DNA of 57,648 nucleotides from an alpha proteobacterium HIMB59 (GTDB lineage: Bacteria; Pseudomonadota; Alphaproteobacteria; HIMB59). The stretch spans positions 1 to 57,648 of the forward strand of contig SGZV01000007.1 in NCBI GenBank assembly GCA_004321805.1, given 5' to 3'. Each line of letters begins with the position of its first letter. Positions within the stretch are counted from its first letter, which is position 1. A program made the position numbers and the translations under genes. Under the pieces are notes generated by a model. That model worked only from the letters and a program-made list of their open reading frames with translations, was not told the DNA's origin and searched no databases. This document shows positions 1 to 57,648 of the stretch, piece by piece.

Positions 1-613
1 GCCTCTTCTTCAGAAGCTTCTTCAGCAGCCATCGGGATAATTGATTGGTAAGTTGGCTCTTGAGAAATTGCAGAATTAAATTTGTTAAAAAGAATTGAAA
101 CTTCATCTATCTCTTTACTTTCAAATAATTCTACAATTTTATTTTTAACCTCTTCTGAAACCTGTAACTGACGATCATTGGAAGTGAGATCATCAAAACC
201 TGCAATCACATCTAATTCAGATCGTCGATAAAAGCTTGCAGCTTTTTTGCCTACAGTCATAATTTTAATTGTTTTACCTTCTGCTTGTTGCTGAGCAATC
301 CAATTCTTTGCATTTCGAAACAAATTAGAATTAAAGCCTCCACATAATCCACGATCAGAGGAATTGATTACTAAAAGAATTATCTTAGGGTTTTCACGAC
401 CTGTTAAAATCTCAGGTAAATCAGAGCTATTGGACGTTTTTCCAGCCAAAGACGAAAGAATAAAAGCAAGACTGTCTGCGTAGACACGTGAAGACTCTGC
501 AAGCTCTTGAGCTCGGCGAAGCTTACTTGCAGCTACCATTTTCATAGCCGACGTAATTTTTTTTGTCGACTTAACGCTGGCTATTCTATTTTTTAATTCT
601 TTAAGATTTGGCA

Positions 614-614
<1 letters not shown>
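1..614 (-). CDS. atpG: ATP synthase F1 gamma subunit (partial, C-terminus off window)
   Basis: Central-stalk rotor subunit of the F1 sector of the proton-translocating ATP synthase. Reading the minus strand from the ATG at 614 gives about 204 codons starting MPNLKELKNRIASVKSTKKI, the classic gamma N-terminal coiled coil, followed by the SSDRGLCGGFN motif seen in the family. Gamma is normally about 290 residues, so roughly a third runs off the left edge. The ATG overlaps the atpA stop by one base (TAATG), which indicates translational coupling. Identity is secure; only completeness is unknown. Confidence 0.95.
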
Positions 615-2685
<2,071 letters not shown>

Positions 2686-2749
2686 TTTTCTTACTAACCT
2701 GCATCTTTTATCACAACATCAAGCTGATTCAGATCATACAAATGACGCA

Positions 2750-4822
2750 TCAAGCAATCGACAGAGGGTCAATGTCAATATTCATAAAACGTAAGTATTT
2801 TGGGGTTAATTTTGACTTTAAAAGGGTAATTTTTTTTCTTAAATCGACATAATTACTCTCTTTAAAGTAAAAATTTTCTTGGTAATGGTTTTTCTTGTAA
2901 GGAATCAAAGAGGGTGTTGGACCTAATATGAATAATTGATGTTTTTTTGAAATGGATAAAATTTCCATGCATATATCACGAAGATGAGGCAGCTTAGGAT
3001 GTATCAGCTGTAATTGAGCAATCTTAGTATATGGAGGAAGTTTATTTTGTTCTCTTCGAGATAATTCCATTGAGATGAAATCATCTCTATTTTGGTTTTT
3101 AATACTTTCAAAAATTGGATGTTGGGGAGAATAAGTTTGTATTAAAACTCTACCTCTCTCACCTTCTCTTCCAGATCGTCCAGCAACTTGTTGGAGAAGT
3201 TGATAAGTTTTTTCCATAGCACGAAAATCAGGACTAAATAAACTAGAATCTCCATCAATAATATTGACTAATTTCAAATTTGGAAAATGAAATGATTTTC
3301 CAATAATTTGAGATCCAATTAATAAATTGGTTTGCTGATTAAATATATCTTTCATTAGAGTTTTTTTACTCTTTTTTGATTTTAAAGTATCACTTGAAAA
3401 AACCTGACTTTTATAACCAGGAAATAATCGTTCCACCTCCTCTTGCAGTCTCTCCAAACCAATTCCTAAAGAAATAAATTTTTCTGATGAACACATTTTG
3501 CAAATTTGCTGAGGCTCATAAAAACTGGAACAGTGATGACAAATCAAACGATCTATTCTTTTATGATATACTAAATTAACAGCACAATGATGACATTGTA
3601 ACGCTGCATGACAGCTGGCACAAATTTTTGTTGGTGCGTAACCTCGACGATTTAAAAAAAATAATACTTGGTTTTTATCTTTTAAATTTTTTAATGTTTC
3701 ATCATAGATTTTTTTTGATATCCAAGACTTCGAACTTGGTTTAAAATTATTCATATCAATGACATTTATCTCAGGCAGTTCTGTTTTATGAAATTGACTC
3801 AGTAATTTATGACCAATTATTTTTTTACTTTTAAGATTATATAATGACTCAAGTGAGGGTGAGGCACTTACTAAAGTGCAAATTGCATTATGACATTTAG
3901 CTTTGTAAATCGCCATATCCTTTGCGTGGTATCGGGGGCCCTCTTCTTGTTTGTATGACGAGTCATGTTCTTCATCACAAATAATTAATTTAAGATTTTT
4001 AAAAGGTAATAGTACCGCGGAACGGGCACCGATTATCACACTTGGCTCTCCAGATAAAAGGGATCGTAATATTCTACTTTTTTGTTGTTTTGTTTGTTTG
4101 GAATGCCAAACAAAAGGATCACATCCAAAATACTGTGAAAATCTTTTTGACCACTCCTCGGTAAGAGCAATTTCAGGCAATAGAACCAAAGTTTGTTTTC
4201 CTGATATAAGATTTTCTTCAATGAGCTTAAAATATAGTTCTGTTTTCCCCGATCCAGTAACTCCATCAATAAGGTGATTGCTAAAACTTTTATTTTCTTT
4301 TTTCCAAATGTTATTAAAAATCTTTAGCTGATCATCATTTAAGGAAATAGGTTTAACAATTTTTTGAAATAAAAAACTTTTGGTGATTTGTGTAATCTGT
4401 TTGTTTGTTATTAAGTCCTTCCATTGTTTAGCCGAAAGAGAGAAGCCCTCTATTAAACTTTTTTGTGAAGTAAATATTTGGTTTTGGTATGTAAAATAAT
4501 TTTTAATATCTGAGGTAGGATATTGCTGAAGAGCCATTTTAAAAACCATTCCTAAATCAATAAAATAATGAAGAGATAAATATTGATAAAATTCTAAATT
4601 ATGTTTGCTAATTGTATGGGTATAAAAAGATTTAATTTTTAAAATTTTTTTTAAGTCAAACTTTATATCGCTTTCTTTGGTTTGACATAAAACAACACCT
4701 CCTTGAATTTTGCCTCTTAAAGGTACTTGAACAATAGAACCTTGAGGAAGAATTTGGGAATGTTTGTAAGTCAAACTTTCTTGTATTTGGCCAAAAGGTA
4801 TAACTTCGAAGTAATAAGACAT
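2750..4822 (-). CDS. priA: Primosomal replication restart helicase PriA
   Basis: Superfamily 2 DNA helicase that recognises stalled forks and reloads the replicative helicase. The protein has 690 residues. Walker A GVTGSGKT is at 187-194 and the DEEH box at 283-286. All eight zinc-binding cysteines of the two metal sites are present (401, 404, 410, 413, 428, 431, 441, 444). The N-terminal 3'-DNA-end binding region is preserved but diverged. It is divergent from xerC with a 35-base gap that must hold both promoters, and upstream of atpH, an arrangement common in alphaproteobacteria. Confidence 0.97.
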   Translation of the reverse strand: MSYYFEVIPFGQIQESLTYKHSQILPQGSIVQVPLRGKIQGGVVLCQTKESDIKFDLKKILKIKSFYTHTISKHNLEFYQYLSLHYFIDLGMVFKMALQQYPTSDIKNYFTYQNQIFTSQKSLIEGFSLSAKQWKDLITNKQITQITKSFLFQKIVKPISLNDDQLKIFNNIWKKENKSFSNHLIDGVTGSGKTELYFKLIEENLISGKQTLVLLPEIALTEEWSKRFSQYFGCDPFVWHSKQTKQQKSRILRSLLSGEPSVIIGARSAVLLPFKNLKLIICDEEHDSSYKQEEGPRYHAKDMAIYKAKCHNAICTLVSASPSLESLYNLKSKKIIGHKLLSQFHKTELPEINVIDMNNFKPSSKSWISKKIYDETLKNLKDKNQVLFFLNRRGYAPTKICASCHAALQCHHCAVNLVYHKRIDRLICHHCSSFYEPQQICKMCSSEKFISLGIGLERLQEEVERLFPGYKSQVFSSDTLKSKKSKKTLMKDIFNQQTNLLIGSQIIGKSFHFPNLKLVNIIDGDSSLFSPDFRAMEKTYQLLQQVAGRSGREGERGRVLIQTYSPQHPIFESIKNQNRDDFISMELSRREQNKLPPYTKIAQLQLIHPKLPHLRDICMEILSISKKHQLFILGPTPSLIPYKKNHYQENFYFKESNYVDLRKKITLLKSKLTPKYLRFMNIDIDPLSIA

Positions 4823-4857
4823 TTTTAAAATTTGATTCTAATTTATAATATAATGTA

Positions 4858-5838
4858 ATGAATTTTATCGAACTACTAGGACATTCAAAAGTTCATAGAT
4901 CAATAATTGATGATTTTGACAAATGGGTCTTTCATTTAAAAGATATCAAAGGATATTCAGAAAATACATATAAGTCATATTGTTATGATGTTTGTGATTT
5001 CCTTATTTTTTTTCAATATTATCATCAAAAGCCGCTATCTCCATTGGATTTAAAAAGATTAGACCTGCAGACTTTTCGAGCATGGGTAGCAGATATCAGC
5101 GCTGAAAGAAATTATTTTAATATTTATAAAAAACCTTTAGCTGCAAGGTCTCGCAGAAGAGCGATTAGTTCTTTGAAAAACTTCTTGAAATTTCACACGA
5201 TCACTAATGAAAACTATAAGTTTGGTTACACAGAAATCCAATTACTAAAAAATCCAAAAATTCCAAAATCACTACCGAAGCCAATTTCTGAAGATCAAAT
5301 TGAACAACTAATGGAGCAATTACTTAAAGTATCAAAAAAGAGCTGGATTCAAAAAAGAAACTTAGCTTTACTTTATCTTCTCTATGGGTGCGGACTTCGC
5401 ATCAGTGAAGCATTATCGATAACAAAAAAACATTTAGTTGATAAAAACACTTTAACAATCTTGGGGAAAGGAAATAAAGAAAGGCTGATACCTGTATTAG
5501 GAATTGTAAGTCAATCAATTACAAATTATTTACAGGAATTACCTCATGATATATCAAATGAAGATTTGATTTTTGTAGGAGATAGAGGGGCTCCTTTAAA
5601 AGCATCTGCATTTCAAAGAGATTTGAAACAAGCACGAATTAACTTAGGACTACCGAAGACAACAACACCTCATGCGTTGAGACATAGTTTTGCAACACAC
5701 CTGCTAAAAAATGGCGGGGATTTAAGAGTCATACAAGAACTTCTAGGACATAGTTCTTTATCAACTACTCAGATCTATACTGAAGTAGATGATATAAGTT
5801 TACAAAAAACATATCATGAAAAAAATCCAAGTAAGTAA
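4858..5838 (+). CDS. xerC: Tyrosine site-specific recombinase XerC
   Basis: Chromosome dimer resolution recombinase acting with XerD at dif. The protein has 326 residues. An N-terminal SAM-like core-binding domain covers about 20-115, and the catalytic domain contains R181, K204, H272, R275, H298 and nucleophile Y307. The paralogue call (XerC rather than XerD) rests on position: in alphaproteobacteria the Xer gene beside priA is usually xerC. There are no signs of a phage integrase such as an arm-binding domain. The gene is convergent with cysQ with one base between the stop codons. Confidence 0.9.
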   Translation: MNFIELLGHSKVHRSIIDDFDKWVFHLKDIKGYSENTYKSYCYDVCDFLIFFQYYHQKPLSPLDLKRLDLQTFRAWVADISAERNYFNIYKKPLAARSRRRAISSLKNFLKFHTITNENYKFGYTEIQLLKNPKIPKSLPKPISEDQIEQLMEQLLKVSKKSWIQKRNLALLYLLYGCGLRISEALSITKKHLVDKNTLTILGKGNKERLIPVLGIVSQSITNYLQELPHDISNEDLIFVGDRGAPLKASAFQRDLKQARINLGLPKTTTPHALRHSFATHLLKNGGDLRVIQELLGHSSLSTTQIYTEVDDISLQKTYHEKNPSK

Positions 5839-5839
5839 G

Positions 5840-6607
5840 TTATTCTTTACCCCTAACTACAAAAAAAGGGTTTAAAATATTATCTTTTTGATAGGCAAGT
5901 CTCTTATCATCCATATCTTTCACACTTCCCCCAGCTCCTTCTACAATTGCTTGTGCGGCAGCTGTGTCCCATTCAGAGGTTGGAGATAGCCTTGGATAAA
6001 TATCTGCCAAACCCTCGGCTATCATACAAAACTTAATTGAGCTTCCAGCTTGATAAAGTTTATAATTTTTTAAATTTGAAATAAAATTTTTAGTTTCATT
6101 ATTCAAATGATTTCTACTTGCTACAACACGAACAGGATCTTGATAAGTAGAAGTAGATATCTCTTTAATTGTTGAGTTAAAACATTTAATGGACCCTTTA
6201 TCTAATCCACCGGCATATAAAGTTTGATTAACCGGTAAATAAACATACCCAACAACAGGATACTTATCGTTTATTAAAGCAATATTAATAGCAAACTCTC
6301 CATTCTTGTTTATAAATTCTTTAGTGCCATCTAAAGGATCAACTAACCAATATGTTTTGTTGTGAGTATAAAAATTATCAGACTCCTCAGAAATAATAGG
6401 GAGGGAGGAAATAGACATCAAACAGTCACATATAATTTCATGGGATTCCAGATCAGCTTTAGTGATTGGACTTTCGTCTTTTTTATACAATACCTCTTTG
6501 TTGTCTTTTTCATAAATTTCAATAATTTTATTACTACAAAGTTCTAGGCAACTTTTAATTTCATAAAAAAAATTGAACTTATCTAATTTACTGTTAACAG
6601 ACATCAC
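5840..6607 (-). CDS. cysQ: 3'(2'),5'-bisphosphate nucleotidase CysQ
   Basis: Magnesium-dependent phosphatase of the inositol monophosphatase superfamily, expected to remove the 3'-phosphate of PAP left by sulfate or acyl-carrier reactions. The protein has 255 residues. The metal-binding motif DPLDGTKEF begins at residue 90, an upstream EES lies around 74-76, and the C-terminal WDTAAAQAIVEGAGG supplies the final metal ligand. These favour CysQ over general inositol monophosphatase. No sulfate-assimilation genes are near, so the substrate is inferred from family alone. Confidence 0.88.
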   Translation of the reverse strand: MMSVNSKLDKFNFFYEIKSCLELCSNKIIEIYEKDNKEVLYKKDESPITKADLESHEIICDCLMSISSLPIISEESDNFYTHNKTYWLVDPLDGTKEFINKNGEFAINIALINDKYPVVGYVYLPVNQTLYAGGLDKGSIKCFNSTIKEISTSTYQDPVRVVASRNHLNNETKNFISNLKNYKLYQAGSSIKFCMIAEGLADIYPRLSPTSEWDTAAAQAIVEGAGGSVKDMDDKRLAYQKDNILNPFFVVRGKE

Positions 6608-6664
6608 TGACCCAATATCAATAGAAATATTTTTTTAACTTTCAAAGTATAAATCGAAGAAAAA

Positions 6665-7147
6665 CTAATTTTTGAGACTAATTTCAATTTCATCAAATTT
6701 GTTCATATCAAATGCAATATCTTCGAAAACTACCTCTTGATAGTCTTGAGCTGGGTTTAGCGAAAACCCATATGGCTCTAAAGGATCTCCTTTAAAATCT
6801 TTTGAAAAAACACCATTATCATCCAAATCTTGATATACGAATAAACCCATTACCATGTGAGGAAAGGCTTTTAAATTAATACGATTAAAATTATTAATAT
6901 CTCTTTCACCAACCATGAATAAAGGTGCAGATTCCTCTTCGAAGTAAAATTTTCTATCATATCCCCACACATAAATAGGGCTTGTAGCATTTTGAAAGCC
7001 ACTTACTTTAACAGTCAAATGGTCTGAATATGAAGGATTTATGAACAAAAATAACTGAAAAATAACAAAAAAAAGGACTTTTTTAGAAACTGCCATATAG
7101 CTGTGCATAACTTCAAGAAGATTAATATTTTTTTTTGATAATTGCAT
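6665..7147 (-). CDS. Secreted DUF2141 family protein
   Basis: A 160-residue exported protein of the DUF2141 family, function unknown. It has a hydrophobic signal (VLFFVIFQLFLF) followed by NPSYS/D, a plausible cleavage site, then a beta-rich domain with the family pattern: a LTVKVSGFQ strand, a central VYQDLDDNGVFSKDF segment and the EPYGFSLNP block. The annotated ATG at 7147 puts 17 extra residues before the signal core; ATGs at 7108 or 7096 would give a more normal signal peptide. The gene stands alone, with intergenic DNA carrying DnaA-box-like sites upstream. Confidence 0.7.
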   Translation of the reverse strand: MQLSKKNINLLEVMHSYMAVSKKVLFFVIFQLFLFINPSYSDHLTVKVSGFQNATSPIYVWGYDRKFYFEEESAPLFMVGERDINNFNRINLKAFPHMVMGLFVYQDLDDNGVFSKDFKGDPLEPYGFSLNPAQDYQEVVFEDIAFDMNKFDEIEISLKN

Positions 7148-7193
7148 CTCGTCTTTTACCTATGTAAGTAATTCATATGTATAAGTCAAAATA

Positions 7194-7285
7194 TGTTGAT
7201 AAATAGGTATAATTGAAGCAATAAAGATTGGTTTATTATTTAGGATTTTCATATACCTAATAATCATCTGTATATCTGTGGATAA
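7194..7285 (+). other. DnaA-box-like sites upstream of DUF1330 gene
   Basis: TGTGGATAA at 7277-7285 is a perfect match to the reverse complement of the DnaA box TTATCCACA. TGTTGATAA at 7194-7202 differs by one base and has the same orientation, and a third one-mismatch site, TGTGCATAA, lies at 7102-7110 inside the neighbouring gene. The 170-base intergenic region 7148-7317 is very AT-rich. Such clusters occur at replication origins but also at DnaA-regulated promoters, and single matches occur by chance in AT-rich DNA. This is weak evidence only. Confidence 0.3.
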
Positions 7286-7317
7286 CTCTGTTAAAAACTC
7301 TATAAACTTATGCATAA

Positions 7318-7608
7318 ATGAAAAAAGGTTATATTTTAGTGAGGATTTCTATCCATAATCCTGAGCTCTTTAAAGAATATCCCCCATTGTCTGGTCCAAC
7401 TATGGAAAAGTTTGGGGGTAAATATTTAATACGAGGTGGAAAGTTTGAAATAGCTGAAGGAAATTGGCCAGCAGATCGAACAACTATTGTGGAATTTGAG
7501 AGTTTTGAAAAGGCCAAGGAGTGCTATGAGTCTATAGAATATAGAAAGGCAAAAGATATCAGACAAAAAAGTACCATTTCGGACTTAATTTTAATTGAAG
7601 GGTATTAA
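7318..7608 (+). CDS. DUF1330 domain protein
   Basis: A 96-residue cytoplasmic protein of the DUF1330 family (dimeric alpha-beta barrel, ferredoxin-like). The family pattern is clear: MKKGYILVRISIHNPELFKEY at the N-terminus, a central GGKYLIRGG turn, then VEFESFEKAKECYES and a final strand ending LILIEGY. The biochemical role of the family is not established. It is monocistronic. Its stop overlaps the stop of the convergent DUF1192 gene in a shared TTAA. Confidence 0.82.
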   Translation: MKKGYILVRISIHNPELFKEYPPLSGPTMEKFGGKYLIRGGKFEIAEGNWPADRTTIVEFESFEKAKECYESIEYRKAKDIRQKSTISDLILIEGY

Positions 7609-7778
7609 TTCTTAAAAAAACTCTTAGCCAGATCTAATTTTTCTTTTTTTTGTTTTAACAAATTTTTTAAAATTTCGATTTGTTTTTGATGATCTTTAAT
7701 CATCAGCTCTATCTCTTCAACGCTTAAATCATCAAAATCAATTGGCTTTTCTTTTTTTACTTCCTCTTCATCAAACAT
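7605..7778 (-). CDS. DUF1192 family small coiled-coil protein
   Basis: A 57-residue acidic/coiled-coil protein typical of alphaproteobacterial DUF1192: an N-terminal MFDEEEVKKEKP leader, the DLSVEEIELMI motif, then a lysine-rich helix. The frame is open to an ATG at 7835, but the ATG at 7778 is preferred. It matches the usual family N-terminus, has a strong GGAAGGAG ribosome-binding site just upstream, and starts at the end of the PhyH gene (8-base overlap). Function unknown; the coupling places it third in the 62-aa/PhyH/DUF1192 operon. Confidence 0.75.
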   Translation of the reverse strand: MFDEEEVKKEKPIDFDDLSVEEIELMIKDHQKQIEILKNLLKQKKEKLDLAKSFFKN

Positions 7779-8610
7779 TTGTTCTCCTTCCTTCTTTTGA
7801 CCATAGTATTGGAAAAAAACTTTCATCCATTTCATCTGAATTAATTTTTTTATATTTTTTATAAATTCTTGCTGTACCCCCTACATTTGTTGGATGAAAT
7901 TTTGCACTACTGGGAACACAATGAGCGACAATAGCTCTTCTATCATCTTTGCTCATATTTATTCCAGAGCCGTGCCATGTTTGTCCATGGTGAAAGGAAA
8001 CTCCCCCAGCAGGAACTTCGACATATTGAATATGTATCTCTTTATTATTTTTTTTTGCAAATGCTTCTAGTTCATTTTTGTAATTCTCGGGAGAATGAAA
8101 CTGTCCATTTGGAGGGACTAAGCCCCATTTATGTGATCCTTTTACATATTCTAAAGTTCCTTTTTCTTGAGAAACATCATCTAAGGGCATCCAACAAGTC
8201 ATCATAGTTTGCGGTATCACCCAATCATCATAAGCAGCATCTTGATGATAAGCTAAAGTCTTTCCCCCGGGAGGTTTCCACAAGACATTATCTTGCAAAA
8301 GTCTAGAACCAGTCCAGCCCATTAATTCTGCACAAGCCTTCCCTAACAGTTGATGTGTTACTATTTTTTTTATATTGCTATCTGACTTCCAACCGTTGCA
8401 GATTTGTCTCGTAATATTATTGGGATCTCTTCCTTTTTTCCAATTCCATTCGTCAGGCTCAATGCCTGTTTCAAAAATGCCAGAAAAAAGATTAGCAAAT
8501 TTATCAGCTATACTATCAATTTTATTTGTATCTAAAAATTGGGGCAAGATTAAGTAACCATCATCTTCAAATTTTTTCTTTAGATCCTTATTGATCTCGA
8601 TTTGAATCAT
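7771..8610 (-). CDS. Phytanoyl-CoA dioxygenase (PhyH) family protein
   Basis: Fe(II)/2-oxoglutarate-dependent oxygenase of the PhyH superfamily, 279 residues. The HxD iron motif is H122/D124 (YHQDAAYDDW), the distal histidine is H213 (TWHGSG), and a nearby arginine (224 or 225) is positioned to hold 2-oxoglutarate. Marine bacteria carry many PhyH paralogues with different substrates, so the substrate cannot be assigned. The start ATG overlaps the stop of the 62-aa gene (ATGA) and the end overlaps the DUF1192 start, giving a compact three-gene operon. Confidence 0.85.
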   Translation of the reverse strand: MIQIEINKDLKKKFEDDGYLILPQFLDTNKIDSIADKFANLFSGIFETGIEPDEWNWKKGRDPNNITRQICNGWKSDSNIKKIVTHQLLGKACAELMGWTGSRLLQDNVLWKPPGGKTLAYHQDAAYDDWVIPQTMMTCWMPLDDVSQEKGTLEYVKGSHKWGLVPPNGQFHSPENYKNELEAFAKKNNKEIHIQYVEVPAGGVSFHHGQTWHGSGINMSKDDRRAIVAHCVPSSAKFHPTNVGGTARIYKKYKKINSDEMDESFFPILWSKEGRRTNV

Positions 8611-8795
8611 TTTGCCTTATCGTTGGTCTTTTTATAATATTTTTCAATTAGCTTGATAGACTTATAAAGATCTTCTCTTGTAACGCCTGTGGCCCATTGT
8701 AGACGATCATACTCATAAAGATCATTTTCGACAAAATAAGGAGATGCGAGCTTTCTAATCATTTGATTAAGAAAAAGTAAATCACGTTTAGTCAT
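8607..8795 (-). CDS. Small conserved-looking protein, 62 aa, unknown
   Basis: I do not recognise a family. The protein is 62 residues, charged and predicted helical, beginning MTKRDLLFLNQMIRKLASPY and ending in a lysine-rich tail; there is no signal peptide or membrane segment. Its reality is supported by the ATGA overlap with the downstream PhyH gene, a good ATG, and codon use like its neighbours. It could be a helical partner or regulator of the PhyH enzyme, but that is only inferred from coupling. Confidence 0.6.
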   Translation of the reverse strand: MTKRDLLFLNQMIRKLASPYFVENDLYEYDRLQWATGVTREDLYKSIKLIEKYYKKTNDKAK

Positions 8796-8830
8796 AAAAA
8801 AAATATAAATGAATTTCTAATTTAAATAAA

Positions 8831-8858
8831 TTGACAATTTGACAAGATTTTTGATAAT
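8831..8858 (+). promoter_or_regulatory. Candidate sigma-70-type promoter of small lipoprotein gene
   Basis: TTGACA at 8831-8836 is followed after 16 bases by GATAAT at 8853-8858. Transcription would begin about base 8865, at or next to the ATG at 8864, and there is no Shine-Dalgarno sequence in the five bases available. If real, the mRNA would be leaderless or nearly so. A chance match in AT-rich DNA is possible. Confidence 0.35.
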
Positions 8859-8863
8859 CACCC

Positions 8864-9019
8864 ATGTTCAAAAAACTTCTAATAATTGTTTCTTCTTTTT
8901 TCTTACTCACCAGTTGCGCAACTGTCAGTGAAAAAGCAAATAATGCTTATGATACTGTGGCAGGCGCCGTATCTAAGGGCTACAATAAAGTCAAAGATAC
9001 AGTGACTGGTGGAGATTAA
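8864..9019 (+). CDS. Small entericidin-like lipoprotein, 51 aa
   Basis: A short gene. The product begins MFKKLLIIVSSFFLLTSC, a type II signal peptide with lipobox LTSC, so lipidation is expected at C18. The mature part is about 33 residues, rich in Ala, Lys, Asp and Val with a repeated amphipathic pattern (ANNAYDTVAGAVSKGYNKVK). This resembles entericidin-type envelope lipoproteins in size and composition, though no firm homology can be claimed. It is followed 21 bases later by a 37-aa membrane protein gene. Confidence 0.7.
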   Translation: MFKKLLIIVSSFFLLTSCATVSEKANNAYDTVAGAVSKGYNKVKDTVTGGD

Positions 9020-9040
9020 AAAAATTATAAATACTCATTG

Positions 9041-9154
9041 ATGAAAATTCGTAAACTTCATCAAATGGGTTCTGGTGGTAAGATCATCATTGGCATTAAT
9101 GTTTTTTTAATGTGCCTAGTTCTTGCAATTATAGGCTTCAATTATTTTTTTTAA
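9041..9154 (+). CDS. Small single-pass membrane protein, 37 aa
   Basis: The sequence MKIRKLHQMGSGGKIIIGIN is followed by a hydrophobic stretch (VFLMCLVLAIIGFNYFF) that forms one transmembrane helix, with a positive N-terminus suggesting N-in orientation. It lies between the lipoprotein gene and the amidotransferase gene, ending three bases before the ATG at 9158, so co-transcription is likely. Function unknown. Support is from context and composition only. Confidence 0.5.
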   Translation: MKIRKLHQMGSGGKIIIGINVFLMCLVLAIIGFNYFF

Positions 9155-9157
9155 TGA

Positions 9158-9877
9158 ATGAAATTTTTATCCTTACAACACATCGCTATAGAGGACCCCG
9201 GAACATTTAAAGATTTTTTATTAGCCGACGGTCATACGCTCACAACTATTCAACTTGATGAGGGTGATACCATTCCCTCAAATTTAAATGAATATGATGC
9301 AATGCTTTGCATGGGAGGTCCCATGGATACCTTTATGGAAAAAGAATATCCCTGGCTAGTTCCGGAGAAAAAAGCAATTGGCGAATATGTTTTAAATCTC
9401 AAAAAACCTTTTTTAGGCTTTTGTCTTGGATGTCAGCTATTGGGAGAAGTATTAGGTGGTAGAGTAGCTCCATCTGAACCACCGGAAATTGGTGTTTTAG
9501 ATATCAATATAATGGATGACGCAAAACAAGATCCTGTTTTTAATTTTCTACCCAATAGTATTAAAGCACTGCAGTGGCACTCCTACGAAGTTCAAGATCT
9601 TGAGGCAATAAATGGTGTCGAGGTTATAGGATCTTCTCCTTCTACAAAATATCAAATTTTTGGATACAATAATCATGCCTATGGAATTCAATTTCATATT
9701 GAAATTCGAAAATCAACTGTTGATGATTGGGCAGCTGTTCCTGAGTACAAGAATGCGTTAGAACAATCTCTTGGAAAAGAAGCCTTACCTGAAATGAAAA
9801 ATTCTGTTAATCAAGAAATTGATACTATGATGCAACAGTGTAATCAATTGTATAAAAATTTCATAAATATCATCTAG
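9158..9877 (+). CDS. Class I glutamine amidotransferase-like protein
   Basis: A 239-residue stand-alone class I GATase. The oxyanion loop GGPMD is at 53-57, the nucleophile Cys89 lies in GFCLGCQLLGE, and the catalytic His180 and Glu182 are in QFHIEI, so the triad is complete. Stand-alone members include gamma-glutamyl hydrolases (PuuD-type) and the GMP-synthase-like GATases of unknown acceptor; this one resembles the second group. No synthetase partner is adjacent, so the amide acceptor is unknown. Confidence 0.85.
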   Translation: MKFLSLQHIAIEDPGTFKDFLLADGHTLTTIQLDEGDTIPSNLNEYDAMLCMGGPMDTFMEKEYPWLVPEKKAIGEYVLNLKKPFLGFCLGCQLLGEVLGGRVAPSEPPEIGVLDINIMDDAKQDPVFNFLPNSIKALQWHSYEVQDLEAINGVEVIGSSPSTKYQIFGYNNHAYGIQFHIEIRKSTVDDWAAVPEYKNALEQSLGKEALPEMKNSVNQEIDTMMQQCNQLYKNFINII

Positions 9878-9905
9878 TTTATCTCGTTAATAGTATTCAA
9901 AGTAA

Positions 9906-10940
9906 ATGTATCGAAGAGGGTTTTTAAAAAAAATTTTTTTAATAAGCACAGGTTTACTTACTCTAAAAATGAAACTATTTGCTAATGAAATTTTAAAACC
10001 TTTTAATTTAGAAAATGGAGTTTTTATAAATAACTTTATAGGGCATCGAAAAAATTTTAAGGATTTCTGGAAATGGAGAAAAGAGTCAAAAAGACCAGAT
10101 CCCATGAGCTTCCCACTAGCTCACAATGATCCTCAATATTTGCAACAAAACAAGTCTGATAAAACTTTAACATGGGTAGGCCACGCAACATTTCTCTTAC
10201 AAATAGATGGATACAACATTTTAACCGATCCTCATTTCAGCAAAAGAGCTTCCCCATTATCATTTATGGGGCCTGAAAGAACCACACCACCAGGACTGCA
10301 AATTGAAGACTTACCTGTGATTGATTTAGTTGTAATTTCTCATAATCACTACGATCATCTTGATAGTCAATCAATAAAATCCCTAATAAAAAGGCAAAAA
10401 AATAATCAACCTATTTTTTTTGTACCTTTGAAACTTAAGACGACTCTCCAAAATTTTGGTGCGTTAAACATTATAGAACATGAATGGTGGCAGGCTAGTC
10501 AATATAAACAATTAGAGATATGTTCTGTTCCAGTTCAACATTGGAGTAAAAGATCATTAAGCGATACCAACAAAACACTTTGGTGTGGATGGGTAATAAA
10601 ATCTAAAAATTTTCAATATTTGTTTGTCGGTGATACTGGATATTCAAAAGATTTTAAAAATATTCAAAAAAAATTTGGTCCCATGGATTTAGCCTCAATA
10701 CCTATTGGCGCTTATGAGCCAAGATGGTTTATGAAAGATGCTCATTGTAATGTAGAAGAAGCAATACAAATTCACAAAGATATCAAATCTAAAAAATCTA
10801 TAGCCATGCATTGGGGAACATTTCAGTTAACTGATGAACCAATGGATGAGCCCATTCAGCTCTTAAATAAATTAACTAAAAAATTAAATTATTCTAATCA
10901 GTTTGTTGCAGTTAAACACGGCGAGACTATTAAAATTTAA
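9906..10940 (+). CDS. Metallo-beta-lactamase-fold hydrolase with Tat-like signal (NAPE-PLD/UlaG-like)
   Basis: A 344-residue MBL-fold protein. The metal motif HNHYDHLD is at 146-153, preceded by GHATFLLQIDGYNILTDPHFS, which is characteristic of the NAPE-PLD/RomA/UlaG branch rather than true beta-lactamases. The extreme N-terminus YRRGFLKKIFLIS matches a twin-arginine motif (RRxFLK) followed by a hydrophobic segment, so export in folded form is likely. A phospholipid or lipid-phosphodiester substrate is plausible from the family but not shown. The 67-aa membrane gene abuts it on the opposite strand. Confidence 0.82.
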   Translation: MYRRGFLKKIFLISTGLLTLKMKLFANEILKPFNLENGVFINNFIGHRKNFKDFWKWRKESKRPDPMSFPLAHNDPQYLQQNKSDKTLTWVGHATFLLQIDGYNILTDPHFSKRASPLSFMGPERTTPPGLQIEDLPVIDLVVISHNHYDHLDSQSIKSLIKRQKNNQPIFFVPLKLKTTLQNFGALNIIEHEWWQASQYKQLEICSVPVQHWSKRSLSDTNKTLWCGWVIKSKNFQYLFVGDTGYSKDFKNIQKKFGPMDLASIPIGAYEPRWFMKDAHCNVEEAIQIHKDIKSKKSIAMHWGTFQLTDEPMDEPIQLLNKLTKKLNYSNQFVAVKHGETIKI

Positions 10941-11144
10941 CTAATGGCTAATCATAAATGTTATCAATAACAATATTAGAAAGCCGCTCAAATATTTTTG
11001 ATTATATTTTCTGATTAAACAAACTAACCCTGCTATACTAAAAAGAATACTAAACCATCCAAGTGTCCAAGAACCACCTTCAAATATTTGAAATAACCCT
11101 CTTAGTAAGAATAATGAAAAAATTAAGTAGAACATAGTATTCAT
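10941..11144 (-). CDS. Small membrane protein, 67 aa
   Basis: A 67-residue, very hydrophobic protein with about two to three membrane segments (YLIFSLFLLRGLFQIF, LGWFSILFSIAGLVCLI, LSGFLILLLITFMI) separated by a short basic loop RKYNQKY. I do not recognise a family. Its stop directly abuts that of the MBL-fold gene on the other strand. Hydrophobic ORFs can arise by chance in AT-rich DNA, but the gene-to-gene packing supports it. Confidence 0.55.
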   Translation of the reverse strand: MNTMFYLIFSLFLLRGLFQIFEGGSWTLGWFSILFSIAGLVCLIRKYNQKYLSGFLILLLITFMISH

Positions 11145-11188
11145 ATAAGTTTATTATTTAAAAAAAGAGTAATTAAATCAACCGTAAG

Positions 11189-11226
11189 GTTCTGTGGTGA
11201 AACAGATATCACACTTGACTACGGAT
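11189..11226 (+). pseudogene. 5'-half copy of tRNA-Arg(ACG)
   Basis: Bases 11189-11226 match 37 of 38 positions of the intact tRNA-Arg at 11849-11886, from the acceptor 5' strand through the anticodon loop. The mismatch is G to A at 11204 in the D loop. Identity stops abruptly after ACGGAT and no 3' half follows, so it cannot fold into a tRNA. It lies in the 196-base gap before the cupin gene. It looks like the scar of a partial duplication or an integration event using the tRNA as attachment site. Confidence 0.85.
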
Positions 11227-11296
11227 ATCCTATGTCTCTTTAATTCATTTATTCTCAATACTATTATGAGAGCTTTAACAACATTTTATCTATGTT

Positions 11297-11316
11297 GTCC
11301 GTAATGAGTCCGTAAT
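11297..11316 (+). repeat. Direct repeat GTCCGTAAT x2
   Basis: GTCCGTAAT occurs at 11297-11305 and again at 11308-11316, separated by GA (11-base period, one helical turn). It lies between the tRNA fragment and the end of the cupin gene. It could be a protein-binding site or residue of the event that duplicated the tRNA; no function is established. Confidence 0.45.
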
Positions 11317-11340
11317 TAAGATATAGCTAAAAATTTAATT

Positions 11341-11772
11341 TTAAGGAGAGGTTGTAAACTTTATACCTTCTGCACCAATACCCACTATCAGCGCTTTAAG
11401 TGTTATGTCACCTAAATTTTTTCCGTAATGAACACTTTTACTATCTTCTATGTATGCTTTACCAGGTTTGTAAATAGTAACAGTTCCGTCTTCCCATGTA
11501 TATGTCATCTCTCCTTCCATAATGTAAATATAAACAGGGTAAGAATGAACATGGTTCGGAGTTACACCACCAGGAGGCACTTCAACTATAAATGACACTA
11601 TTTCAGCTTTTCCATCAGGATAATATATTTCATTTCCTAATATTGTAGTTGCAGATTTTAGAACAGGGGAAATTTTAGTTTTGAGATGTTCTTCAGAATA
11701 TAAAAATCCAAAACTAAATAGAAAAATTGAAAAAAAAAATATAAAACTTAATTTTTTAATATAAACATACAT
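11341..11772 (-). CDS. Secreted cupin-domain protein
   Basis: A 143-residue protein with an N-terminal signal peptide (LSFIFFFSIFLFSFGFLYS) and a single cupin barrel. Cupin motif 1 appears as PPGGVTPNHVHSYPVYIYIMEGE and motif 2 around PGKAYIEDSKSVHYGKN, giving histidines suitable for metal binding. Periplasmic cupins of this type have no settled function. The gene is enclosed between a truncated and an intact copy of tRNA-Arg, which suggests it was carried in or left behind by a recombination event. Confidence 0.82.
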   Translation of the reverse strand: MYVYIKKLSFIFFFSIFLFSFGFLYSEEHLKTKISPVLKSATTILGNEIYYPDGKAEIVSFIVEVPPGGVTPNHVHSYPVYIYIMEGEMTYTWEDGTVTIYKPGKAYIEDSKSVHYGKNLGDITLKALIVGIGAEGIKFTTSP

Positions 11773-11848
11773 GTAAACTCTTATAACATCTAAAAAAATA
11801 TTATTTATTGCAAATGAGTAATATATATATTTAAAAATAGAAATAATG

Positions 11849-11922
11849 GTTCTGTGGTGAAACGGATATCACACTTGACTACGGATCAAGAATTCAGGGT
11901 TCGAATCCTTGCAGAACCGCCA
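11849..11922 (+). tRNA. tRNA-Arg(ACG)
   Basis: Cloverleaf drawn by hand. Acceptor GGTTCTG pairs with CAGAACC at 11912-11918; anticodon stem CTTGA pairs with TCAAG around loop CTACGGA, giving anticodon ACG; T stem CAGGG/CCTTG encloses TTCGAAT. The discriminator is G and CCA is encoded (11920-11922). The ACG anticodon implies A34-to-inosine editing by TadA. The panC stop codon on the other strand starts at the next base. Confidence 0.95.
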
Positions 11923-12753
11923 TTATAATTCGATATTATCAATCAGCCTCGTCTGTCCTTTATAAATTGCATAAAATAATCTCGCATCAGAAATATCACC
12001 CTCAATTTCTAAAGAATTAGCATTCCTGAATTCAAAATAATCAAATTCCTGATCGACAAGATTTGTTATGAAGTTTTTTGCTAATGTATTGGCTTCCTTA
12101 ATTTGAATTTTTTTATCAAAACTTTTAGTAAATTGAATAGCAGAGCTATGGAAGTCAATAAATTCTTGTAATTGTTTTTTACTTAAATTTTCATTTCTTG
12201 AAGAATAAGCTATTCCCTCTTCCTGTCTTTCAGTTGGTATCGATATAATTTTTAAATTTGTGAATTTTTCCTCAATAAATTTCTCTACAATTTTTAATTG
12301 CTGATAATCTTTTTGACCAAAGTAAACTTTGTTAGCGTGCACTATTGAAAAAAATTCATTAAGGACTGTAGTTACCCCATCAAAATGTCCAGGGCGAAAT
12401 CGATCACATAAAATATTTTGAAAATATTTATTTTTTAATATTGGCTTGTCATCTGGATATATTTCTTCAGAAGAAGGTTCAAATATTACATCAACATTAT
12501 GAGACTCACAAAAATCATAGTCCCTACCCTTATTGCGAGGGTATTTATCAAAATCTTCCTTTTTATTAAATTGTTTTTCGTTAACAAAAATACTTATAAC
12601 AGTTTTTTGATTATCGTTTTGAGATTGTTTGAACAATTTTCCATGACCTTGATGCAGGGCACCCATTGTAGGGACATAGCCTATGGAATACCCTTTTTCT
12701 TGATAAGCTTTCAAATAGAGCTTCAGGTGCGAAATATCTTTAATTATCAACAT
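11923..12753 (-). CDS. panC: Pantothenate synthetase
   Basis: Condenses pantoate and beta-alanine with ATP to make pantothenate for coenzyme A. The protein has 276 residues. The nucleotidyltransferase HxGH-type motif appears in VPTMGALHQGH (His34, His37), with the FGQKDYQQL block near 150 and a KMSK-like SSRNENLS segment, all as in the family. No panB or panD is adjacent. It ends exactly at the CCA of the convergent tRNA-Arg, leaving no room for a separate terminator. Confidence 0.95.
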   Translation of the reverse strand: MLIIKDISHLKLYLKAYQEKGYSIGYVPTMGALHQGHGKLFKQSQNDNQKTVISIFVNEKQFNKKEDFDKYPRNKGRDYDFCESHNVDVIFEPSSEEIYPDDKPILKNKYFQNILCDRFRPGHFDGVTTVLNEFFSIVHANKVYFGQKDYQQLKIVEKFIEEKFTNLKIISIPTERQEEGIAYSSRNENLSKKQLQEFIDFHSSAIQFTKSFDKKIQIKEANTLAKNFITNLVDQEFDYFEFRNANSLEIEGDISDARLFYAIYKGQTRLIDNIEL

Positions 12754-12827
12754 AATTAGATTTTAATTATTGACTTCATATCAATAATTGTTAAATGTAG
12801 GAACACTTTTTTAAAGGCATAATATAA

Positions 12828-12962
12828 ATGAAAAGAACATATCAACCAAGTCAGTTAGTTAGAAAAAGAAGACACGGGTTTCGCTCTCGTATGGCTACTG
12901 TTGGTGGTCGAAAAGTACTTAATGCTAGAAGAGCCAAAGGTCGAGCTCGACTATCTGCTTAA
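12828..12962 (+). CDS. rpmH: 50S ribosomal protein L34
   Basis: A 44-residue basic ribosomal protein of the large subunit. The sequence starts [20 protein letters not shown] and continues with [23 protein letters not shown], the near-universal L34 pattern. It stands immediately before rnpA (TTG start 4 bases after the stop), the conserved rpmH-rnpA pairing, so the two are surely co-transcribed. The 74-base gap with divergent panC should hold the promoter. Confidence 0.98.
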
Positions 12963-12965
12963 TTT

Positions 12966-13295
12966 TTGAGATTACCCACTCTTAAAAAATCATCACAATT
13001 CTCACATATTAGAAACAAAGGAAGTTTCTATAAATGTAAATATTTCAATGGCTTTTTTCTGAAAGATGAAAACCAAGATTCCTTTATACTGGGATTAGTT
13101 GCAAGCAAGAAGCTGGGAAATGCTGTTGAAAGAAATCGTGCCAAAAGAAGAGCGAGAGAGGCTATTCGCACAAGTAGCATGATTGGTAGCTTACAAGGTA
13201 TTCAATTTATTCTAATATTAAAAAAAACGGTCTTGAAAGTGCCATTTATTGATTTAAAACAAGAGATTGAAAAATTTTTAAATCATGACGATTAA
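12966..13295 (+). CDS. rnpA: Ribonuclease P protein component
   Basis: Protein cofactor of RNase P, which matures tRNA 5' ends. The protein has 109 residues and initiates at TTG (12966). The conserved RNR box is in [21 protein letters not shown] (about 46-64), and the upstream phenylalanine-rich substrate cleft region is preserved. It is between rpmH and yidD and overlaps yidD by 11 bases. Confidence 0.95.
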
Positions 13296-13521
13296 AATTA
13301 AGCACATTTGGTATTTAGTATTTATAACTCCAATTAGGTTATACCAATTGTTTATCTCTCCCATGTTGCCTAACACATGTCGCCATCTTCCAACTTGCTC
13401 AGATTACACTATTGAGGCAATTAATGAATTTGGAGTAATGAAAGGAATAATAAAAGGTCTTCATCGAATTTTAAGATGTAATCCGCTTGGATCATCTGGA
13501 TACGACCCTGTAAAAAAATAA
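13285..13521 (+). CDS. yidD: Membrane protein insertion efficiency factor YidD
   Basis: A 78-residue amphipathic protein that assists YidC/Sec membrane insertion. The family core [16 protein letters not shown] and the [15 protein letters not shown]-terminal motif are both present. The start lies 11 bases inside rnpA and the gene ends one base before yidC, fitting the rpmH-rnpA-yidD-yidC operon. Confidence 0.96.
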
Positions 13522-13522
13522 T

Positions 13523-15211
13523 ATGGAAAATCAAAAAAATCTTTTTTTAGCAATAGTTATCTCCATGGCTATCATCTTTGGATTTCAATTACTTGTACCA
13601 CAGCCTGAGAGGGCCCCTGTTTCGGAAGATCAAATTGTTGAACAAAGTTCTGTTGATCTCAACATACAAAATACAAATTCTCAAATTATTATTAACCGAG
13701 ATGAAGTTATAAGCAGCTCAGGTAGAGTTTCTTTTGATAATGGTAAAATTAAAGGATCAATTAATTTAGAGGGTGGAATTATTGATGATCTAGTTCTTGA
13801 AGAATTTAGAGAAACATTAGATCCAACATCTGATTTAATTGAATTTTTGAATCCCCTTGGTTCCCAAGATGCTTATTATCTTGATACTGGATGGGTCAGC
13901 TCCGATAATACTTTAGAGCTACCTAATAATAAGTCTATTTGGAAAACTGACAAAACTTCTATGGGGATTGATGATCCTGTTAAGCTCTTTTGGTCTAACT
14001 CTCAAGGTATTACTTTTGAAAAGATAATCTCTCTTGATGAGAATTACTTATTTAATGTTGATCAAAGAGTAATTAATAATTCTGATAAATCGTTTGATTT
14101 ATTTCCATTTGGCTTATCTAAAAGGCAGGGTATTCCTGATATGCAGAACTTTTTTATTCTTCATGAAGGACCTATATCTATTACCGACTCTGTACTTGAA
14201 GAATATGATTATGATGATCTAAAAGAAAAAAGAAAAATTAAACATACATCTGTAGGTGGATGGATAGGAATAACTGATAAATATTGGCAAACTGCTATTA
14301 TACCCAATCAAAACGAACCTATTACCCAAACTTACAGCTATAGTTTTGCAGAAAATGTAGATAATTTTCAGACTGATATCGTTGGTGAAAAAATTGCCGT
14401 ATCAAATGGAGCGAGCATTTCTCATAACTTTAAATTATTCGCAGGTCCTAAAATTGTTAGTGTTATTGATGCCTATGTGGAGGAATATGGGATTCAAGAA
14501 TTCGATCGATCAGTTGATTTTGGTTGGTTTTATTTTTTAACAAAACCTATTTTTAACGTTTTGCAGTTCGTATTTGGATATGTCGGAAACTTTGGCTGGT
14601 CTATTATTGTATTTACAATTTTAATGAGAATTTGTTTCTTTCCTTTAGCTCAGCAATCATTCAAATCAATGGCTAAGATGAAAAAACTAGGTCCTGAGAT
14701 GCAAAGATTAAAAGAGCAATATGGAGATGATAGGGCGGGAATGCAAAAAGAAATGATGGCTTTATATAAAAGAGAAAAAGCAAATCCAATTGCAGGATGC
14801 CTTCCTATCCTTTTACAAATTCCAGTATTCTTTGCTCTCTATAAAGTTTTATTTGTTACCATAGAAATGAGACATGCTCCTTTTATCGGTTGGATACATG
14901 ACTTATCTGCGCCCGATCCTCTTGGGCTACTAACTGCATTTGGTTTATTTGATTGGAATGTTCCCGGCATTCTCCAATTATTTAATATTGGCATATGGCC
15001 AATACTAATGGGTATATCCATGTTTTTACAACAGAAGTTAAATCCTGCACCAGTAGATAAAATGCAAGCCAAAATCTTTATGTTCTTGCCAATTGTTTTC
15101 ACTTTTGTTCTTGGAGGATTTGCAGCTGGCTTAGTTATTTACTGGACAACAAATAATGTGTTATCCATGGCCCAACAATATATTATTCAAAGAAAAATTA
15201 TGAAGAGTTAA
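13523..15211 (+). CDS. yidC: Membrane protein insertase YidC
   Basis: Inner-membrane insertase of the Oxa1/YidC family, 562 residues, the long Gram-negative form. It has an N-terminal transmembrane anchor (LFLAIVISMAIIFGFQLLV), a large periplasmic beta domain to about 320, then the five-helix insertase core starting near NFGWSIIVFTILMRICFFPL, with a conserved arginine in that helix, the cytoplasmic hairpin (MKKLGPEMQRLKEQY) and the final NNVLSMAQQYIIQ helix. Its TAA overlaps the engB ATG (TAATG). Confidence 0.97.
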   Translation: MENQKNLFLAIVISMAIIFGFQLLVPQPERAPVSEDQIVEQSSVDLNIQNTNSQIIINRDEVISSSGRVSFDNGKIKGSINLEGGIIDDLVLEEFRETLDPTSDLIEFLNPLGSQDAYYLDTGWVSSDNTLELPNNKSIWKTDKTSMGIDDPVKLFWSNSQGITFEKIISLDENYLFNVDQRVINNSDKSFDLFPFGLSKRQGIPDMQNFFILHEGPISITDSVLEEYDYDDLKEKRKIKHTSVGGWIGITDKYWQTAIIPNQNEPITQTYSYSFAENVDNFQTDIVGEKIAVSNGASISHNFKLFAGPKIVSVIDAYVEEYGIQEFDRSVDFGWFYFLTKPIFNVLQFVFGYVGNFGWSIIVFTILMRICFFPLAQQSFKSMAKMKKLGPEMQRLKEQYGDDRAGMQKEMMALYKREKANPIAGCLPILLQIPVFFALYKVLFVTIEMRHAPFIGWIHDLSAPDPLGLLTAFGLFDWNVPGILQLFNIGIWPILMGISMFLQQKLNPAPVDKMQAKIFMFLPIVFTFVLGGFAAGLVIYWTTNNVLSMAQQYIIQRKIMKS

Positions 15212-15783
15212 TGAATAATGTCTCAGGCTATTTTAAAAAACAAACAAATTTTTTATTAAGCGCTACACAACCGAGACAGTATCCTAACGTTGTCTTCCCT
15301 GAAATATCTTTTATTGGAAGATCTAATGTTGGTAAATCTAGTTTAATCAATGCCATTTTTATGAAAAAATTAGCACATACATCTAACACGCCAGGTAAAA
15401 CTAGGCAGATTAATTTTTTTAACCATGGAGACTCTTTAATGGTAGCAGATCTTCCCGGGTATGGTTTTGCTAAAATTTCCCAATCAGAGGCATATAAAAT
15501 ATCAGATTTAGTCTCTCAATATTTAAGAACACGAGAAAATTTAAAAAAAATTTTTGTTCTAATAGATAATACTCTTGGTCCAAAAAAAATTGATATCGAA
15601 ATGATCGAGTCAATGAGAGACATTAAAGAGAAAATCTTTATCTGTTATACAAAAAGCGATAAAAAGATTAAAGAGAAGTCAGCTTTTTCAAAAGAATTAG
15701 AAAAATTTGACCATTTAATAGTCAGCTCAAAAACTAATAGCAATATTTTTGATGTCCAAAAAAAAATTTTAGAAATTTTATAA
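15211..15783 (+). CDS. engB: Ribosome biogenesis GTP-binding protein EngB/YsxC
   Basis: Essential small GTPase in large-subunit assembly, 190 residues. The G1 loop GRSNVGKSS is at 36-44, G2 threonine lies in SNTPGKTRQINFF, G3 is DLPGYG and G4 is TKSDK. It is translationally coupled to yidC. In many alphaproteobacteria argB follows engB; here it does not. Confidence 0.95.
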   Translation: MNNVSGYFKKQTNFLLSATQPRQYPNVVFPEISFIGRSNVGKSSLINAIFMKKLAHTSNTPGKTRQINFFNHGDSLMVADLPGYGFAKISQSEAYKISDLVSQYLRTRENLKKIFVLIDNTLGPKKIDIEMIESMRDIKEKIFICYTKSDKKIKEKSAFSKELEKFDHLIVSSKTNSNIFDVQKKILEIL

Positions 15784-15826
15784 ATATTCTTTGAAATTAT
15801 TTAAGAAAGCATTACTTTAGGCGCCT

Positions 15827-16510
15827 ATGAAACATGTATCTAATTGGGTGTTTGATCTAGACAACACCTTGTATAAAGCAGAATGTGGATTGTTTGATAA
15901 AGTTCATATTTTAATGGGAAAATTTATTGAAGAAAAATTAAATTTAAACTCTGGTGAAGCACAGGCTTTAAGATCTAAATACTATCATCAATATGGAACC
16001 ACTTTGCGAGGTTTGATGATTGAGCATCAAATCAATCCAGATGAATATTTAGATTATGTCCATCAAATTAACTATGATGTAGTAGAGCCCAATGAAAGTC
16101 TTCGTGACACAATTAAAGAGCTTCCTGGTAAAAAATTTATTTTTACAAATGCTAATTATGGGCATGTGGAAAAAGTTTTAGAAAAACTTCATATGACTAA
16201 CCTCTTTGATGGATGTTTTGACATCTCCGAAAGCGATTATCTTCCTAAGCCTCATAAAGAAATTTATGAAGCATTCCAAAATAAGTTTAATTTAGATAAC
16301 TCTAGTACTGCTATGTTTGAAGATTTACATATTAATCTTCGTGAGCCTTCAGCATTAGGTTGGCAAACAATATGGGTTACAAACAATATAGAGTATAATC
16401 TAAATAAAGATGTAAATCTTAAAGAAGACATCCAAAAAATCATGAATGAAAAAGAGTATATATCTCACGTAACTGATAATTTGGAAAATTTTTTAAATAA
16501 TTTATTATAG
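15827..16510 (+). CDS. HAD-superfamily pyrimidine 5'-nucleotidase
   Basis: A 227-residue haloacid dehalogenase phosphatase of the pyrimidine 5'-nucleotidase (SDT1-like) group. Motif I DLDNTLY carries the nucleophile Asp10 and Asp12; motif II is [10 protein letters not shown]; the later [21 protein letters not shown] supplies motif IV. This gene is habitually found between engB/argB and dapD in alphaproteobacteria, which supports the assignment. The substrate is inferred (UMP/CMP class), not shown. Confidence 0.88.
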
Positions 16511-16517
16511 GAGAGGT

Positions 16518-17348
16518 ATGAGCAATAAAGAAACGATTGAAAAGCTATGGGATCAAAAAGATCAAATTAATTTTATTCAAGATCAAGACTCACAAAATGA
16601 AATCCTTAGTGTCTTAGAAAAGCTTGATAAAGGTGAATTAAGAGTTTGTGAAAAAATTGATGGCGATTGGCAAGTTCATCAGTGGCTTAAAAAAACAATT
16701 TTACTGAGTTTTCGAATTCAAGATATGGAATTAATTAACGGTGGCCCAAGTGTTGTTGAAGGAAATACCTCTTGGTGGGATAAAGTTCCTTCAAAATTTC
16801 AAAATTGGCAATCATCAGACTTTCAAGCTGCAGGTTTTAGAGCAGTTCCCAATTGTGTTGTAAGAAGATCAGCATATATAGCCAAAAGTGCTGTTCTGAT
16901 GCCCTGTTTTGTAAATCTTGGTGCCTATGTAGATGAGGGAACAATGGTTGATACCTGGGCTACCGTTGGTTCTTGTGCACAAGTTGGAAAAAATTGTCAT
17001 ATTTCTGGTGGTGCTGGTATCGGTGGAGTACTAGAACCCCTACAGGCTAATCCGGTTATAATTGAAGATAATTGCTTTATCGGTGCTCGTTCTGAAGTAG
17101 CAGAGGGTGTTATTATTGGAGAAGGGTCTGTTCTGTCAATGGGCGTATTTATAGGTGCCTCTACTAAAATTTATGATCGCGATACTGGAAAAGTTCACAT
17201 GGGTAAAGTTCCTCCGTATTCTGTAGTTGTTCCAGGGAACATGCCTAGTTCAAAAGGTGAGGCTTCATTATATTGTGCTGTTATTGTTAAAACTGTCGAT
17301 GAAAAAACAAGGTCTAAAACTTCAGTTAACGAACTACTTAGAGATTAA
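16518..17348 (+). CDS. dapD: Tetrahydrodipicolinate N-succinyltransferase
   Basis: Catalyses succinyl transfer to tetrahydrodipicolinate in the DAP/lysine pathway feeding peptidoglycan. The protein has 276 residues: a helical N-terminal domain (1-100) and a left-handed beta-helix of hexapeptide repeats, including [20 protein letters not shown] and the [21 protein letters not shown] segment. A GGAGAGGT ribosome-binding site precedes the ATG. It abuts dapE with no gap, so the two steps are co-expressed. Confidence 0.97.
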
Positions 17349-18509
17349 ATGTTAGATACAATCGAACTCTCAAAGAAACTAATTTCTTTTGAGTCTGTAA
17401 CACCTGCCAAACAAGATATTTTTGATTTTTTAATAGAAACTTTTAAAGAACAGGGATTTACAACTAAACAACTTAATTTTGATGGTGATGGAAGTTATGA
17501 AGTTATCAATTTAATGGCAACTTTTGGGTCCCCCAATACAAATGCAAAACACTTTAATTTCCTATGCCATGTTGATGTTGTGCCCCCTGGTAACATTGAA
17601 GATTGGGACACTCATCCTTTTGAACCTACTATTAAAGATGGATATCTTTATGGTCGAGGGTCAGAAGATATGAAAGGTTGCACTGCAGCTAGTATGGTTA
17701 GTGTGTTTAAGTTTTTAAAAGATAACCCTGATTTTAATGGAACGATTAGTTTTATTATTACAGGCGACGAAGAGGCGGACTCAATTAATGGAGTTGATAA
17801 AGTAGTTAATTGGCTTCAAGAAAATAATATTCGCATCGATGGCTCTATTGCTACAGAGTCATCATCAGAAAAGATTATTGGAGATCAAATTAAAGTTGGT
17901 CGTAAAGGAGCTGTTGATATCCATATTGAAATTATTGGAAAACAAGGACATGCTGCTTATCCTCAACTTGCTCAAAATCCTGTTCATTGCATGTCTAAGA
18001 TCATATCTTTTTTTGATGATCAAACTTTAGATAATGGAGCAGAATATTTTGAACCCTCCTCTTTGCAATTCACACAAATCAATTTAAACAATAAAGCCAA
18101 GAATGTTATTCCAGAGAAAGTCATTACAGTTGCAGATATGCGATTTAATGATAATTGGGATAAAGAAAAAATTCAAAATTATTTTGAGGAACACTTATCT
18201 AGAATATGTAAAGAAAACAACTGCACTTATAATTTAAAATTAACTTTTCGTGGTCTTCCTTTCCAAGCCTTTGATAATCCTTTTACTATTGATTGTATTA
18301 ATGCAATTAAAGATGTTACTGGACTGGATGCAAAACAAGATACAGGTGGCGGAACATCAGATGCAAGATTTATGCAGCGAATTTGTCCTGTATTTGAATT
18401 TGGTACCATTAATAAAACTCTCCACAAAGTTAATGAATGTGTTTCAATTGATGATCTCAAAACAACAGAAAAGATTTATTACAAAACTTTAGAAAACTTT
18501 TTTAAATGA
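17349..18509 (+). CDS. dapE: Succinyl-diaminopimelate desuccinylase
   Basis: Zinc-dependent M20 amidohydrolase in lysine/DAP synthesis. The protein has 386 residues. Zinc ligands appear as H74-x-D76 (CHVDVVPPG), D107 (GRGSEDMKG), and the E141/E142 pair (TGDEEADS); a C-terminal histidine in NKTLHKVNE completes the site. The GRKGAVDIHIEIIGKQGHAAYP dimerisation-domain motif is present. It directly follows dapD and overlaps the peroxiredoxin gene as ATGA. Confidence 0.96.
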   Translation: MLDTIELSKKLISFESVTPAKQDIFDFLIETFKEQGFTTKQLNFDGDGSYEVINLMATFGSPNTNAKHFNFLCHVDVVPPGNIEDWDTHPFEPTIKDGYLYGRGSEDMKGCTAASMVSVFKFLKDNPDFNGTISFIITGDEEADSINGVDKVVNWLQENNIRIDGSIATESSSEKIIGDQIKVGRKGAVDIHIEIIGKQGHAAYPQLAQNPVHCMSKIISFFDDQTLDNGAEYFEPSSLQFTQINLNNKAKNVIPEKVITVADMRFNDNWDKEKIQNYFEEHLSRICKENNCTYNLKLTFRGLPFQAFDNPFTIDCINAIKDVTGLDAKQDTGGGTSDARFMQRICPVFEFGTINKTLHKVNECVSIDDLKTTEKIYYKTLENFFK

Positions 18510-18985
18510 TTAAAGAGGGAGATCAGCTTCCAAACTTAACTCTTAGATCTGTCGCTGATGATGGGATACAAAACTTTTCTCTTCACGAAAATTTTCAACA
18601 AAAAAAAATATTAATAATCTGTGTTCCTGGTGCCTTTACATCAACTTGTCACAACCAGCACTTACCCCCTTTTATTAAGGGCTTAGATCAACTTATAAAT
18701 GTAAAGAATTTAAATCAAATATGTTGCATAACAAATAACGATCCCTTTGTACTAGATCATTGGAGATCAAGCCTAGGAGCAACAAAAATTACATTTCTTT
18801 CAGATGGTAATTTTGAATTTTTACAAAAAACTCAATTAATAAGAAATCATGAAAAAAGTTTTATGGGTAACCGTCTTGTTAGATCGGTGTTACTAATTGA
18901 TAATCTTATTATTACTAAAATAATATTAGATGATCCTGGAAAGCTTGATAAAACTAGTTTTGAATCAGTTTTAAATACAATTTAA
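18506..18985 (+). CDS. Peroxiredoxin (Prx5-type)
   Basis: A 159-residue thiol peroxidase. The peroxidatic Cys48 lies in PGAFTSTCHNQH, the signature of the Prx5/hybrid group, preceded by the GDQLPNLTLRS start. Cysteines at about 72-73 (QICCI) could act in resolution, but the exact mechanism is unclear. Translation is coupled to dapE (ATGA). Its 3' end overlaps the convergent glycosyltransferase gene by 15 bases. Confidence 0.88.
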   Translation: MIKEGDQLPNLTLRSVADDGIQNFSLHENFQQKKILIICVPGAFTSTCHNQHLPPFIKGLDQLINVKNLNQICCITNNDPFVLDHWRSSLGATKITFLSDGNFEFLQKTQLIRNHEKSFMGNRLVRSVLLIDNLIITKIILDDPGKLDKTSFESVLNTI

Positions 18986-20017
18986 GTATTCTTTAATTTT
19001 TGAACTACTTTTGAATTTTTTGGCAAAAGTTAAACTTTTTTTTGATAATTTTGGCAAATTTTTGACAACTTGTAGAATTGCATCAATTAATTCTTCGATA
19101 TTATTTTCAGAAACAATGATGCCATTGTTATGAATAGACTCAGGCGTCCCTCCACTATTGCTAACAACACATGGAAGTCCTTTTGAGGCAGCTTCGATAT
19201 TTGAAATACCAAACCCCTCTATGCTGTTAGGGGTTGTGATTGTTGGCATAACATGGATTTTGCTTAATTTATAAACTTCCTCTGTAGAAGAATAACTCTC
19301 AAGAAAATCAACTTGATTAAGCAAATTATATTTCATCACTAAATCCTTAAGTCGAGAGAGCTCTGGTCCATTACCTAAAATGGCATATTTCAAATTTAAT
19401 TTATGTCGTTTTTTAATTTCATATAATACTTCTAAAATTAAATGGTGCCCTTTTCGGTATTCTAATCTTGCTACAGTACATAAATCATATTTTTTTTTAT
19501 TGTTATAATCTTTTATATTGCTAATAAAAGCTGGATGTATAATTGATAATTTTTTTTTAAGATAACCTTTATAATTTTTCAAAAATAATTTTTCTGTAAA
19601 TGAAGAATTAAAAATAATTTTATTAGCTTTAGAAAGTGATCTATTAACCCTGTCCTCCTTTTTTAAATTTAAAATTTCATTACCATGAACAAGACAAACT
19701 TTTTTAATTTTTAAATCTTTATTAATATGTTCTAAAGATTTCCAGCTATCAAAATAAATTAAATCAAATTTTTTTTCTTTTAAAATGGAATGACAAAAGT
19801 TGGATTTAGTTTTTTTTCTTAGAAATTTTAATTGATCAAAGCGTTTAATTTCAATCTCCTGTCCTTGATCATACTCGGCACTACTAAGCCTTGATCCATC
19901 AGCTAATACTAAAACTTTATGTCCTTTTAAATGTGCTTGTTGAGCAATATTTGTCATCACTGACTCTATCCCCCCAATCTTCGGAGCAAAACACTGGGTA
20001 TAAATGAGAATGTTCAA
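18971..20017 (-). CDS. Glycosyltransferase family 4 protein
   Basis: A GT-B fold glycosyltransferase. The best start is the TTG at 20017, which overlaps the truA TGA (TTGA) and gives 348 residues beginning MNILIYTQCFAPKIGGIESV, the canonical GT4 N-terminus; a longer frame to 20107 adds 30 residues that do not fit. The E-x7-E donor motif appears as EGFGISNIEAASKG near the C-terminus and the central segment has the usual CTVARLEYRKGHHLI pattern. Acceptor unknown; envelope glycan or LPS-type roles are likely. It was probably inserted into the truA-fmt-def operon. Confidence 0.85.
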   Translation of the reverse strand: MNILIYTQCFAPKIGGIESVMTNIAQQAHLKGHKVLVLADGSRLSSAEYDQGQEIEIKRFDQLKFLRKKTKSNFCHSILKEKKFDLIYFDSWKSLEHINKDLKIKKVCLVHGNEILNLKKEDRVNRSLSKANKIIFNSSFTEKLFLKNYKGYLKKKLSIIHPAFISNIKDYNNKKKYDLCTVARLEYRKGHHLILEVLYEIKKRHKLNLKYAILGNGPELSRLKDLVMKYNLLNQVDFLESYSSTEEVYKLSKIHVMPTITTPNSIEGFGISNIEAASKGLPCVVSNSGGTPESIHNNGIIVSENNIEELIDAILQVVKNLPKLSKKSLTFAKKFKSSSKIKEYLNCI

Positions 20018-20751
20018 TATTGAATACCTTTTAAAATTAGGCCTTTTGAGGGCATAGTAGGGCCAGCTAAGGCTCGATTTTTTGATAAAAATAGCTCTTG
20101 AATCCACTCTGGTTTTCTATTGTTGAGGCCAATTTCAAGCAATGTCCCCACCATAATCCTGATTTGTTGGTAAAGAAAAGATTGAGCTTTAAATATAAAA
20201 ATCAACTTATTTTCTTTTATATCTATCCCTACTTCCTTTATAGATCTAATAGGTGTTTTTGCCTGACATCCACTTGATCGAAAAGCACTAAAATCATGTT
20301 TGCCTTTAAAAAAATTAATAGCAGTTTGCATAGCTGTAATATCTAGTTTTTGTTTTATATGAATACTGAATTCACCTTCAAGCACTGAAGGAGATAAGGA
20401 ATTAAAGACTTGATATAGATAAGTCTTAGTTTTTGCAGTGAACCTAGCATTGAAATCTTCATCCACCTTCTCGACTTGAGAAATTTTAATTTTTTCATTT
20501 CCTAAATGAAAGTTTAATCCATTAAGAATTTGAAATTCTGAAAAATTTTTTTTCATATTAAAATTAGCACACTGTCCCAAAGCATGAACACCTGCATCGG
20601 TCCGACCTGCGCCTTGAATTGTTATTTGCTCTCCTGAAAACTTGAAAAGAGCTTTTTCTATTTCACCTTGTATTGTTTTTTCATCATTTTGATACTGCCA
20701 ACCAGAATAAGGAGTGCCTATGTACTCAATAGTTAGTTTAATATTATTCAT
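20014..20751 (-). CDS. truA: tRNA pseudouridine synthase A
   Basis: Forms pseudouridine at positions 38-40 of the tRNA anticodon arm. The ATG at 20751 is preferred (245 residues, MNNIKLTIEYIGTPYSGWQY), as the upstream 18 residues in frame are non-homologous and overlap fmt heavily; this choice leaves an 8-base overlap with fmt. The catalytic Asp52 is in GAGRTDAGVHA. C-terminal FLYQQIRIMVGTLLEIG is typical. Confidence 0.94.
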   Translation of the reverse strand: MNNIKLTIEYIGTPYSGWQYQNDEKTIQGEIEKALFKFSGEQITIQGAGRTDAGVHALGQCANFNMKKNFSEFQILNGLNFHLGNEKIKISQVEKVDEDFNARFTAKTKTYLYQVFNSLSPSVLEGEFSIHIKQKLDITAMQTAINFFKGKHDFSAFRSSGCQAKTPIRSIKEVGIDIKENKLIFIFKAQSFLYQQIRIMVGTLLEIGLNNRKPEWIQELFLSKNRALAGPTMPSKGLILKGIQY

Positions 20752-21676
20752 AAATAATCTTATCACCCTGTATAAAATCATGATTACCAAGCTTAAATTG
20801 ATCAATTGACATGGCTTTTTTACCTTCTTGTTGTATTTCTAATATTTCTAAGCTTCCTTTTTGACAAGCAATTGTAAGCGGAGTTTCAATAATTAATCCT
20901 GGAGAACCGCCAGCTTGGGAAAGCTTCGCTTTTAATACTTTGAATCTTATGCCTTTATAGTTAAACCACATTGCAGGATACGGATAAAAAGCTCTAATTT
21001 TTAGTTCTAACTCAATATTTGTAAGAGACCAATTTATTTGTGTTTCTGATTTATTTATTTTTGATGCATAAGTGCTTTTTAAGTGATCTTGTTCTGTAAG
21101 AAGCGATTTGCCAGATAAATATTCTTTCAGTGTATTAAATAGTAATGAACAAGACTCTTGGCTAATTTGATCAATTAAGGATTTTCCAGTTGTTTTAGAA
21201 TTAATGGCTATCGCTTGTGATGAGATAATAGGACCCTCATCAAGAGAGTCGTTCATTTTCATAATAGTAATACCTGTTGTTTTATCGGCGTTTTCAATAG
21301 ATCTTTGAACTGGAGCAGCTCCCCTCCAATGAGGTAACAAAGAAGCATGGATATTAACAAAACCAAATAATGGTACATTTAACCAACTTGATGGAATTAA
21401 TTTTCCGTAAGCAAATAAAATAGCTATATCAGGCTTTAGAAGTTTAAATTCATCTAAAGAGTCATCATTTAGTTTAGAGGGTGTAAAAACAGGTAATAGT
21501 TGACTTTCCGCCCACTGATGAACTGGGGTTTTAACTTGTTTCATCCCTCGAGATTTTTTTTTAGGTTCTTGGGAGTATATTCCAACAATTTCATACCCAC
21601 CTAAATATAAAGTTTTTAGAGGAGGAAGCGCAAATACTGGCGATCCGAAAAAAACTAATCTTTTTTTTTGAGGCAT
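20744..21676 (-). CDS. fmt: Methionyl-tRNA formyltransferase
   Basis: Formylates initiator Met-tRNA. The protein has 310 residues: a Rossmann-like N-terminal domain with the HASLLPHWRGAAPVQRSI motif (10-formyl-THF site, Asn-His-Asp catalytic set) and a C-terminal OB-like tRNA-binding domain. It starts at the base after the def stop, so def-fmt-truA are tightly linked, matching the conserved def-fmt pair. Confidence 0.97.
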   Translation of the reverse strand: MPQKKRLVFFGSPVFALPPLKTLYLGGYEIVGIYSQEPKKKSRGMKQVKTPVHQWAESQLLPVFTPSKLNDDSLDEFKLLKPDIAILFAYGKLIPSSWLNVPLFGFVNIHASLLPHWRGAAPVQRSIENADKTTGITIMKMNDSLDEGPIISSQAIAINSKTTGKSLIDQISQESCSLLFNTLKEYLSGKSLLTEQDHLKSTYASKINKSETQINWSLTNIELELKIRAFYPYPAMWFNYKGIRFKVLKAKLSQAGGSPGLIIETPLTIACQKGSLEILEIQQEGKKAMSIDQFKLGNHDFIQGDKIIYE

Positions 21677-22189
21677 CTACTTAGTGTTTTGTTCTTTTTT
21701 AAACTTTTTCATTTTTCGAATAATCACGTCTCTTTTTAATCGACTAAGATGATCTACAAATAGAATACCATTAAGATGATCTAGCTCATGTTGAATAATT
21801 CTAGATGTGAAACCATCAGTAGATAAAATTTGTTTTTCATTTTTTTCATCTAGATATTCTATAGTTAATTTATCTGGTCGATCAATCTCAGCAAAATGCT
21901 CTGGGAAAGATAAACAACCTTCTTCATAAGGCGTCAAATCATCTTCAATAGAGATTAAAATAGGATTAATCATTGTGAGGGGCTTTTTTTCTTCCTCTCT
22001 TGCTCCAGAGTCTAAAATGAAAATTCGCATATCTATACCCACTTGAGGTGCTGCTAGCCCTACTCCATTAGCCTCATACATAACATCATACATCTCTGAT
22101 ATTAACTCTCGATGATGATCGTCAACTTGAGGGATGGGTGAACATTCTTTTTTTAAAATAGGGTCAGGAGCATAGACTAATTTCAACAT
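21677..22189 (-). CDS. def: Peptide deformylase
   Basis: Iron/zinc metalloprotease that removes the formyl group from nascent proteins. The protein has 170 residues. The three motifs are GVGLAAPQVG (42-51), EGCLSFP with metal ligand Cys92, and QHELDHLNG with His134, Glu135 and His138. It is first gene of the def-fmt-truA run, divergent from the hotdog thioesterase with a 30-base gap. Confidence 0.97.
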   Translation of the reverse strand: MLKLVYAPDPILKKECSPIPQVDDHHRELISEMYDVMYEANGVGLAAPQVGIDMRIFILDSGAREEEKKPLTMINPILISIEDDLTPYEEGCLSFPEHFAEIDRPDKLTIEYLDEKNEKQILSTDGFTSRIIQHELDHLNGILFVDHLSRLKRDVIIRKMKKFKKEQNTK

Positions 22190-22219
22190 TACAAGTAATA
22201 TAGGGCAAATTTTTTCAAT

Positions 22220-22684
22220 ATGGGCAATAAAAAAGTAAAGATATTTAATAATTTAAAAAATTTATTAATTCCAGGTAATGCAATTTCTTTACCTCTTCCT
22301 GTTGCTCAGGGTAGAGTAAAAGAGGAATGGATTGACTATAATGACCATATGAATATGGCTTATTACGTACAGTGCTTTGAGGAAAGCTCAGATTATTTGT
22401 TAGAGATAATTAATTTAGGATATGACTATGCTATAAAACGGCAAAAAGGTATTTTTGTTATAAAGTGCGAAATTAATTATAAAAAAGAAATTAAAATAGA
22501 TGAGTATTTTAATATCGATTTAAAATCAATTGAATGTAAAGGTAAAAAATTGATAGTGGATTTATCAATGACCAAGGATGATGGTGTTAAAGTTGCAGAT
22601 TATCGTATAATCAATTTAAATGTTGATTTGAAAAATAAAAAGTCGATATCCTTTGATCCAAATATTATAAGTCAATTATCCTAA
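22220..22684 (+). CDS. Hotdog-fold acyl-CoA thioesterase-like protein
   Basis: A 154-residue single hotdog domain of the 4HBT type. The core RVKEEWIDYNDHMNMAYYV is the usual active-site strand/helix with an Asp in the YNDHMN box, followed by the long central helix (CFEESSDYLLEI). The N-terminal 30 residues (NLKNLLIPGNAISLPLPV) are less typical and could be a start misassignment. Acyl substrate unknown. Its 3' end overlaps recR by 9 bases. Confidence 0.75.
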   Translation: MGNKKVKIFNNLKNLLIPGNAISLPLPVAQGRVKEEWIDYNDHMNMAYYVQCFEESSDYLLEIINLGYDYAIKRQKGIFVIKCEINYKKEIKIDEYFNIDLKSIECKGKKLIVDLSMTKDDGVKVADYRIINLNVDLKNKKSISFDPNIISQLS

Positions 22685-23272
22685 ATCTTTTCGAGACTCT
22701 AAAGCGGCCCCAAGCGTATTATCATCTAGATAATGTATTTCACTGCCCACAGGAACACCATATGCAAGTTGAGTAATTTTTATTTTTAAACCTTCTAAAG
22801 AGTCTTTAATTACAAGTGCTGTAGTTTGACCCTCAATTGTAGCACTCAATGCAAGAATAATTTCTTGTATATTATTTTTTTCAATTCTTTGTTTTAAAAA
22901 ATTTAATTTTAAATCTTGTTCAGTAAAATTTTTCGAAGCAGATAATAAACCCCCGATTACATGATAAAGGCCTTTATGATAACCCGAGCGCTCAAAGGCC
23001 CATACATCAGCCATATCCTCAACAATACATATTGTGGTTGTTGATCTCATATCAGAAGTACAAATTTTACAAGGATTAATAGTATCTAGAATTCCACAAT
23101 TTTGACATTTTTTAACCGCCCGGGCTGTTTCATTGATACTTTCTGCTAAAGGCAACATTAGCTCTTGTTTATTTTTAATTAGATATAATGCTATTCTTTG
23201 AGCAGACCTTTGTCCGATACCTGGAAGTCTTGAAATTAAATTAATAAATTTTTGAAGTTCGTCTTGAGACAA
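22676..23272 (-). CDS. recR: Recombination protein RecR
   Basis: RecFOR-pathway mediator, 198 residues. It shows the HhH region (LISRLPGIGQRSAQRIA), a C4 zinc finger (Cys56, 59, 68, 71), and a Toprim domain with ICIVEDMADVWAFE and GGLLSA segments. It lies two bases after the ybaB stop, in the conserved dnaX-ybaB-recR order. Confidence 0.97.
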   Translation of the reverse strand: MSQDELQKFINLISRLPGIGQRSAQRIALYLIKNKQELMLPLAESINETARAVKKCQNCGILDTINPCKICTSDMRSTTTICIVEDMADVWAFERSGYHKGLYHVIGGLLSASKNFTEQDLKLNFLKQRIEKNNIQEIILALSATIEGQTTALVIKDSLEGLKIKITQLAYGVPVGSEIHYLDDNTLGAALESRKDLG

Positions 23273-23274
23273 AT

Positions 23275-23601
23275 TTAAAATGGCATTTTCATACCAGGAG
23301 GTAAAGGAAGACCTCCGGTTATTTTTTTCATCTCTTCAGCAGACATTTCTTCAACTTTCTCTTTAGCCTGATTCAATGCTGCTTTAATTAAATCTTCTAA
23401 CACTTCTTTTTCATCAGCCGAAAGTAAAGAGGGATCGATATTAATAGCTTGGACAATCTGCTTACCATTCATAATAACTTTTACCATGCCACCGCCAGAC
23501 TCCGCTTCAACAGTTTTATTTGCCAGTTCTTGTTGCATTTCTTGCATTTTGGTCTGCATTTCTTGGACTTTTTTCATCATTCCGCCCATATTACCCATCA
23601 T
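23275..23601 (-). CDS. ybaB: YbaB/EbfC-family nucleoid-associated protein
   Basis: Small DNA-binding homodimer of the YbaB/EbfC family. From the ATG at 23601 it has 108 residues: a methionine-rich helix (GMMKKVQEMQTKMQEMQQEL) then the family sheet KVIMNGKQIVQAINIDPSLL and a C-terminal GGLPLPPGMKMPF tail. The open frame extends to GTG at 23610 and an ATG at 23607, but the AGAGG ribosome-binding site at 23611-23615 is best spaced (9 bases) for 23601. It is coupled to the end of dnaX. Confidence 0.9.
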   Translation of the reverse strand: MMGNMGGMMKKVQEMQTKMQEMQQELANKTVEAESGGGMVKVIMNGKQIVQAINIDPSLLSADEKEVLEDLIKAALNQAKEKVEEMSAEEMKKITGGLPLPPGMKMPF

Positions 23602-25195
23602 TTTCATCACCTCTTTCTAATTCTTCAATATCTATAATCTTAGCATTAGGAAATTTAGCAAGTACTTTCTTAAAATCATCCGTTTGCATTTCTATATCAA
23701 TAAGCTCTTTTTTATAAAGTTTTTTAATTGTATCTAAATTATCGATTTTCTTTTTAACTACAATATCAACTTTAAAATCATCTTTAAGATTAGCTTTTAA
23801 CTCTTCACTACCAGAAAAATTCTCTTTAAGGACATGAATGATTAATCTCTTCTCACTCTCTGAAAATTTTATAATTTCACAATTTTCAATAATAATTCCT
23901 GCCATTAATGGAGAAAAGTTTTTTCCATAAAATTGAAAAAAATCTTGATGTATATTAATTTTTTCTTTTAAAGACATTGATATCTCATCTTCGACTTTAT
24001 TTTGTACTGCTTGATCTAAATTTGGAGAGGGATTTGTTTGTTTTGGATTTATTTTAGACTTTTTTTTTTCTTCAGATCCATCCGAGCTTTCATCATTAAT
24101 CAAAAAAGCGCTACGCAATAAAATCATTTCCAGTGTGGAGTGAGGATGTGGTGAAATTTTTATTTCATCGTAACCTTTCATAAGACTTTGCCAAAAAATA
24201 TTTAATTTTCCATGGTCATATTGAAGAATAAAATTTGCGAAACTCTTATCTTCATCAGTCAAAAATTCATCATTTAATAAATTTTGATTAATTTTTAATT
24301 TGCATGACCAATTAATTATACTCATTAAATCTTCTATAATCTTAGAAGTCTCAGAGCCACGTTCATACATATCATTTAACATGCTCATTAGATCGCTTAA
24401 ATTATTTTCTAAAATATTTTTTGATAACGTGTACAAATCACCCATTTTAGCGAAACCTAACATGTTAATAATTTCTGCGGCTTTTATTTCATTACCTGAT
24501 TTAAATATATTCGCTTGATCTAAAATGCTTAAAGAATCTCTAACTGATCCATCACTTGCTTTGATAATCAAATTTAAAGCTTCTTTTTCTAAAGAAATAT
24601 CCTCTTTGAGTGCAATTTTTTCTAAAAAATTAGCAAGTTCTTTTTTCTCTATTCTTCTTAAATCAAATCTTTGACATCTTGATAAAATAGTAACAGGAAC
24701 TTTAGAAATTTCAGTAGTTGCGAAAATGAACTTTGAATGAGGAGGAGGTTCTTCTAATGTCTTTAATAAAGCATTGAATGCACTTTTTGAAAGCATGTGA
24801 ACTTCATCAATTATGTAAACCTTGTATTTACCTAAAACAGGATTGTATTTTACGTTTTCTATTATCTCTCTAGCGTTTTCAACGCTTGTGTTAGAGGCTG
24901 CATCAATTTCAATTACATCAGGATGTCTATCTTCTGTAATAGCTAAGGCTTGATCACATTTTTGCAAGTCAGGTTTATTTTCCCCGTCGAAAACTGTGCA
25001 ATTAAGCATTTTTGCAACAATTCTAGCGGTTGTGGTTTTGCCAACGCCCCTGATGCCAGTAAAGATATAAGCGTTAGGAATTTTATTTTGCTCAATAGAC
25101 TTTTGAATAGTTTCAACCAAATAATCTTGGCCAATCAAGTCGCTGAAGTCTTTAGGTCTGTATTTTAACGCAAGGATATTTGATTGGTGTTTCAT
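23591..25195 (-). CDS. dnaX: DNA polymerase III subunit gamma/tau
   Basis: Clamp-loader ATPase, 534 residues in the full (tau-like) form. Walker A GIRGVGKTT is at 47-55, Walker B/DEVH in VYIIDEVHML, and the SRC sensor in VTILSRCQRFDL. The zinc module is degenerate: only Cys66 and Cys80 remain where four are common, as I recall for other alphaproteobacteria. After domain III (about residue 375) comes a Ser/Lys/Pro-rich linker encoded by a run of ten A, then a C-terminal tau domain. See the slippery-site feature. Confidence 0.95.
   Translation of the reverse strand: MKHQSNILALKYRPKDFSDLIGQDYLVETIQKSIEQNKIPNAYIFTGIRGVGKTTTARIVAKMLNCTVFDGENKPDLQKCDQALAITEDRHPDVIEIDAASNTSVENAREIIENVKYNPVLGKYKVYIIDEVHMLSKSAFNALLKTLEEPPPHSKFIFATTEISKVPVTILSRCQRFDLRRIEKKELANFLEKIALKEDISLEKEALNLIIKASDGSVRDSLSILDQANIFKSGNEIKAAEIINMLGFAKMGDLYTLSKNILENNLSDLMSMLNDMYERGSETSKIIEDLMSIINWSCKLKINQNLLNDEFLTDEDKSFANFILQYDHGKLNIFWQSLMKGYDEIKISPHPHSTLEMILLRSAFLINDESSDGSEEKKKSKINPKQTNPSPNLDQAVQNKVEDEISMSLKEKINIHQDFFQFYGKNFSPLMAGIIIENCEIIKFSESEKRLIIHVLKENFSGSEELKANLKDDFKVDIVVKKKIDNLDTIKKLYKKELIDIEMQTDDFKKVLAKFPNAKIIDIEELERGDENDG
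24054..24070 (-). other. A10 slippery run in dnaX with immediate -1 stop
   Basis: On the coding strand codons 376-379 read GAA AAA AAA AAG (ten A then G, 24069-24059). A -1 slip on AAA AAG would give one extra codon GTC and then TAA at 24056-24054, for a product of about 380 residues comprising domains I-III, the equivalent of E. coli gamma. No obvious Shine-Dalgarno stimulator upstream or hairpin downstream is visible. The position and the stop are read directly; use of the site is inferred. Confidence 0.5.
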
Positions 25196-25204
25196 TATAA
25201 TTAA

Positions 25205-25294
25205 GGAGAATTACACGACCCAACATTTCATGTTACGGCTGCTTTCTTTCGAACCTGACCGGATTAGCATCAAAGGCTGCCCATGTAATTCTCG
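25205..25294 (-). ncRNA. ffs: Signal recognition particle RNA (4.5S-type)
   Basis: The minus strand contains GGTCAGGTTCGAAAGAAAGCAGC, closely matching the universal SRP domain IV core (GTCAGGTCCGGAAGGAAGCAGC). The ends pair perfectly over ten bases (GAGAATTACA at 25293-25284 with TGTAATTCTC at 25215-25206), giving one long hairpin of about 90 nt, the bacterial 4.5S form. It lies between pheA and dnaX, a location common for ffs. Confidence 0.95.
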
Positions 25295-25300
25295 GAATAC

Positions 25301-25329
25301 TTTATAACAGTTATGAAGCAAAATATGAA
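25301..25329 (-). promoter_or_regulatory. Candidate promoter of ffs
   Basis: Reading the minus strand, TTCATA (25329-25324) and TATAAA (25306-25301) are 17 bases apart, with the -10 ending 6 bases before the predicted RNA start at 25294. The -35 matches four of six consensus bases. The placement relative to the RNA helix is good, and the element fills the short gap after the pheA stop. Confidence 0.5.
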
Positions 25330-25330
25330 G

Positions 25331-26170
25331 TCATTGTCTTGATCTATAAATTGATTTTTCAAAAACACCAAGTTTCTTGACCTTTGAGCAATAATGATAC
25401 ATATCGTCTAGCGCAAATTTTGTATTGTCTTGATTTGGATGGCCCTCTATTTCACAATAAAACTCTGTAATGACAAAATCTGCACCATAATTATAGCTTT
25501 CAAGTTTAATCATATTTACATTATTTGTTGCAAAACCTCCCATCACTTTAAATAAAGAACCCGGGGTATTGTTTACCGCAAATAAAAATGAAGAAATGTA
25601 TTTTTTCTTAGGGTCGAATTCTTCATTTTCATTTTTAGACATTACATAAAATCGTGTGATATTATTTTTTGAATTAGCAAAACTCTCGTCAACAGTTTTG
25701 AGATTATATATATTTGCTGCCAGACTTGATGCAATTGCTGCTGTATCTAAAATTTTATTCTCTGAAATCATTTTTGCAGATCCTGCTGTGTCTGCTCCTA
25801 TTAGTATATCAAAGTCAAGATTTTGAATTTTTTCACTACATTGGGCTAGTGCTTGTTCATGGCTTATTACTTTTTTAATATCAGGTAATTGAGAGTCAGG
25901 GTGTATTAATAATTTATGCTCAACCTTTTGGAAATGTTCATAATTGATATGAAGTTGAGATTTAGGAAGAAGACGATGAATGTCTGCAACCCTACCTGCG
26001 GCAGAATTTTCAATAGGAATCATGGCATAATCAACACTACCAGATTCAGCTTTTTGAATTGCAATTTCAAAAGTTTTACACGGAACAGACTCTGCGCCAG
26101 GGAAAAATTCTTGAACAGCTAAATTACTGTAAGCACCTTCAACGCCCTGGAAAGAAATTTTTTTACTCAT
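25331..26170 (-). CDS. pheA: Prephenate dehydratase
   Basis: Converts prephenate to phenylpyruvate. The protein has 279 residues and is monofunctional (no chorismate mutase domain), the alphaproteobacterial form. The PDT domain shows GVEGAYSNLAV, the IPIENSAAGRVADI block and the NITRFYVM (TRF) motif; the C-terminal ACT domain carries KLESYNY where other lineages have ESRP, so feedback by phenylalanine may differ. It starts 8 bases before the kdsB stop (overlap). Confidence 0.95.
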   Translation of the reverse strand: MSKKISFQGVEGAYSNLAVQEFFPGAESVPCKTFEIAIQKAESGSVDYAMIPIENSAAGRVADIHRLLPKSQLHINYEHFQKVEHKLLIHPDSQLPDIKKVISHEQALAQCSEKIQNLDFDILIGADTAGSAKMISENKILDTAAIASSLAANIYNLKTVDESFANSKNNITRFYVMSKNENEEFDPKKKYISSFLFAVNNTPGSLFKVMGGFATNNVNMIKLESYNYGADFVITEFYCEIEGHPNQDNTKFALDDMYHYCSKVKKLGVFEKSIYRSRQ

Positions 26171-26885
26171 GATTGTGAATTATTTGGTTAACTCTATCTA
26201 AATCTTCTTTTGTATCAACTCCCAATATTTCATTTTTTATATATGTAATGTGGATCTTTTCCAAACCTAATACTCGAAGTTGTTCTAATTTTTCAACTAA
26301 CTCTCTTTGAGATTGTGGGAGTGAAATATACTTTTTTAGGAAGTTTTTTTGAAAGCCATAGACACCTATATGATGAAAAATAGTCTTGTTAAGATTTTTT
26401 TTATCGTCAACTTGCCTTGAAAAATCCAAAGCTATATTCTTAGTAGTATCAATCTCAACTTTAACCTTTGATATATTTGATGCCTCTTGACTGTCTAAAA
26501 AGGGGCAGGCAAGAGTTGTCATTTTAAAATTTTCTAAATTTCTTCTTAATGATTGAATATAAGTTTTATTTATAAATGGCATATCGCCTTGAACATTAAT
26601 AACAAAATTATAAATAGAGTTTTTTTCAATTTTTAATAAAGCCTCACCTATTCGATCACTACCAGAGGGGTGTTTAGGATCAGTCATAATAAATGAGAGT
26701 TGATGTTTTTGACAATATTCTTCTATCTCTTTGTCACAAATAGCAAGAAAAACATGAAAGTCAGATTTCGAAGCTGCATTATACACATAATGAAACATTG
26801 GAAGGTTTCCGATTTTTGCAAAAGGTTTATTAGGGAAGCGCGTTGCTTGGAGCCTAACAGGTATTAAAACAATGGTATCATTCAT
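26163..26885 (-). CDS. kdsB: 3-deoxy-manno-octulosonate cytidylyltransferase
   Basis: Activates KDO with CTP for lipopolysaccharide inner core. The protein has 240 residues. The CMP-KDO synthetase start VLIPVRLQATRFPNKPF carries the catalytic Arg region, with the DPKHPSGSDRIGEAL block and VNVQGDMPFI later. This implies an LPS-containing outer membrane. It is upstream of and overlapping pheA, divergent from the cytochrome gene. Confidence 0.96.
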   Translation of the reverse strand: MNDTIVLIPVRLQATRFPNKPFAKIGNLPMFHYVYNAASKSDFHVFLAICDKEIEEYCQKHQLSFIMTDPKHPSGSDRIGEALLKIEKNSIYNFVINVQGDMPFINKTYIQSLRRNLENFKMTTLACPFLDSQEASNISKVKVEIDTTKNIALDFSRQVDDKKNLNKTIFHHIGVYGFQKNFLKKYISLPQSQRELVEKLEQLRVLGLEKIHITYIKNEILGVDTKEDLDRVNQIIHNHE

Positions 26886-26945
26886 TAATGCGACAAAAAT
26901 CCGTTTTAAGTGCTATATTTTTAAACATAGACTTCTCTTTTTAAT

Positions 26946-27464
26946 ATGGAAACCAATAAAATTCTAGGCGCAATTATTCTAGCTCTTCTTTTAGCAGCTG
27001 CTTTCTCAAAAATTGCAGATATGGCAGTTCATCCTGAATTTCCTAAAGAGCTTGCATACAAAATTGAAATACCCGAAGGTGGACCTACAAGTGCACAAGC
27101 GGAAGAGGTAGATATATTTGAGGTTCTTCCAGAAATTACTCCAATGTTGGCATCTGCCGATATGGCCAGTGGTGAAAAACTTTTCAAAAAATGTGCCTCT
27201 TGTCATACTTTTAACAAAGGTGGTGAAAATAAAGTTGGACCTGCAATGTGGGGAATTGTAGGTAGATCCAAAGCGTCTTCTGAAGGTTTTGCATACTCTG
27301 GTGCATTGGCTAGTTTTGGAGGTGATTGGAGCGTAGAAGAGTTAAATAAGTTCCTTTTAAAACCTAAAAAATATATCCCAGGTACTAAAATGAACTTTAA
27401 TGGTCTAAAAAAAGACCAAGATCGTGCTGATTTAATTAAATGGCTAAGCAGCCTCTCAGATTAA
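26946..27464 (+). CDS. Membrane-anchored class I cytochrome c (CycM-type)
   Basis: A 172-residue c-type cytochrome tethered by an uncleaved N-terminal helix (ILGAIILALLLAAAFS). The haem site is C83-A-S-C86-H87 and the distal ligand is Met149 in IPGTKMNF. This matches CycM/cytochrome c552, which carries electrons to the terminal aa3 oxidase. It is divergent from kdsB-pheA, an arrangement also seen in rhizobia. Confidence 0.92.
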   Translation: METNKILGAIILALLLAAAFSKIADMAVHPEFPKELAYKIEIPEGGPTSAQAEEVDIFEVLPEITPMLASADMASGEKLFKKCASCHTFNKGGENKVGPAMWGIVGRSKASSEGFAYSGALASFGGDWSVEELNKFLLKPKKYIPGTKMNFNGLKKDQDRADLIKWLSSLSD

Positions 27465-27504
27465 TCATTTAATTTAATTTTTTTTTCTTTAACATTTGCT
27501 TTAT

Positions 27505-29043
27505 ATGAGTTCTGTCTCTTTAGATTCTAATAAATTAAAAAACCTATTTGGTGCCTATTATGATCGAAGGATGTTTCGTATCTTGTTATTGGGTATCATC
27601 AGTGGGTTCCCATGGGTTCTAATCGGTAGTGCTCTGTCTTTATGGTTAAAAGAAGAAGGACTAAGTAGAAGCACAATAGGTTGGGCAGGACTTATTTTTG
27701 GTGTTTACGCAATAAACTTTTTATGGGCACCAATTATAGATAGACTTAAGCTTCCTTTTTTGACCAATAAAATTGGTCATCGCAAATCAATCATTATTTT
27801 TATGCAAACAATTATTCTTATAAGTTTAATTATTTGGAGTACTTTGGAGCCTACACAAAATTTAGCTCTTATTATTGGAGTTGGTCTTGCAATAGCCATA
27901 TCATCAGCAACCCAAGATATAACAATTGATGCATTAAGAATTGAACAAATCAACAAAGAGGAAACATCTAGTATGGCTGCAGGAGCTGCTATGGCTGTTG
28001 TTGGATGGTGGACAGGTTTTAAGTTAGGTGGATTTATTTGTTTAGAAATTGCTGAGAGATTAGAGCTATCAGGAGTAGAGAACTATTGGCAAATCACTTT
28101 TATTTTTTTGATGGCTATTATTGTTCTTAGTAACATTGGGTTAAGCTTTATTCCTGAATCTAATAAAGAGAGATTCCAAAATATGGCCAACTTAGATAAA
28201 TCATCCAGCAATATTGGAAGTTTAATTAATGCAAGTTATTTATTTGCAGCAGTTGGGGCCTTATGCATTTTAATTGGTCAGATTTTTGGCAAAGTATGGT
28301 TTACCAACGGAGGTTATACATTTATTGTGATTGCTTTTTTATTTTATGTGTTTTCTTTTTACACAAAGAAATACGGGGACAATAATGTGATATCTCAATC
28401 ATTTTTTTACTTAAATAATGTTGTAGCTAATCCTTTAAGTAGTTTTTTCAAAAACAATGGTGTTAAAATTGGAATAGCCATACTAGCTTTTGTTTTTTTA
28501 TTCAAGATAGGTGAAGCTTTCCTAGGGAGAATGAGTCTTGTTTTTTATAAGGAAATCGGTTTTTCTAAAGGTGATATTGCGATTTTCTCTAAAGCTCTGG
28601 GATGGATAACCACTATTATTTTTACTCTTATTGGTGGAGCAATAGCAATGAGATCAGGAATTGTCAAAACTTTGATAATTGCAGGTATTGCAATGGCTGC
28701 TACCAATATTCTTTTTTCTGTTTTGGCTTGGGCAGGGCCGTCTAAAGGTCTCTTTGCAATAGCTGTAATTCTTGATGATCTAGCAGCTGCATTTGCAACG
28801 GTAGCTTTTGTTGCCTTTATTTCTTTGATGGTTGATAGAAGTTTCACAGCAACTCAATATGCCTTATTGGCATCAGTAGGCACAGCTGGGCGAACATTAC
28901 TTGCATCATCGTCTGGTGCAATGGTTGATGGGCTTGGAGGTAATTGGGGATTATTTTTTATAATAACAGCATTGATGGTAATACCATCTTTAATTTGTTT
29001 AATGTTGATTAAAGGTAAATTAAATATTCCAGATAAAAGCTAG
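27505..29043 (+). CDS. ampG: AmpG-like muropeptide permease (MFS)
   Basis: A 12-helix major facilitator protein, 512 residues from the ATG at 27505 (a TTG three codons upstream is less likely). The AmpG family features are present: N-terminal SGFPWVLIGSALSLWLKEEG, the DITIDALRIEQ motif in helix 4/5, and GRTLLASSSGAMVDGLGGNWG near the end. AmpG imports GlcNAc-anhMurNAc peptides for wall recycling. The substrate is inferred from family. Its stop shares CTAG with the convergent IalB gene. Confidence 0.85.
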   Translation: MSSVSLDSNKLKNLFGAYYDRRMFRILLLGIISGFPWVLIGSALSLWLKEEGLSRSTIGWAGLIFGVYAINFLWAPIIDRLKLPFLTNKIGHRKSIIIFMQTIILISLIIWSTLEPTQNLALIIGVGLAIAISSATQDITIDALRIEQINKEETSSMAAGAAMAVVGWWTGFKLGGFICLEIAERLELSGVENYWQITFIFLMAIIVLSNIGLSFIPESNKERFQNMANLDKSSSNIGSLINASYLFAAVGALCILIGQIFGKVWFTNGGYTFIVIAFLFYVFSFYTKKYGDNNVISQSFFYLNNVVANPLSSFFKNNGVKIGIAILAFVFLFKIGEAFLGRMSLVFYKEIGFSKGDIAIFSKALGWITTIIFTLIGGAIAMRSGIVKTLIIAGIAMAATNILFSVLAWAGPSKGLFAIAVILDDLAAAFATVAFVAFISLMVDRSFTATQYALLASVGTAGRTLLASSSGAMVDGLGGNWGLFFIITALMVIPSLICLMLIKGKLNIPDKS

Positions 29044-29528
29044 CCAATAACTTCCTTAACTAATCTATCATAACCAGCAGTAAAGCCAGACAAAGAAAAG
29101 GTAATTGTTACTTCCCTACCGTCCAACAGCAATGCTTTTACATTTAGTTCATTTCCTGCTTTAAATAAATTAATGAAGTTTTCAGCGATAATTTCTGCTA
29201 CAAAACAAGCACTTTGATTGCAATATGCATAATTTAAATTCAAAGGTTCATTTTCATCTATTTGTAATTGGATAGGACTTTTCAAATTGACAGCATGAGG
29301 AAATGCTATTTGCATTTGAGTTATTGAATCAGGACTCATTGATAATGACAAGTAGCTTACAACTTCATTTGTATTAGGATCAAATACTAACTCTCTAAGG
29401 TCACAAATTTTTTGAGATTGTTCTTCGATACACGCAAACTGCCATGCATCAAAATTTTCTTGGACAACAATATGATTGTCTGCGTGCAAAGGTAATACTA
29501 AAAAAAGAAAAACAATTAAAAATTTCAT
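29040..29528 (-). CDS. Invasion-associated locus B (IalB) family protein
   Basis: A 162-residue exported protein with a short signal (FLIVFLFLVLPLHA/D) and the IalB domain: NFDAWQFACIEEQSQKICDLRE at the start and a second cysteine pair YAYCNQSACFVAEI, which probably form disulfides. IalB proteins are common in free-living alphaproteobacteria and their basic role is unresolved. Monocistronic. Confidence 0.88.
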   Translation of the reverse strand: MKFLIVFLFLVLPLHADNHIVVQENFDAWQFACIEEQSQKICDLRELVFDPNTNEVVSYLSLSMSPDSITQMQIAFPHAVNLKSPIQLQIDENEPLNLNYAYCNQSACFVAEIIAENFINLFKAGNELNVKALLLDGREVTITFSLSGFTAGYDRLVKEVIG

Positions 29529-29571
29529 TAGTAAACAATATAGTAACCAAATCTTTATCCAATAAGGAATT

Positions 29572-30618
29572 CTATTTCTTTATTAAATTAATTTGTACTA
29601 ATTCATTTTGTGAGCCAATACGAATTTTAGGACCCCATGTAGAAACACCTGAGCTTACATAAAGACTCTTATTATTTTCTTGATAAAGTCCATAAATTTC
29701 AGGAAATTGTATTTTTACCAGAAAGTTGAAGGGGAAAATTTGTCCATTATGCGTATGGCCAGAGAGCATTAAATCAACTTCATTTTTTACAGTTTTCCAC
29801 AATGATGGCTGATGCACAGCAAGAAGATTAAATTTATTATTTTTTGACAAATTACCATAAATATTTTTTTTTTCATTTATGGATAAATTATCATTGATAC
29901 CAATTAAATTAATTCCGTGATAGCTCACTGCCTCATTATTTAATATTTGAATGTTACATTCTTGGAACTTATCAAGATGTTTTTGGAAGTTTTGAATGTA
30001 ATATTCATGGTTGCCTGTAACAAAATAAATAGGACATTTAATTTTTTTCAGAGAAAATAAGTCATTGATTTTAAAGGAACTGCTATCAATTAAATCTCCC
30101 CCTATCAGTAAAAATTTGGGTTTTAATTGATTTACTAGTGGAACTATTTTATCTAGCCTTTTTGGAGAGTTTGAACCAATGTGAACATCGCTAATAAAAA
30201 TAAATGATAAATTTTCATCAATGGTGTTACTTTGAATTTCCAAATTTTTTATTTTAATTTTTCTGGCATTCCAGTGACCATAAAACAAAAGAGGTAGTTG
30301 AAAGATAAAAAATATAATGATCATAATATTATTGGGTATTGAAAATAATATCTCGAAAAAAAGAATTGGAATTATTACGAATAAAGAGATGCTACCTACT
30401 CCAACTCCTTCATAAATAATAAATTTTATAATTTTATTACTATTCTTTGTTCGAAAATAAAATAAACAAATAAAAAAGATAATTAGCGTTGAGGTGATTA
30501 GTTCTAAAGGCGTTCCTGGATGGCCAAGCCATCTAGCTAATATTTCAAAAGGAAAAATAAAAACCACATAGACAAAAATTAAAAGTATAAATAAAGGGAT
30601 TATAGACTTAAGACTCAT
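29572..30618 (-). CDS. Membrane-associated metallophosphoesterase (YaeI-like)
   Basis: A calcineurin-like phosphoesterase with about three to four N-terminal membrane segments (SLKSIIPLFILLIFVYVVF and others, to about residue 130) and a C-terminal catalytic domain. Metal motifs: ISDVHIG, GGDLID, GNHEYY, SGHTHNGQIFPF. The ATG at 30618 (348 residues) is chosen because the upstream in-frame extension overlaps the DMT gene by nearly 60 bases. YaeI-type enzymes cleave lipid pyrophosphates; the substrate here is unknown. Confidence 0.82.
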   Translation of the reverse strand: MSLKSIIPLFILLIFVYVVFIFPFEILARWLGHPGTPLELITSTLIIFFICLFYFRTKNSNKIIKFIIYEGVGVGSISLFVIIPILFFEILFSIPNNIMIIIFFIFQLPLLFYGHWNARKIKIKNLEIQSNTIDENLSFIFISDVHIGSNSPKRLDKIVPLVNQLKPKFLLIGGDLIDSSSFKINDLFSLKKIKCPIYFVTGNHEYYIQNFQKHLDKFQECNIQILNNEAVSYHGINLIGINDNLSINEKKNIYGNLSKNNKFNLLAVHQPSLWKTVKNEVDLMLSGHTHNGQIFPFNFLVKIQFPEIYGLYQENNKSLYVSSGVSTWGPKIRIGSQNELVQINLIKK

Positions 30619-31480
30619 TTTTACTTTTATCAAAATAAAATAAAGTAATACCTGCAGAAAAGACAAAAATAATACCTATATAATTAAATAAAGTTGGAAG
30701 TTGTTGAAAAACTAACCATCCTAAAATTACACCATAAATGAGCTGGAAATAACTAGTCATTCCATAAATCGATGCTGGCAACATCCTTGATCCATAAATA
30801 ATTGCACTAATACCTAAGCCAGCAAGCACACCACCAAACATAGATAGGAAAACGTCACTAGCGCTCATTGGGGCAAATGAAAATTTCATTGCAATCAAAA
30901 AAGCAATGACACTTACAATCATACTAAAAAATGCTGCAGAAAATGATGTCGATAAATGAAAATATTTTCTAGTGAGTAAATTGGTCAAAGCAATACAAAA
31001 TGCGCCTACAAATACTAGAAAAATCCCTATTAAAGATATTTGGCTATTTCCAAATGGCTCAGCAGAAATGATAACACCAGAGAAGCCTAAAAAAATTGCA
31101 AGAATTCTTATGATATTAATGTTTTCATTTAAAATAAAATGAGACATTAAAAGCAACATCAAAGGAGAAGTGAATAAAACAGGATATACAACAGATAAGG
31201 GAAGTTTTAACACGCCCATTAAAACAAAAAAGAAACCTAAGGTATGTACTAAACCACGTATAAATTGAAATGTATAATTTTGATTTTTGTAAAAATGCAG
31301 TCCATGGTTTTTTAAAATAAAAAAGGACAAAGGTAAAAGAGAGAATAGAGCATTAAAAAAAAGTAACTGCAGTATAGGATAATCAGATCCTAATACTTTA
31401 ATTACAGTATCCATGGAAACCATGAAAATATAACCGCCCAATGATATGAAAAAAGGGAAAATATAAGATCTATTCAACAT
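30608..31480 (-). CDS. EamA/DMT-family transporter
   Basis: A 290-residue protein with ten predicted membrane helices in two EamA repeats, typical of the drug/metabolite transporter superfamily. The first half has LQLLFFNALFSLLPLSFF and the second FQLIYGVILGWLVFQQLP. The solute is unknown; many marine members export amino acids or metabolites. It overlaps the start of the metallophosphoesterase gene by 11 bases, so the two are co-transcribed. Confidence 0.82.
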   Translation of the reverse strand: MLNRSYIFPFFISLGGYIFMVSMDTVIKVLGSDYPILQLLFFNALFSLLPLSFFILKNHGLHFYKNQNYTFQFIRGLVHTLGFFFVLMGVLKLPLSVVYPVLFTSPLMLLLMSHFILNENINIIRILAIFLGFSGVIISAEPFGNSQISLIGIFLVFVGAFCIALTNLLTRKYFHLSTSFSAAFFSMIVSVIAFLIAMKFSFAPMSASDVFLSMFGGVLAGLGISAIIYGSRMLPASIYGMTSYFQLIYGVILGWLVFQQLPTLFNYIGIIFVFSAGITLFYFDKSKNES

Positions 31481-31494
31481 TGTGATAAACTACG

Positions 31495-31869
31495 TTACTC
31501 TTTTTTTAAGGAAACACACTGCAAATCATAAGACCATTCTTTTTCATATTTTTTATAAAGAATAGAAAGAAGAAGTTCCAAATCATCATTTATTTTCATA
31601 GATGAAATATAATCTTCTGTTTCATACTGAAGACTTAAAATAAAATTATTTTTTTCAATTATTGAATAATATTTTTCATCATAGGAGCTATAAATATCTT
31701 CACTATTTTCACTATAATCTAATTGTGTGCCTGATACTTTTTGTTTGCAATCAAAATATTTAAGAGCATTGATATTTTTATCACATATACATGCAAGCGA
31801 AAATTGTTTTAAAATTTCAGCAAATAACAAGTTAGGCATTAATAAAATAATGATGGTAATAAACTTCAT
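31495..31869 (-). CDS. Secreted protein of unknown function, 124 aa
   Basis: I do not recognise a family. There is a clear signal peptide (MKFITIIILLMPNLLFA/E) and a small mature domain with four cysteines (CICDK, DC, QC) that could form disulfides, and many Tyr, Ser and acidic residues. No motif identifies a function. It stands 14 bases upstream of the DMT transporter on the same strand, so it may be first gene of that operon. Confidence 0.6.
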   Translation of the reverse strand: MKFITIIILLMPNLLFAEILKQFSLACICDKNINALKYFDCKQKVSGTQLDYSENSEDIYSSYDEKYYSIIEKNNFILSLQYETEDYISSMKINDDLELLLSILYKKYEKEWSYDLQCVSLKKE

Positions 31870-31889
31870 ATCAATTATTTTTATATATC

Positions 31890-31991
31890 ATGATCAATAA
31901 ACAATTAATAACTATAATCATTTTTTGTGGAATTGGATTTGCTGTCATAAGGCTGATATTACAAATGTATTTCCCTAATGGATTATTATAA
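31890..31991 (+). CDS. Single-pass membrane microprotein, 33 aa
   Basis: A short reading frame, MINKQLITIIIFCGIGFAVI then RLILQMYFPNGLL, with one transmembrane helix. It overlaps the following 80-aa gene by 14 bases, which supports coupling but is not proof. No good ribosome-binding site is seen. Low confidence. Confidence 0.35.
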   Translation: MINKQLITIIIFCGIGFAVIRLILQMYFPNGLL

Positions 31992-32220
31992 TTTGAACGA
32001 AGAAAATCGGAAAATTATTTGGTCTAAAATACAAAATACAGGTGACTTACTTCAGCCCCTATTAAGCCCCTCAACATTTCATCCAAAAGGGAGAAACGCG
32101 TATGCTCATATTTCATTGAGCATTAAACAAAAGTTTAAGCAAAGCTATAAAGATATACCAGATGAAAAATTTGAAGAAGTTATCAGACATATTGACTATT
32201 TATTAAATAATCCTGATTAA
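31978..32220 (+). CDS. Hypothetical protein, 80 aa
   Basis: No family recognised. The protein is 80 residues, soluble, with an N-terminal acidic stretch, a central segment HPKGRNAYAHISLSIKQKF and a helical C-terminus ending in the pattern PDEKFEEVIRHIDYLLNNPD. The codon use matches its neighbours and the composition is ordinary, so I consider it real. It precedes the SprT-like gene by 47 bases on the same strand. Confidence 0.6.
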   Translation: MDYYNLNEENRKIIWSKIQNTGDLLQPLLSPSTFHPKGRNAYAHISLSIKQKFKQSYKDIPDEKFEEVIRHIDYLLNNPD

Positions 32221-32267
32221 TCTTATCTTGATTTTTTATAAAGAAAGATTAAATCTTATGCTGATTT

Positions 32268-32666
32268 ATGGCCAGAACAAAAAGTTTAGCAACTCTTATA
32301 CTTCAACATAGCGATGACAGGAGTTATAAATTAACAAGCAACAAAATTCCTCAAATTTATAATATTCTTAATAGACAAGTTTTTTGTGGTAAGCTAAAAA
32401 AGCCCAAAATAGAAGTCAGAAGAATTCATGGTGCACTAGGTTATTTTGAATTTAACCCCTATGCTGCCAAATATTGTCATAAAATAACTTTAAATAATAA
32501 ATTTAAAAACTTTAGAGAGTTTGTTGAAGTCCTTGGACATGAGATGATTCATTATTATCAAAAATTAATTTTAAAACAAAATACTGCTAAACATAATAAA
32601 GAATTCTACAGCTTTCGAAGAAAATTTAAAAAGTTAGGGCTAGGCTTAAAAAGAGTTTATCACTAA
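32268..32666 (+). CDS. SprT-like zinc metalloprotease domain protein
   Basis: A 132-residue SprT-like domain. The zinc site is HEMIH (His91, Glu92, His95) with His109 as probable third ligand. Family-typical FNPYAAKYCHKITLN precedes it. It is shorter than E. coli SprT (about 165 residues) and lacks the C-terminal zinc ribbon. SprT/Spartan proteins act on DNA-protein crosslinks in some organisms; the role of bacterial short forms is unknown. Its stop directly abuts the gpsA stop. Confidence 0.78.
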   Translation: MARTKSLATLILQHSDDRSYKLTSNKIPQIYNILNRQVFCGKLKKPKIEVRRIHGALGYFEFNPYAAKYCHKITLNNKFKNFREFVEVLGHEMIHYYQKLILKQNTAKHNKEFYSFRRKFKKLGLGLKRVYH

Positions 32667-33638
32667 TTATTCATACTTAAATTTACGTTTTAATAAATTA
32701 TCAACTTCTCTTTTTGCAGAACCACCTTTTACTACATTAATAATTGATGTGAGTATAGGAAGATCTTTCAATTTTAAATTAAGAACTTTTTTAATAGTCA
32801 TAATACTATTTAACCCTTCAACTGTAACTTTTTTAAAAGAAGTTTTTTTTGTGGGCCTAGCTAAAATAAACTTTTTTCCAAATAAGAAATTTCTCGATTT
32901 TTGTGAACTACAAGTTAATACCAGGTCACCAATACCGGCTAAAGATAAAATTCTTTCATCATGTAGATTTGATTGTTTTAACATGAATTGCATTTCGCTA
33001 GCACATCTTGTAATAAATGATGCTCTTGCATTTTCTCCTAAATTCATTGCGTCCAAAATACCTGCTCCAATAGCATAAATATTTTTTACAACTCCAAGAA
33101 TCTCAAGAGTTTTGATATTTTTAGAATAATAAATCCTGATATTTGTATCTTCAAATAGCTTTCCAATTTGGAGAGGTTTTTTGGTATCACCTGCCAAACT
33201 GAGGGCTGTAGGCATTCCCATAATTACTTCTTTAGCAAAACTAGGGCCAGAAAGTATTAATATTTTTCTTACATCTAAGGTTTTGGTTGCTAATTCTGAT
33301 ATTAGCTTACCTTTTTCACTCAAACCTTTAGAGCAAATTATAAAATTTTTTATTTTTTGATTTTCTAAATACGATTGACTGAAATTTTCAAATTGACTAG
33401 CGGGAAGCACATAAAAAATATAATCAAATTCTTTAACGTTAATTTTTCCAGTTAATGCTTTCAGTTTTTTTGATAATTGAAAATTTTTAAAGTATTTTTT
33501 ATTAGAAAATTTATTATTAATTTCTGAAAAAACATTTGTGCTTCTAGCCCAAATATAAACATCATTGTTTTTTATTGCCAAAATATTAGCTAAAGCCGTA
33601 CCCCATGCGCCGGCACCAATGACTAGAATTTTATCCAT
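32667..33638 (-). CDS. gpsA: Glycerol-3-phosphate dehydrogenase [NAD(P)+]
   Basis: Makes sn-glycerol-3-phosphate from DHAP for phospholipids. The protein has 323 residues. The Rossmann motif GAGAWGTALA is at 8-17, the LSGPSFAKEV motif is central, and the catalytic Lys region KNIYAIGAGILDAM is intact. It is divergent from the catabolic glpD across 124 bases, so the interval 33639-33762 probably controls both biosynthetic and catabolic use of glycerol-3-phosphate. Confidence 0.95.
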   Translation of the reverse strand: MDKILVIGAGAWGTALANILAIKNNDVYIWARSTNVFSEINNKFSNKKYFKNFQLSKKLKALTGKINVKEFDYIFYVLPASQFENFSQSYLENQKIKNFIICSKGLSEKGKLISELATKTLDVRKILILSGPSFAKEVIMGMPTALSLAGDTKKPLQIGKLFEDTNIRIYYSKNIKTLEILGVVKNIYAIGAGILDAMNLGENARASFITRCASEMQFMLKQSNLHDERILSLAGIGDLVLTCSSQKSRNFLFGKKFILARPTKKTSFKKVTVEGLNSIMTIKKVLNLKLKDLPILTSIINVVKGGSAKREVDNLLKRKFKYE

Positions 33639-33762
33639 TTAAAGTAGCAAGTTTCTCTAATTCAAAGAATTGTCAATATTAAATTATACTTTTTTTTCAA
33701 ATTTAAGAAAAATAATCTATTTTCCTCTGTTTTTTATAAATTTGATGAAATAAATATTCTTT

Positions 33763-35202
33763 ATGTTTGATGTTTTTATCATAGGTGGTGGGATCAATGG
33801 CTCTGGTATTGCTCGAGATGCTGCTGGCAGAGGCTATAAGGTTGGCCTAGCAGAACAGTATGACTTTGGATCCCAAACATCATCATGGTCTACTAAATTG
33901 ATACATGGAGGAATAAGATATTTAGAAAATTACGAATTCTCTTTAGTCAAAGAGTCTTTAAATGAAAGAGAGGTTATCTATCAGATTGCTAATCATATTT
34001 CCAAACCACTTAACTTTATTTTACCTCATGTCCCTGATCTACGACCAAGCTGGCTAATAAGAATTGGGCTTTTTTTATATGATTTTTTAGCAGGTAGATC
34101 TGCTTTTCCTAAATCGAAAAGATTAGATCTTTTAAAAGAGAACTTAAAATTTTTATCAAAAAATTATCAATATGGTTATCAGTATGCTGATTTACAGATA
34201 GATGACTCTCGGTTAACCTTGTTAAACATCTTAGACTCTGAAAATAATGGCGCTCAAGTATTTAACTATACTAAAGTGACGTCGGTTGACAAAAAAGATG
34301 ATCACTGGGAGATCGGTCTTTCTAATGGTAAAAAATTTCTATCTAAAATCTTAATCAATGCTACAGGCCCTATGATTGAAGGTGCGTTTAGAGATATATT
34401 TAAAAGAGAAGTTGGAAATTCTATACGCCTTATCCAGGGAAGTCATATTATAACTAATAAACTCTATGAAGAAGATAAGGCATATATTCTTCAACAGCCT
34501 GATAAAAGAATAGTATTTGTTATTCCATATCTTGAAAAATTTAGCTTAATTGGCACAACTGAAATTGAGGTTAGTAGTGCTATAAACCCAAAAATAACAC
34601 CACAAGAAAAAAAATATTTAATTGAATGCGTTAATCGCTTTTCAGATAAAAAAATTCAAGAACAAGATATTTTGTGGAGCTATTCTGGGGTTAGGCCTTT
34701 AATTCAAGATAGCTCAGAGTCTATGACTAAAAATTCAAGAGATTATCATTTAGATAACCAATTAAACTCAGAAAGGTTGATACATATTTATGGTGGAAAA
34801 CTAACCACATATCGAAAGTTATCTGAAAAAACAGTTGATTACATTGATGCATTTTTTCATAAAAAACTTCATCATTGGACTGGGCTTAAGAAGCTTCCTG
34901 GATCTGAAAATAATTCAAAAACTGGTTTTAAATATAAAATTGAAAAAGAAACATTAAATAGAATAACTAAAAATTATGGTGGATTATCAGATAAAGTTTT
35001 TGAGTGCATGGATGATTTAGGGGGGACTGGTTTAAAAATATGCGATAATCTTTATGAATTCGAGATTTTATACTTAATAAAATTTGAACATGCTAAAAAC
35101 GAGGATGATATTCTTTTTAGAAGAACTAAATTAGGAATACAGTTTAATAGTGAAGAAATTCGTAATAAAATTCATACCATAATTAATAACTACCTTAACT
35201 AA
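33763..35202 (+). CDS. glpD: FAD-dependent glycerol-3-phosphate dehydrogenase
   Basis: Membrane-associated flavoprotein that oxidises glycerol-3-phosphate to DHAP, delivering electrons to quinone. The protein has 479 residues, a little shorter than E. coli GlpD (501). The FAD motif GGGINGSGIARDAAGRG starts at residue 8; SSWSTKLIHGGIRYLE and the C-terminal GGKLTTYRKL signature are present. It is directly followed by glpK with no gap. Confidence 0.96.
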   Translation: MFDVFIIGGGINGSGIARDAAGRGYKVGLAEQYDFGSQTSSWSTKLIHGGIRYLENYEFSLVKESLNEREVIYQIANHISKPLNFILPHVPDLRPSWLIRIGLFLYDFLAGRSAFPKSKRLDLLKENLKFLSKNYQYGYQYADLQIDDSRLTLLNILDSENNGAQVFNYTKVTSVDKKDDHWEIGLSNGKKFLSKILINATGPMIEGAFRDIFKREVGNSIRLIQGSHIITNKLYEEDKAYILQQPDKRIVFVIPYLEKFSLIGTTEIEVSSAINPKITPQEKKYLIECVNRFSDKKIQEQDILWSYSGVRPLIQDSSESMTKNSRDYHLDNQLNSERLIHIYGGKLTTYRKLSEKTVDYIDAFFHKKLHHWTGLKKLPGSENNSKTGFKYKIEKETLNRITKNYGGLSDKVFECMDDLGGTGLKICDNLYEFEILYLIKFEHAKNEDDILFRRTKLGIQFNSEEIRNKIHTIINNYLN

Positions 35203-36684
35203 ATGCAAAAATATATTTTATCAATTGATCAAGGAACTACCTCTACAAGATCAATGATTTTTGATAACGAATTTAAAATTATTGGATCGAGTCAAAAAGA
35301 ATTCAAACAATTTTTTCCGAAGGATGGTTGTGTAGAACATGATCCTTTAGAAATAATGGACACAGTTTATACAACTGTAAAAGAGGCTATTGAAAACGCC
35401 ACTATTAGAATTGATGGAATTCTAAGTATTGGGATTGTTAACCAAAGAGAAACAGTAGTGCTCTGGAATAAAAAAACAGGTAAGCCAATCTATAAAGCAA
35501 TAGTTTGGCAGGATCGCAGAACAGCTGGTTATTGTAATAAATTAAAAGAACAAGGTCATGCAGATGATATTTTAAATATTACTGGATTAATTGTAGACTC
35601 TTACTTTTCAGCTACAAAAATTAAATGGCTTTTGGATAATATAAGTGATGCTCGAGAGCTTGCAAATAAAGGAGAGCTTCTATTTGGAACTATTGATACT
35701 TGGATCATTTGGAACCTAACAAAAGGTGCAAGCCATGTCACTGATGCTACTAATGCTTCAAGGACAATGATATATGATATAAAAAAAAATATTTGGTCTA
35801 CTAAACTTTTAAAGTTATTTGATATTCCCAAGGCTATTTTACCTGAAGTTAAAGATTGTGCTGCAGAATTTGGTATAGCTTCATTATTGGATAAAGAAAT
35901 TAAAATTGGCGGTGTAGCTGGAGATCAACAAGCCGCTGCCATTGGACAAGCTTGTTTAAATCCCGGTTCAGTTAAATCTACATATGGAACAGGATGTTTT
36001 ATGATAATGAATACTGGAGAAGATCTTAAAATTTCAACAAATAAGCTCTTATCTACAATTGCATACCGCATAGATGGTAAAACTTCTTATGCATTAGAGG
36101 GAAGCATCTTTATTGCAGGTGCGGCAGTTCAATGGTTAAGAGACTCTCTCAAAATCATATCTGATGCTGAAGAAACTAACGAATTATATAACCAAGCGGA
36201 CCCCTCTCAAAAAATATATTTAGTTCCTGCCTTTACTGGACTAGGCGCACCTTACTGGGATGGGGAAGCAAGAGGTTCTATCTTTGGCCTTACAAGAAAT
36301 AGTGGAATTCCAGAAATGGTTAAGGCAGCCATTGACAGTGTTGCCTATCAGACAAAAGATTTACTATTGGCTATGGAAAAAGATAGTGGGTTGAAGATAA
36401 AGGTAATCAGGGTTGATGGAGGCATGGTTAAAAATGAATCTTTTCTTCAATTTTTGAGTAGCCTGCTTCAAATCAATGTTGATCGTCCAACCATAATTGA
36501 AACAACTGCCTTGGGTGCTGCTTATTTGGCAGGATATCAAGCGGGAATTTTTAAAAAAATGGAAGAGATATCTTCCAAATGGAAGAGTGAAAAAGTATTT
36601 GTTCAAAAAATGCACAAAAAAGAAGTAAAGTACCTCTATAATGGTTGGTTGAAAGCAGTAAAAGGCACTCTTGCAGTAAAATAA
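35203..36684 (+). CDS. glpK: Glycerol kinase
   Basis: FGGY-family kinase forming glycerol-3-phosphate from glycerol and ATP. The protein has 493 residues. N-terminal phosphate loop DQGTTSTRSMIFD, the VWQDRRT motif and the C-terminal region GLGAPYWDGEARGSIFGLTR are all present. It starts right after the glpD stop. No glpF facilitator is seen nearby; glycerol might enter by diffusion or another transporter. Confidence 0.97.
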   Translation: MQKYILSIDQGTTSTRSMIFDNEFKIIGSSQKEFKQFFPKDGCVEHDPLEIMDTVYTTVKEAIENATIRIDGILSIGIVNQRETVVLWNKKTGKPIYKAIVWQDRRTAGYCNKLKEQGHADDILNITGLIVDSYFSATKIKWLLDNISDARELANKGELLFGTIDTWIIWNLTKGASHVTDATNASRTMIYDIKKNIWSTKLLKLFDIPKAILPEVKDCAAEFGIASLLDKEIKIGGVAGDQQAAAIGQACLNPGSVKSTYGTGCFMIMNTGEDLKISTNKLLSTIAYRIDGKTSYALEGSIFIAGAAVQWLRDSLKIISDAEETNELYNQADPSQKIYLVPAFTGLGAPYWDGEARGSIFGLTRNSGIPEMVKAAIDSVAYQTKDLLLAMEKDSGLKIKVIRVDGGMVKNESFLQFLSSLLQINVDRPTIIETTALGAAYLAGYQAGIFKKMEEISSKWKSEKVFVQKMHKKEVKYLYNGWLKAVKGTLAVK

Positions 36685-36721
36685 TAGTTTGAATTAAATT
36701 GAAGTTTGATATTAATGCTAC

Positions 36722-37612
36722 ATGCGCATTAATATTGAAATTGGTGATATTGAAGCATTTATTGAATTAACTGAAACTAACTCTTTTGCCAAAGCTGCAA
36801 CTAATTTAAATTTATCTCAACCAGCACTATCTAGAAGAATTCAAAAATTAGAACATGAACTAGGAACAAAGTTATTTGATCGAACGACAAGAAAAGTTCA
36901 GCTATCTTATTCAGGAAGAAATTTTTATGAGAGAGCTAGAAGCATAATTGAGGCAATTAAAACTGCCACGAAAACTCTTAATGAAAAGTATAGCTTTCCT
37001 TCAATTATAAAAATTGGTGCTGTAAATTCTGCTTTAAGCAACATTATTTATCCAGCACTAAAGATATTTAGAGAAATGGAGCCTCGATGCAAAGTTCAAA
37101 TCATTGAAAGATCATCAAACTATGTAGTTGACAGTGTTTTAGGTGGTGAATGTGATTTTGGAATTAATTTTACAGGCATTCAAGAGCCAGGTATTAGTTT
37201 TGAAAACTTATTTATTGAAGATTATGTTGTAGTTTTTCCTAAAGGTGATGTATTAGAGAGAAAAAGAAAAATTAAATTATCAGATATTAAAAATAGAGAT
37301 TTCATTTCAGTTTGGAAAGGTTCAGGTAGCAGAATTTATTTTGAAAACGCTCTTGCCTTACAAAAAGAAGATCTTGACTGGACTTATGAAGTAAGACATA
37401 TACCCTCAGCTTTAAATATGGTTGAACAGGGCTTAGGAATTACATTAGCCCCGAAACTAGCGGTTTCTAAAGACCATAAACTACTTTCTTATAGACCTTT
37501 AATTGATCCAACCGTTACGAGAACAATGGGTTTAATAAAAAGATCAGGCAAAGAATTAAGCTATGACTCTCAAAAGTTATATGACTTGCTAAAAGAAAAA
37601 TTTAAGCGCTAA
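36722..37612 (+). CDS. LysR-family transcriptional regulator
   Basis: A 296-residue LTTR. The N-terminal winged helix-turn-helix covers about 6-65 (FAKAATNLNLSQPALSRRIQKLE), followed by the linker helix and a periplasmic-binding-protein-like effector domain. It lies between glpK and acnA, both on the same strand, so it could control either the glycerol genes or aconitase. The effector and targets are unknown. Confidence 0.88.
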   Translation: MRINIEIGDIEAFIELTETNSFAKAATNLNLSQPALSRRIQKLEHELGTKLFDRTTRKVQLSYSGRNFYERARSIIEAIKTATKTLNEKYSFPSIIKIGAVNSALSNIIYPALKIFREMEPRCKVQIIERSSNYVVDSVLGGECDFGINFTGIQEPGISFENLFIEDYVVVFPKGDVLERKRKIKLSDIKNRDFISVWKGSGSRIYFENALALQKEDLDWTYEVRHIPSALNMVEQGLGITLAPKLAVSKDHKLLSYRPLIDPTVTRTMGLIKRSGKELSYDSQKLYDLLKEKFKR

Positions 37613-37665
37613 TTGATTAAAATTATGCATAAAAAAAACTATTAAATAAATGATAATAATCTTTC

Positions 37666-40299
37666 ATGAATTCACTCGATAGTTTCCATACATTAGACTC
37701 TCTTAATATGGGAGGTAAGGAGTATACTTTTTATAATATCTCTAAGCTTCATGAAAAATACCCAGCTATCGAAAAACTACCAAAATCGAAAAAAATTCTC
37801 ATAGAAAATTTATTGCGTCTTGAGGATGGCAAAGATGTTAATAAAGATTTAATTGAAAAAGTTCTTCAAAATCCTGAAAAAAAACATGAAATTTTCTTCC
37901 TTCCTGCTCGTGTTCTAATGCAAGACTTTACTGGTGTACCTGCCGTTGCTGATCTAGCTGCGATGAGAAATGCGGTAGCATTGAAAGGCAAAGATCCAGC
38001 AAATGTTAATCCCCTATCTCAAGTTGATCTCGTAATTGATCATTCTGTAATGGTGGATTATTTTGCTACACCACAAGCTTTTCAAAAAAATGTGGATATG
38101 GAGTTTGGAAGAAATAAAGAACGATATGAATTTCTAAAATGGGGACAACAAGCTTTTGAAAATTTTCGAGTAATTCCACCTGGAACGGGAATTTGTCATC
38201 AAGTTAACTTGGAATATTTAGCTAGAGTTGTTTGGAATAAGCCTATCAATGGAAAAGAATGTTTATATCCTGACACCCTTGTAGGAACTGATAGTCATAC
38301 AACTATGGTTAATGCTTTAGGTGTCCTGGGCTGGGGCGTTGGTGGAATTGAGGCTGAAGCAGCAATGCTCGGTCAATCAGTTTCAATGTTACTTCCAGAG
38401 GTTGTAGGCTTTAAAATTGACGGTAGTCTTCAAGAAGGTGTCACAGCTACTGACTTAGTTTTGACTGTTGTGGAAATGCTAAGAACAAAAGGAGTAGTTG
38501 GAAAATTTGTCGAATTCTATGGTGACGGTGTTAAAAATCTATCTTTAGCTGATCGAGCTACAATTGCTAACATGGCACCAGAGTATGGTGCTACTTGTGG
38601 ATTTTTTTCCACTGATGAGGAAACAATTAAGTATCTCAACCTGACAGCTAGAGATAAAGACTTGGTAAAAATTGTTGAAAAATATAACAAAATTCAAGGG
38701 CTTTGGATGGATAATCAAAGTGAGTACAATGATAATCTTGAATTAAATCTAATGTCAGTTCAGGCATCTTTAGCGGGCCCTAAGAGACCTCAAGATAGAA
38801 TTAATTTAAATGGAGTATCGGCAAATTTTCAAAAGCTATTACAAAGTTCTCCGAAAAAATCTGAAGTAAAAAATCATAATTACCAATTATCTGACGGCGA
38901 TGTAGTTATTGCAGCTATTACATCCTGTACTAACACATCTAACCCCAATGTTCTTGTGGCGGCAGGGCTAGTTGCAAAAAAAGCAGGTGAACTTGGAATG
39001 CAAGTGAAGCCATGGGTAAAAACATCTCTCGCTCCTGGCTCTAAAGTAGTAACAGATTATCTTAACAAATCAGACTTAACCAAGCATTTAGACTCAATGG
39101 GATTTCATCTTGTCGGCTATGGATGTACAACCTGTATTGGAAATTCAGGACCTTTGCATCCAGATATTGCAGATGCGATTAATGAAAATAACTTAACAGT
39201 TGCTTCCGTTCTTTCTGGTAATAGAAATTTTGAAGGTCGCGTTAATCCTCATGTTAAAGCTAATTACCTTGCCTCCCCGCCTCTGGTAGTAGCCTATGCT
39301 TTGGCAGGGACAGTCAATATCGACTTATCAAAAGATGCTTTGGGCGTCAGCAGTGAAGGGAAAGAAATATTTTTAAAAGATATTTGGCCATCAAATGAGG
39401 AAATTAATTCCATTGTTGGTCAGCATGTATCGGCTGAAATGTTTTCTCAACAATATAGTAATGCACTTCAAGGACCAAAGGAATGGCAAAATATTCAAAC
39501 TTCTGAAGGAGGCTTGTATCAATGGAAAGAAGAATCTACTTATGTTCAAAAACCCCCTTTCTTTGATACTATCTCTGAAGAAGAAAAAGAAATTCAAAAT
39601 ATCGATAATGCCAGACCTCTTCTCTTATTGGGAAATAGTGTAACTACTGATCATATTTCACCAGCTGGAGCCATTAAACAGGATAGTCCTGCTGGTAGCT
39701 ATTTTATGGAAAGACAGATTTTACAAAAAGACTTTAACTCATACGGTGCCAGAAGAGGAAACCATGAAGTGATGGTTCGAGGCACATTTGCCAATATCAG
39801 AATAAAAAATGAACTTCTTTCTGATGTAGAGGGCGGGTATTCCATACTGGAGCCTGAAAAAAAACAAATGAGCGTCTACGAGGTAGCCATGGAATATCAA
39901 AAAAGAGCTGAAAACACTGTTGTTTTTGCTGGTCAAGAATACGGCACGGGCTCCTCAAGAGACTGGGCTGCCAAAGGAACAAAATTGTTAGGAATAAAAG
40001 CTGTGATCGCAGAAAGCTTTGAAAGAATACATCGATCAAACTTAATTGGCATGGGCGTACTTCCAATTCAACTTGATAACACCAATATTCAAGAACTTGG
40101 GATTAAATCCTCTGACCTAGTTGATATCAAATTACATTCAGAAATTAAACCACTCGAAAAAATATCTGTAATCATAAAGCAGGGTGATGCCTCTAAAGAT
40201 TTACAGTGTACGTTGAGAATAGATACGATTAACGAATTACAATACTATAAGTCTGATGGTATTTTGAATTTCGTGCTAAATAATATTTTAAAAGATTAA
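37666..40299 (+). CDS. acnA: Aconitate hydratase (AcnA type)
   Basis: TCA-cycle isomerase interconverting citrate and isocitrate. The protein has 877 residues, the AcnA/IRP1-type length. Iron-sulfur ligands Cys421, Cys487 and Cys490 lie in [10 protein letters not shown] and [12 protein letters not shown], and the swivel domain has the [13 protein letters not shown] motif. Monocistronic; its stop overlaps the convergent sucB stop in TTAA. Confidence 0.97.
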
Positions 40300-41375
40300 T
40301 CGACCTTTGGGTCTTCTAAAATTTCTTTTAGTCTTACTAAGAAAGTGACAGCTTGCTTGCCATCAATTAGTCGATGATCATAACTAAGCGCAGTATACAT
40401 CATGGGTCGTATCACAACCTTATTTTTTACAGCAATGGGTCGCTCGATAATTGAATGCATTCCAAGGATTGCACTTTGAGGGGGATTAATAATTGGGGTG
40501 CTCATCATAGATCCGTAAACGCCTCCATTAGTAATAGAAAAGGTACCTCCTGATAAATCTTTCATCGCTAACTTATTAGAGTTTGCTTTAGTGGCTAAAT
40601 TAATAATTTCTTTTTCAATTTCAGCATTCGATAATTTTTCTGCATTGCGAATAATAGGAACCACTAGTCCTTTTTCGGAACCGATCGCAACACCGATATC
40701 AAAATAATTCTTATAGATTATTTTATCTTCAAAAATCTCTGAGTTTATTTCAGGTAGCTCCTTTAAAACCTGAACACAGGCTTTTACAAAAAAAGACATG
40801 ATGCCTAGTTTAACTCCATGTTTTTTTTGAAAGGCAGCTTGTTGTTTTTTTCGTAAAGTCATAATAGCAGTCATATCAACTTCGTTGAAGGTCGTTAAAA
40901 TAGCTGCTGTGTTTTGTGCATCTTTTAATCTTCGAGCAATTGTTTGACGCAACTTTGACATTGGAACTGATCTTTCACCTTCTTTATCAGACGTTTCATC
41001 AAAATTCGAAATAGCTTGTTCTGAATTTTTTGGTTGATTTTCAATACTTTTTTCAACTTTTGGCTCTTCAAATGCTTTCAAAGATGGGGCCGGCAACTCT
41101 TCTTGTTCCAGTTTTGATGGCGATGCATAAGTAGCCTCTCCGCCTTGAGAAAATTGTGCAATAACCTCGCCTACTTTTACTGAACTTCCTTCCGAAACTA
41201 AGATTTTAGAAATTGTACCTGCTGATTGAGCTGGAATTTCAATTGTAATTTTTTCAGTTTCAATCTCTGCTAGATTATCTCCAGCTTGAAATGAAGAACC
41301 CTCTTTGACTAACCACGTAGTCAAGCTGCCTTCAATTATAGACTCGCCTAATTCTGGTACAATAATATCTGTCAT
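40296..41375 (-). CDS. sucB: 2-oxoglutarate dehydrogenase E2 (dihydrolipoyl succinyltransferase), no visible E3-binding domain
   Basis: Core of the OGDH complex, 359 residues. The N-terminal lipoyl domain (1-77) carries the lipoylated Lys42 in IETEKITIE, and the catalytic domain (about 136-359) ends with YDHRLIDG (His334, Asp338). Residues 78-135 are an acidic, Lys/Glu/Pro-rich linker in which I see no peripheral subunit-binding domain (the usual SPAxRKLAxE...GTGxxGRxxxxD pattern), accounting for the length deficit against about 400. It is coupled to sucA (ATGA). Confidence 0.93.
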
Positions 41376-44224
41376 TCGTTTGATGGTAAGTTTTTAAATT
41401 TAATAAAGCTTACTCCTGTCCTTTCTTTTATCACACTTTTAAGAGGAGTATGAAGTGCTAATTTTTTAATAAGATTTTGATTAGCATTATGTCTTTTTGC
41501 AATTCCTGTTGCTGGAGCCGCTGCTCGTCTTCTGCCAACATAATAGAGGTTTTTTTCTAATTTATATTTTTTGAACAAATGCCTTATACGACTTTTAACA
41601 AATGACCAGGCACCCATGTTTTTAGGTTCTTCTTGGACCCACAATATATCAGAGTCTTTATGTTTGAGAATAACTTCTCCCAATGTGTCGAATGGAAATG
41701 GATAAATTTGCTCCAGGCGAACAATCTTTACATCTTTGATTTTATTTTCTTTTCGATAATCATCCAATTCATAGAAAATTTTTCCAGAACAAATAACTAC
41801 TCTTTTAGGATCTTTGATATCTTCATCAATAATTCGATGAAAAGCAGATTTCCCAGAAAAATCCCCTATCTTAGATACATTGTTAGGGTGGCGAAGAGTT
41901 GACTTTGGTGTGAATATAATTAATGGTTTTCTAAAATTTCTATGTATTTGCCTTCGAAGTGCGTGAAAGTAACTTGCAGGAGATGTACAATTTAATAGTT
42001 GAATATTGTCTTCAGCAGCCATTTGTAAAAAACGCTCTATCCTCGCACTTGAATGCTCAGGTCCCATTCCCTCGTGTCCGTGAGGAAGAAGCATCACTAA
42101 GCCACTCATTTGCATCCATTTTCTCTCACTTGCAGCTATAAATTGATCGATAATTATTTGAGCACCATTAGCAAAATCGCCAAATTGGGCCTCCCAAATC
42201 ACCAATGCATTTGGGTCAGCTAGTGAGTAGCCATATTCAAAACCAAGGACTCCCATCTCAGATAGGAAACTATCAATAATTTCATAATACTTTTGTTTTT
42301 TAGAGATATGATTTAGAGGAATGTATCTCTCTTCAGTTTTTTGATCATAAAATACAGAATGACGTTGACTAAAAGTACCGCGACCTGAGTCTTGTCCAGC
42401 TAACCTCACTTTAAAACCCTCTTTTAGAAGAGACCCAAAAGCCAGCGCTTCGGCTAAAGACCAGTCTATTTCTTTACCCGATTGAATTGCTTTAAGTCTA
42501 GAAGAATTGAATTTTTGTAATTTTGGGTGCAAATTAAAGTCTTTGGGTATTTGAGTAATTTTTTTTCCAATATCTTGAAGAGATTTTGCAGGCTCTGCAG
42601 TTCTACCCCGACGAAGCGTATCTTTAGGAGCTCGACTTAAACCACTCCACTGTCCACCCATCCATGATTTTGTTTTTAATTTATAATTTTTAGCTTTTTC
42701 AAATTTCTTTTCTAAGTCTGACCAAATAGTATCTTTTATAAAGTCAACCTGTTGGGTGCTAAGCACTTCATCTTCTATAAGTTTATTAGCATAAATAGTA
42801 GCAACTGATTTTTTCTTTTTAATGGTTTGATACATCAAAGGTTGAGTGAAGGAAGGTTCATCCCCCTCATTGTGTCCATGCTTACGATAACAAAACATAT
42901 CTACTAAGGTGTCTTTTTTAAAAGTATTTCGAAATTCTGTTGCTGCTCTGGAAGCAAGAACTACGGCTTCAGGGTCATCACCGTTAACATGAAAAATTGG
43001 TGATTGTACTATCTTTCCAATCTCTGATGAATAAGGAGCAGATCTGCTATATTGTGGTGCGGTTGTAAAACCAATTTGATTATTGATTATGAAGTGAATA
43101 AGACCGCCTATACGATATCCATTTAATTGGGACATTGTAAACGTTTCAGCAACAACGCCTTGTCCAGCTATAGCTGCATCTCCATGAATTAATAAACCAG
43201 AAACTTTAGAATTATCTTTATCTTCTACAAGGGCTTGTTTTGCGCGTATTTTACCGGCAACAACAGGATTAACTGCCTCTAGATGAGAAGGATTTGCAGC
43301 CATGCTTACATGAATCAAGTTTCCGTTAAAACTTCTATCTGAGCTTGCGCCCAAATGATATTTCACATCTCCTGAACCTTCATTGCTTAAAGCATTTTCG
43401 CCCCCATGTATAAATTCACTAAAAATTTGTATTTGCGGTTTTTTTACAACATTCGCTAAGATGTTTAGACGTCCCCTATGAGCACAAGCAAAAGAGAAGT
43501 CTTCAATTCCATTTTCTGAAGATCTTTTTAAAATTTGCTCAAGCGCTGGAATAGTGGATTCTGCACCATCAAGACCAAATCTTTTTGTTCCCCGGTATTT
43601 AGTATCTAAAAATTTTTCAAAATATTCAGCTGATATTAGTCTCTCTAATATAGTTCTTTTTCCTCTGGGGGTTAGTTGCATATCTTTTCTATCTTCTATT
43701 CTATCTTTAAGCCAAAGATACTCCTCAGCGCTTTGAATATGTTTGTATTCAATTGATAGGGTGCCAGAATAAATTTTTTGTAATTTCTCAAACACTTGAC
43801 GAACAGATGCATCCTCAAAGCCCAAATATCCCGAAAGAAAAATTTTTCGATCTAAATCTTTTTTTTGAAAGCCATAATACTCGGGATCTAAACCTTGAGG
43901 TTTCGATTTTACTGCTAGGCCTAAAGGATCAAGGTCAGCAATTAAGTGACCAATTTCTCGATAAGCTCTAATCATCATCACTAATCTCAGTGAGTCAGAG
44001 ATGGCTTGACTCAAGGAAGTTTGTGAAAAATCTGGACTTCGAGTTTTTTTAGACCAATCCAGTTTCTCGTAATCTGCAAGAATAGCTAATTCTTCAGGGG
44101 CTAATTCCTTGAAAAAATTATGCCAACTTTGATCAACCAATGATGGGTTTTTGACAAAGTCTTTATATATAGAAATAATTTGGGAGGCGTTATTTGCAGT
44201 CAGAAAAGAATTATAAGATCTCAT
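41372..44224 (-). CDS. sucA: 2-oxoglutarate dehydrogenase E1 component
   Basis: Thiamine-diphosphate-dependent E1o, 950 residues. The N-terminus [20 protein letters not shown] is the usual E1o helix, the TPP fold shows the [15 protein letters not shown] motif and NNQIGFTT, and the second half has [19 protein letters not shown]. It lies between mdh and sucB. The common alphaproteobacterial order has sucC-sucD between mdh and sucA; they are absent here. Confidence 0.97.
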
Positions 44225-44277
44225 TAACCTTATTAGTTTATACTCCTATCTCCCACTAAAGTCATTGTCTTTTGAAG

Positions 44278-45225
44278 CTATTTCAGTATTTTCTCAACCG
44301 CACTTACAAGCCCTTGAACTGATTTAACAGATTTCTTCAACATTGTTTTTTCACTGGCTGAAAGTCTAACCTCAATAATTTTTTCAATACCTTTGCTTCC
44401 AATAATTGTTGGAACGCCCATATACATACTTTTAAGTCCATATTGGCCATTTAAATATGCAGCACAGGGAAGTAATTTTTTTTGGTTAAATAAATAAGCT
44501 TCAGCCATTTGAATAGCTGAACTAGCAGGCGCATAAAAAGCCGATCCCCTTTTTAGTAATTTTACAATCTCCCCGCCGCCCATTCGAGTTCGATCAACAA
44601 TTTTTTGAATTTTAGATACAGGTATTTTTTTTATTTTCAGATAGTCCATTAAAGGAATACCACCAATAGTCGTATAGTTAACCAAAGGAACCATATCATC
44701 TCCATGGCCGCCCAATACAAAAGTCTCAACATCGTTAATCGAAACATCTAAGGCCTCTGATAAAAAGAATTTCATTCGAGACGAGTCTAAGACACCCGCC
44801 ATTCCAACACACATATTTTTTGGAAGTTTTGAGTATTTTTGTAGAACATACACCATAGCATCAAGAGGATTTGTAATACAGATAACAAATGCCTTGGGTG
44901 AATGCCTTTTGATATCAAGAGCAATCTTTTTGATAATTTTTCCATTAGTTTCTAACAAATCATCTCTGCTCATTCCTGGTTGTCTAGGAAGACCAGCAGT
45001 AATAATAATGACATCAGAATTTTTCATCTGAGAGAAGTCGTTTGTACCGTTAATTTTTCCAGTAAAACCCTCTACCGCAGATGATTGACTGAGATCTAAG
45101 GCCTTTCCTTGGGGCATTCCCTCAACAACATCAATTAAAGTAACGTCCCCTAAATTTTTTATTGCAGCTAAATGAGCTAATGTCCCACCGATATTACCGG
45201 CACCAATTAAAGATATTTTAGTCAC
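44278..45225 (-). CDS. mdh: Malate dehydrogenase (LDH-like type)
   Basis: NAD-dependent oxidation of malate to oxaloacetate. The protein has 315 residues. The Rossmann motif [12 protein letters not shown], specificity loop [14 protein letters not shown] (three arginines binding dicarboxylate) and catalytic His in [13 protein letters not shown] are intact. It begins with GTG at 45225, overlapping the sdhB stop (TAGTG), so it is coupled to succinate dehydrogenase. Confidence 0.97.
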
Positions 45226-46022
45226 TATTTATTCCTCGCTATTTCTAATTTGATTTCTGATATCGCTTTTGCAGGATTTAACCCTTTAGGACAAGAACGA
45301 GTACAATTCATAATAGAGTGACAACGATAAAGTTTAAATTTATCGTCTAATTCTTTTAATCTTTCTTTCTTTTCCTCATCACGACTCTCTTGTATCCATC
45401 TATTCGCTTGCAATAATGCAGCAGGACCAAGGTATTTATCTTCGTTCCACCAATAACTAGGGCATGAGGTGGTGCATGAAAAACACATAATACACTCCCA
45501 CTTGCCATCTAACTTATCTCGATCTTCAATACTTTGAATATTTTCTCTTTCTTCGTTTTTCGAATTTTTCATCAACCATGGTTTTATTGATTTAAATTGT
45601 TCAAAAGCTTTTTTCAAATCAACAACAAGGTCTTTTATCACTTTCATGTGAGGGAGCGGATAAATATTTATTTCTTTAGAACATTCATCAATATGTTTTT
45701 GACATGCTAATGTATTAACACCGTCTATATTCATTGCACATGAACCGCAAACACCCTCTCTGCATGATTTACGATATGTTAAACTGGTATCAACTTCTGA
45801 TTTAATTTTATTGAGTATGTCTAATACCATAGTGCCTGCACTTGAGACATCTATTTCAAATCGATCAATTTGGGGTTGCTCTCCCTCAACACCAGACCAA
45901 CGATAAACATTAATGAATCTAATATCAGCATTATTTTGTCCTTGCTCATCAATTAATTCTACATTGGAATATGTTTTACCTTTAACAGGCACAGAGTTCT
46001 TAGGAAGAGTAAGTTGTACCAT
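45225..46022 (-). CDS. sdhB: Succinate dehydrogenase iron-sulfur subunit
   Basis: Electron transfer subunit of complex II, 265 residues. The [2Fe-2S] site is in [22 protein letters not shown], the [4Fe-4S] site in [16 protein letters not shown] and the [3Fe-4S] site in [17 protein letters not shown]. It overlaps sdhA (TAATG) and mdh (TAGTG). Confidence 0.98.
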
Positions 46023-47803
46023 TAATAAATTCTTACTTGGGGCTGTATGACAGATATTTGATTACTGAGGGTAGTCATTCTGACGGGTCGATGTGAAATT
46101 TCAAATGTATCATTTTGTTTCCAAGCTAAAGTGTGTTTTAACCAGTTTTCATCATCTCTTTCAGGATAGTCCTCCCTAGCATGAGCACCACGACTTTCTG
46201 TTCTTTGTTCTGCAGAGATGCCTACGCTTCCAGCTACCTCCATTAAATTATGAAGCTCTAAAGCCTCAATAAGATCTGTATTAAAAACATCTGATTTATC
46301 AACAATTTTTACGTGTTTTAAATCTTGGTACAGATCGCTTAACTCTTGATTACCTAAAGATAGGGCCTCACTTTCACGATAAACACCAAATCTTTTTTGA
46401 ACGGTTTTTTGCATTTTTTCTCTTAATTCTCCAACTGATATGTCCCCTGTATTATTTTTGACGGAGTGAAGTCGATTAATAATTTCTTGAGTAGAATGAT
46501 CTGAAGGCATTTTGTTTGACTCAGACTTGTCAATAACTTGACCTGCTTGGATGGCAGCCCCTCTTCCAAATACAACAAGCTCTGCTAAAGCATTTGTTCC
46601 AAGGCGATTAGCTCCATGAACAGAAGCACATGCCGCCTCACCGATGGCCATTAAGCCTGGACAAACTTCTTCCGAATTTTCAGAGTTAGGTTTAAGCACC
46701 TCTGCTTTAAAATTAGTAGGGATACCTCCCATACAATAATGTACGGTGGGAATAACTGGAATGGGTTCTTTTGAAATATCTCTTCCACAAAAGGCCTTAA
46801 CTGATTCAGAAATACCTGGGAGCCTTTTTGCCAACATATCAGGATCAAGGTGCTCTAAGTGTAAGTTGATATAATCTTTATTGGGCCCGCAGCCCCTACC
46901 TGCGCTGATTTCTTTACTAATAAAACGTGAAATCACATCTCTAGCAGCAAGGTCTTTTGCATTAGGCGCATACTCTAACATAAAACGAGTTCCTTCATTA
47001 TTTTTTAAAACGCCACCCTCTCCTCTAGCCGCTTCAGAAATTAAAACACCAACTCCATAGATGCCAGTTGGATGAAATTGAATAAACTCCATGTCGGAAA
47101 GTGGCAAACCTGCACGCAAAGCAATTCCTGCACCATCACCAGTACATATATGCGCACTTGTTGATGATTGAAAAATTCTTCCATAGCCCCCAGTTGCCAA
47201 GATAGTCATTTTTGCAATAAACCTATGCATAGTTCCATCTTCAATAGAGAGTGCTAACAAACCACAAATTTCATCATTATTATCTTTTAATAAATCAATG
47301 GCATAATATTCATTAAAGAATTGAACATCATTTTTTAAACTTTGCTGGTAAAGCGTGTGCAGTAACGCATGACCTGTTCTATCCGCTGCAGCACAAGCTC
47401 GGTTAGCAAGTTCGCCTTTACCATTATTTGTCATATGACCACCAAAAGGTCTTTGATAAATCTTACCATTATCTGTTCTTGAGAAAGGCATCCCATAATG
47501 TTCCAATTCAACAATAGAATCAACGGCATTAGAGCATAAATATTCGATACTATCCTGATCCCCTAACCAATCTGATCCTTTCACAGTATCAAACATATGC
47601 CATTGCCAACTGTCTTCTCCCATATTACCGAGAGCAGCTCCAATGCCACCCTGAGCAGCAACAGTGTGACTGCGCGTAGGATAAACTTTACTTACACATG
47701 CTGTTTTTAAGCCTTGTTCTGAACAGCCCAAGGCCGCTCGTAGCCCTGCGCCTCCTGCTCCAAGGACAACAACATCTAAAATATGGTCTGTATAATTGCT
47801 CAT
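46022..47803 (-). CDS. sdhA: Succinate dehydrogenase flavoprotein subunit
   Basis: Catalytic FAD subunit of complex II, 593 residues. The FAD motif [12 protein letters not shown] is near residue 15, the covalent flavin His lies in [13 protein letters not shown], the active-site HPTGIYGVG and the Arg of [12 protein letters not shown] are present. It abuts sdhD and overlaps sdhB. Confidence 0.98.
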
Positions 47804-48133
47804 TTAAATAAATATAATTGGTAAAATTAATATTATTACCAATAGTAATAACACATCAGTTACTCTGCTATACACTTTAACTTGATTATCTTTAAAATAA
47901 TCCTCATAAATTGTCACAAGCCCTAATCTTGCATGAAATACTGCAGCACTAAAAAAAATTATCATTAGTAATTTTACAAAAATATTATCTAAAGAATTAA
48001 GAAAATTTTGATTTGATGCATTAAGGTTGTTTAGAAAGAAAACAACAAACCAATAAGTTGTTGGAACCAAAATTAATGCAGTTAATCTCTGCCAATACCA
48101 CTTAACTGAGCCTCTCATGTAAAAATATACCAA
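47804..48133 (-). CDS. sdhD: Succinate dehydrogenase membrane anchor subunit
   Basis: A 109-residue membrane anchor with three helices. Family hallmarks are the N-terminal SVKWYWQRLTALILVP (Arg/Ser region at the quinone site) and the haem-ligand His in AAVFHARLGLVTIYEDY. It sits after sdhC (19-base overlap) and before sdhA. Confidence 0.93.
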   Translation of the reverse strand: MVYFYMRGSVKWYWQRLTALILVPTTYWFVVFFLNNLNASNQNFLNSLDNIFVKLLMIIFFSAAVFHARLGLVTIYEDYFKDNQVKVYSRVTDVLLLLVIILILPIIFI

Positions 48134-48489
48134 GTGAAAAAAGCTGTCATAACTATGTTAATGGAAAGAATTAAATATGAAATCAAATAGACCTGATTTA
48201 ACTCCATACCTCGAGCGAATGTCCAAAAAAAATATTTTAAACCATTTAATAAATGATGATTTAGAGCAAAAAACCATATAACAAAAACTATTTTAATAAG
48301 AGGGAAATTAAAAATTAGACTTAAAACCTCAAATAATGTTGGAGCATAGAAGCTTGACCCTATCCATAAAGCCAAAAAAGGGAGAGAAATAGCAAATGCT
48401 ATGCCTGATATACGATGAGTAATGGAAAATATCATTGTCAATACAGGCTTATGTATCTGCAAATGAGGTGATAAAGGCGAAGTTGTCAT
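48115..48489 (-). CDS. sdhC: Succinate dehydrogenase cytochrome b556 subunit
   Basis: A 124-residue membrane subunit with three helices. The SPHLQIHKPVLTMIFSITHRISGIA signature (read in overlapping pieces) is typical, with the haem His in NHHLLNGLKYFFWT. It is the first gene of the sdhCDAB-mdh-sucAB transcription unit. Confidence 0.95.
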   Translation of the reverse strand: MTTSPLSPHLQIHKPVLTMIFSITHRISGIAFAISLPFLALWIGSSFYAPTLFEVLSLIFNFPLIKIVFVIWFFALNHHLLNGLKYFFWTFARGMELNQVYLISYLILSINIVMTAFFTWYIFT

Positions 48490-48681
48490 TTTGGGACAAA
48501 TATAAAGGAAACAACTTAATAGTAAAAACCTATTATTTCATTAATTAATGCGATTTCCTTATAAGTTGGTCTGTGGAAAATATGTGGGTTAAATCTTCCA
48601 AAATTCAAAAATATGAATCACATAAATTAAATTTATGTCCTAATATTCAATCTGGTCAATTAATGAAACTTAGTGTTTCTT

Positions 48682-48740
48682 GGGCGCCGAATCTCACCCC
48701 GCATGAGAAAAAGCTTTATTTTTCAATAAGGTTGGCGCCC
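48682..48740 (+). ncRNA. Unassigned three-way-junction RNA in the TRAP leader
   Basis: The only stretch over 300 bases without a gene is 48490-48794. Inside it the plus strand has a GC-rich outer helix (GGGCGCC at 48682-48688 with GGCGCCC at 48734-48740, 7 bp) enclosing two hairpins: TCTCA/TGAGA (48692-48696 with 48704-48708, loop CCCCGCA) and CTTTATT/AATAAGG (48714-48720 with 48725-48731). This lies about 55 bases before dctQ. In an AT-rich genome such a GC-rich helix stands out. It is not TPP, FMN, SAM-II or glycine class by any motif I can see. A 70-codon frame crosses it but has no protein-like features. Confidence 0.45.
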
Positions 48741-48794
48741 CGACCTATCTTTTCCTTGTTTAATTCCACCAATCACAATATATAATCCGTCGCT

Positions 48795-49310
48795 ATGCTA
48801 ATTTTAAATTGGATATCCAAAAAGATTGATCGTTTTAATACTTTTGTTGGATATTTGTGTGGTTTATTCGCTTTTCTCATGGTTGCGGTTGTATTTACTG
48901 TGGTTGTGCTTAGGTATGGATTTAGTATCGGATTTATTTGGATGCAAGAAATTTACGTATGGCTTCATAGTTTCATTTTTATGCTTGGTAGTGGCTTTAC
49001 TTATTTAGCTAACGAACATGTTCGGATTGATGTTTTTTATCGAGAAGCATCTGAGAGATATAAAGCTTGGGTTAATTTGATTGGAAACATTTTTTTACTA
49101 TCTCCTTTTCTCTATATTATTTGGAAATATAGTTATCCTTTTGTTTATCGATCTTTTTTTATGAATGAAGTGTCAAGGGAAGCAGGTGGCATGCCAGCAC
49201 TTTATATTCTTAAAAGTGCCATATTATGGTTTTGTTTAGTTTTATTCTTACAGCTTATTTCTAACGTTTGTAAGTCACTTATAGTTATTATTGGAAAGAA
49301 AAATATATGA
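48795..49310 (+). CDS. dctQ: TRAP transporter small permease (DctQ)
   Basis: A 171-residue four-helix membrane protein, the small subunit of a tripartite ATP-independent periplasmic transporter. The family pattern NTFVGYLCGLFAFLMVAVVF, WMQEIYVWLHSFIFMLGSGF and a conserved HVRIDVFY are seen. It overlaps dctM (ATGA). The partner binding protein is on the opposite strand just downstream of dctM. Confidence 0.93.
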   Translation: MLILNWISKKIDRFNTFVGYLCGLFAFLMVAVVFTVVVLRYGFSIGFIWMQEIYVWLHSFIFMLGSGFTYLANEHVRIDVFYREASERYKAWVNLIGNIFLLSPFLYIIWKYSYPFVYRSFFMNEVSREAGGMPALYILKSAILWFCLVLFLQLISNVCKSLIVIIGKKNI

Positions 49311-50680
49311 CGCCTGAAATTTTATCGATAATAATGTTTTTTACAACTTTAGCTCTTTTGCTTTTTGGTTTTCCGGTTGCTTTTACACTCGCTGGATCTG
49401 CGTTAATTTTTGGATTTGTTGGTAATTATCTAGAAATATTCAATTTTCGAATGATAGGCTTCTTCCCCCAAAGAATTTTTGGAACTATGATTAATGAGCC
49501 CTTAGTTGCAGTTCCTCTTTTTATTTTTATGGGAATAATGTTAGAGAAAACAAAAATTGCAGCTGGTCTTCTACAGTCAATCGGAGAATTATTTGGCACT
49601 ACTAAAGGGGGGCTCGGTATAGGAGTTGTAATAGTGGGTATGCTTTTAGCGGCCTCTACGGGAATCGTTGGTGCAACTGTTGTTACGATGGGAATGTTGT
49701 CATTGCCTTCAATGATGAAAGCTGGCTATGATCAAAAAATCGCTACAGGTACTATATGTGCAGCAGGTACTCTTGGTCAAATCATCCCTCCTTCTATAGT
49801 GTTAGTGCTATTAGCTACAATACTTCAAGGTGCCAATGAAGAGGCCGCTTTGCTTCGAGGGGAGTTAGCTCCAGATCCTGTCACAGCAATAGATTTATTT
49901 GCTGGAGCAATATTGCCAGGATTAATGTTGGTAGTAATGTTTATCGTGTTTATTTATTTTTATGCGCGAGTTTTTCCTAATTCATGTCCACCTATTAAAA
50001 CTGATCGAACAAGAAATGAAATATATATTGAAGCATTAAAATCAATCTTACCACCTATCATATTAATAGTATTAGTATTGGGTTCTATTTTATTTGGTAT
50101 CGCTACCCCGACTGAGTCAGCTTCTGTAGGTGCAGTTGGTGCTGCTATTATTGCCTATACTAAAGGTGAGCTTACCTTTCAAAATATCAAAGACACAGCT
50201 TTGGGAACAGTAAAGTTAAGTTCATTCGTATTTGTCATTCTTATTGGAGCATCAATGTTTTCATTAGTGTTTCGAGGATTTGGTGGAGACGAAATGATTG
50301 AACACTTCTTGGGAAGTCTTCCTGGTGGTATGTACACTGGTTTATTAATTGTCATGATTGCAATTTTTTTATTAGGGTTTTTCTTAGACTACATAGAAAT
50401 TATTTTTGTCATAGTTCCATTGGTAGGGCCCATTCTAATTGCCAATGGTGCTGATCCCTTATGGTTAGGAATTTTAATATCACTTAATTTGCAAACTAGT
50501 TTCTTGACCCCTCCTTTTGGATTTTCTCTTTTCTTTCTAAGAGGCGTCGCTCCAGAAGAGATTCAAACTCGAAATATATATAAAGGTGTAGTTCCCTTCA
50601 TAGGAATACAAGTACTTGCAATTCTGGTTGTGGGATTTTTTCCAGGTATTGCAACCTGGCTTCCAAACTTAATGTTTTAA
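49307..50680 (+). CDS. dctM: TRAP transporter large permease (DctM)
   Basis: A 457-residue polytopic permease (about 11-12 helices) of the DctM family that uses a sodium gradient. Features: PLFIFMGIMLEKT, the GTLGQIIPPSIVLVLLA motif and the repeat SLNLQTSFLTPPFGFSLF in the second half. This subtype normally pairs with TakP-like binding proteins for 2-oxo acids or lactate. It converges on dctP with a shared terminator. Confidence 0.95.
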   Translation: MTPEILSIIMFFTTLALLLFGFPVAFTLAGSALIFGFVGNYLEIFNFRMIGFFPQRIFGTMINEPLVAVPLFIFMGIMLEKTKIAAGLLQSIGELFGTTKGGLGIGVVIVGMLLAASTGIVGATVVTMGMLSLPSMMKAGYDQKIATGTICAAGTLGQIIPPSIVLVLLATILQGANEEAALLRGELAPDPVTAIDLFAGAILPGLMLVVMFIVFIYFYARVFPNSCPPIKTDRTRNEIYIEALKSILPPIILIVLVLGSILFGIATPTESASVGAVGAAIIAYTKGELTFQNIKDTALGTVKLSSFVFVILIGASMFSLVFRGFGGDEMIEHFLGSLPGGMYTGLLIVMIAIFLLGFFLDYIEIIFVIVPLVGPILIANGADPLWLGILISLNLQTSFLTPPFGFSLFFLRGVAPEEIQTRNIYKGVVPFIGIQVLAILVVGFFPGIATWLPNLMF

Positions 50681-50686
50681 AAGATA

Positions 50687-50710
50687 ATTGCCCCCAAAGG
50701 TGGGGGCAAT
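50687..50710. terminator. Bidirectional hairpin terminator between dctM and dctP
   Basis: ATTGCCCCC at 50687-50695 pairs with GGGGGCAAT at 50702-50710 (9 bp) around a six-base loop. The hairpin is centred between the two convergent genes and is the strongest hairpin I noticed in a gene gap. Flanking A/T-rich runs on each side are moderate rather than perfect U-tracts. Confidence 0.75.
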
Positions 50711-50722
50711 AAAAGATTTTAT

Positions 50723-51850
50723 CTAAGCAGATGGGTAAGCAAAAGGTAAGCTTCGAGCTCTGAGATATTCTTTCTCAGAAACACCTGTCCATCTTAGAAT
50801 TGATGATCTGAAGTTAACAATATGTGAGAATAAAGCCTGTGCTTCAGGGTCTTTACTAGCAATATCACTAACAACTTCACCAGCTCTTTGACCAAGGTCA
50901 TTCATTACTGAGTCAGGAAGTTGTCTCATTTGAACACCATGCTCATTAATGAGTTTTTGATATGAACTATCGTTTACAGCTTGGAAGTGAGATAGTACCT
51001 CCATATTGACTGCTTTTGATGCAACAGTGATCATCTCTCTTGTAGCGTCATCTAATTTTTCCCACTCAAACATATCGATTGAGCAATCCAAAATAGTGGC
51101 TGGCTCGTGCCATCCTGGATTATAGTAATACTTAGCAGCTTGATATAAACCAGCTCCTAAATCTGCTGCTGGGCCAATCCACTCAGTAGCGTCAATAGCA
51201 CCAGAGGCTAAAGCTGGAAGAACATCAGATCCTGCCAATAGGACTGTATTAGCGCCGTAAGATTTTAAAACCTCACCACCCAAACCTGGCATTCTAATTT
51301 TTAATCCATTGAAGTCTTCAATCGCAGTAATTTCTTTATTATACCATCCGCCCATTTGGTTTCCGGTATTACCTAAAGGTAAGAACTTCACGCCAATAGC
51401 ATTATAAGCTTTATCTGCTGCCTCAATACCACCGCCATAGTAACACCAAGCGTTTTGCTCTTGTGCAGTTAATCCAAAAGGCATTGCTGCAGAGAACTGT
51501 GTAGCATTACTTACATTAGTCCAATAATAACCTGCACCATAAGCCATTTGAGCTGCGCCAGACCTTACTGCATCCAATGACTCCAGAGCAGGGACTAATT
51601 CATTAGCATGATAAACAGTTATTTTTAATTTATCAGACTGATTATTAATATAGCTTGCAAATCTCTCAATAGCTTTGCCTAATAGACTAGCTTTACCGAA
51701 AGCAGAACAAGCAATCCATTCCATGTGACCGCCAGAGATCGCAGGGGCAGGAAAGGAAGAAACCGTAGCTGCACCAAGCGCTGCAGCACCGGCACCTTTC
51801 AGGAAGCTTCTTCTTTTCATGGGCTTATTATTTTTTATTTTTTTTGCCAT
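50723..51850 (-). CDS. TRAP transporter substrate-binding protein, Tat-exported (DctP/TakP type)
   Basis: A 375-residue periplasmic solute receptor. The signal MKRRSFLKGAGAAALGAATV carries a full twin-arginine motif. The mature part has the TakP-group pattern: RMPGLGGEVL, SGAIDATEWIGPAADL and YYYNPGWHEPATIL, the ligand pocket for 2-oxo acids or lactate, often with a metal ion. A strong AGGAGGG ribosome-binding site precedes the ATG. Unlike the usual dctPQM operon it faces dctQM. Confidence 0.93.
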   Translation of the reverse strand: MAKKIKNNKPMKRRSFLKGAGAAALGAATVSSFPAPAISGGHMEWIACSAFGKASLLGKAIERFASYINNQSDKLKITVYHANELVPALESLDAVRSGAAQMAYGAGYYWTNVSNATQFSAAMPFGLTAQEQNAWCYYGGGIEAADKAYNAIGVKFLPLGNTGNQMGGWYNKEITAIEDFNGLKIRMPGLGGEVLKSYGANTVLLAGSDVLPALASGAIDATEWIGPAADLGAGLYQAAKYYYNPGWHEPATILDCSIDMFEWEKLDDATREMITVASKAVNMEVLSHFQAVNDSSYQKLINEHGVQMRQLPDSVMNDLGQRAGEVVSDIASKDPEAQALFSHIVNFRSSILRWTGVSEKEYLRARSLPFAYPSA

Positions 51851-51885
51851 AAATATTTCCCTCCTAGTTTGTAAGAAATAATTAA

Positions 51886-52776
51886 TTATTTTTTATTAGT
51901 AATAATTATACCAACAATAACTGATACTATTCCAGCGTAATGATAGATGTGGAGAGTTTCTTGAAATACTAAAAAGGCAAGAATTCCGCCAAAAATAGGC
52001 ATTAAATGAAGATAAGGCCCGGACTTATTAGGACCTATTAAAGCTACGCCTGTATTCCAACACATATATGAAATAATACTTGGGAAAAAGCCAGTATAAG
52101 CAATAACGAGCAAAGACTCTTTAGATATTTTTAAGATATTTTCCTGAATAAAAATATCAAATAGATACACAGGGAATAAAAGAATAACTGTTAAGCCAAA
52201 TGATATATATAAAAAACTAAAACCTGATACACCAGTTTCATTTTTTTTAAGAAAAATGGAGTATAAAGCCCAAGAGGTAACAGCTAATAAAATAAATATA
52301 TCCCCCGTATAAAAATCAGACTGGAAAATATTTTGATAATTTCCTCTTGCTACAACATAGCTTACACCAATAAGAGATATTACGACGCCCACCATCTGGT
52401 AGGCATTCGTATCAATTTTATAAATAATACGATTAAATAATATGATTAACATTGGTGTTGTAGAGATGATTAATAGAGCATTAATAACTGTCGTAGCTGT
52501 TAATCCAAGATATACAAGTGTGTTAAATAAAGTAGGGCCAGTTAAAATTATTAAAAAAATCATGATTGGTTGTTTTTTTAATAGAGGTAAATCTTTAATT
52601 GCTTTAGAAATACAAAAAGGTGTTAGGATCAAAAAAGCAATTACCCAGCGATAAAAACCTAATGACAAAGGAGAAACTAAACTTTCAACAGATGCCAGTC
52701 GCCCAACAACAAAGTTACCTGACCAAAATAAAGATGCGAAACATAAAACAATTGCTGCTTTAATAGAGTTACTCAA
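51886..52776 (-). CDS. EamA/DMT-family transporter
   Basis: A 296-residue, ten-helix EamA permease, starting at TTG (52776), since no ATG lies close to the expected N-terminus. The first repeat starts AAIVLCFASLFWSGNFVVGR, a common DMT start, and the second ends LHIYHYAGIVSVIVGIII. Substrate unknown. It is 35 bases upstream of dctP and just downstream of the thiolase gene on the same strand. Confidence 0.85.
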   Translation of the reverse strand: MSNSIKAAIVLCFASLFWSGNFVVGRLASVESLVSPLSLGFYRWVIAFLILTPFCISKAIKDLPLLKKQPIMIFLIILTGPTLFNTLVYLGLTATTVINALLIISTTPMLIILFNRIIYKIDTNAYQMVGVVISLIGVSYVVARGNYQNIFQSDFYTGDIFILLAVTSWALYSIFLKKNETGVSGFSFLYISFGLTVILLFPVYLFDIFIQENILKISKESLLVIAYTGFFPSIISYMCWNTGVALIGPNKSGPYLHLMPIFGGILAFLVFQETLHIYHYAGIVSVIVGIIITNKK

Positions 52777-52785
52777 ACGAGAATA

Positions 52786-53934
52786 TTACAATCTTTCAAT
52801 TGCCATTGCCAAACCTTGTCCTCCACCAATGCACATACTGGCAACACCAAACTTTTGTTTAGTTCTTTTTAACTGGTGGGCAAGGGTTGTAATAATTCTT
52901 GTACCAGAGCATCCTATGGGGTGACCAAGAGCTATTGCACCTCCAGCAATGTTTAGTTTATTAGGGTCAATTTTTAAGGAGCGTTGTACTGCTATAGAGG
53001 TAGCTGCGAAAGCCTCATTAATCTCAACTAAATCAAAAAACCCTATATTTATTGACATTTTTTTCATAAGTTTTTCTATAGCTGTTATGGGTGTAATGCC
53101 CATGTAATCTGGGTTGCCCGCAGAAGAGGACCAGGCTAATACTTTTGCCAGTGGTTTGATTTTATTAGTTTTAATATATGACTCAGATGCTAAAGCCAAA
53201 AAAGAAGCTCCATCATTTAATGAGGAAGCATTACCTGCGGTAACTGTTCCTTTGTTTTTAAAGACAGCTTTTAATTGTCCAAGTTTTACTAAAGTTGTAT
53301 CAGTTCGCACCTGATCTTTTACATCAGATTTAATTAGCTCGTTTTTGAAATATTTATTTTTTAGAGCTTTATATGTTTTTACATAAGATTTGTAGGAATA
53401 ATGATCTTGTTCTTGTCTAGTGACGGAGTATTTCTGAGATACGTTCTCAGCTGTGATGCCCATATGTTCTTTAGAAAATGCATCAGTTAAACCATCATTA
53501 ACCAATGTATCTATAAATACATTGTTTCCTAATTTATTTTCCCCTGTGCGAGTTAAATAAGCGTGTCTTGCACGAGACATGCTTTCCTGACCGCCTACTA
53601 AAAGCAAGTCAGACTCACCAGAGAATATTTTCAAAGACCCGTCTATAGCTGCGCGCATACCGCTTCCACAAACTTGATTAACAACATATGAAAACGATGA
53701 TTGTTGCATGCCCGACCCAAGAGCCACTTGTCTTGCAGTATTCATACCTAATCCACTTGTTAATACTTGACCTAAAACAAGTCCTTCAATTTCTTTTTTT
53801 TGGAGTTTTGGGTTACGGTCAAGCAAACCTGTAACACAACTAATTCCTAGATCAACCGACTCAATTTTTTTGTATTGACCTAGATAGGCCCCAATAGGTG
53901 TTCTAGCACAATCAATTATATAAGTATTAGTCAT
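52786..53934 (-). CDS. Acetyl-CoA C-acetyltransferase (thiolase)
   Basis: Biosynthetic/degradative thiolase, 382 residues. The nucleophile Cys89 lies in VNQVCGSGMRAA, the catalytic His in GGAIALGHPIGCSGTR (near 338) and Cys368 in MCIGGGQG. It overlaps the upstream acetoacetyl-CoA synthetase gene by 8 bases, so acetoacetyl-CoA made there would be split to two acetyl-CoA. PhaA/AtoB type; no phaB or phaC is here. Confidence 0.92.
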   Translation of the reverse strand: MTNTYIIDCARTPIGAYLGQYKKIESVDLGISCVTGLLDRNPKLQKKEIEGLVLGQVLTSGLGMNTARQVALGSGMQQSSFSYVVNQVCGSGMRAAIDGSLKIFSGESDLLLVGGQESMSRARHAYLTRTGENKLGNNVFIDTLVNDGLTDAFSKEHMGITAENVSQKYSVTRQEQDHYSYKSYVKTYKALKNKYFKNELIKSDVKDQVRTDTTLVKLGQLKAVFKNKGTVTAGNASSLNDGASFLALASESYIKTNKIKPLAKVLAWSSSAGNPDYMGITPITAIEKLMKKMSINIGFFDLVEINEAFAATSIAVQRSLKIDPNKLNIAGGAIALGHPIGCSGTRIITTLAHQLKRTKQKFGVASMCIGGGQGLAMAIERL

Positions 53935-55843
53935 TAATTTTTAATTTCTTATATTCTTCAATTACCCCTGAGTTAGCGATAGCTCCCAGATTTTGAACTG
54001 TATCATTATTAATTATTTTTTTGACTAGAATTTCAGAGTTTTTGCCACTTTTTGTTCTTGGGATATCTGAAACACAAAAAATTTTCCACGGAACGTGTCT
54101 TGGACTTAATGTTGATTTTAGATGTTTTTTAACATCTAGATCATATTGATATGGTAATTTTTTAGAAGTTTTTAAAAATAAAATTACCTTCTCATCATTA
54201 TCAGTGAGATAACCTGTAGCTAGGCTATCCATTATCCAATCAAATTTTTGTAAACTGTTATATATTTCACCAGTTCCAATTCTTACACCACCAGGATTGA
54301 GGGTAGCGTCGGAGCGACCATAAATAATATAGCCTCCATTTTTAGTTTTTTGAACATAATCGCCATGAGACCAAATGTTATTAAATTTTTCAAAATAAGC
54401 TGATTTGTATTTTTTGAACCGTTTATCATTCCAAAAATATATAGGCTTTGATGGAAAGGGTGTTTTACAAACTAGCTCGCCAGTTTTATTTGTGGGTTTA
54501 CCTTTTTCATCAAATACATCTATGTTCATGCCCAAACCAGGTCCTTGTATTTCTCCAGCAAAAACTGGAAGAGTGGGTACACCAAGCATAAAACATGAAA
54601 CAATATCTGTTCCTCCACTAACTGAATGGATAAATGCATTTGAATTAAGTTTTTTATTAATAAATTTGAAAGTTTCAGGACTAAGAGGAGAGCCTGTAGA
54701 GATAAAACATTCTATATTTTTAAGAATATTTTTTGTTTTACTCTTATAGTTATTTTGGATTGCTTCATAGATTTTAGCCCCAGCTCCTAACATCGTTGCT
54801 TTTGTTCTTTTGGAAATATTTATAATTTTATTTGCACTAGGATAAAAAGGTGAGCCATCATATAGAACTATTGAAGAGCCTAACAATAGATTAGAAACAG
54901 TCCAGTTCCACATCATCCATCCACATGTAGTCAAAAAAAACATCTTAGTATTTTCTTTTACATTTGTATGAAGAGATAATTCCTTAACATGTTGAATAAG
55001 AGATCCACCATGGCCATGGGTTATACATTTAGGTAATCCTGTTGTTCCACTTGAATACAATACATACAAAGGATGATTAAATTCAACCTGCTCGGGAGGA
55101 TTATTGATCATATATTTTTTATTAGAGTAAATTTTACTTAATTGAGAAATTTGATTTGTAGAGGGATAGCCAGCATTTATAATTTTTGGATTATTTAATT
55201 TTCTTTTTAATTGCGAAAGATTTTTTGAATAATCAAATTTTTTGCCATTATAAAAATAATAATCTCCAATTATTAATACTTTAGGATTTAATTGAGAAAA
55301 TCTGTCAACCACTGCTTTTATTCCAAAATCAGAAGAACATGATGACCAAACTGCTCCTATTTTAGCAGCTGCTAGGAAAGAAATAATAGTATCAGGGATA
55401 TTCGGTAAGTATCCAGCAATAACATCACCTTTTTTAATTTTTAATGATTTGAAATAATTACTTAAAGAATTGACTCTATTATTTAAATTTTTATATGTAA
55501 TTTTTTCTTCAAAATTATTCTCTCCCACAAAATGTATAGCTAAATCTTGTGACATATTATTAAAAATTAGTTGATAATAATTGACAAGACTCTTATCAAA
55601 AAACACTGTTTTCCAAAATTGGGATTTTTTATTTAAAATTTTAAAAGTCTTTTTTTGTACTAATGGAATATCAAAATGATCTTTCAAAAATTTCCAAAAC
55701 TGATCAGGATATTGGTTAGACCATTGCCAAAAGTTTTTATAGTCAGAAAATTTTCTATTAAATTTTTTTTCTACTGCTTTTTTAAAGTTATATAAGTTTG
55801 TTGACTGTATTTTCTTTAAGGAAGGTTGATAAAGTTTAGCCAT
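53927..55843 (-). CDS. Acetoacetyl-CoA synthetase
   Basis: ANL-superfamily ligase of the acetoacetate-CoA ligase family, 638 residues. The N-terminus has NFWQWSNQYPDQFWKFLKDH, the AMP-binding P-loop is YSSGTTGLPKCITHGHGGSL, and the family motifs GAVWSSCSSDFG and TCGWMMWNWTVSNLLLGS are intact. It activates acetoacetate with ATP and CoA. With the overlapping thiolase it forms a two-step acetoacetate catabolic unit. Confidence 0.92.
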   Translation of the reverse strand: MAKLYQPSLKKIQSTNLYNFKKAVEKKFNRKFSDYKNFWQWSNQYPDQFWKFLKDHFDIPLVQKKTFKILNKKSQFWKTVFFDKSLVNYYQLIFNNMSQDLAIHFVGENNFEEKITYKNLNNRVNSLSNYFKSLKIKKGDVIAGYLPNIPDTIISFLAAAKIGAVWSSCSSDFGIKAVVDRFSQLNPKVLIIGDYYFYNGKKFDYSKNLSQLKRKLNNPKIINAGYPSTNQISQLSKIYSNKKYMINNPPEQVEFNHPLYVLYSSGTTGLPKCITHGHGGSLIQHVKELSLHTNVKENTKMFFLTTCGWMMWNWTVSNLLLGSSIVLYDGSPFYPSANKIINISKRTKATMLGAGAKIYEAIQNNYKSKTKNILKNIECFISTGSPLSPETFKFINKKLNSNAFIHSVSGGTDIVSCFMLGVPTLPVFAGEIQGPGLGMNIDVFDEKGKPTNKTGELVCKTPFPSKPIYFWNDKRFKKYKSAYFEKFNNIWSHGDYVQKTKNGGYIIYGRSDATLNPGGVRIGTGEIYNSLQKFDWIMDSLATGYLTDNDEKVILFLKTSKKLPYQYDLDVKKHLKSTLSPRHVPWKIFCVSDIPRTKSGKNSEILVKKIINNDTVQNLGAIANSGVIEEYKKLKIND

Positions 55844-55844
55844 C

Positions 55845-56231
55845 CTATCTTAATAACAAAGCTATATTTTCAGGTATTTTTTTAGGTTTTCCTTTAGTAT
55901 TAACGCAAACCATTATGATATTTGATTGAAAAATAATTTTATTATTTCTATAAATATTTTGTTCTAATTCAAAGGAAGCATTTTTAACTTGTATAATTTT
56001 TGAATGAACTTCCAAAATATCCTCAAGTTTTGCTGATTGTAAGTATTCGCAATTAACTTTTTTTACAATAAATAGGCAATCATAATCATCATGTAATTGA
56101 TTAAGTGTAAAGCCCAGATCTTGAATCATATTTGTACGAGCTCTTTCAGTAAACTTTAAATAATTAGCATAATAAACTACCCCACCTGAGTCAGTATCTT
56201 CATAGTAAACTTTTAATGAGAAATTAAACAT
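55845..56231 (-). CDS. ybgC: YbgC-family acyl-CoA thioesterase
   Basis: A 128-residue hotdog thioesterase. The signature YYEDTDSGGVVYYANYLKF contains the catalytic Asp. YbgC normally lies with tolQRAB-pal; here it is between acetoacetyl-CoA synthetase and a 26-codon gene. The start ATG overlaps the microprotein stop (TAATG). Confidence 0.9.
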   Translation of the reverse strand: MFNFSLKVYYEDTDSGGVVYYANYLKFTERARTNMIQDLGFTLNQLHDDYDCLFIVKKVNCEYLQSAKLEDILEVHSKIIQVKNASFELEQNIYRNNKIIFQSNIIMVCVNTKGKPKKIPENIALLLR

Positions 56232-56311
56232 TATGTTACAAGACCTATGTATAATAAGTATGTCAAAGAAATTATCGCTATTCCAAAAATTAAATATTTA
56301 TATCCGCCCAT
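56231..56311 (-). CDS. 26-aa single-helix membrane microprotein
   Basis: The sequence MGGYKYLIFGIAIISLTYLL, then YIGLVT, is essentially one transmembrane helix. It starts two bases after the bioY stop (TAA-TC-ATG) and its own stop overlaps the ybgC start (TAATG). This exact packing in a streamlined genome argues for real translation. The GGY start faintly recalls CcmD-type haem-export peptides, but no ccm genes are nearby; function unknown. Confidence 0.55.
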   Translation of the reverse strand: MGGYKYLIFGIAIISLTYLLYIGLVT

Positions 56312-56313
56312 GA

Positions 56314-56865
56314 TTATTCGTTATTTTTTAATTTAAGTATTAAAAAATAAATCATTACTGAAGCTAATAAAACTTTGAAAAATTCACCATAAATTAAAGG
56401 TAAAAAATTATCCATAAATGCTTTTTGAAAACCTATGAAGTAAGAAAGATGACAAATACCAATAATATACATTGAACAAAACCCTAAAAAGATTGACATA
56501 AAGATTTTTGTAAAATTGTTTAAACCTTTTTTTAAAATATAAAATATTGTGAGTGATGCAAATAACATCCCGTACAGGAATCCAAAATTTGGAGAAAATA
56601 CAAATTCAAAACCACCGCCATCAGAAAATATTGGTAGTCCTAAAATACCAAATAAAAGATAAATAAATATGGCACGAAATCCTAATATGCCCATAAATGA
56701 AGAAATAAAATAAACAACTAATGTTTGTAATGTCATGGGTGATGGAAAAAAAGGAATGGATATTTTTGATGAAATTGTTAGCAGAATAACTCCGAGTATC
56801 ACTAAATAATATTTTGAAAAAAATTGTTTACCAAATATTTTCTCACTAATAAAATTATTTTTCAT
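56314..56865 (-). CDS. bioY: Biotin transporter BioY
   Basis: S-component of an ECF biotin transporter, 183 residues, six predicted membrane helices. Family motifs: IPFFPSPMTLQTLVVYFISS at the start, GLPIFSDGGGFEFVFSPNFGFLYGM in the middle. No ATPase or T-component (bioMN) is nearby; solitary BioY proteins occur in many marine bacteria. First gene of the bioY-microprotein-ybgC run. Confidence 0.93.
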   Translation of the reverse strand: MKNNFISEKIFGKQFFSKYYLVILGVILLTISSKISIPFFPSPMTLQTLVVYFISSFMGILGFRAIFIYLLFGILGLPIFSDGGGFEFVFSPNFGFLYGMLFASLTIFYILKKGLNNFTKIFMSIFLGFCSMYIIGICHLSYFIGFQKAFMDNFLPLIYGEFFKVLLASVMIYFLILKLKNNE

Positions 56866-56996
56866 AATACAAATAGAATTTTTAAATAATATATAACATG
56901 GTTTATGATCTCTATATAGAATGACTTTCTAAAAATTGTCAAATAGTCAGTGAATATTTCTATGAATTTTAAGAAAAGTTAATAAAATCAATAATT

Positions 56997-57071
56997 GGTT
57001 CCGTGGTGTAACGGATAGCACGAATGACTTCGGATCATTTAGTCAGGGTTCGAATCCTTGCGGGACCGCCA
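56997..57071 (+). tRNA. tRNA-Arg(TCG)
   Basis: Hand-drawn cloverleaf: acceptor GGTTCCG pairs with CGGGACC (57061-57067), with one T-G wobble; anticodon stem AATGA/TCATT around CTTCGGA gives anticodon TCG; T stem CAGGG/CCTTG around TTCGAAT. The discriminator is G, with encoded CCA at 57069-57071. It is similar to the ACG isoacceptor at 11849. The PAP2 gene runs into its 3' half on the other strand. Confidence 0.95.
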
Positions 57072-57648
57072 CTTAACTTTGGAAAAATTAACTGGTTTTA
57101 ATGAATTTAAATTTAAGTCTTCTGGAAAATGTTGAAACAGATTGTATAAAAATTTGATTATTACGTATGTAATAATAAAACTCATAATTGTATCGCTGAA
57201 GAAATGATCGCCTTCCATTATTCGAAGTAAAGAGATTAAACCAATGCCTATGTAAGCGTATGTATTCCATGATTGTTTGTTAAAAATGATTAAAACAGCT
57301 AAAGAAAGTGTAAAAAAAGAAACATCTCCTGAGACAAAGCTACAATTAGTGTCACAATAATCAACATTAAGCCATGGAATAGTGAAAGGCTCATCACCAT
57401 TAAATTGAATGGTGTCATTAGGCCTAGCTCTTCCCCAAAGGTTTTTAAATATAGAGTTAACCACTACCCCGGTTCCTAATATTAAGCATGTGAAAACGTA
57501 CATCCAATCACGGGTTGGTATGTTAAGTATCTTTTCTTTGTAAAAATATTGCTTCACTATTGAGGCTAGGGGAATGATAAAAATCAATAAAACCATTAAA
57601 GGCATTATCATTTTTCGAACAAAATAAATGAACCAATCCTGTTCCGTC
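57039..57648 (-). CDS. PAP2-family phosphatase (partial, N-terminus off window)
   Basis: Membrane phosphatase of the PAP2 superfamily. Motif 1 is KNLWGRARP, motif 3 RIMEGDHFFSD; in motif 2 the usual SGH reads SGD (CSFVSGD), so the proton-donor His is replaced. The frame remains open to the right edge (upstream residues TEQDWFIYFVRK), so the ATG at 57611 is probably internal. The stop (57039-57041) lies inside the tRNA-Arg gene, and the last residues WRSRKDSNPD are encoded antisense to it. Confidence 0.82.
   Translation of the reverse strand, partial: TEQDWFIYFVRKMIMPLMVLLIFIIPLASIVKQYFYKEKILNIPTRDWMYVFTCLILGTGVVVNSIFKNLWGRARPNDTIQFNGDEPFTIPWLNVDYCDTNCSFVSGDVSFFTLSLAVLIIFNKQSWNTYAYIGIGLISLLRIMEGDHFFSDTIMSFIITYVIIKFLYNLFQHFPEDLNLNSLKPVNFSKVKWRSRKDSNPD

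Follow-up and report, generated by a model that had tools for sequence, protein, structure and literature searches.

Short forms of the clamp-loader subunit DnaX are known to arise by more than one route. In Escherichia coli, gamma is produced by −1 ribosomal frameshifting on an A_AAA_AAG heptamer, an A6 tract with a Shine–Dalgarno (SD)-like element and a stem-loop as stimulators, and a stop after one −1 codon leaves a protein of domains I–III. In Thermus thermophilus, transcriptional slippage on A9 within a single tau open reading frame (ORF), with near stops in both other frames, yields a short gamma from the shifted transcripts (PMC1088944). The two-ORF dnaX genes of Chlorobi and others carry A7–A10 at the gamma/tau junction, and it is tau that needs the shift (PMC3711429). 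Caulobacter crescentus obtains gamma through ClpXP processing of DnaX (PMC5422525, PMC5009743). In the open-access literature we found no paper on alphaproteobacterial dnaX frameshifting or on dnaX slippage in Pelagibacter.

We analysed a stretch of 57,648 nucleotides (the window; contig SGZV01000007.1 of assembly GCA_004321805.1) from an alphaproteobacterium of the HIMB59 lineage, whose 1.07-Mb source genome is 80% complete and has a GC content of about 31%. Its dnaX gene lies on the reverse strand, starting with ATG at position 25195, and is followed downstream by ybaB and then recR. A bacterial small SRP RNA gene (25202–25294, reverse strand) is found directly upstream. The zero frame of dnaX is open through to residue 534 and its product, tau, has a mass of 61.0 kDa. 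Codons 376–381 read GAA AAA AAA AAG TCT AAA, which places T10 on the forward strand and, on the coding strand, A10 followed by G. Behind the run the −1 frame reads AAA GTC TAA, valine and a stop. The features are collected in Table 1.

Table 1. Features of the dnaX locus, in window coordinates
Feature	Position	Strand	Remarks
dnaX (tau, zero frame)	23591..25195	-	TIGR02397 417.9 bits (cut-off 250), Pfam, PDB gamma/tau match
C-terminal folded domain, tau only	23654..23971	-	residues ~409–514, helices and strands, mostly pLDDT 80–90 (predicted structure)
Conserved putative recoding element GAAAAAAAAAAG-TCT-AAA (18-mer)	24053..24070	-	43/43 genus genomes retain both run and −1 stop
A10 run, candidate slip site	24060..24069	-	codon 376 positions 2–3 through codon 379 position 2
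A_AAA_AAG heptamer	24059..24065	-	zero-frame phase as in E. coli dnaX; AAG in 42/43, AAA (A11) in 1
−1 frame TAA, second codon after run	24054..24056	-	TGA or TAA here in 43/43
Predicted gamma	24054..25195	-	residues 1–379 plus Val, 380 aa, 43.2 kDa, domains I–III; inferred product

A preliminary description of this DNA had placed ten A's and a G at the end of domain III and had foreseen that a −1 shift would give one codon, then TAA, and a product of about 380 residues equal to domains I–III. Both points are borne out. The Pfam match to domain III ends at residue 364 and the PDB gamma/tau match at residue 362. In the predicted structure of DnaX (mean pLDDT 77.2) the last helix of domain III spans residues 351–367, and residues 370–405 have pLDDT below 50 and no confident structure; the predicted gamma would terminate 13 residues past that helix. 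The −1 stop therefore sits in the linker, right behind the clamp-loader core.

Judged by its sequence features, dnaX of the HIMB59 clade belongs to the Thermus type. A sense A run of at least nine lies within a single tau ORF (A10 in 42 of 43 genomes of the genus, A11 in one), and stops are near in both other frames: in −1 after one codon in all 43, and in +1 within 2–8 codons of the run in the 31 genus genomes tabulated. It differs from Thermus dnaX in coming from an AT-rich alphaproteobacterium, in having the run right behind domain III, and in its fixed A10-G and strictly kept −1 stop. The in-phase heptamer together with the −1 stop, the E. coli arrangement, is present in 42 of 43 genomes, and a domains I–III gamma is predicted here as well; unlike E. 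coli dnaX, however, this locus has A10 rather than A6, no SD-like or stem-loop stimulator was found, and conservation extends past the heptamer. The earlier comparison of this site with the logic of both systems is thus supported. With the two-ORF genes of Chlorobi it shares poly-A at the gamma/tau junction, but tau is here the zero-frame product and no zero-frame stop directly follows the run in the window dnaX. With C. crescentus it shares a short DnaX in an alphaproteobacterium (here predicted), recoding probably taking the place of proteolysis.

Conservation of the run and stop within the genus

Long A runs are not rare in this genome. Of the 57 A/T runs of 10 or more in the source genome, 52 fall within ORFs of 90 aa or longer, and in 47 of these 52 it is the coding strand that has the A's (counts from pattern matches and extracted sequence stretches). 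Hence, the dnaX A10 is by itself not significant. Within the window A10 runs are rarer than expected, with 3 observed against 10.0 by dinucleotide shuffle.

It is conservation across relatives, and not the run alone, that takes the dnaX site beyond chance. A10-G (A11 once) with a −1 stop as the second codon is found in all 43 genus genomes that retain the dnaX site, comprising a first set of 33, whose dnaX genes are 63–80% identical to that of the window, and 10 further genomes. Of the first 33 genomes, 32 spell the run GAA AAA AAA AAG and the remaining one GAA AAA AAA AAA, with the −1 stop in second place throughout. The linker around it diverges, codon 375 encoding E, V, D, G, N or K. The codon after the run encodes S, P or L, yet ends in T without exception and is followed only by GAA or AAA; these are the very bases required for a TGA or TAA in the −1 frame. 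By chance, 12.7% of positions would have a −1 stop as their second codon, or 16.4% if only positions after Lys codons are counted. The dnaX site ranks first of 529 six-codon windows for third-base conservation. Loss of the run and stop in close relatives had been named beforehand as an observation that would refute the proposal, and the proposal withstands this check.

Of the 52 genus genomes, 41 contain the motif GAAAAAAAAAAGNCTRAA a single time each, and the reversed control pattern gave 0 matches. The other 11 genomes have a variant (A11 in G013, CTT in G015) or no complete dnaX match across the site. As a control, an A10 in a metallophosphatase-like ORF (29864–29873, reverse strand) is kept in only 2 of 30 orthologues. 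Chance from AT-richness, which the preliminary description had named as a competing explanation, is therefore ruled out by the third-base rank, the control run and the single copy in 41 genomes. One genus genome (G008, locus L020) has a dnaX match with one internal TAA, due either to an assembly error or to a broken gene.

The site in other alphaproteobacteria

In a sister family of the same order (f2) the run is absent at the dnaX site, so the device is not needed across the whole order. Some 30 codons farther along the gene, members of f2 (L035–L051) have A7–A9 runs, and in several of them a −1 stop (TCTTGA) follows. These runs are unconvincing as an equivalent site, since their length varies and one member has lost the run. 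In a class-wide sample, A9 or A10 recurs at query position 374–385 in several other families with GC contents from 29% to 60%. At the upper end of this range, Marinicaulis sp. (60% GC; L084) has A9 at the same dnaX position and a −1 stop after one codon.

The carriers differ in the frame of their stop. Outside the order of the HIMB59 genus we tallied 52 carriers, 15 with two ORFs, 20 with the stop in −1, 15 with it in +1 and 2 with neither; these are loci, many of them related, and not independent events. Among the 37 single-ORF carriers the immediate stop is thus in −1 in 20 and in +1 in 15, against a null of 25% for either frame. Sites ending in AAC are evenly divided (11 in −1, 11 in +1), whereas those ending in AAG are all −1 or two-ORF. 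In the order of G240 (L199–L228), A9 or A10 is found at dnaX position 377 in 21 of 30 loci, and even inside a family the near stop in another frame is sometimes in −1 and sometimes in +1. In family f6 (L229–L243), all 15 dnaX loci have a zero-frame stop 1–4 codons after A9 or A10, the two-ORF feature, and the −1 frame stays open for 64–186 codons past the run; by eye, this continuation resembles domain V in the longer loci shown. Family f6 has the reversed layout known from Chlorobi and others, in which tau would require a shift. In two loci labelled Pelagibacteraceae (L070 and L072), the zero frame of DnaX closes near residue 422 with a tail like DPKVKEIIDFFPGTEVEQIEEK, and the usual C-terminal domain of DnaX seems to be missing.

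A FastTree phylogeny built from 166 DnaX N-terminal regions implies 17 changes in the trait, of which well-supported branches force at least 12; an exact count is unsafe because many branches are long, and gains are indistinguishable from losses on the tree. It seems rather probable that an A9–A11 recoding site has been gained or lost repeatedly among alphaproteobacteria, each time at one point of dnaX, and that it serves in place of proteolysis of the Caulobacter type. The layout (−1, +1 or reversed) would then switch between and within families, with selection keeping the homopolymer and not the frame.

Possible routes to a short DnaX

We searched the surroundings of the run for stimulators of ribosomal frameshifting. 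Upstream, duplexes with the anti-SD in the genus mostly have energies of −0.4 to −1.0 kcal/mol and are not conserved. Downstream, the region +12 to +72 is hardly structured, with a mean minimum free energy of −3.0 kcal/mol and a mean z of −0.23 (n=33 genus sequences). No RNA structure was found on either side in the genus or in the other carrier groups, and an Rfam search at the dnaX site returned no frameshift element and no other RNA. The earlier remark that no stimulator is visible accordingly holds. The complete genome G029 of the same genus (one contig of 1,410,127 bases) has a single tRNA-Lys, with anticodon UUU, among all its 35 tRNA matches.

Our main reading, to which we give a probability of about 0.68, is that A10-G and the immediate −1 stop form a programmed recoding site, allowing a single dnaX gene to specify two clamp-loader subunits, mainly through RNA-polymerase slippage of the Thermus type and possibly with a ribosomal share. 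That recoding of either kind operates at the site we regard as highly probable. Polymerase slippage, which the preliminary description had already held to be the likelier route, is favoured by the pattern of conservation: invariance spans the full A10, including the bases of codons 376–377 outside the heptamer, and stop direction is mixed in other families, mixed direction at one site being a criterion for transcriptional realignment (PMC3711429). The near stops in both other frames and the lack of a stimulator are also in its favour. In E. coli magnesium-chelatase cassettes, shifting rises from 10% with A7 to 40% with A9 and 63% with A11 (PMC3711429). It counts against this reading that about 46 other ORFs of the source genome have a sense A10 or longer, so that a polymerase slipping heavily on all such runs would impose a high cost.

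The main alternative is programmed −1 ribosomal frameshifting at A_AAA_AAG, as in E. coli, with the long run merely adding tandem slippery positions and no polymerase slippage needed. The in-phase heptamer, the −1-only stop of the genus and its single tRNA-Lys(UUU) fit the ribosome as well, and the polymerase route is to that extent unproven. The ribosomal account also draws on the choice of AAG, found at the site in 42 of 43 genomes against 19% of Lys codons in these dnaX genes, and on the AAG-ended sites elsewhere, which among single-ORF carriers likewise have only −1 stops. It is weakened by the lack of any SD-like element or stem-loop, for heptamers without stimulators in E. coli shift at only 2.1–10 times a 0.055% background (PMC4066793). 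Moreover, the A's upstream of the heptamer are invariant too, L033 has A11-T in place of AAG, and the AAC-ended sites of other families differ in stop direction. We consider a mainly ribosomal shift possible but unlikely.

That there is no recoding at all, the run persisting in a Lys-rich linker of an AT-rich genome through chance or because the protein keeps an EKKK motif, is highly improbable. EKKK is indeed conserved at the protein level and 47 sense A10+ runs lie in the ORFs of this genome, but the constraint is synonymous and trans-frame, GAA AAA AAA AAG and xxT RAA being nearly invariant in the top-ranking window, and the control A10 is not conserved. Recurrence at the same site at up to 60% GC and the reversed two-ORF layout of f6 likewise speak against it. 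Scarcely credible as the sole source of gamma is ClpXP processing with an incidental A run; it is known from another alphaproteobacterium (PMC5422525), but leaves the conserved run and −1 stop unexplained, and it could coexist with recoding.

Under the favoured polymerase route, RNA polymerase would slip on the ten A's by realigning its nascent transcript, giving some dnaX mRNAs with extra or missing A's. Unaltered transcripts, and those changed by three, would yield the 534-aa tau. A net gain of one A, or loss of two, would bring translation to its end at the Val380-stop, whereas transcripts changed by −1 or +2 would stop within about 2–8 more codons, such that all shifted transcripts would encode a gamma consisting of domains I–III, with neither the linker nor the C-terminal domain. 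The ribosome may contribute too, by −1 slippage on A_AAA_AAG. Overall, dnaX in the HIMB59 clade very probably makes a long and a short protein through slippage at the run; that slippage, its level, and the production of and need for both proteins are what we infer from the sequences.

A gene call on the DNA alone reveals tau only. Natural variants for separating polymerase from ribosome slippage are available in sites with AAG or AAC ends, in sites with −1 or +1 stops and in the reversed two-ORF family f6, and the site-less sister family f2 lets one ask if gamma is needed at all. The sole published alphaproteobacterial route to gamma that we found in the open-access literature is ClpXP cleavage in Caulobacter; this ocean clade appears instead to encode gamma by slippage within an essential replication gene.
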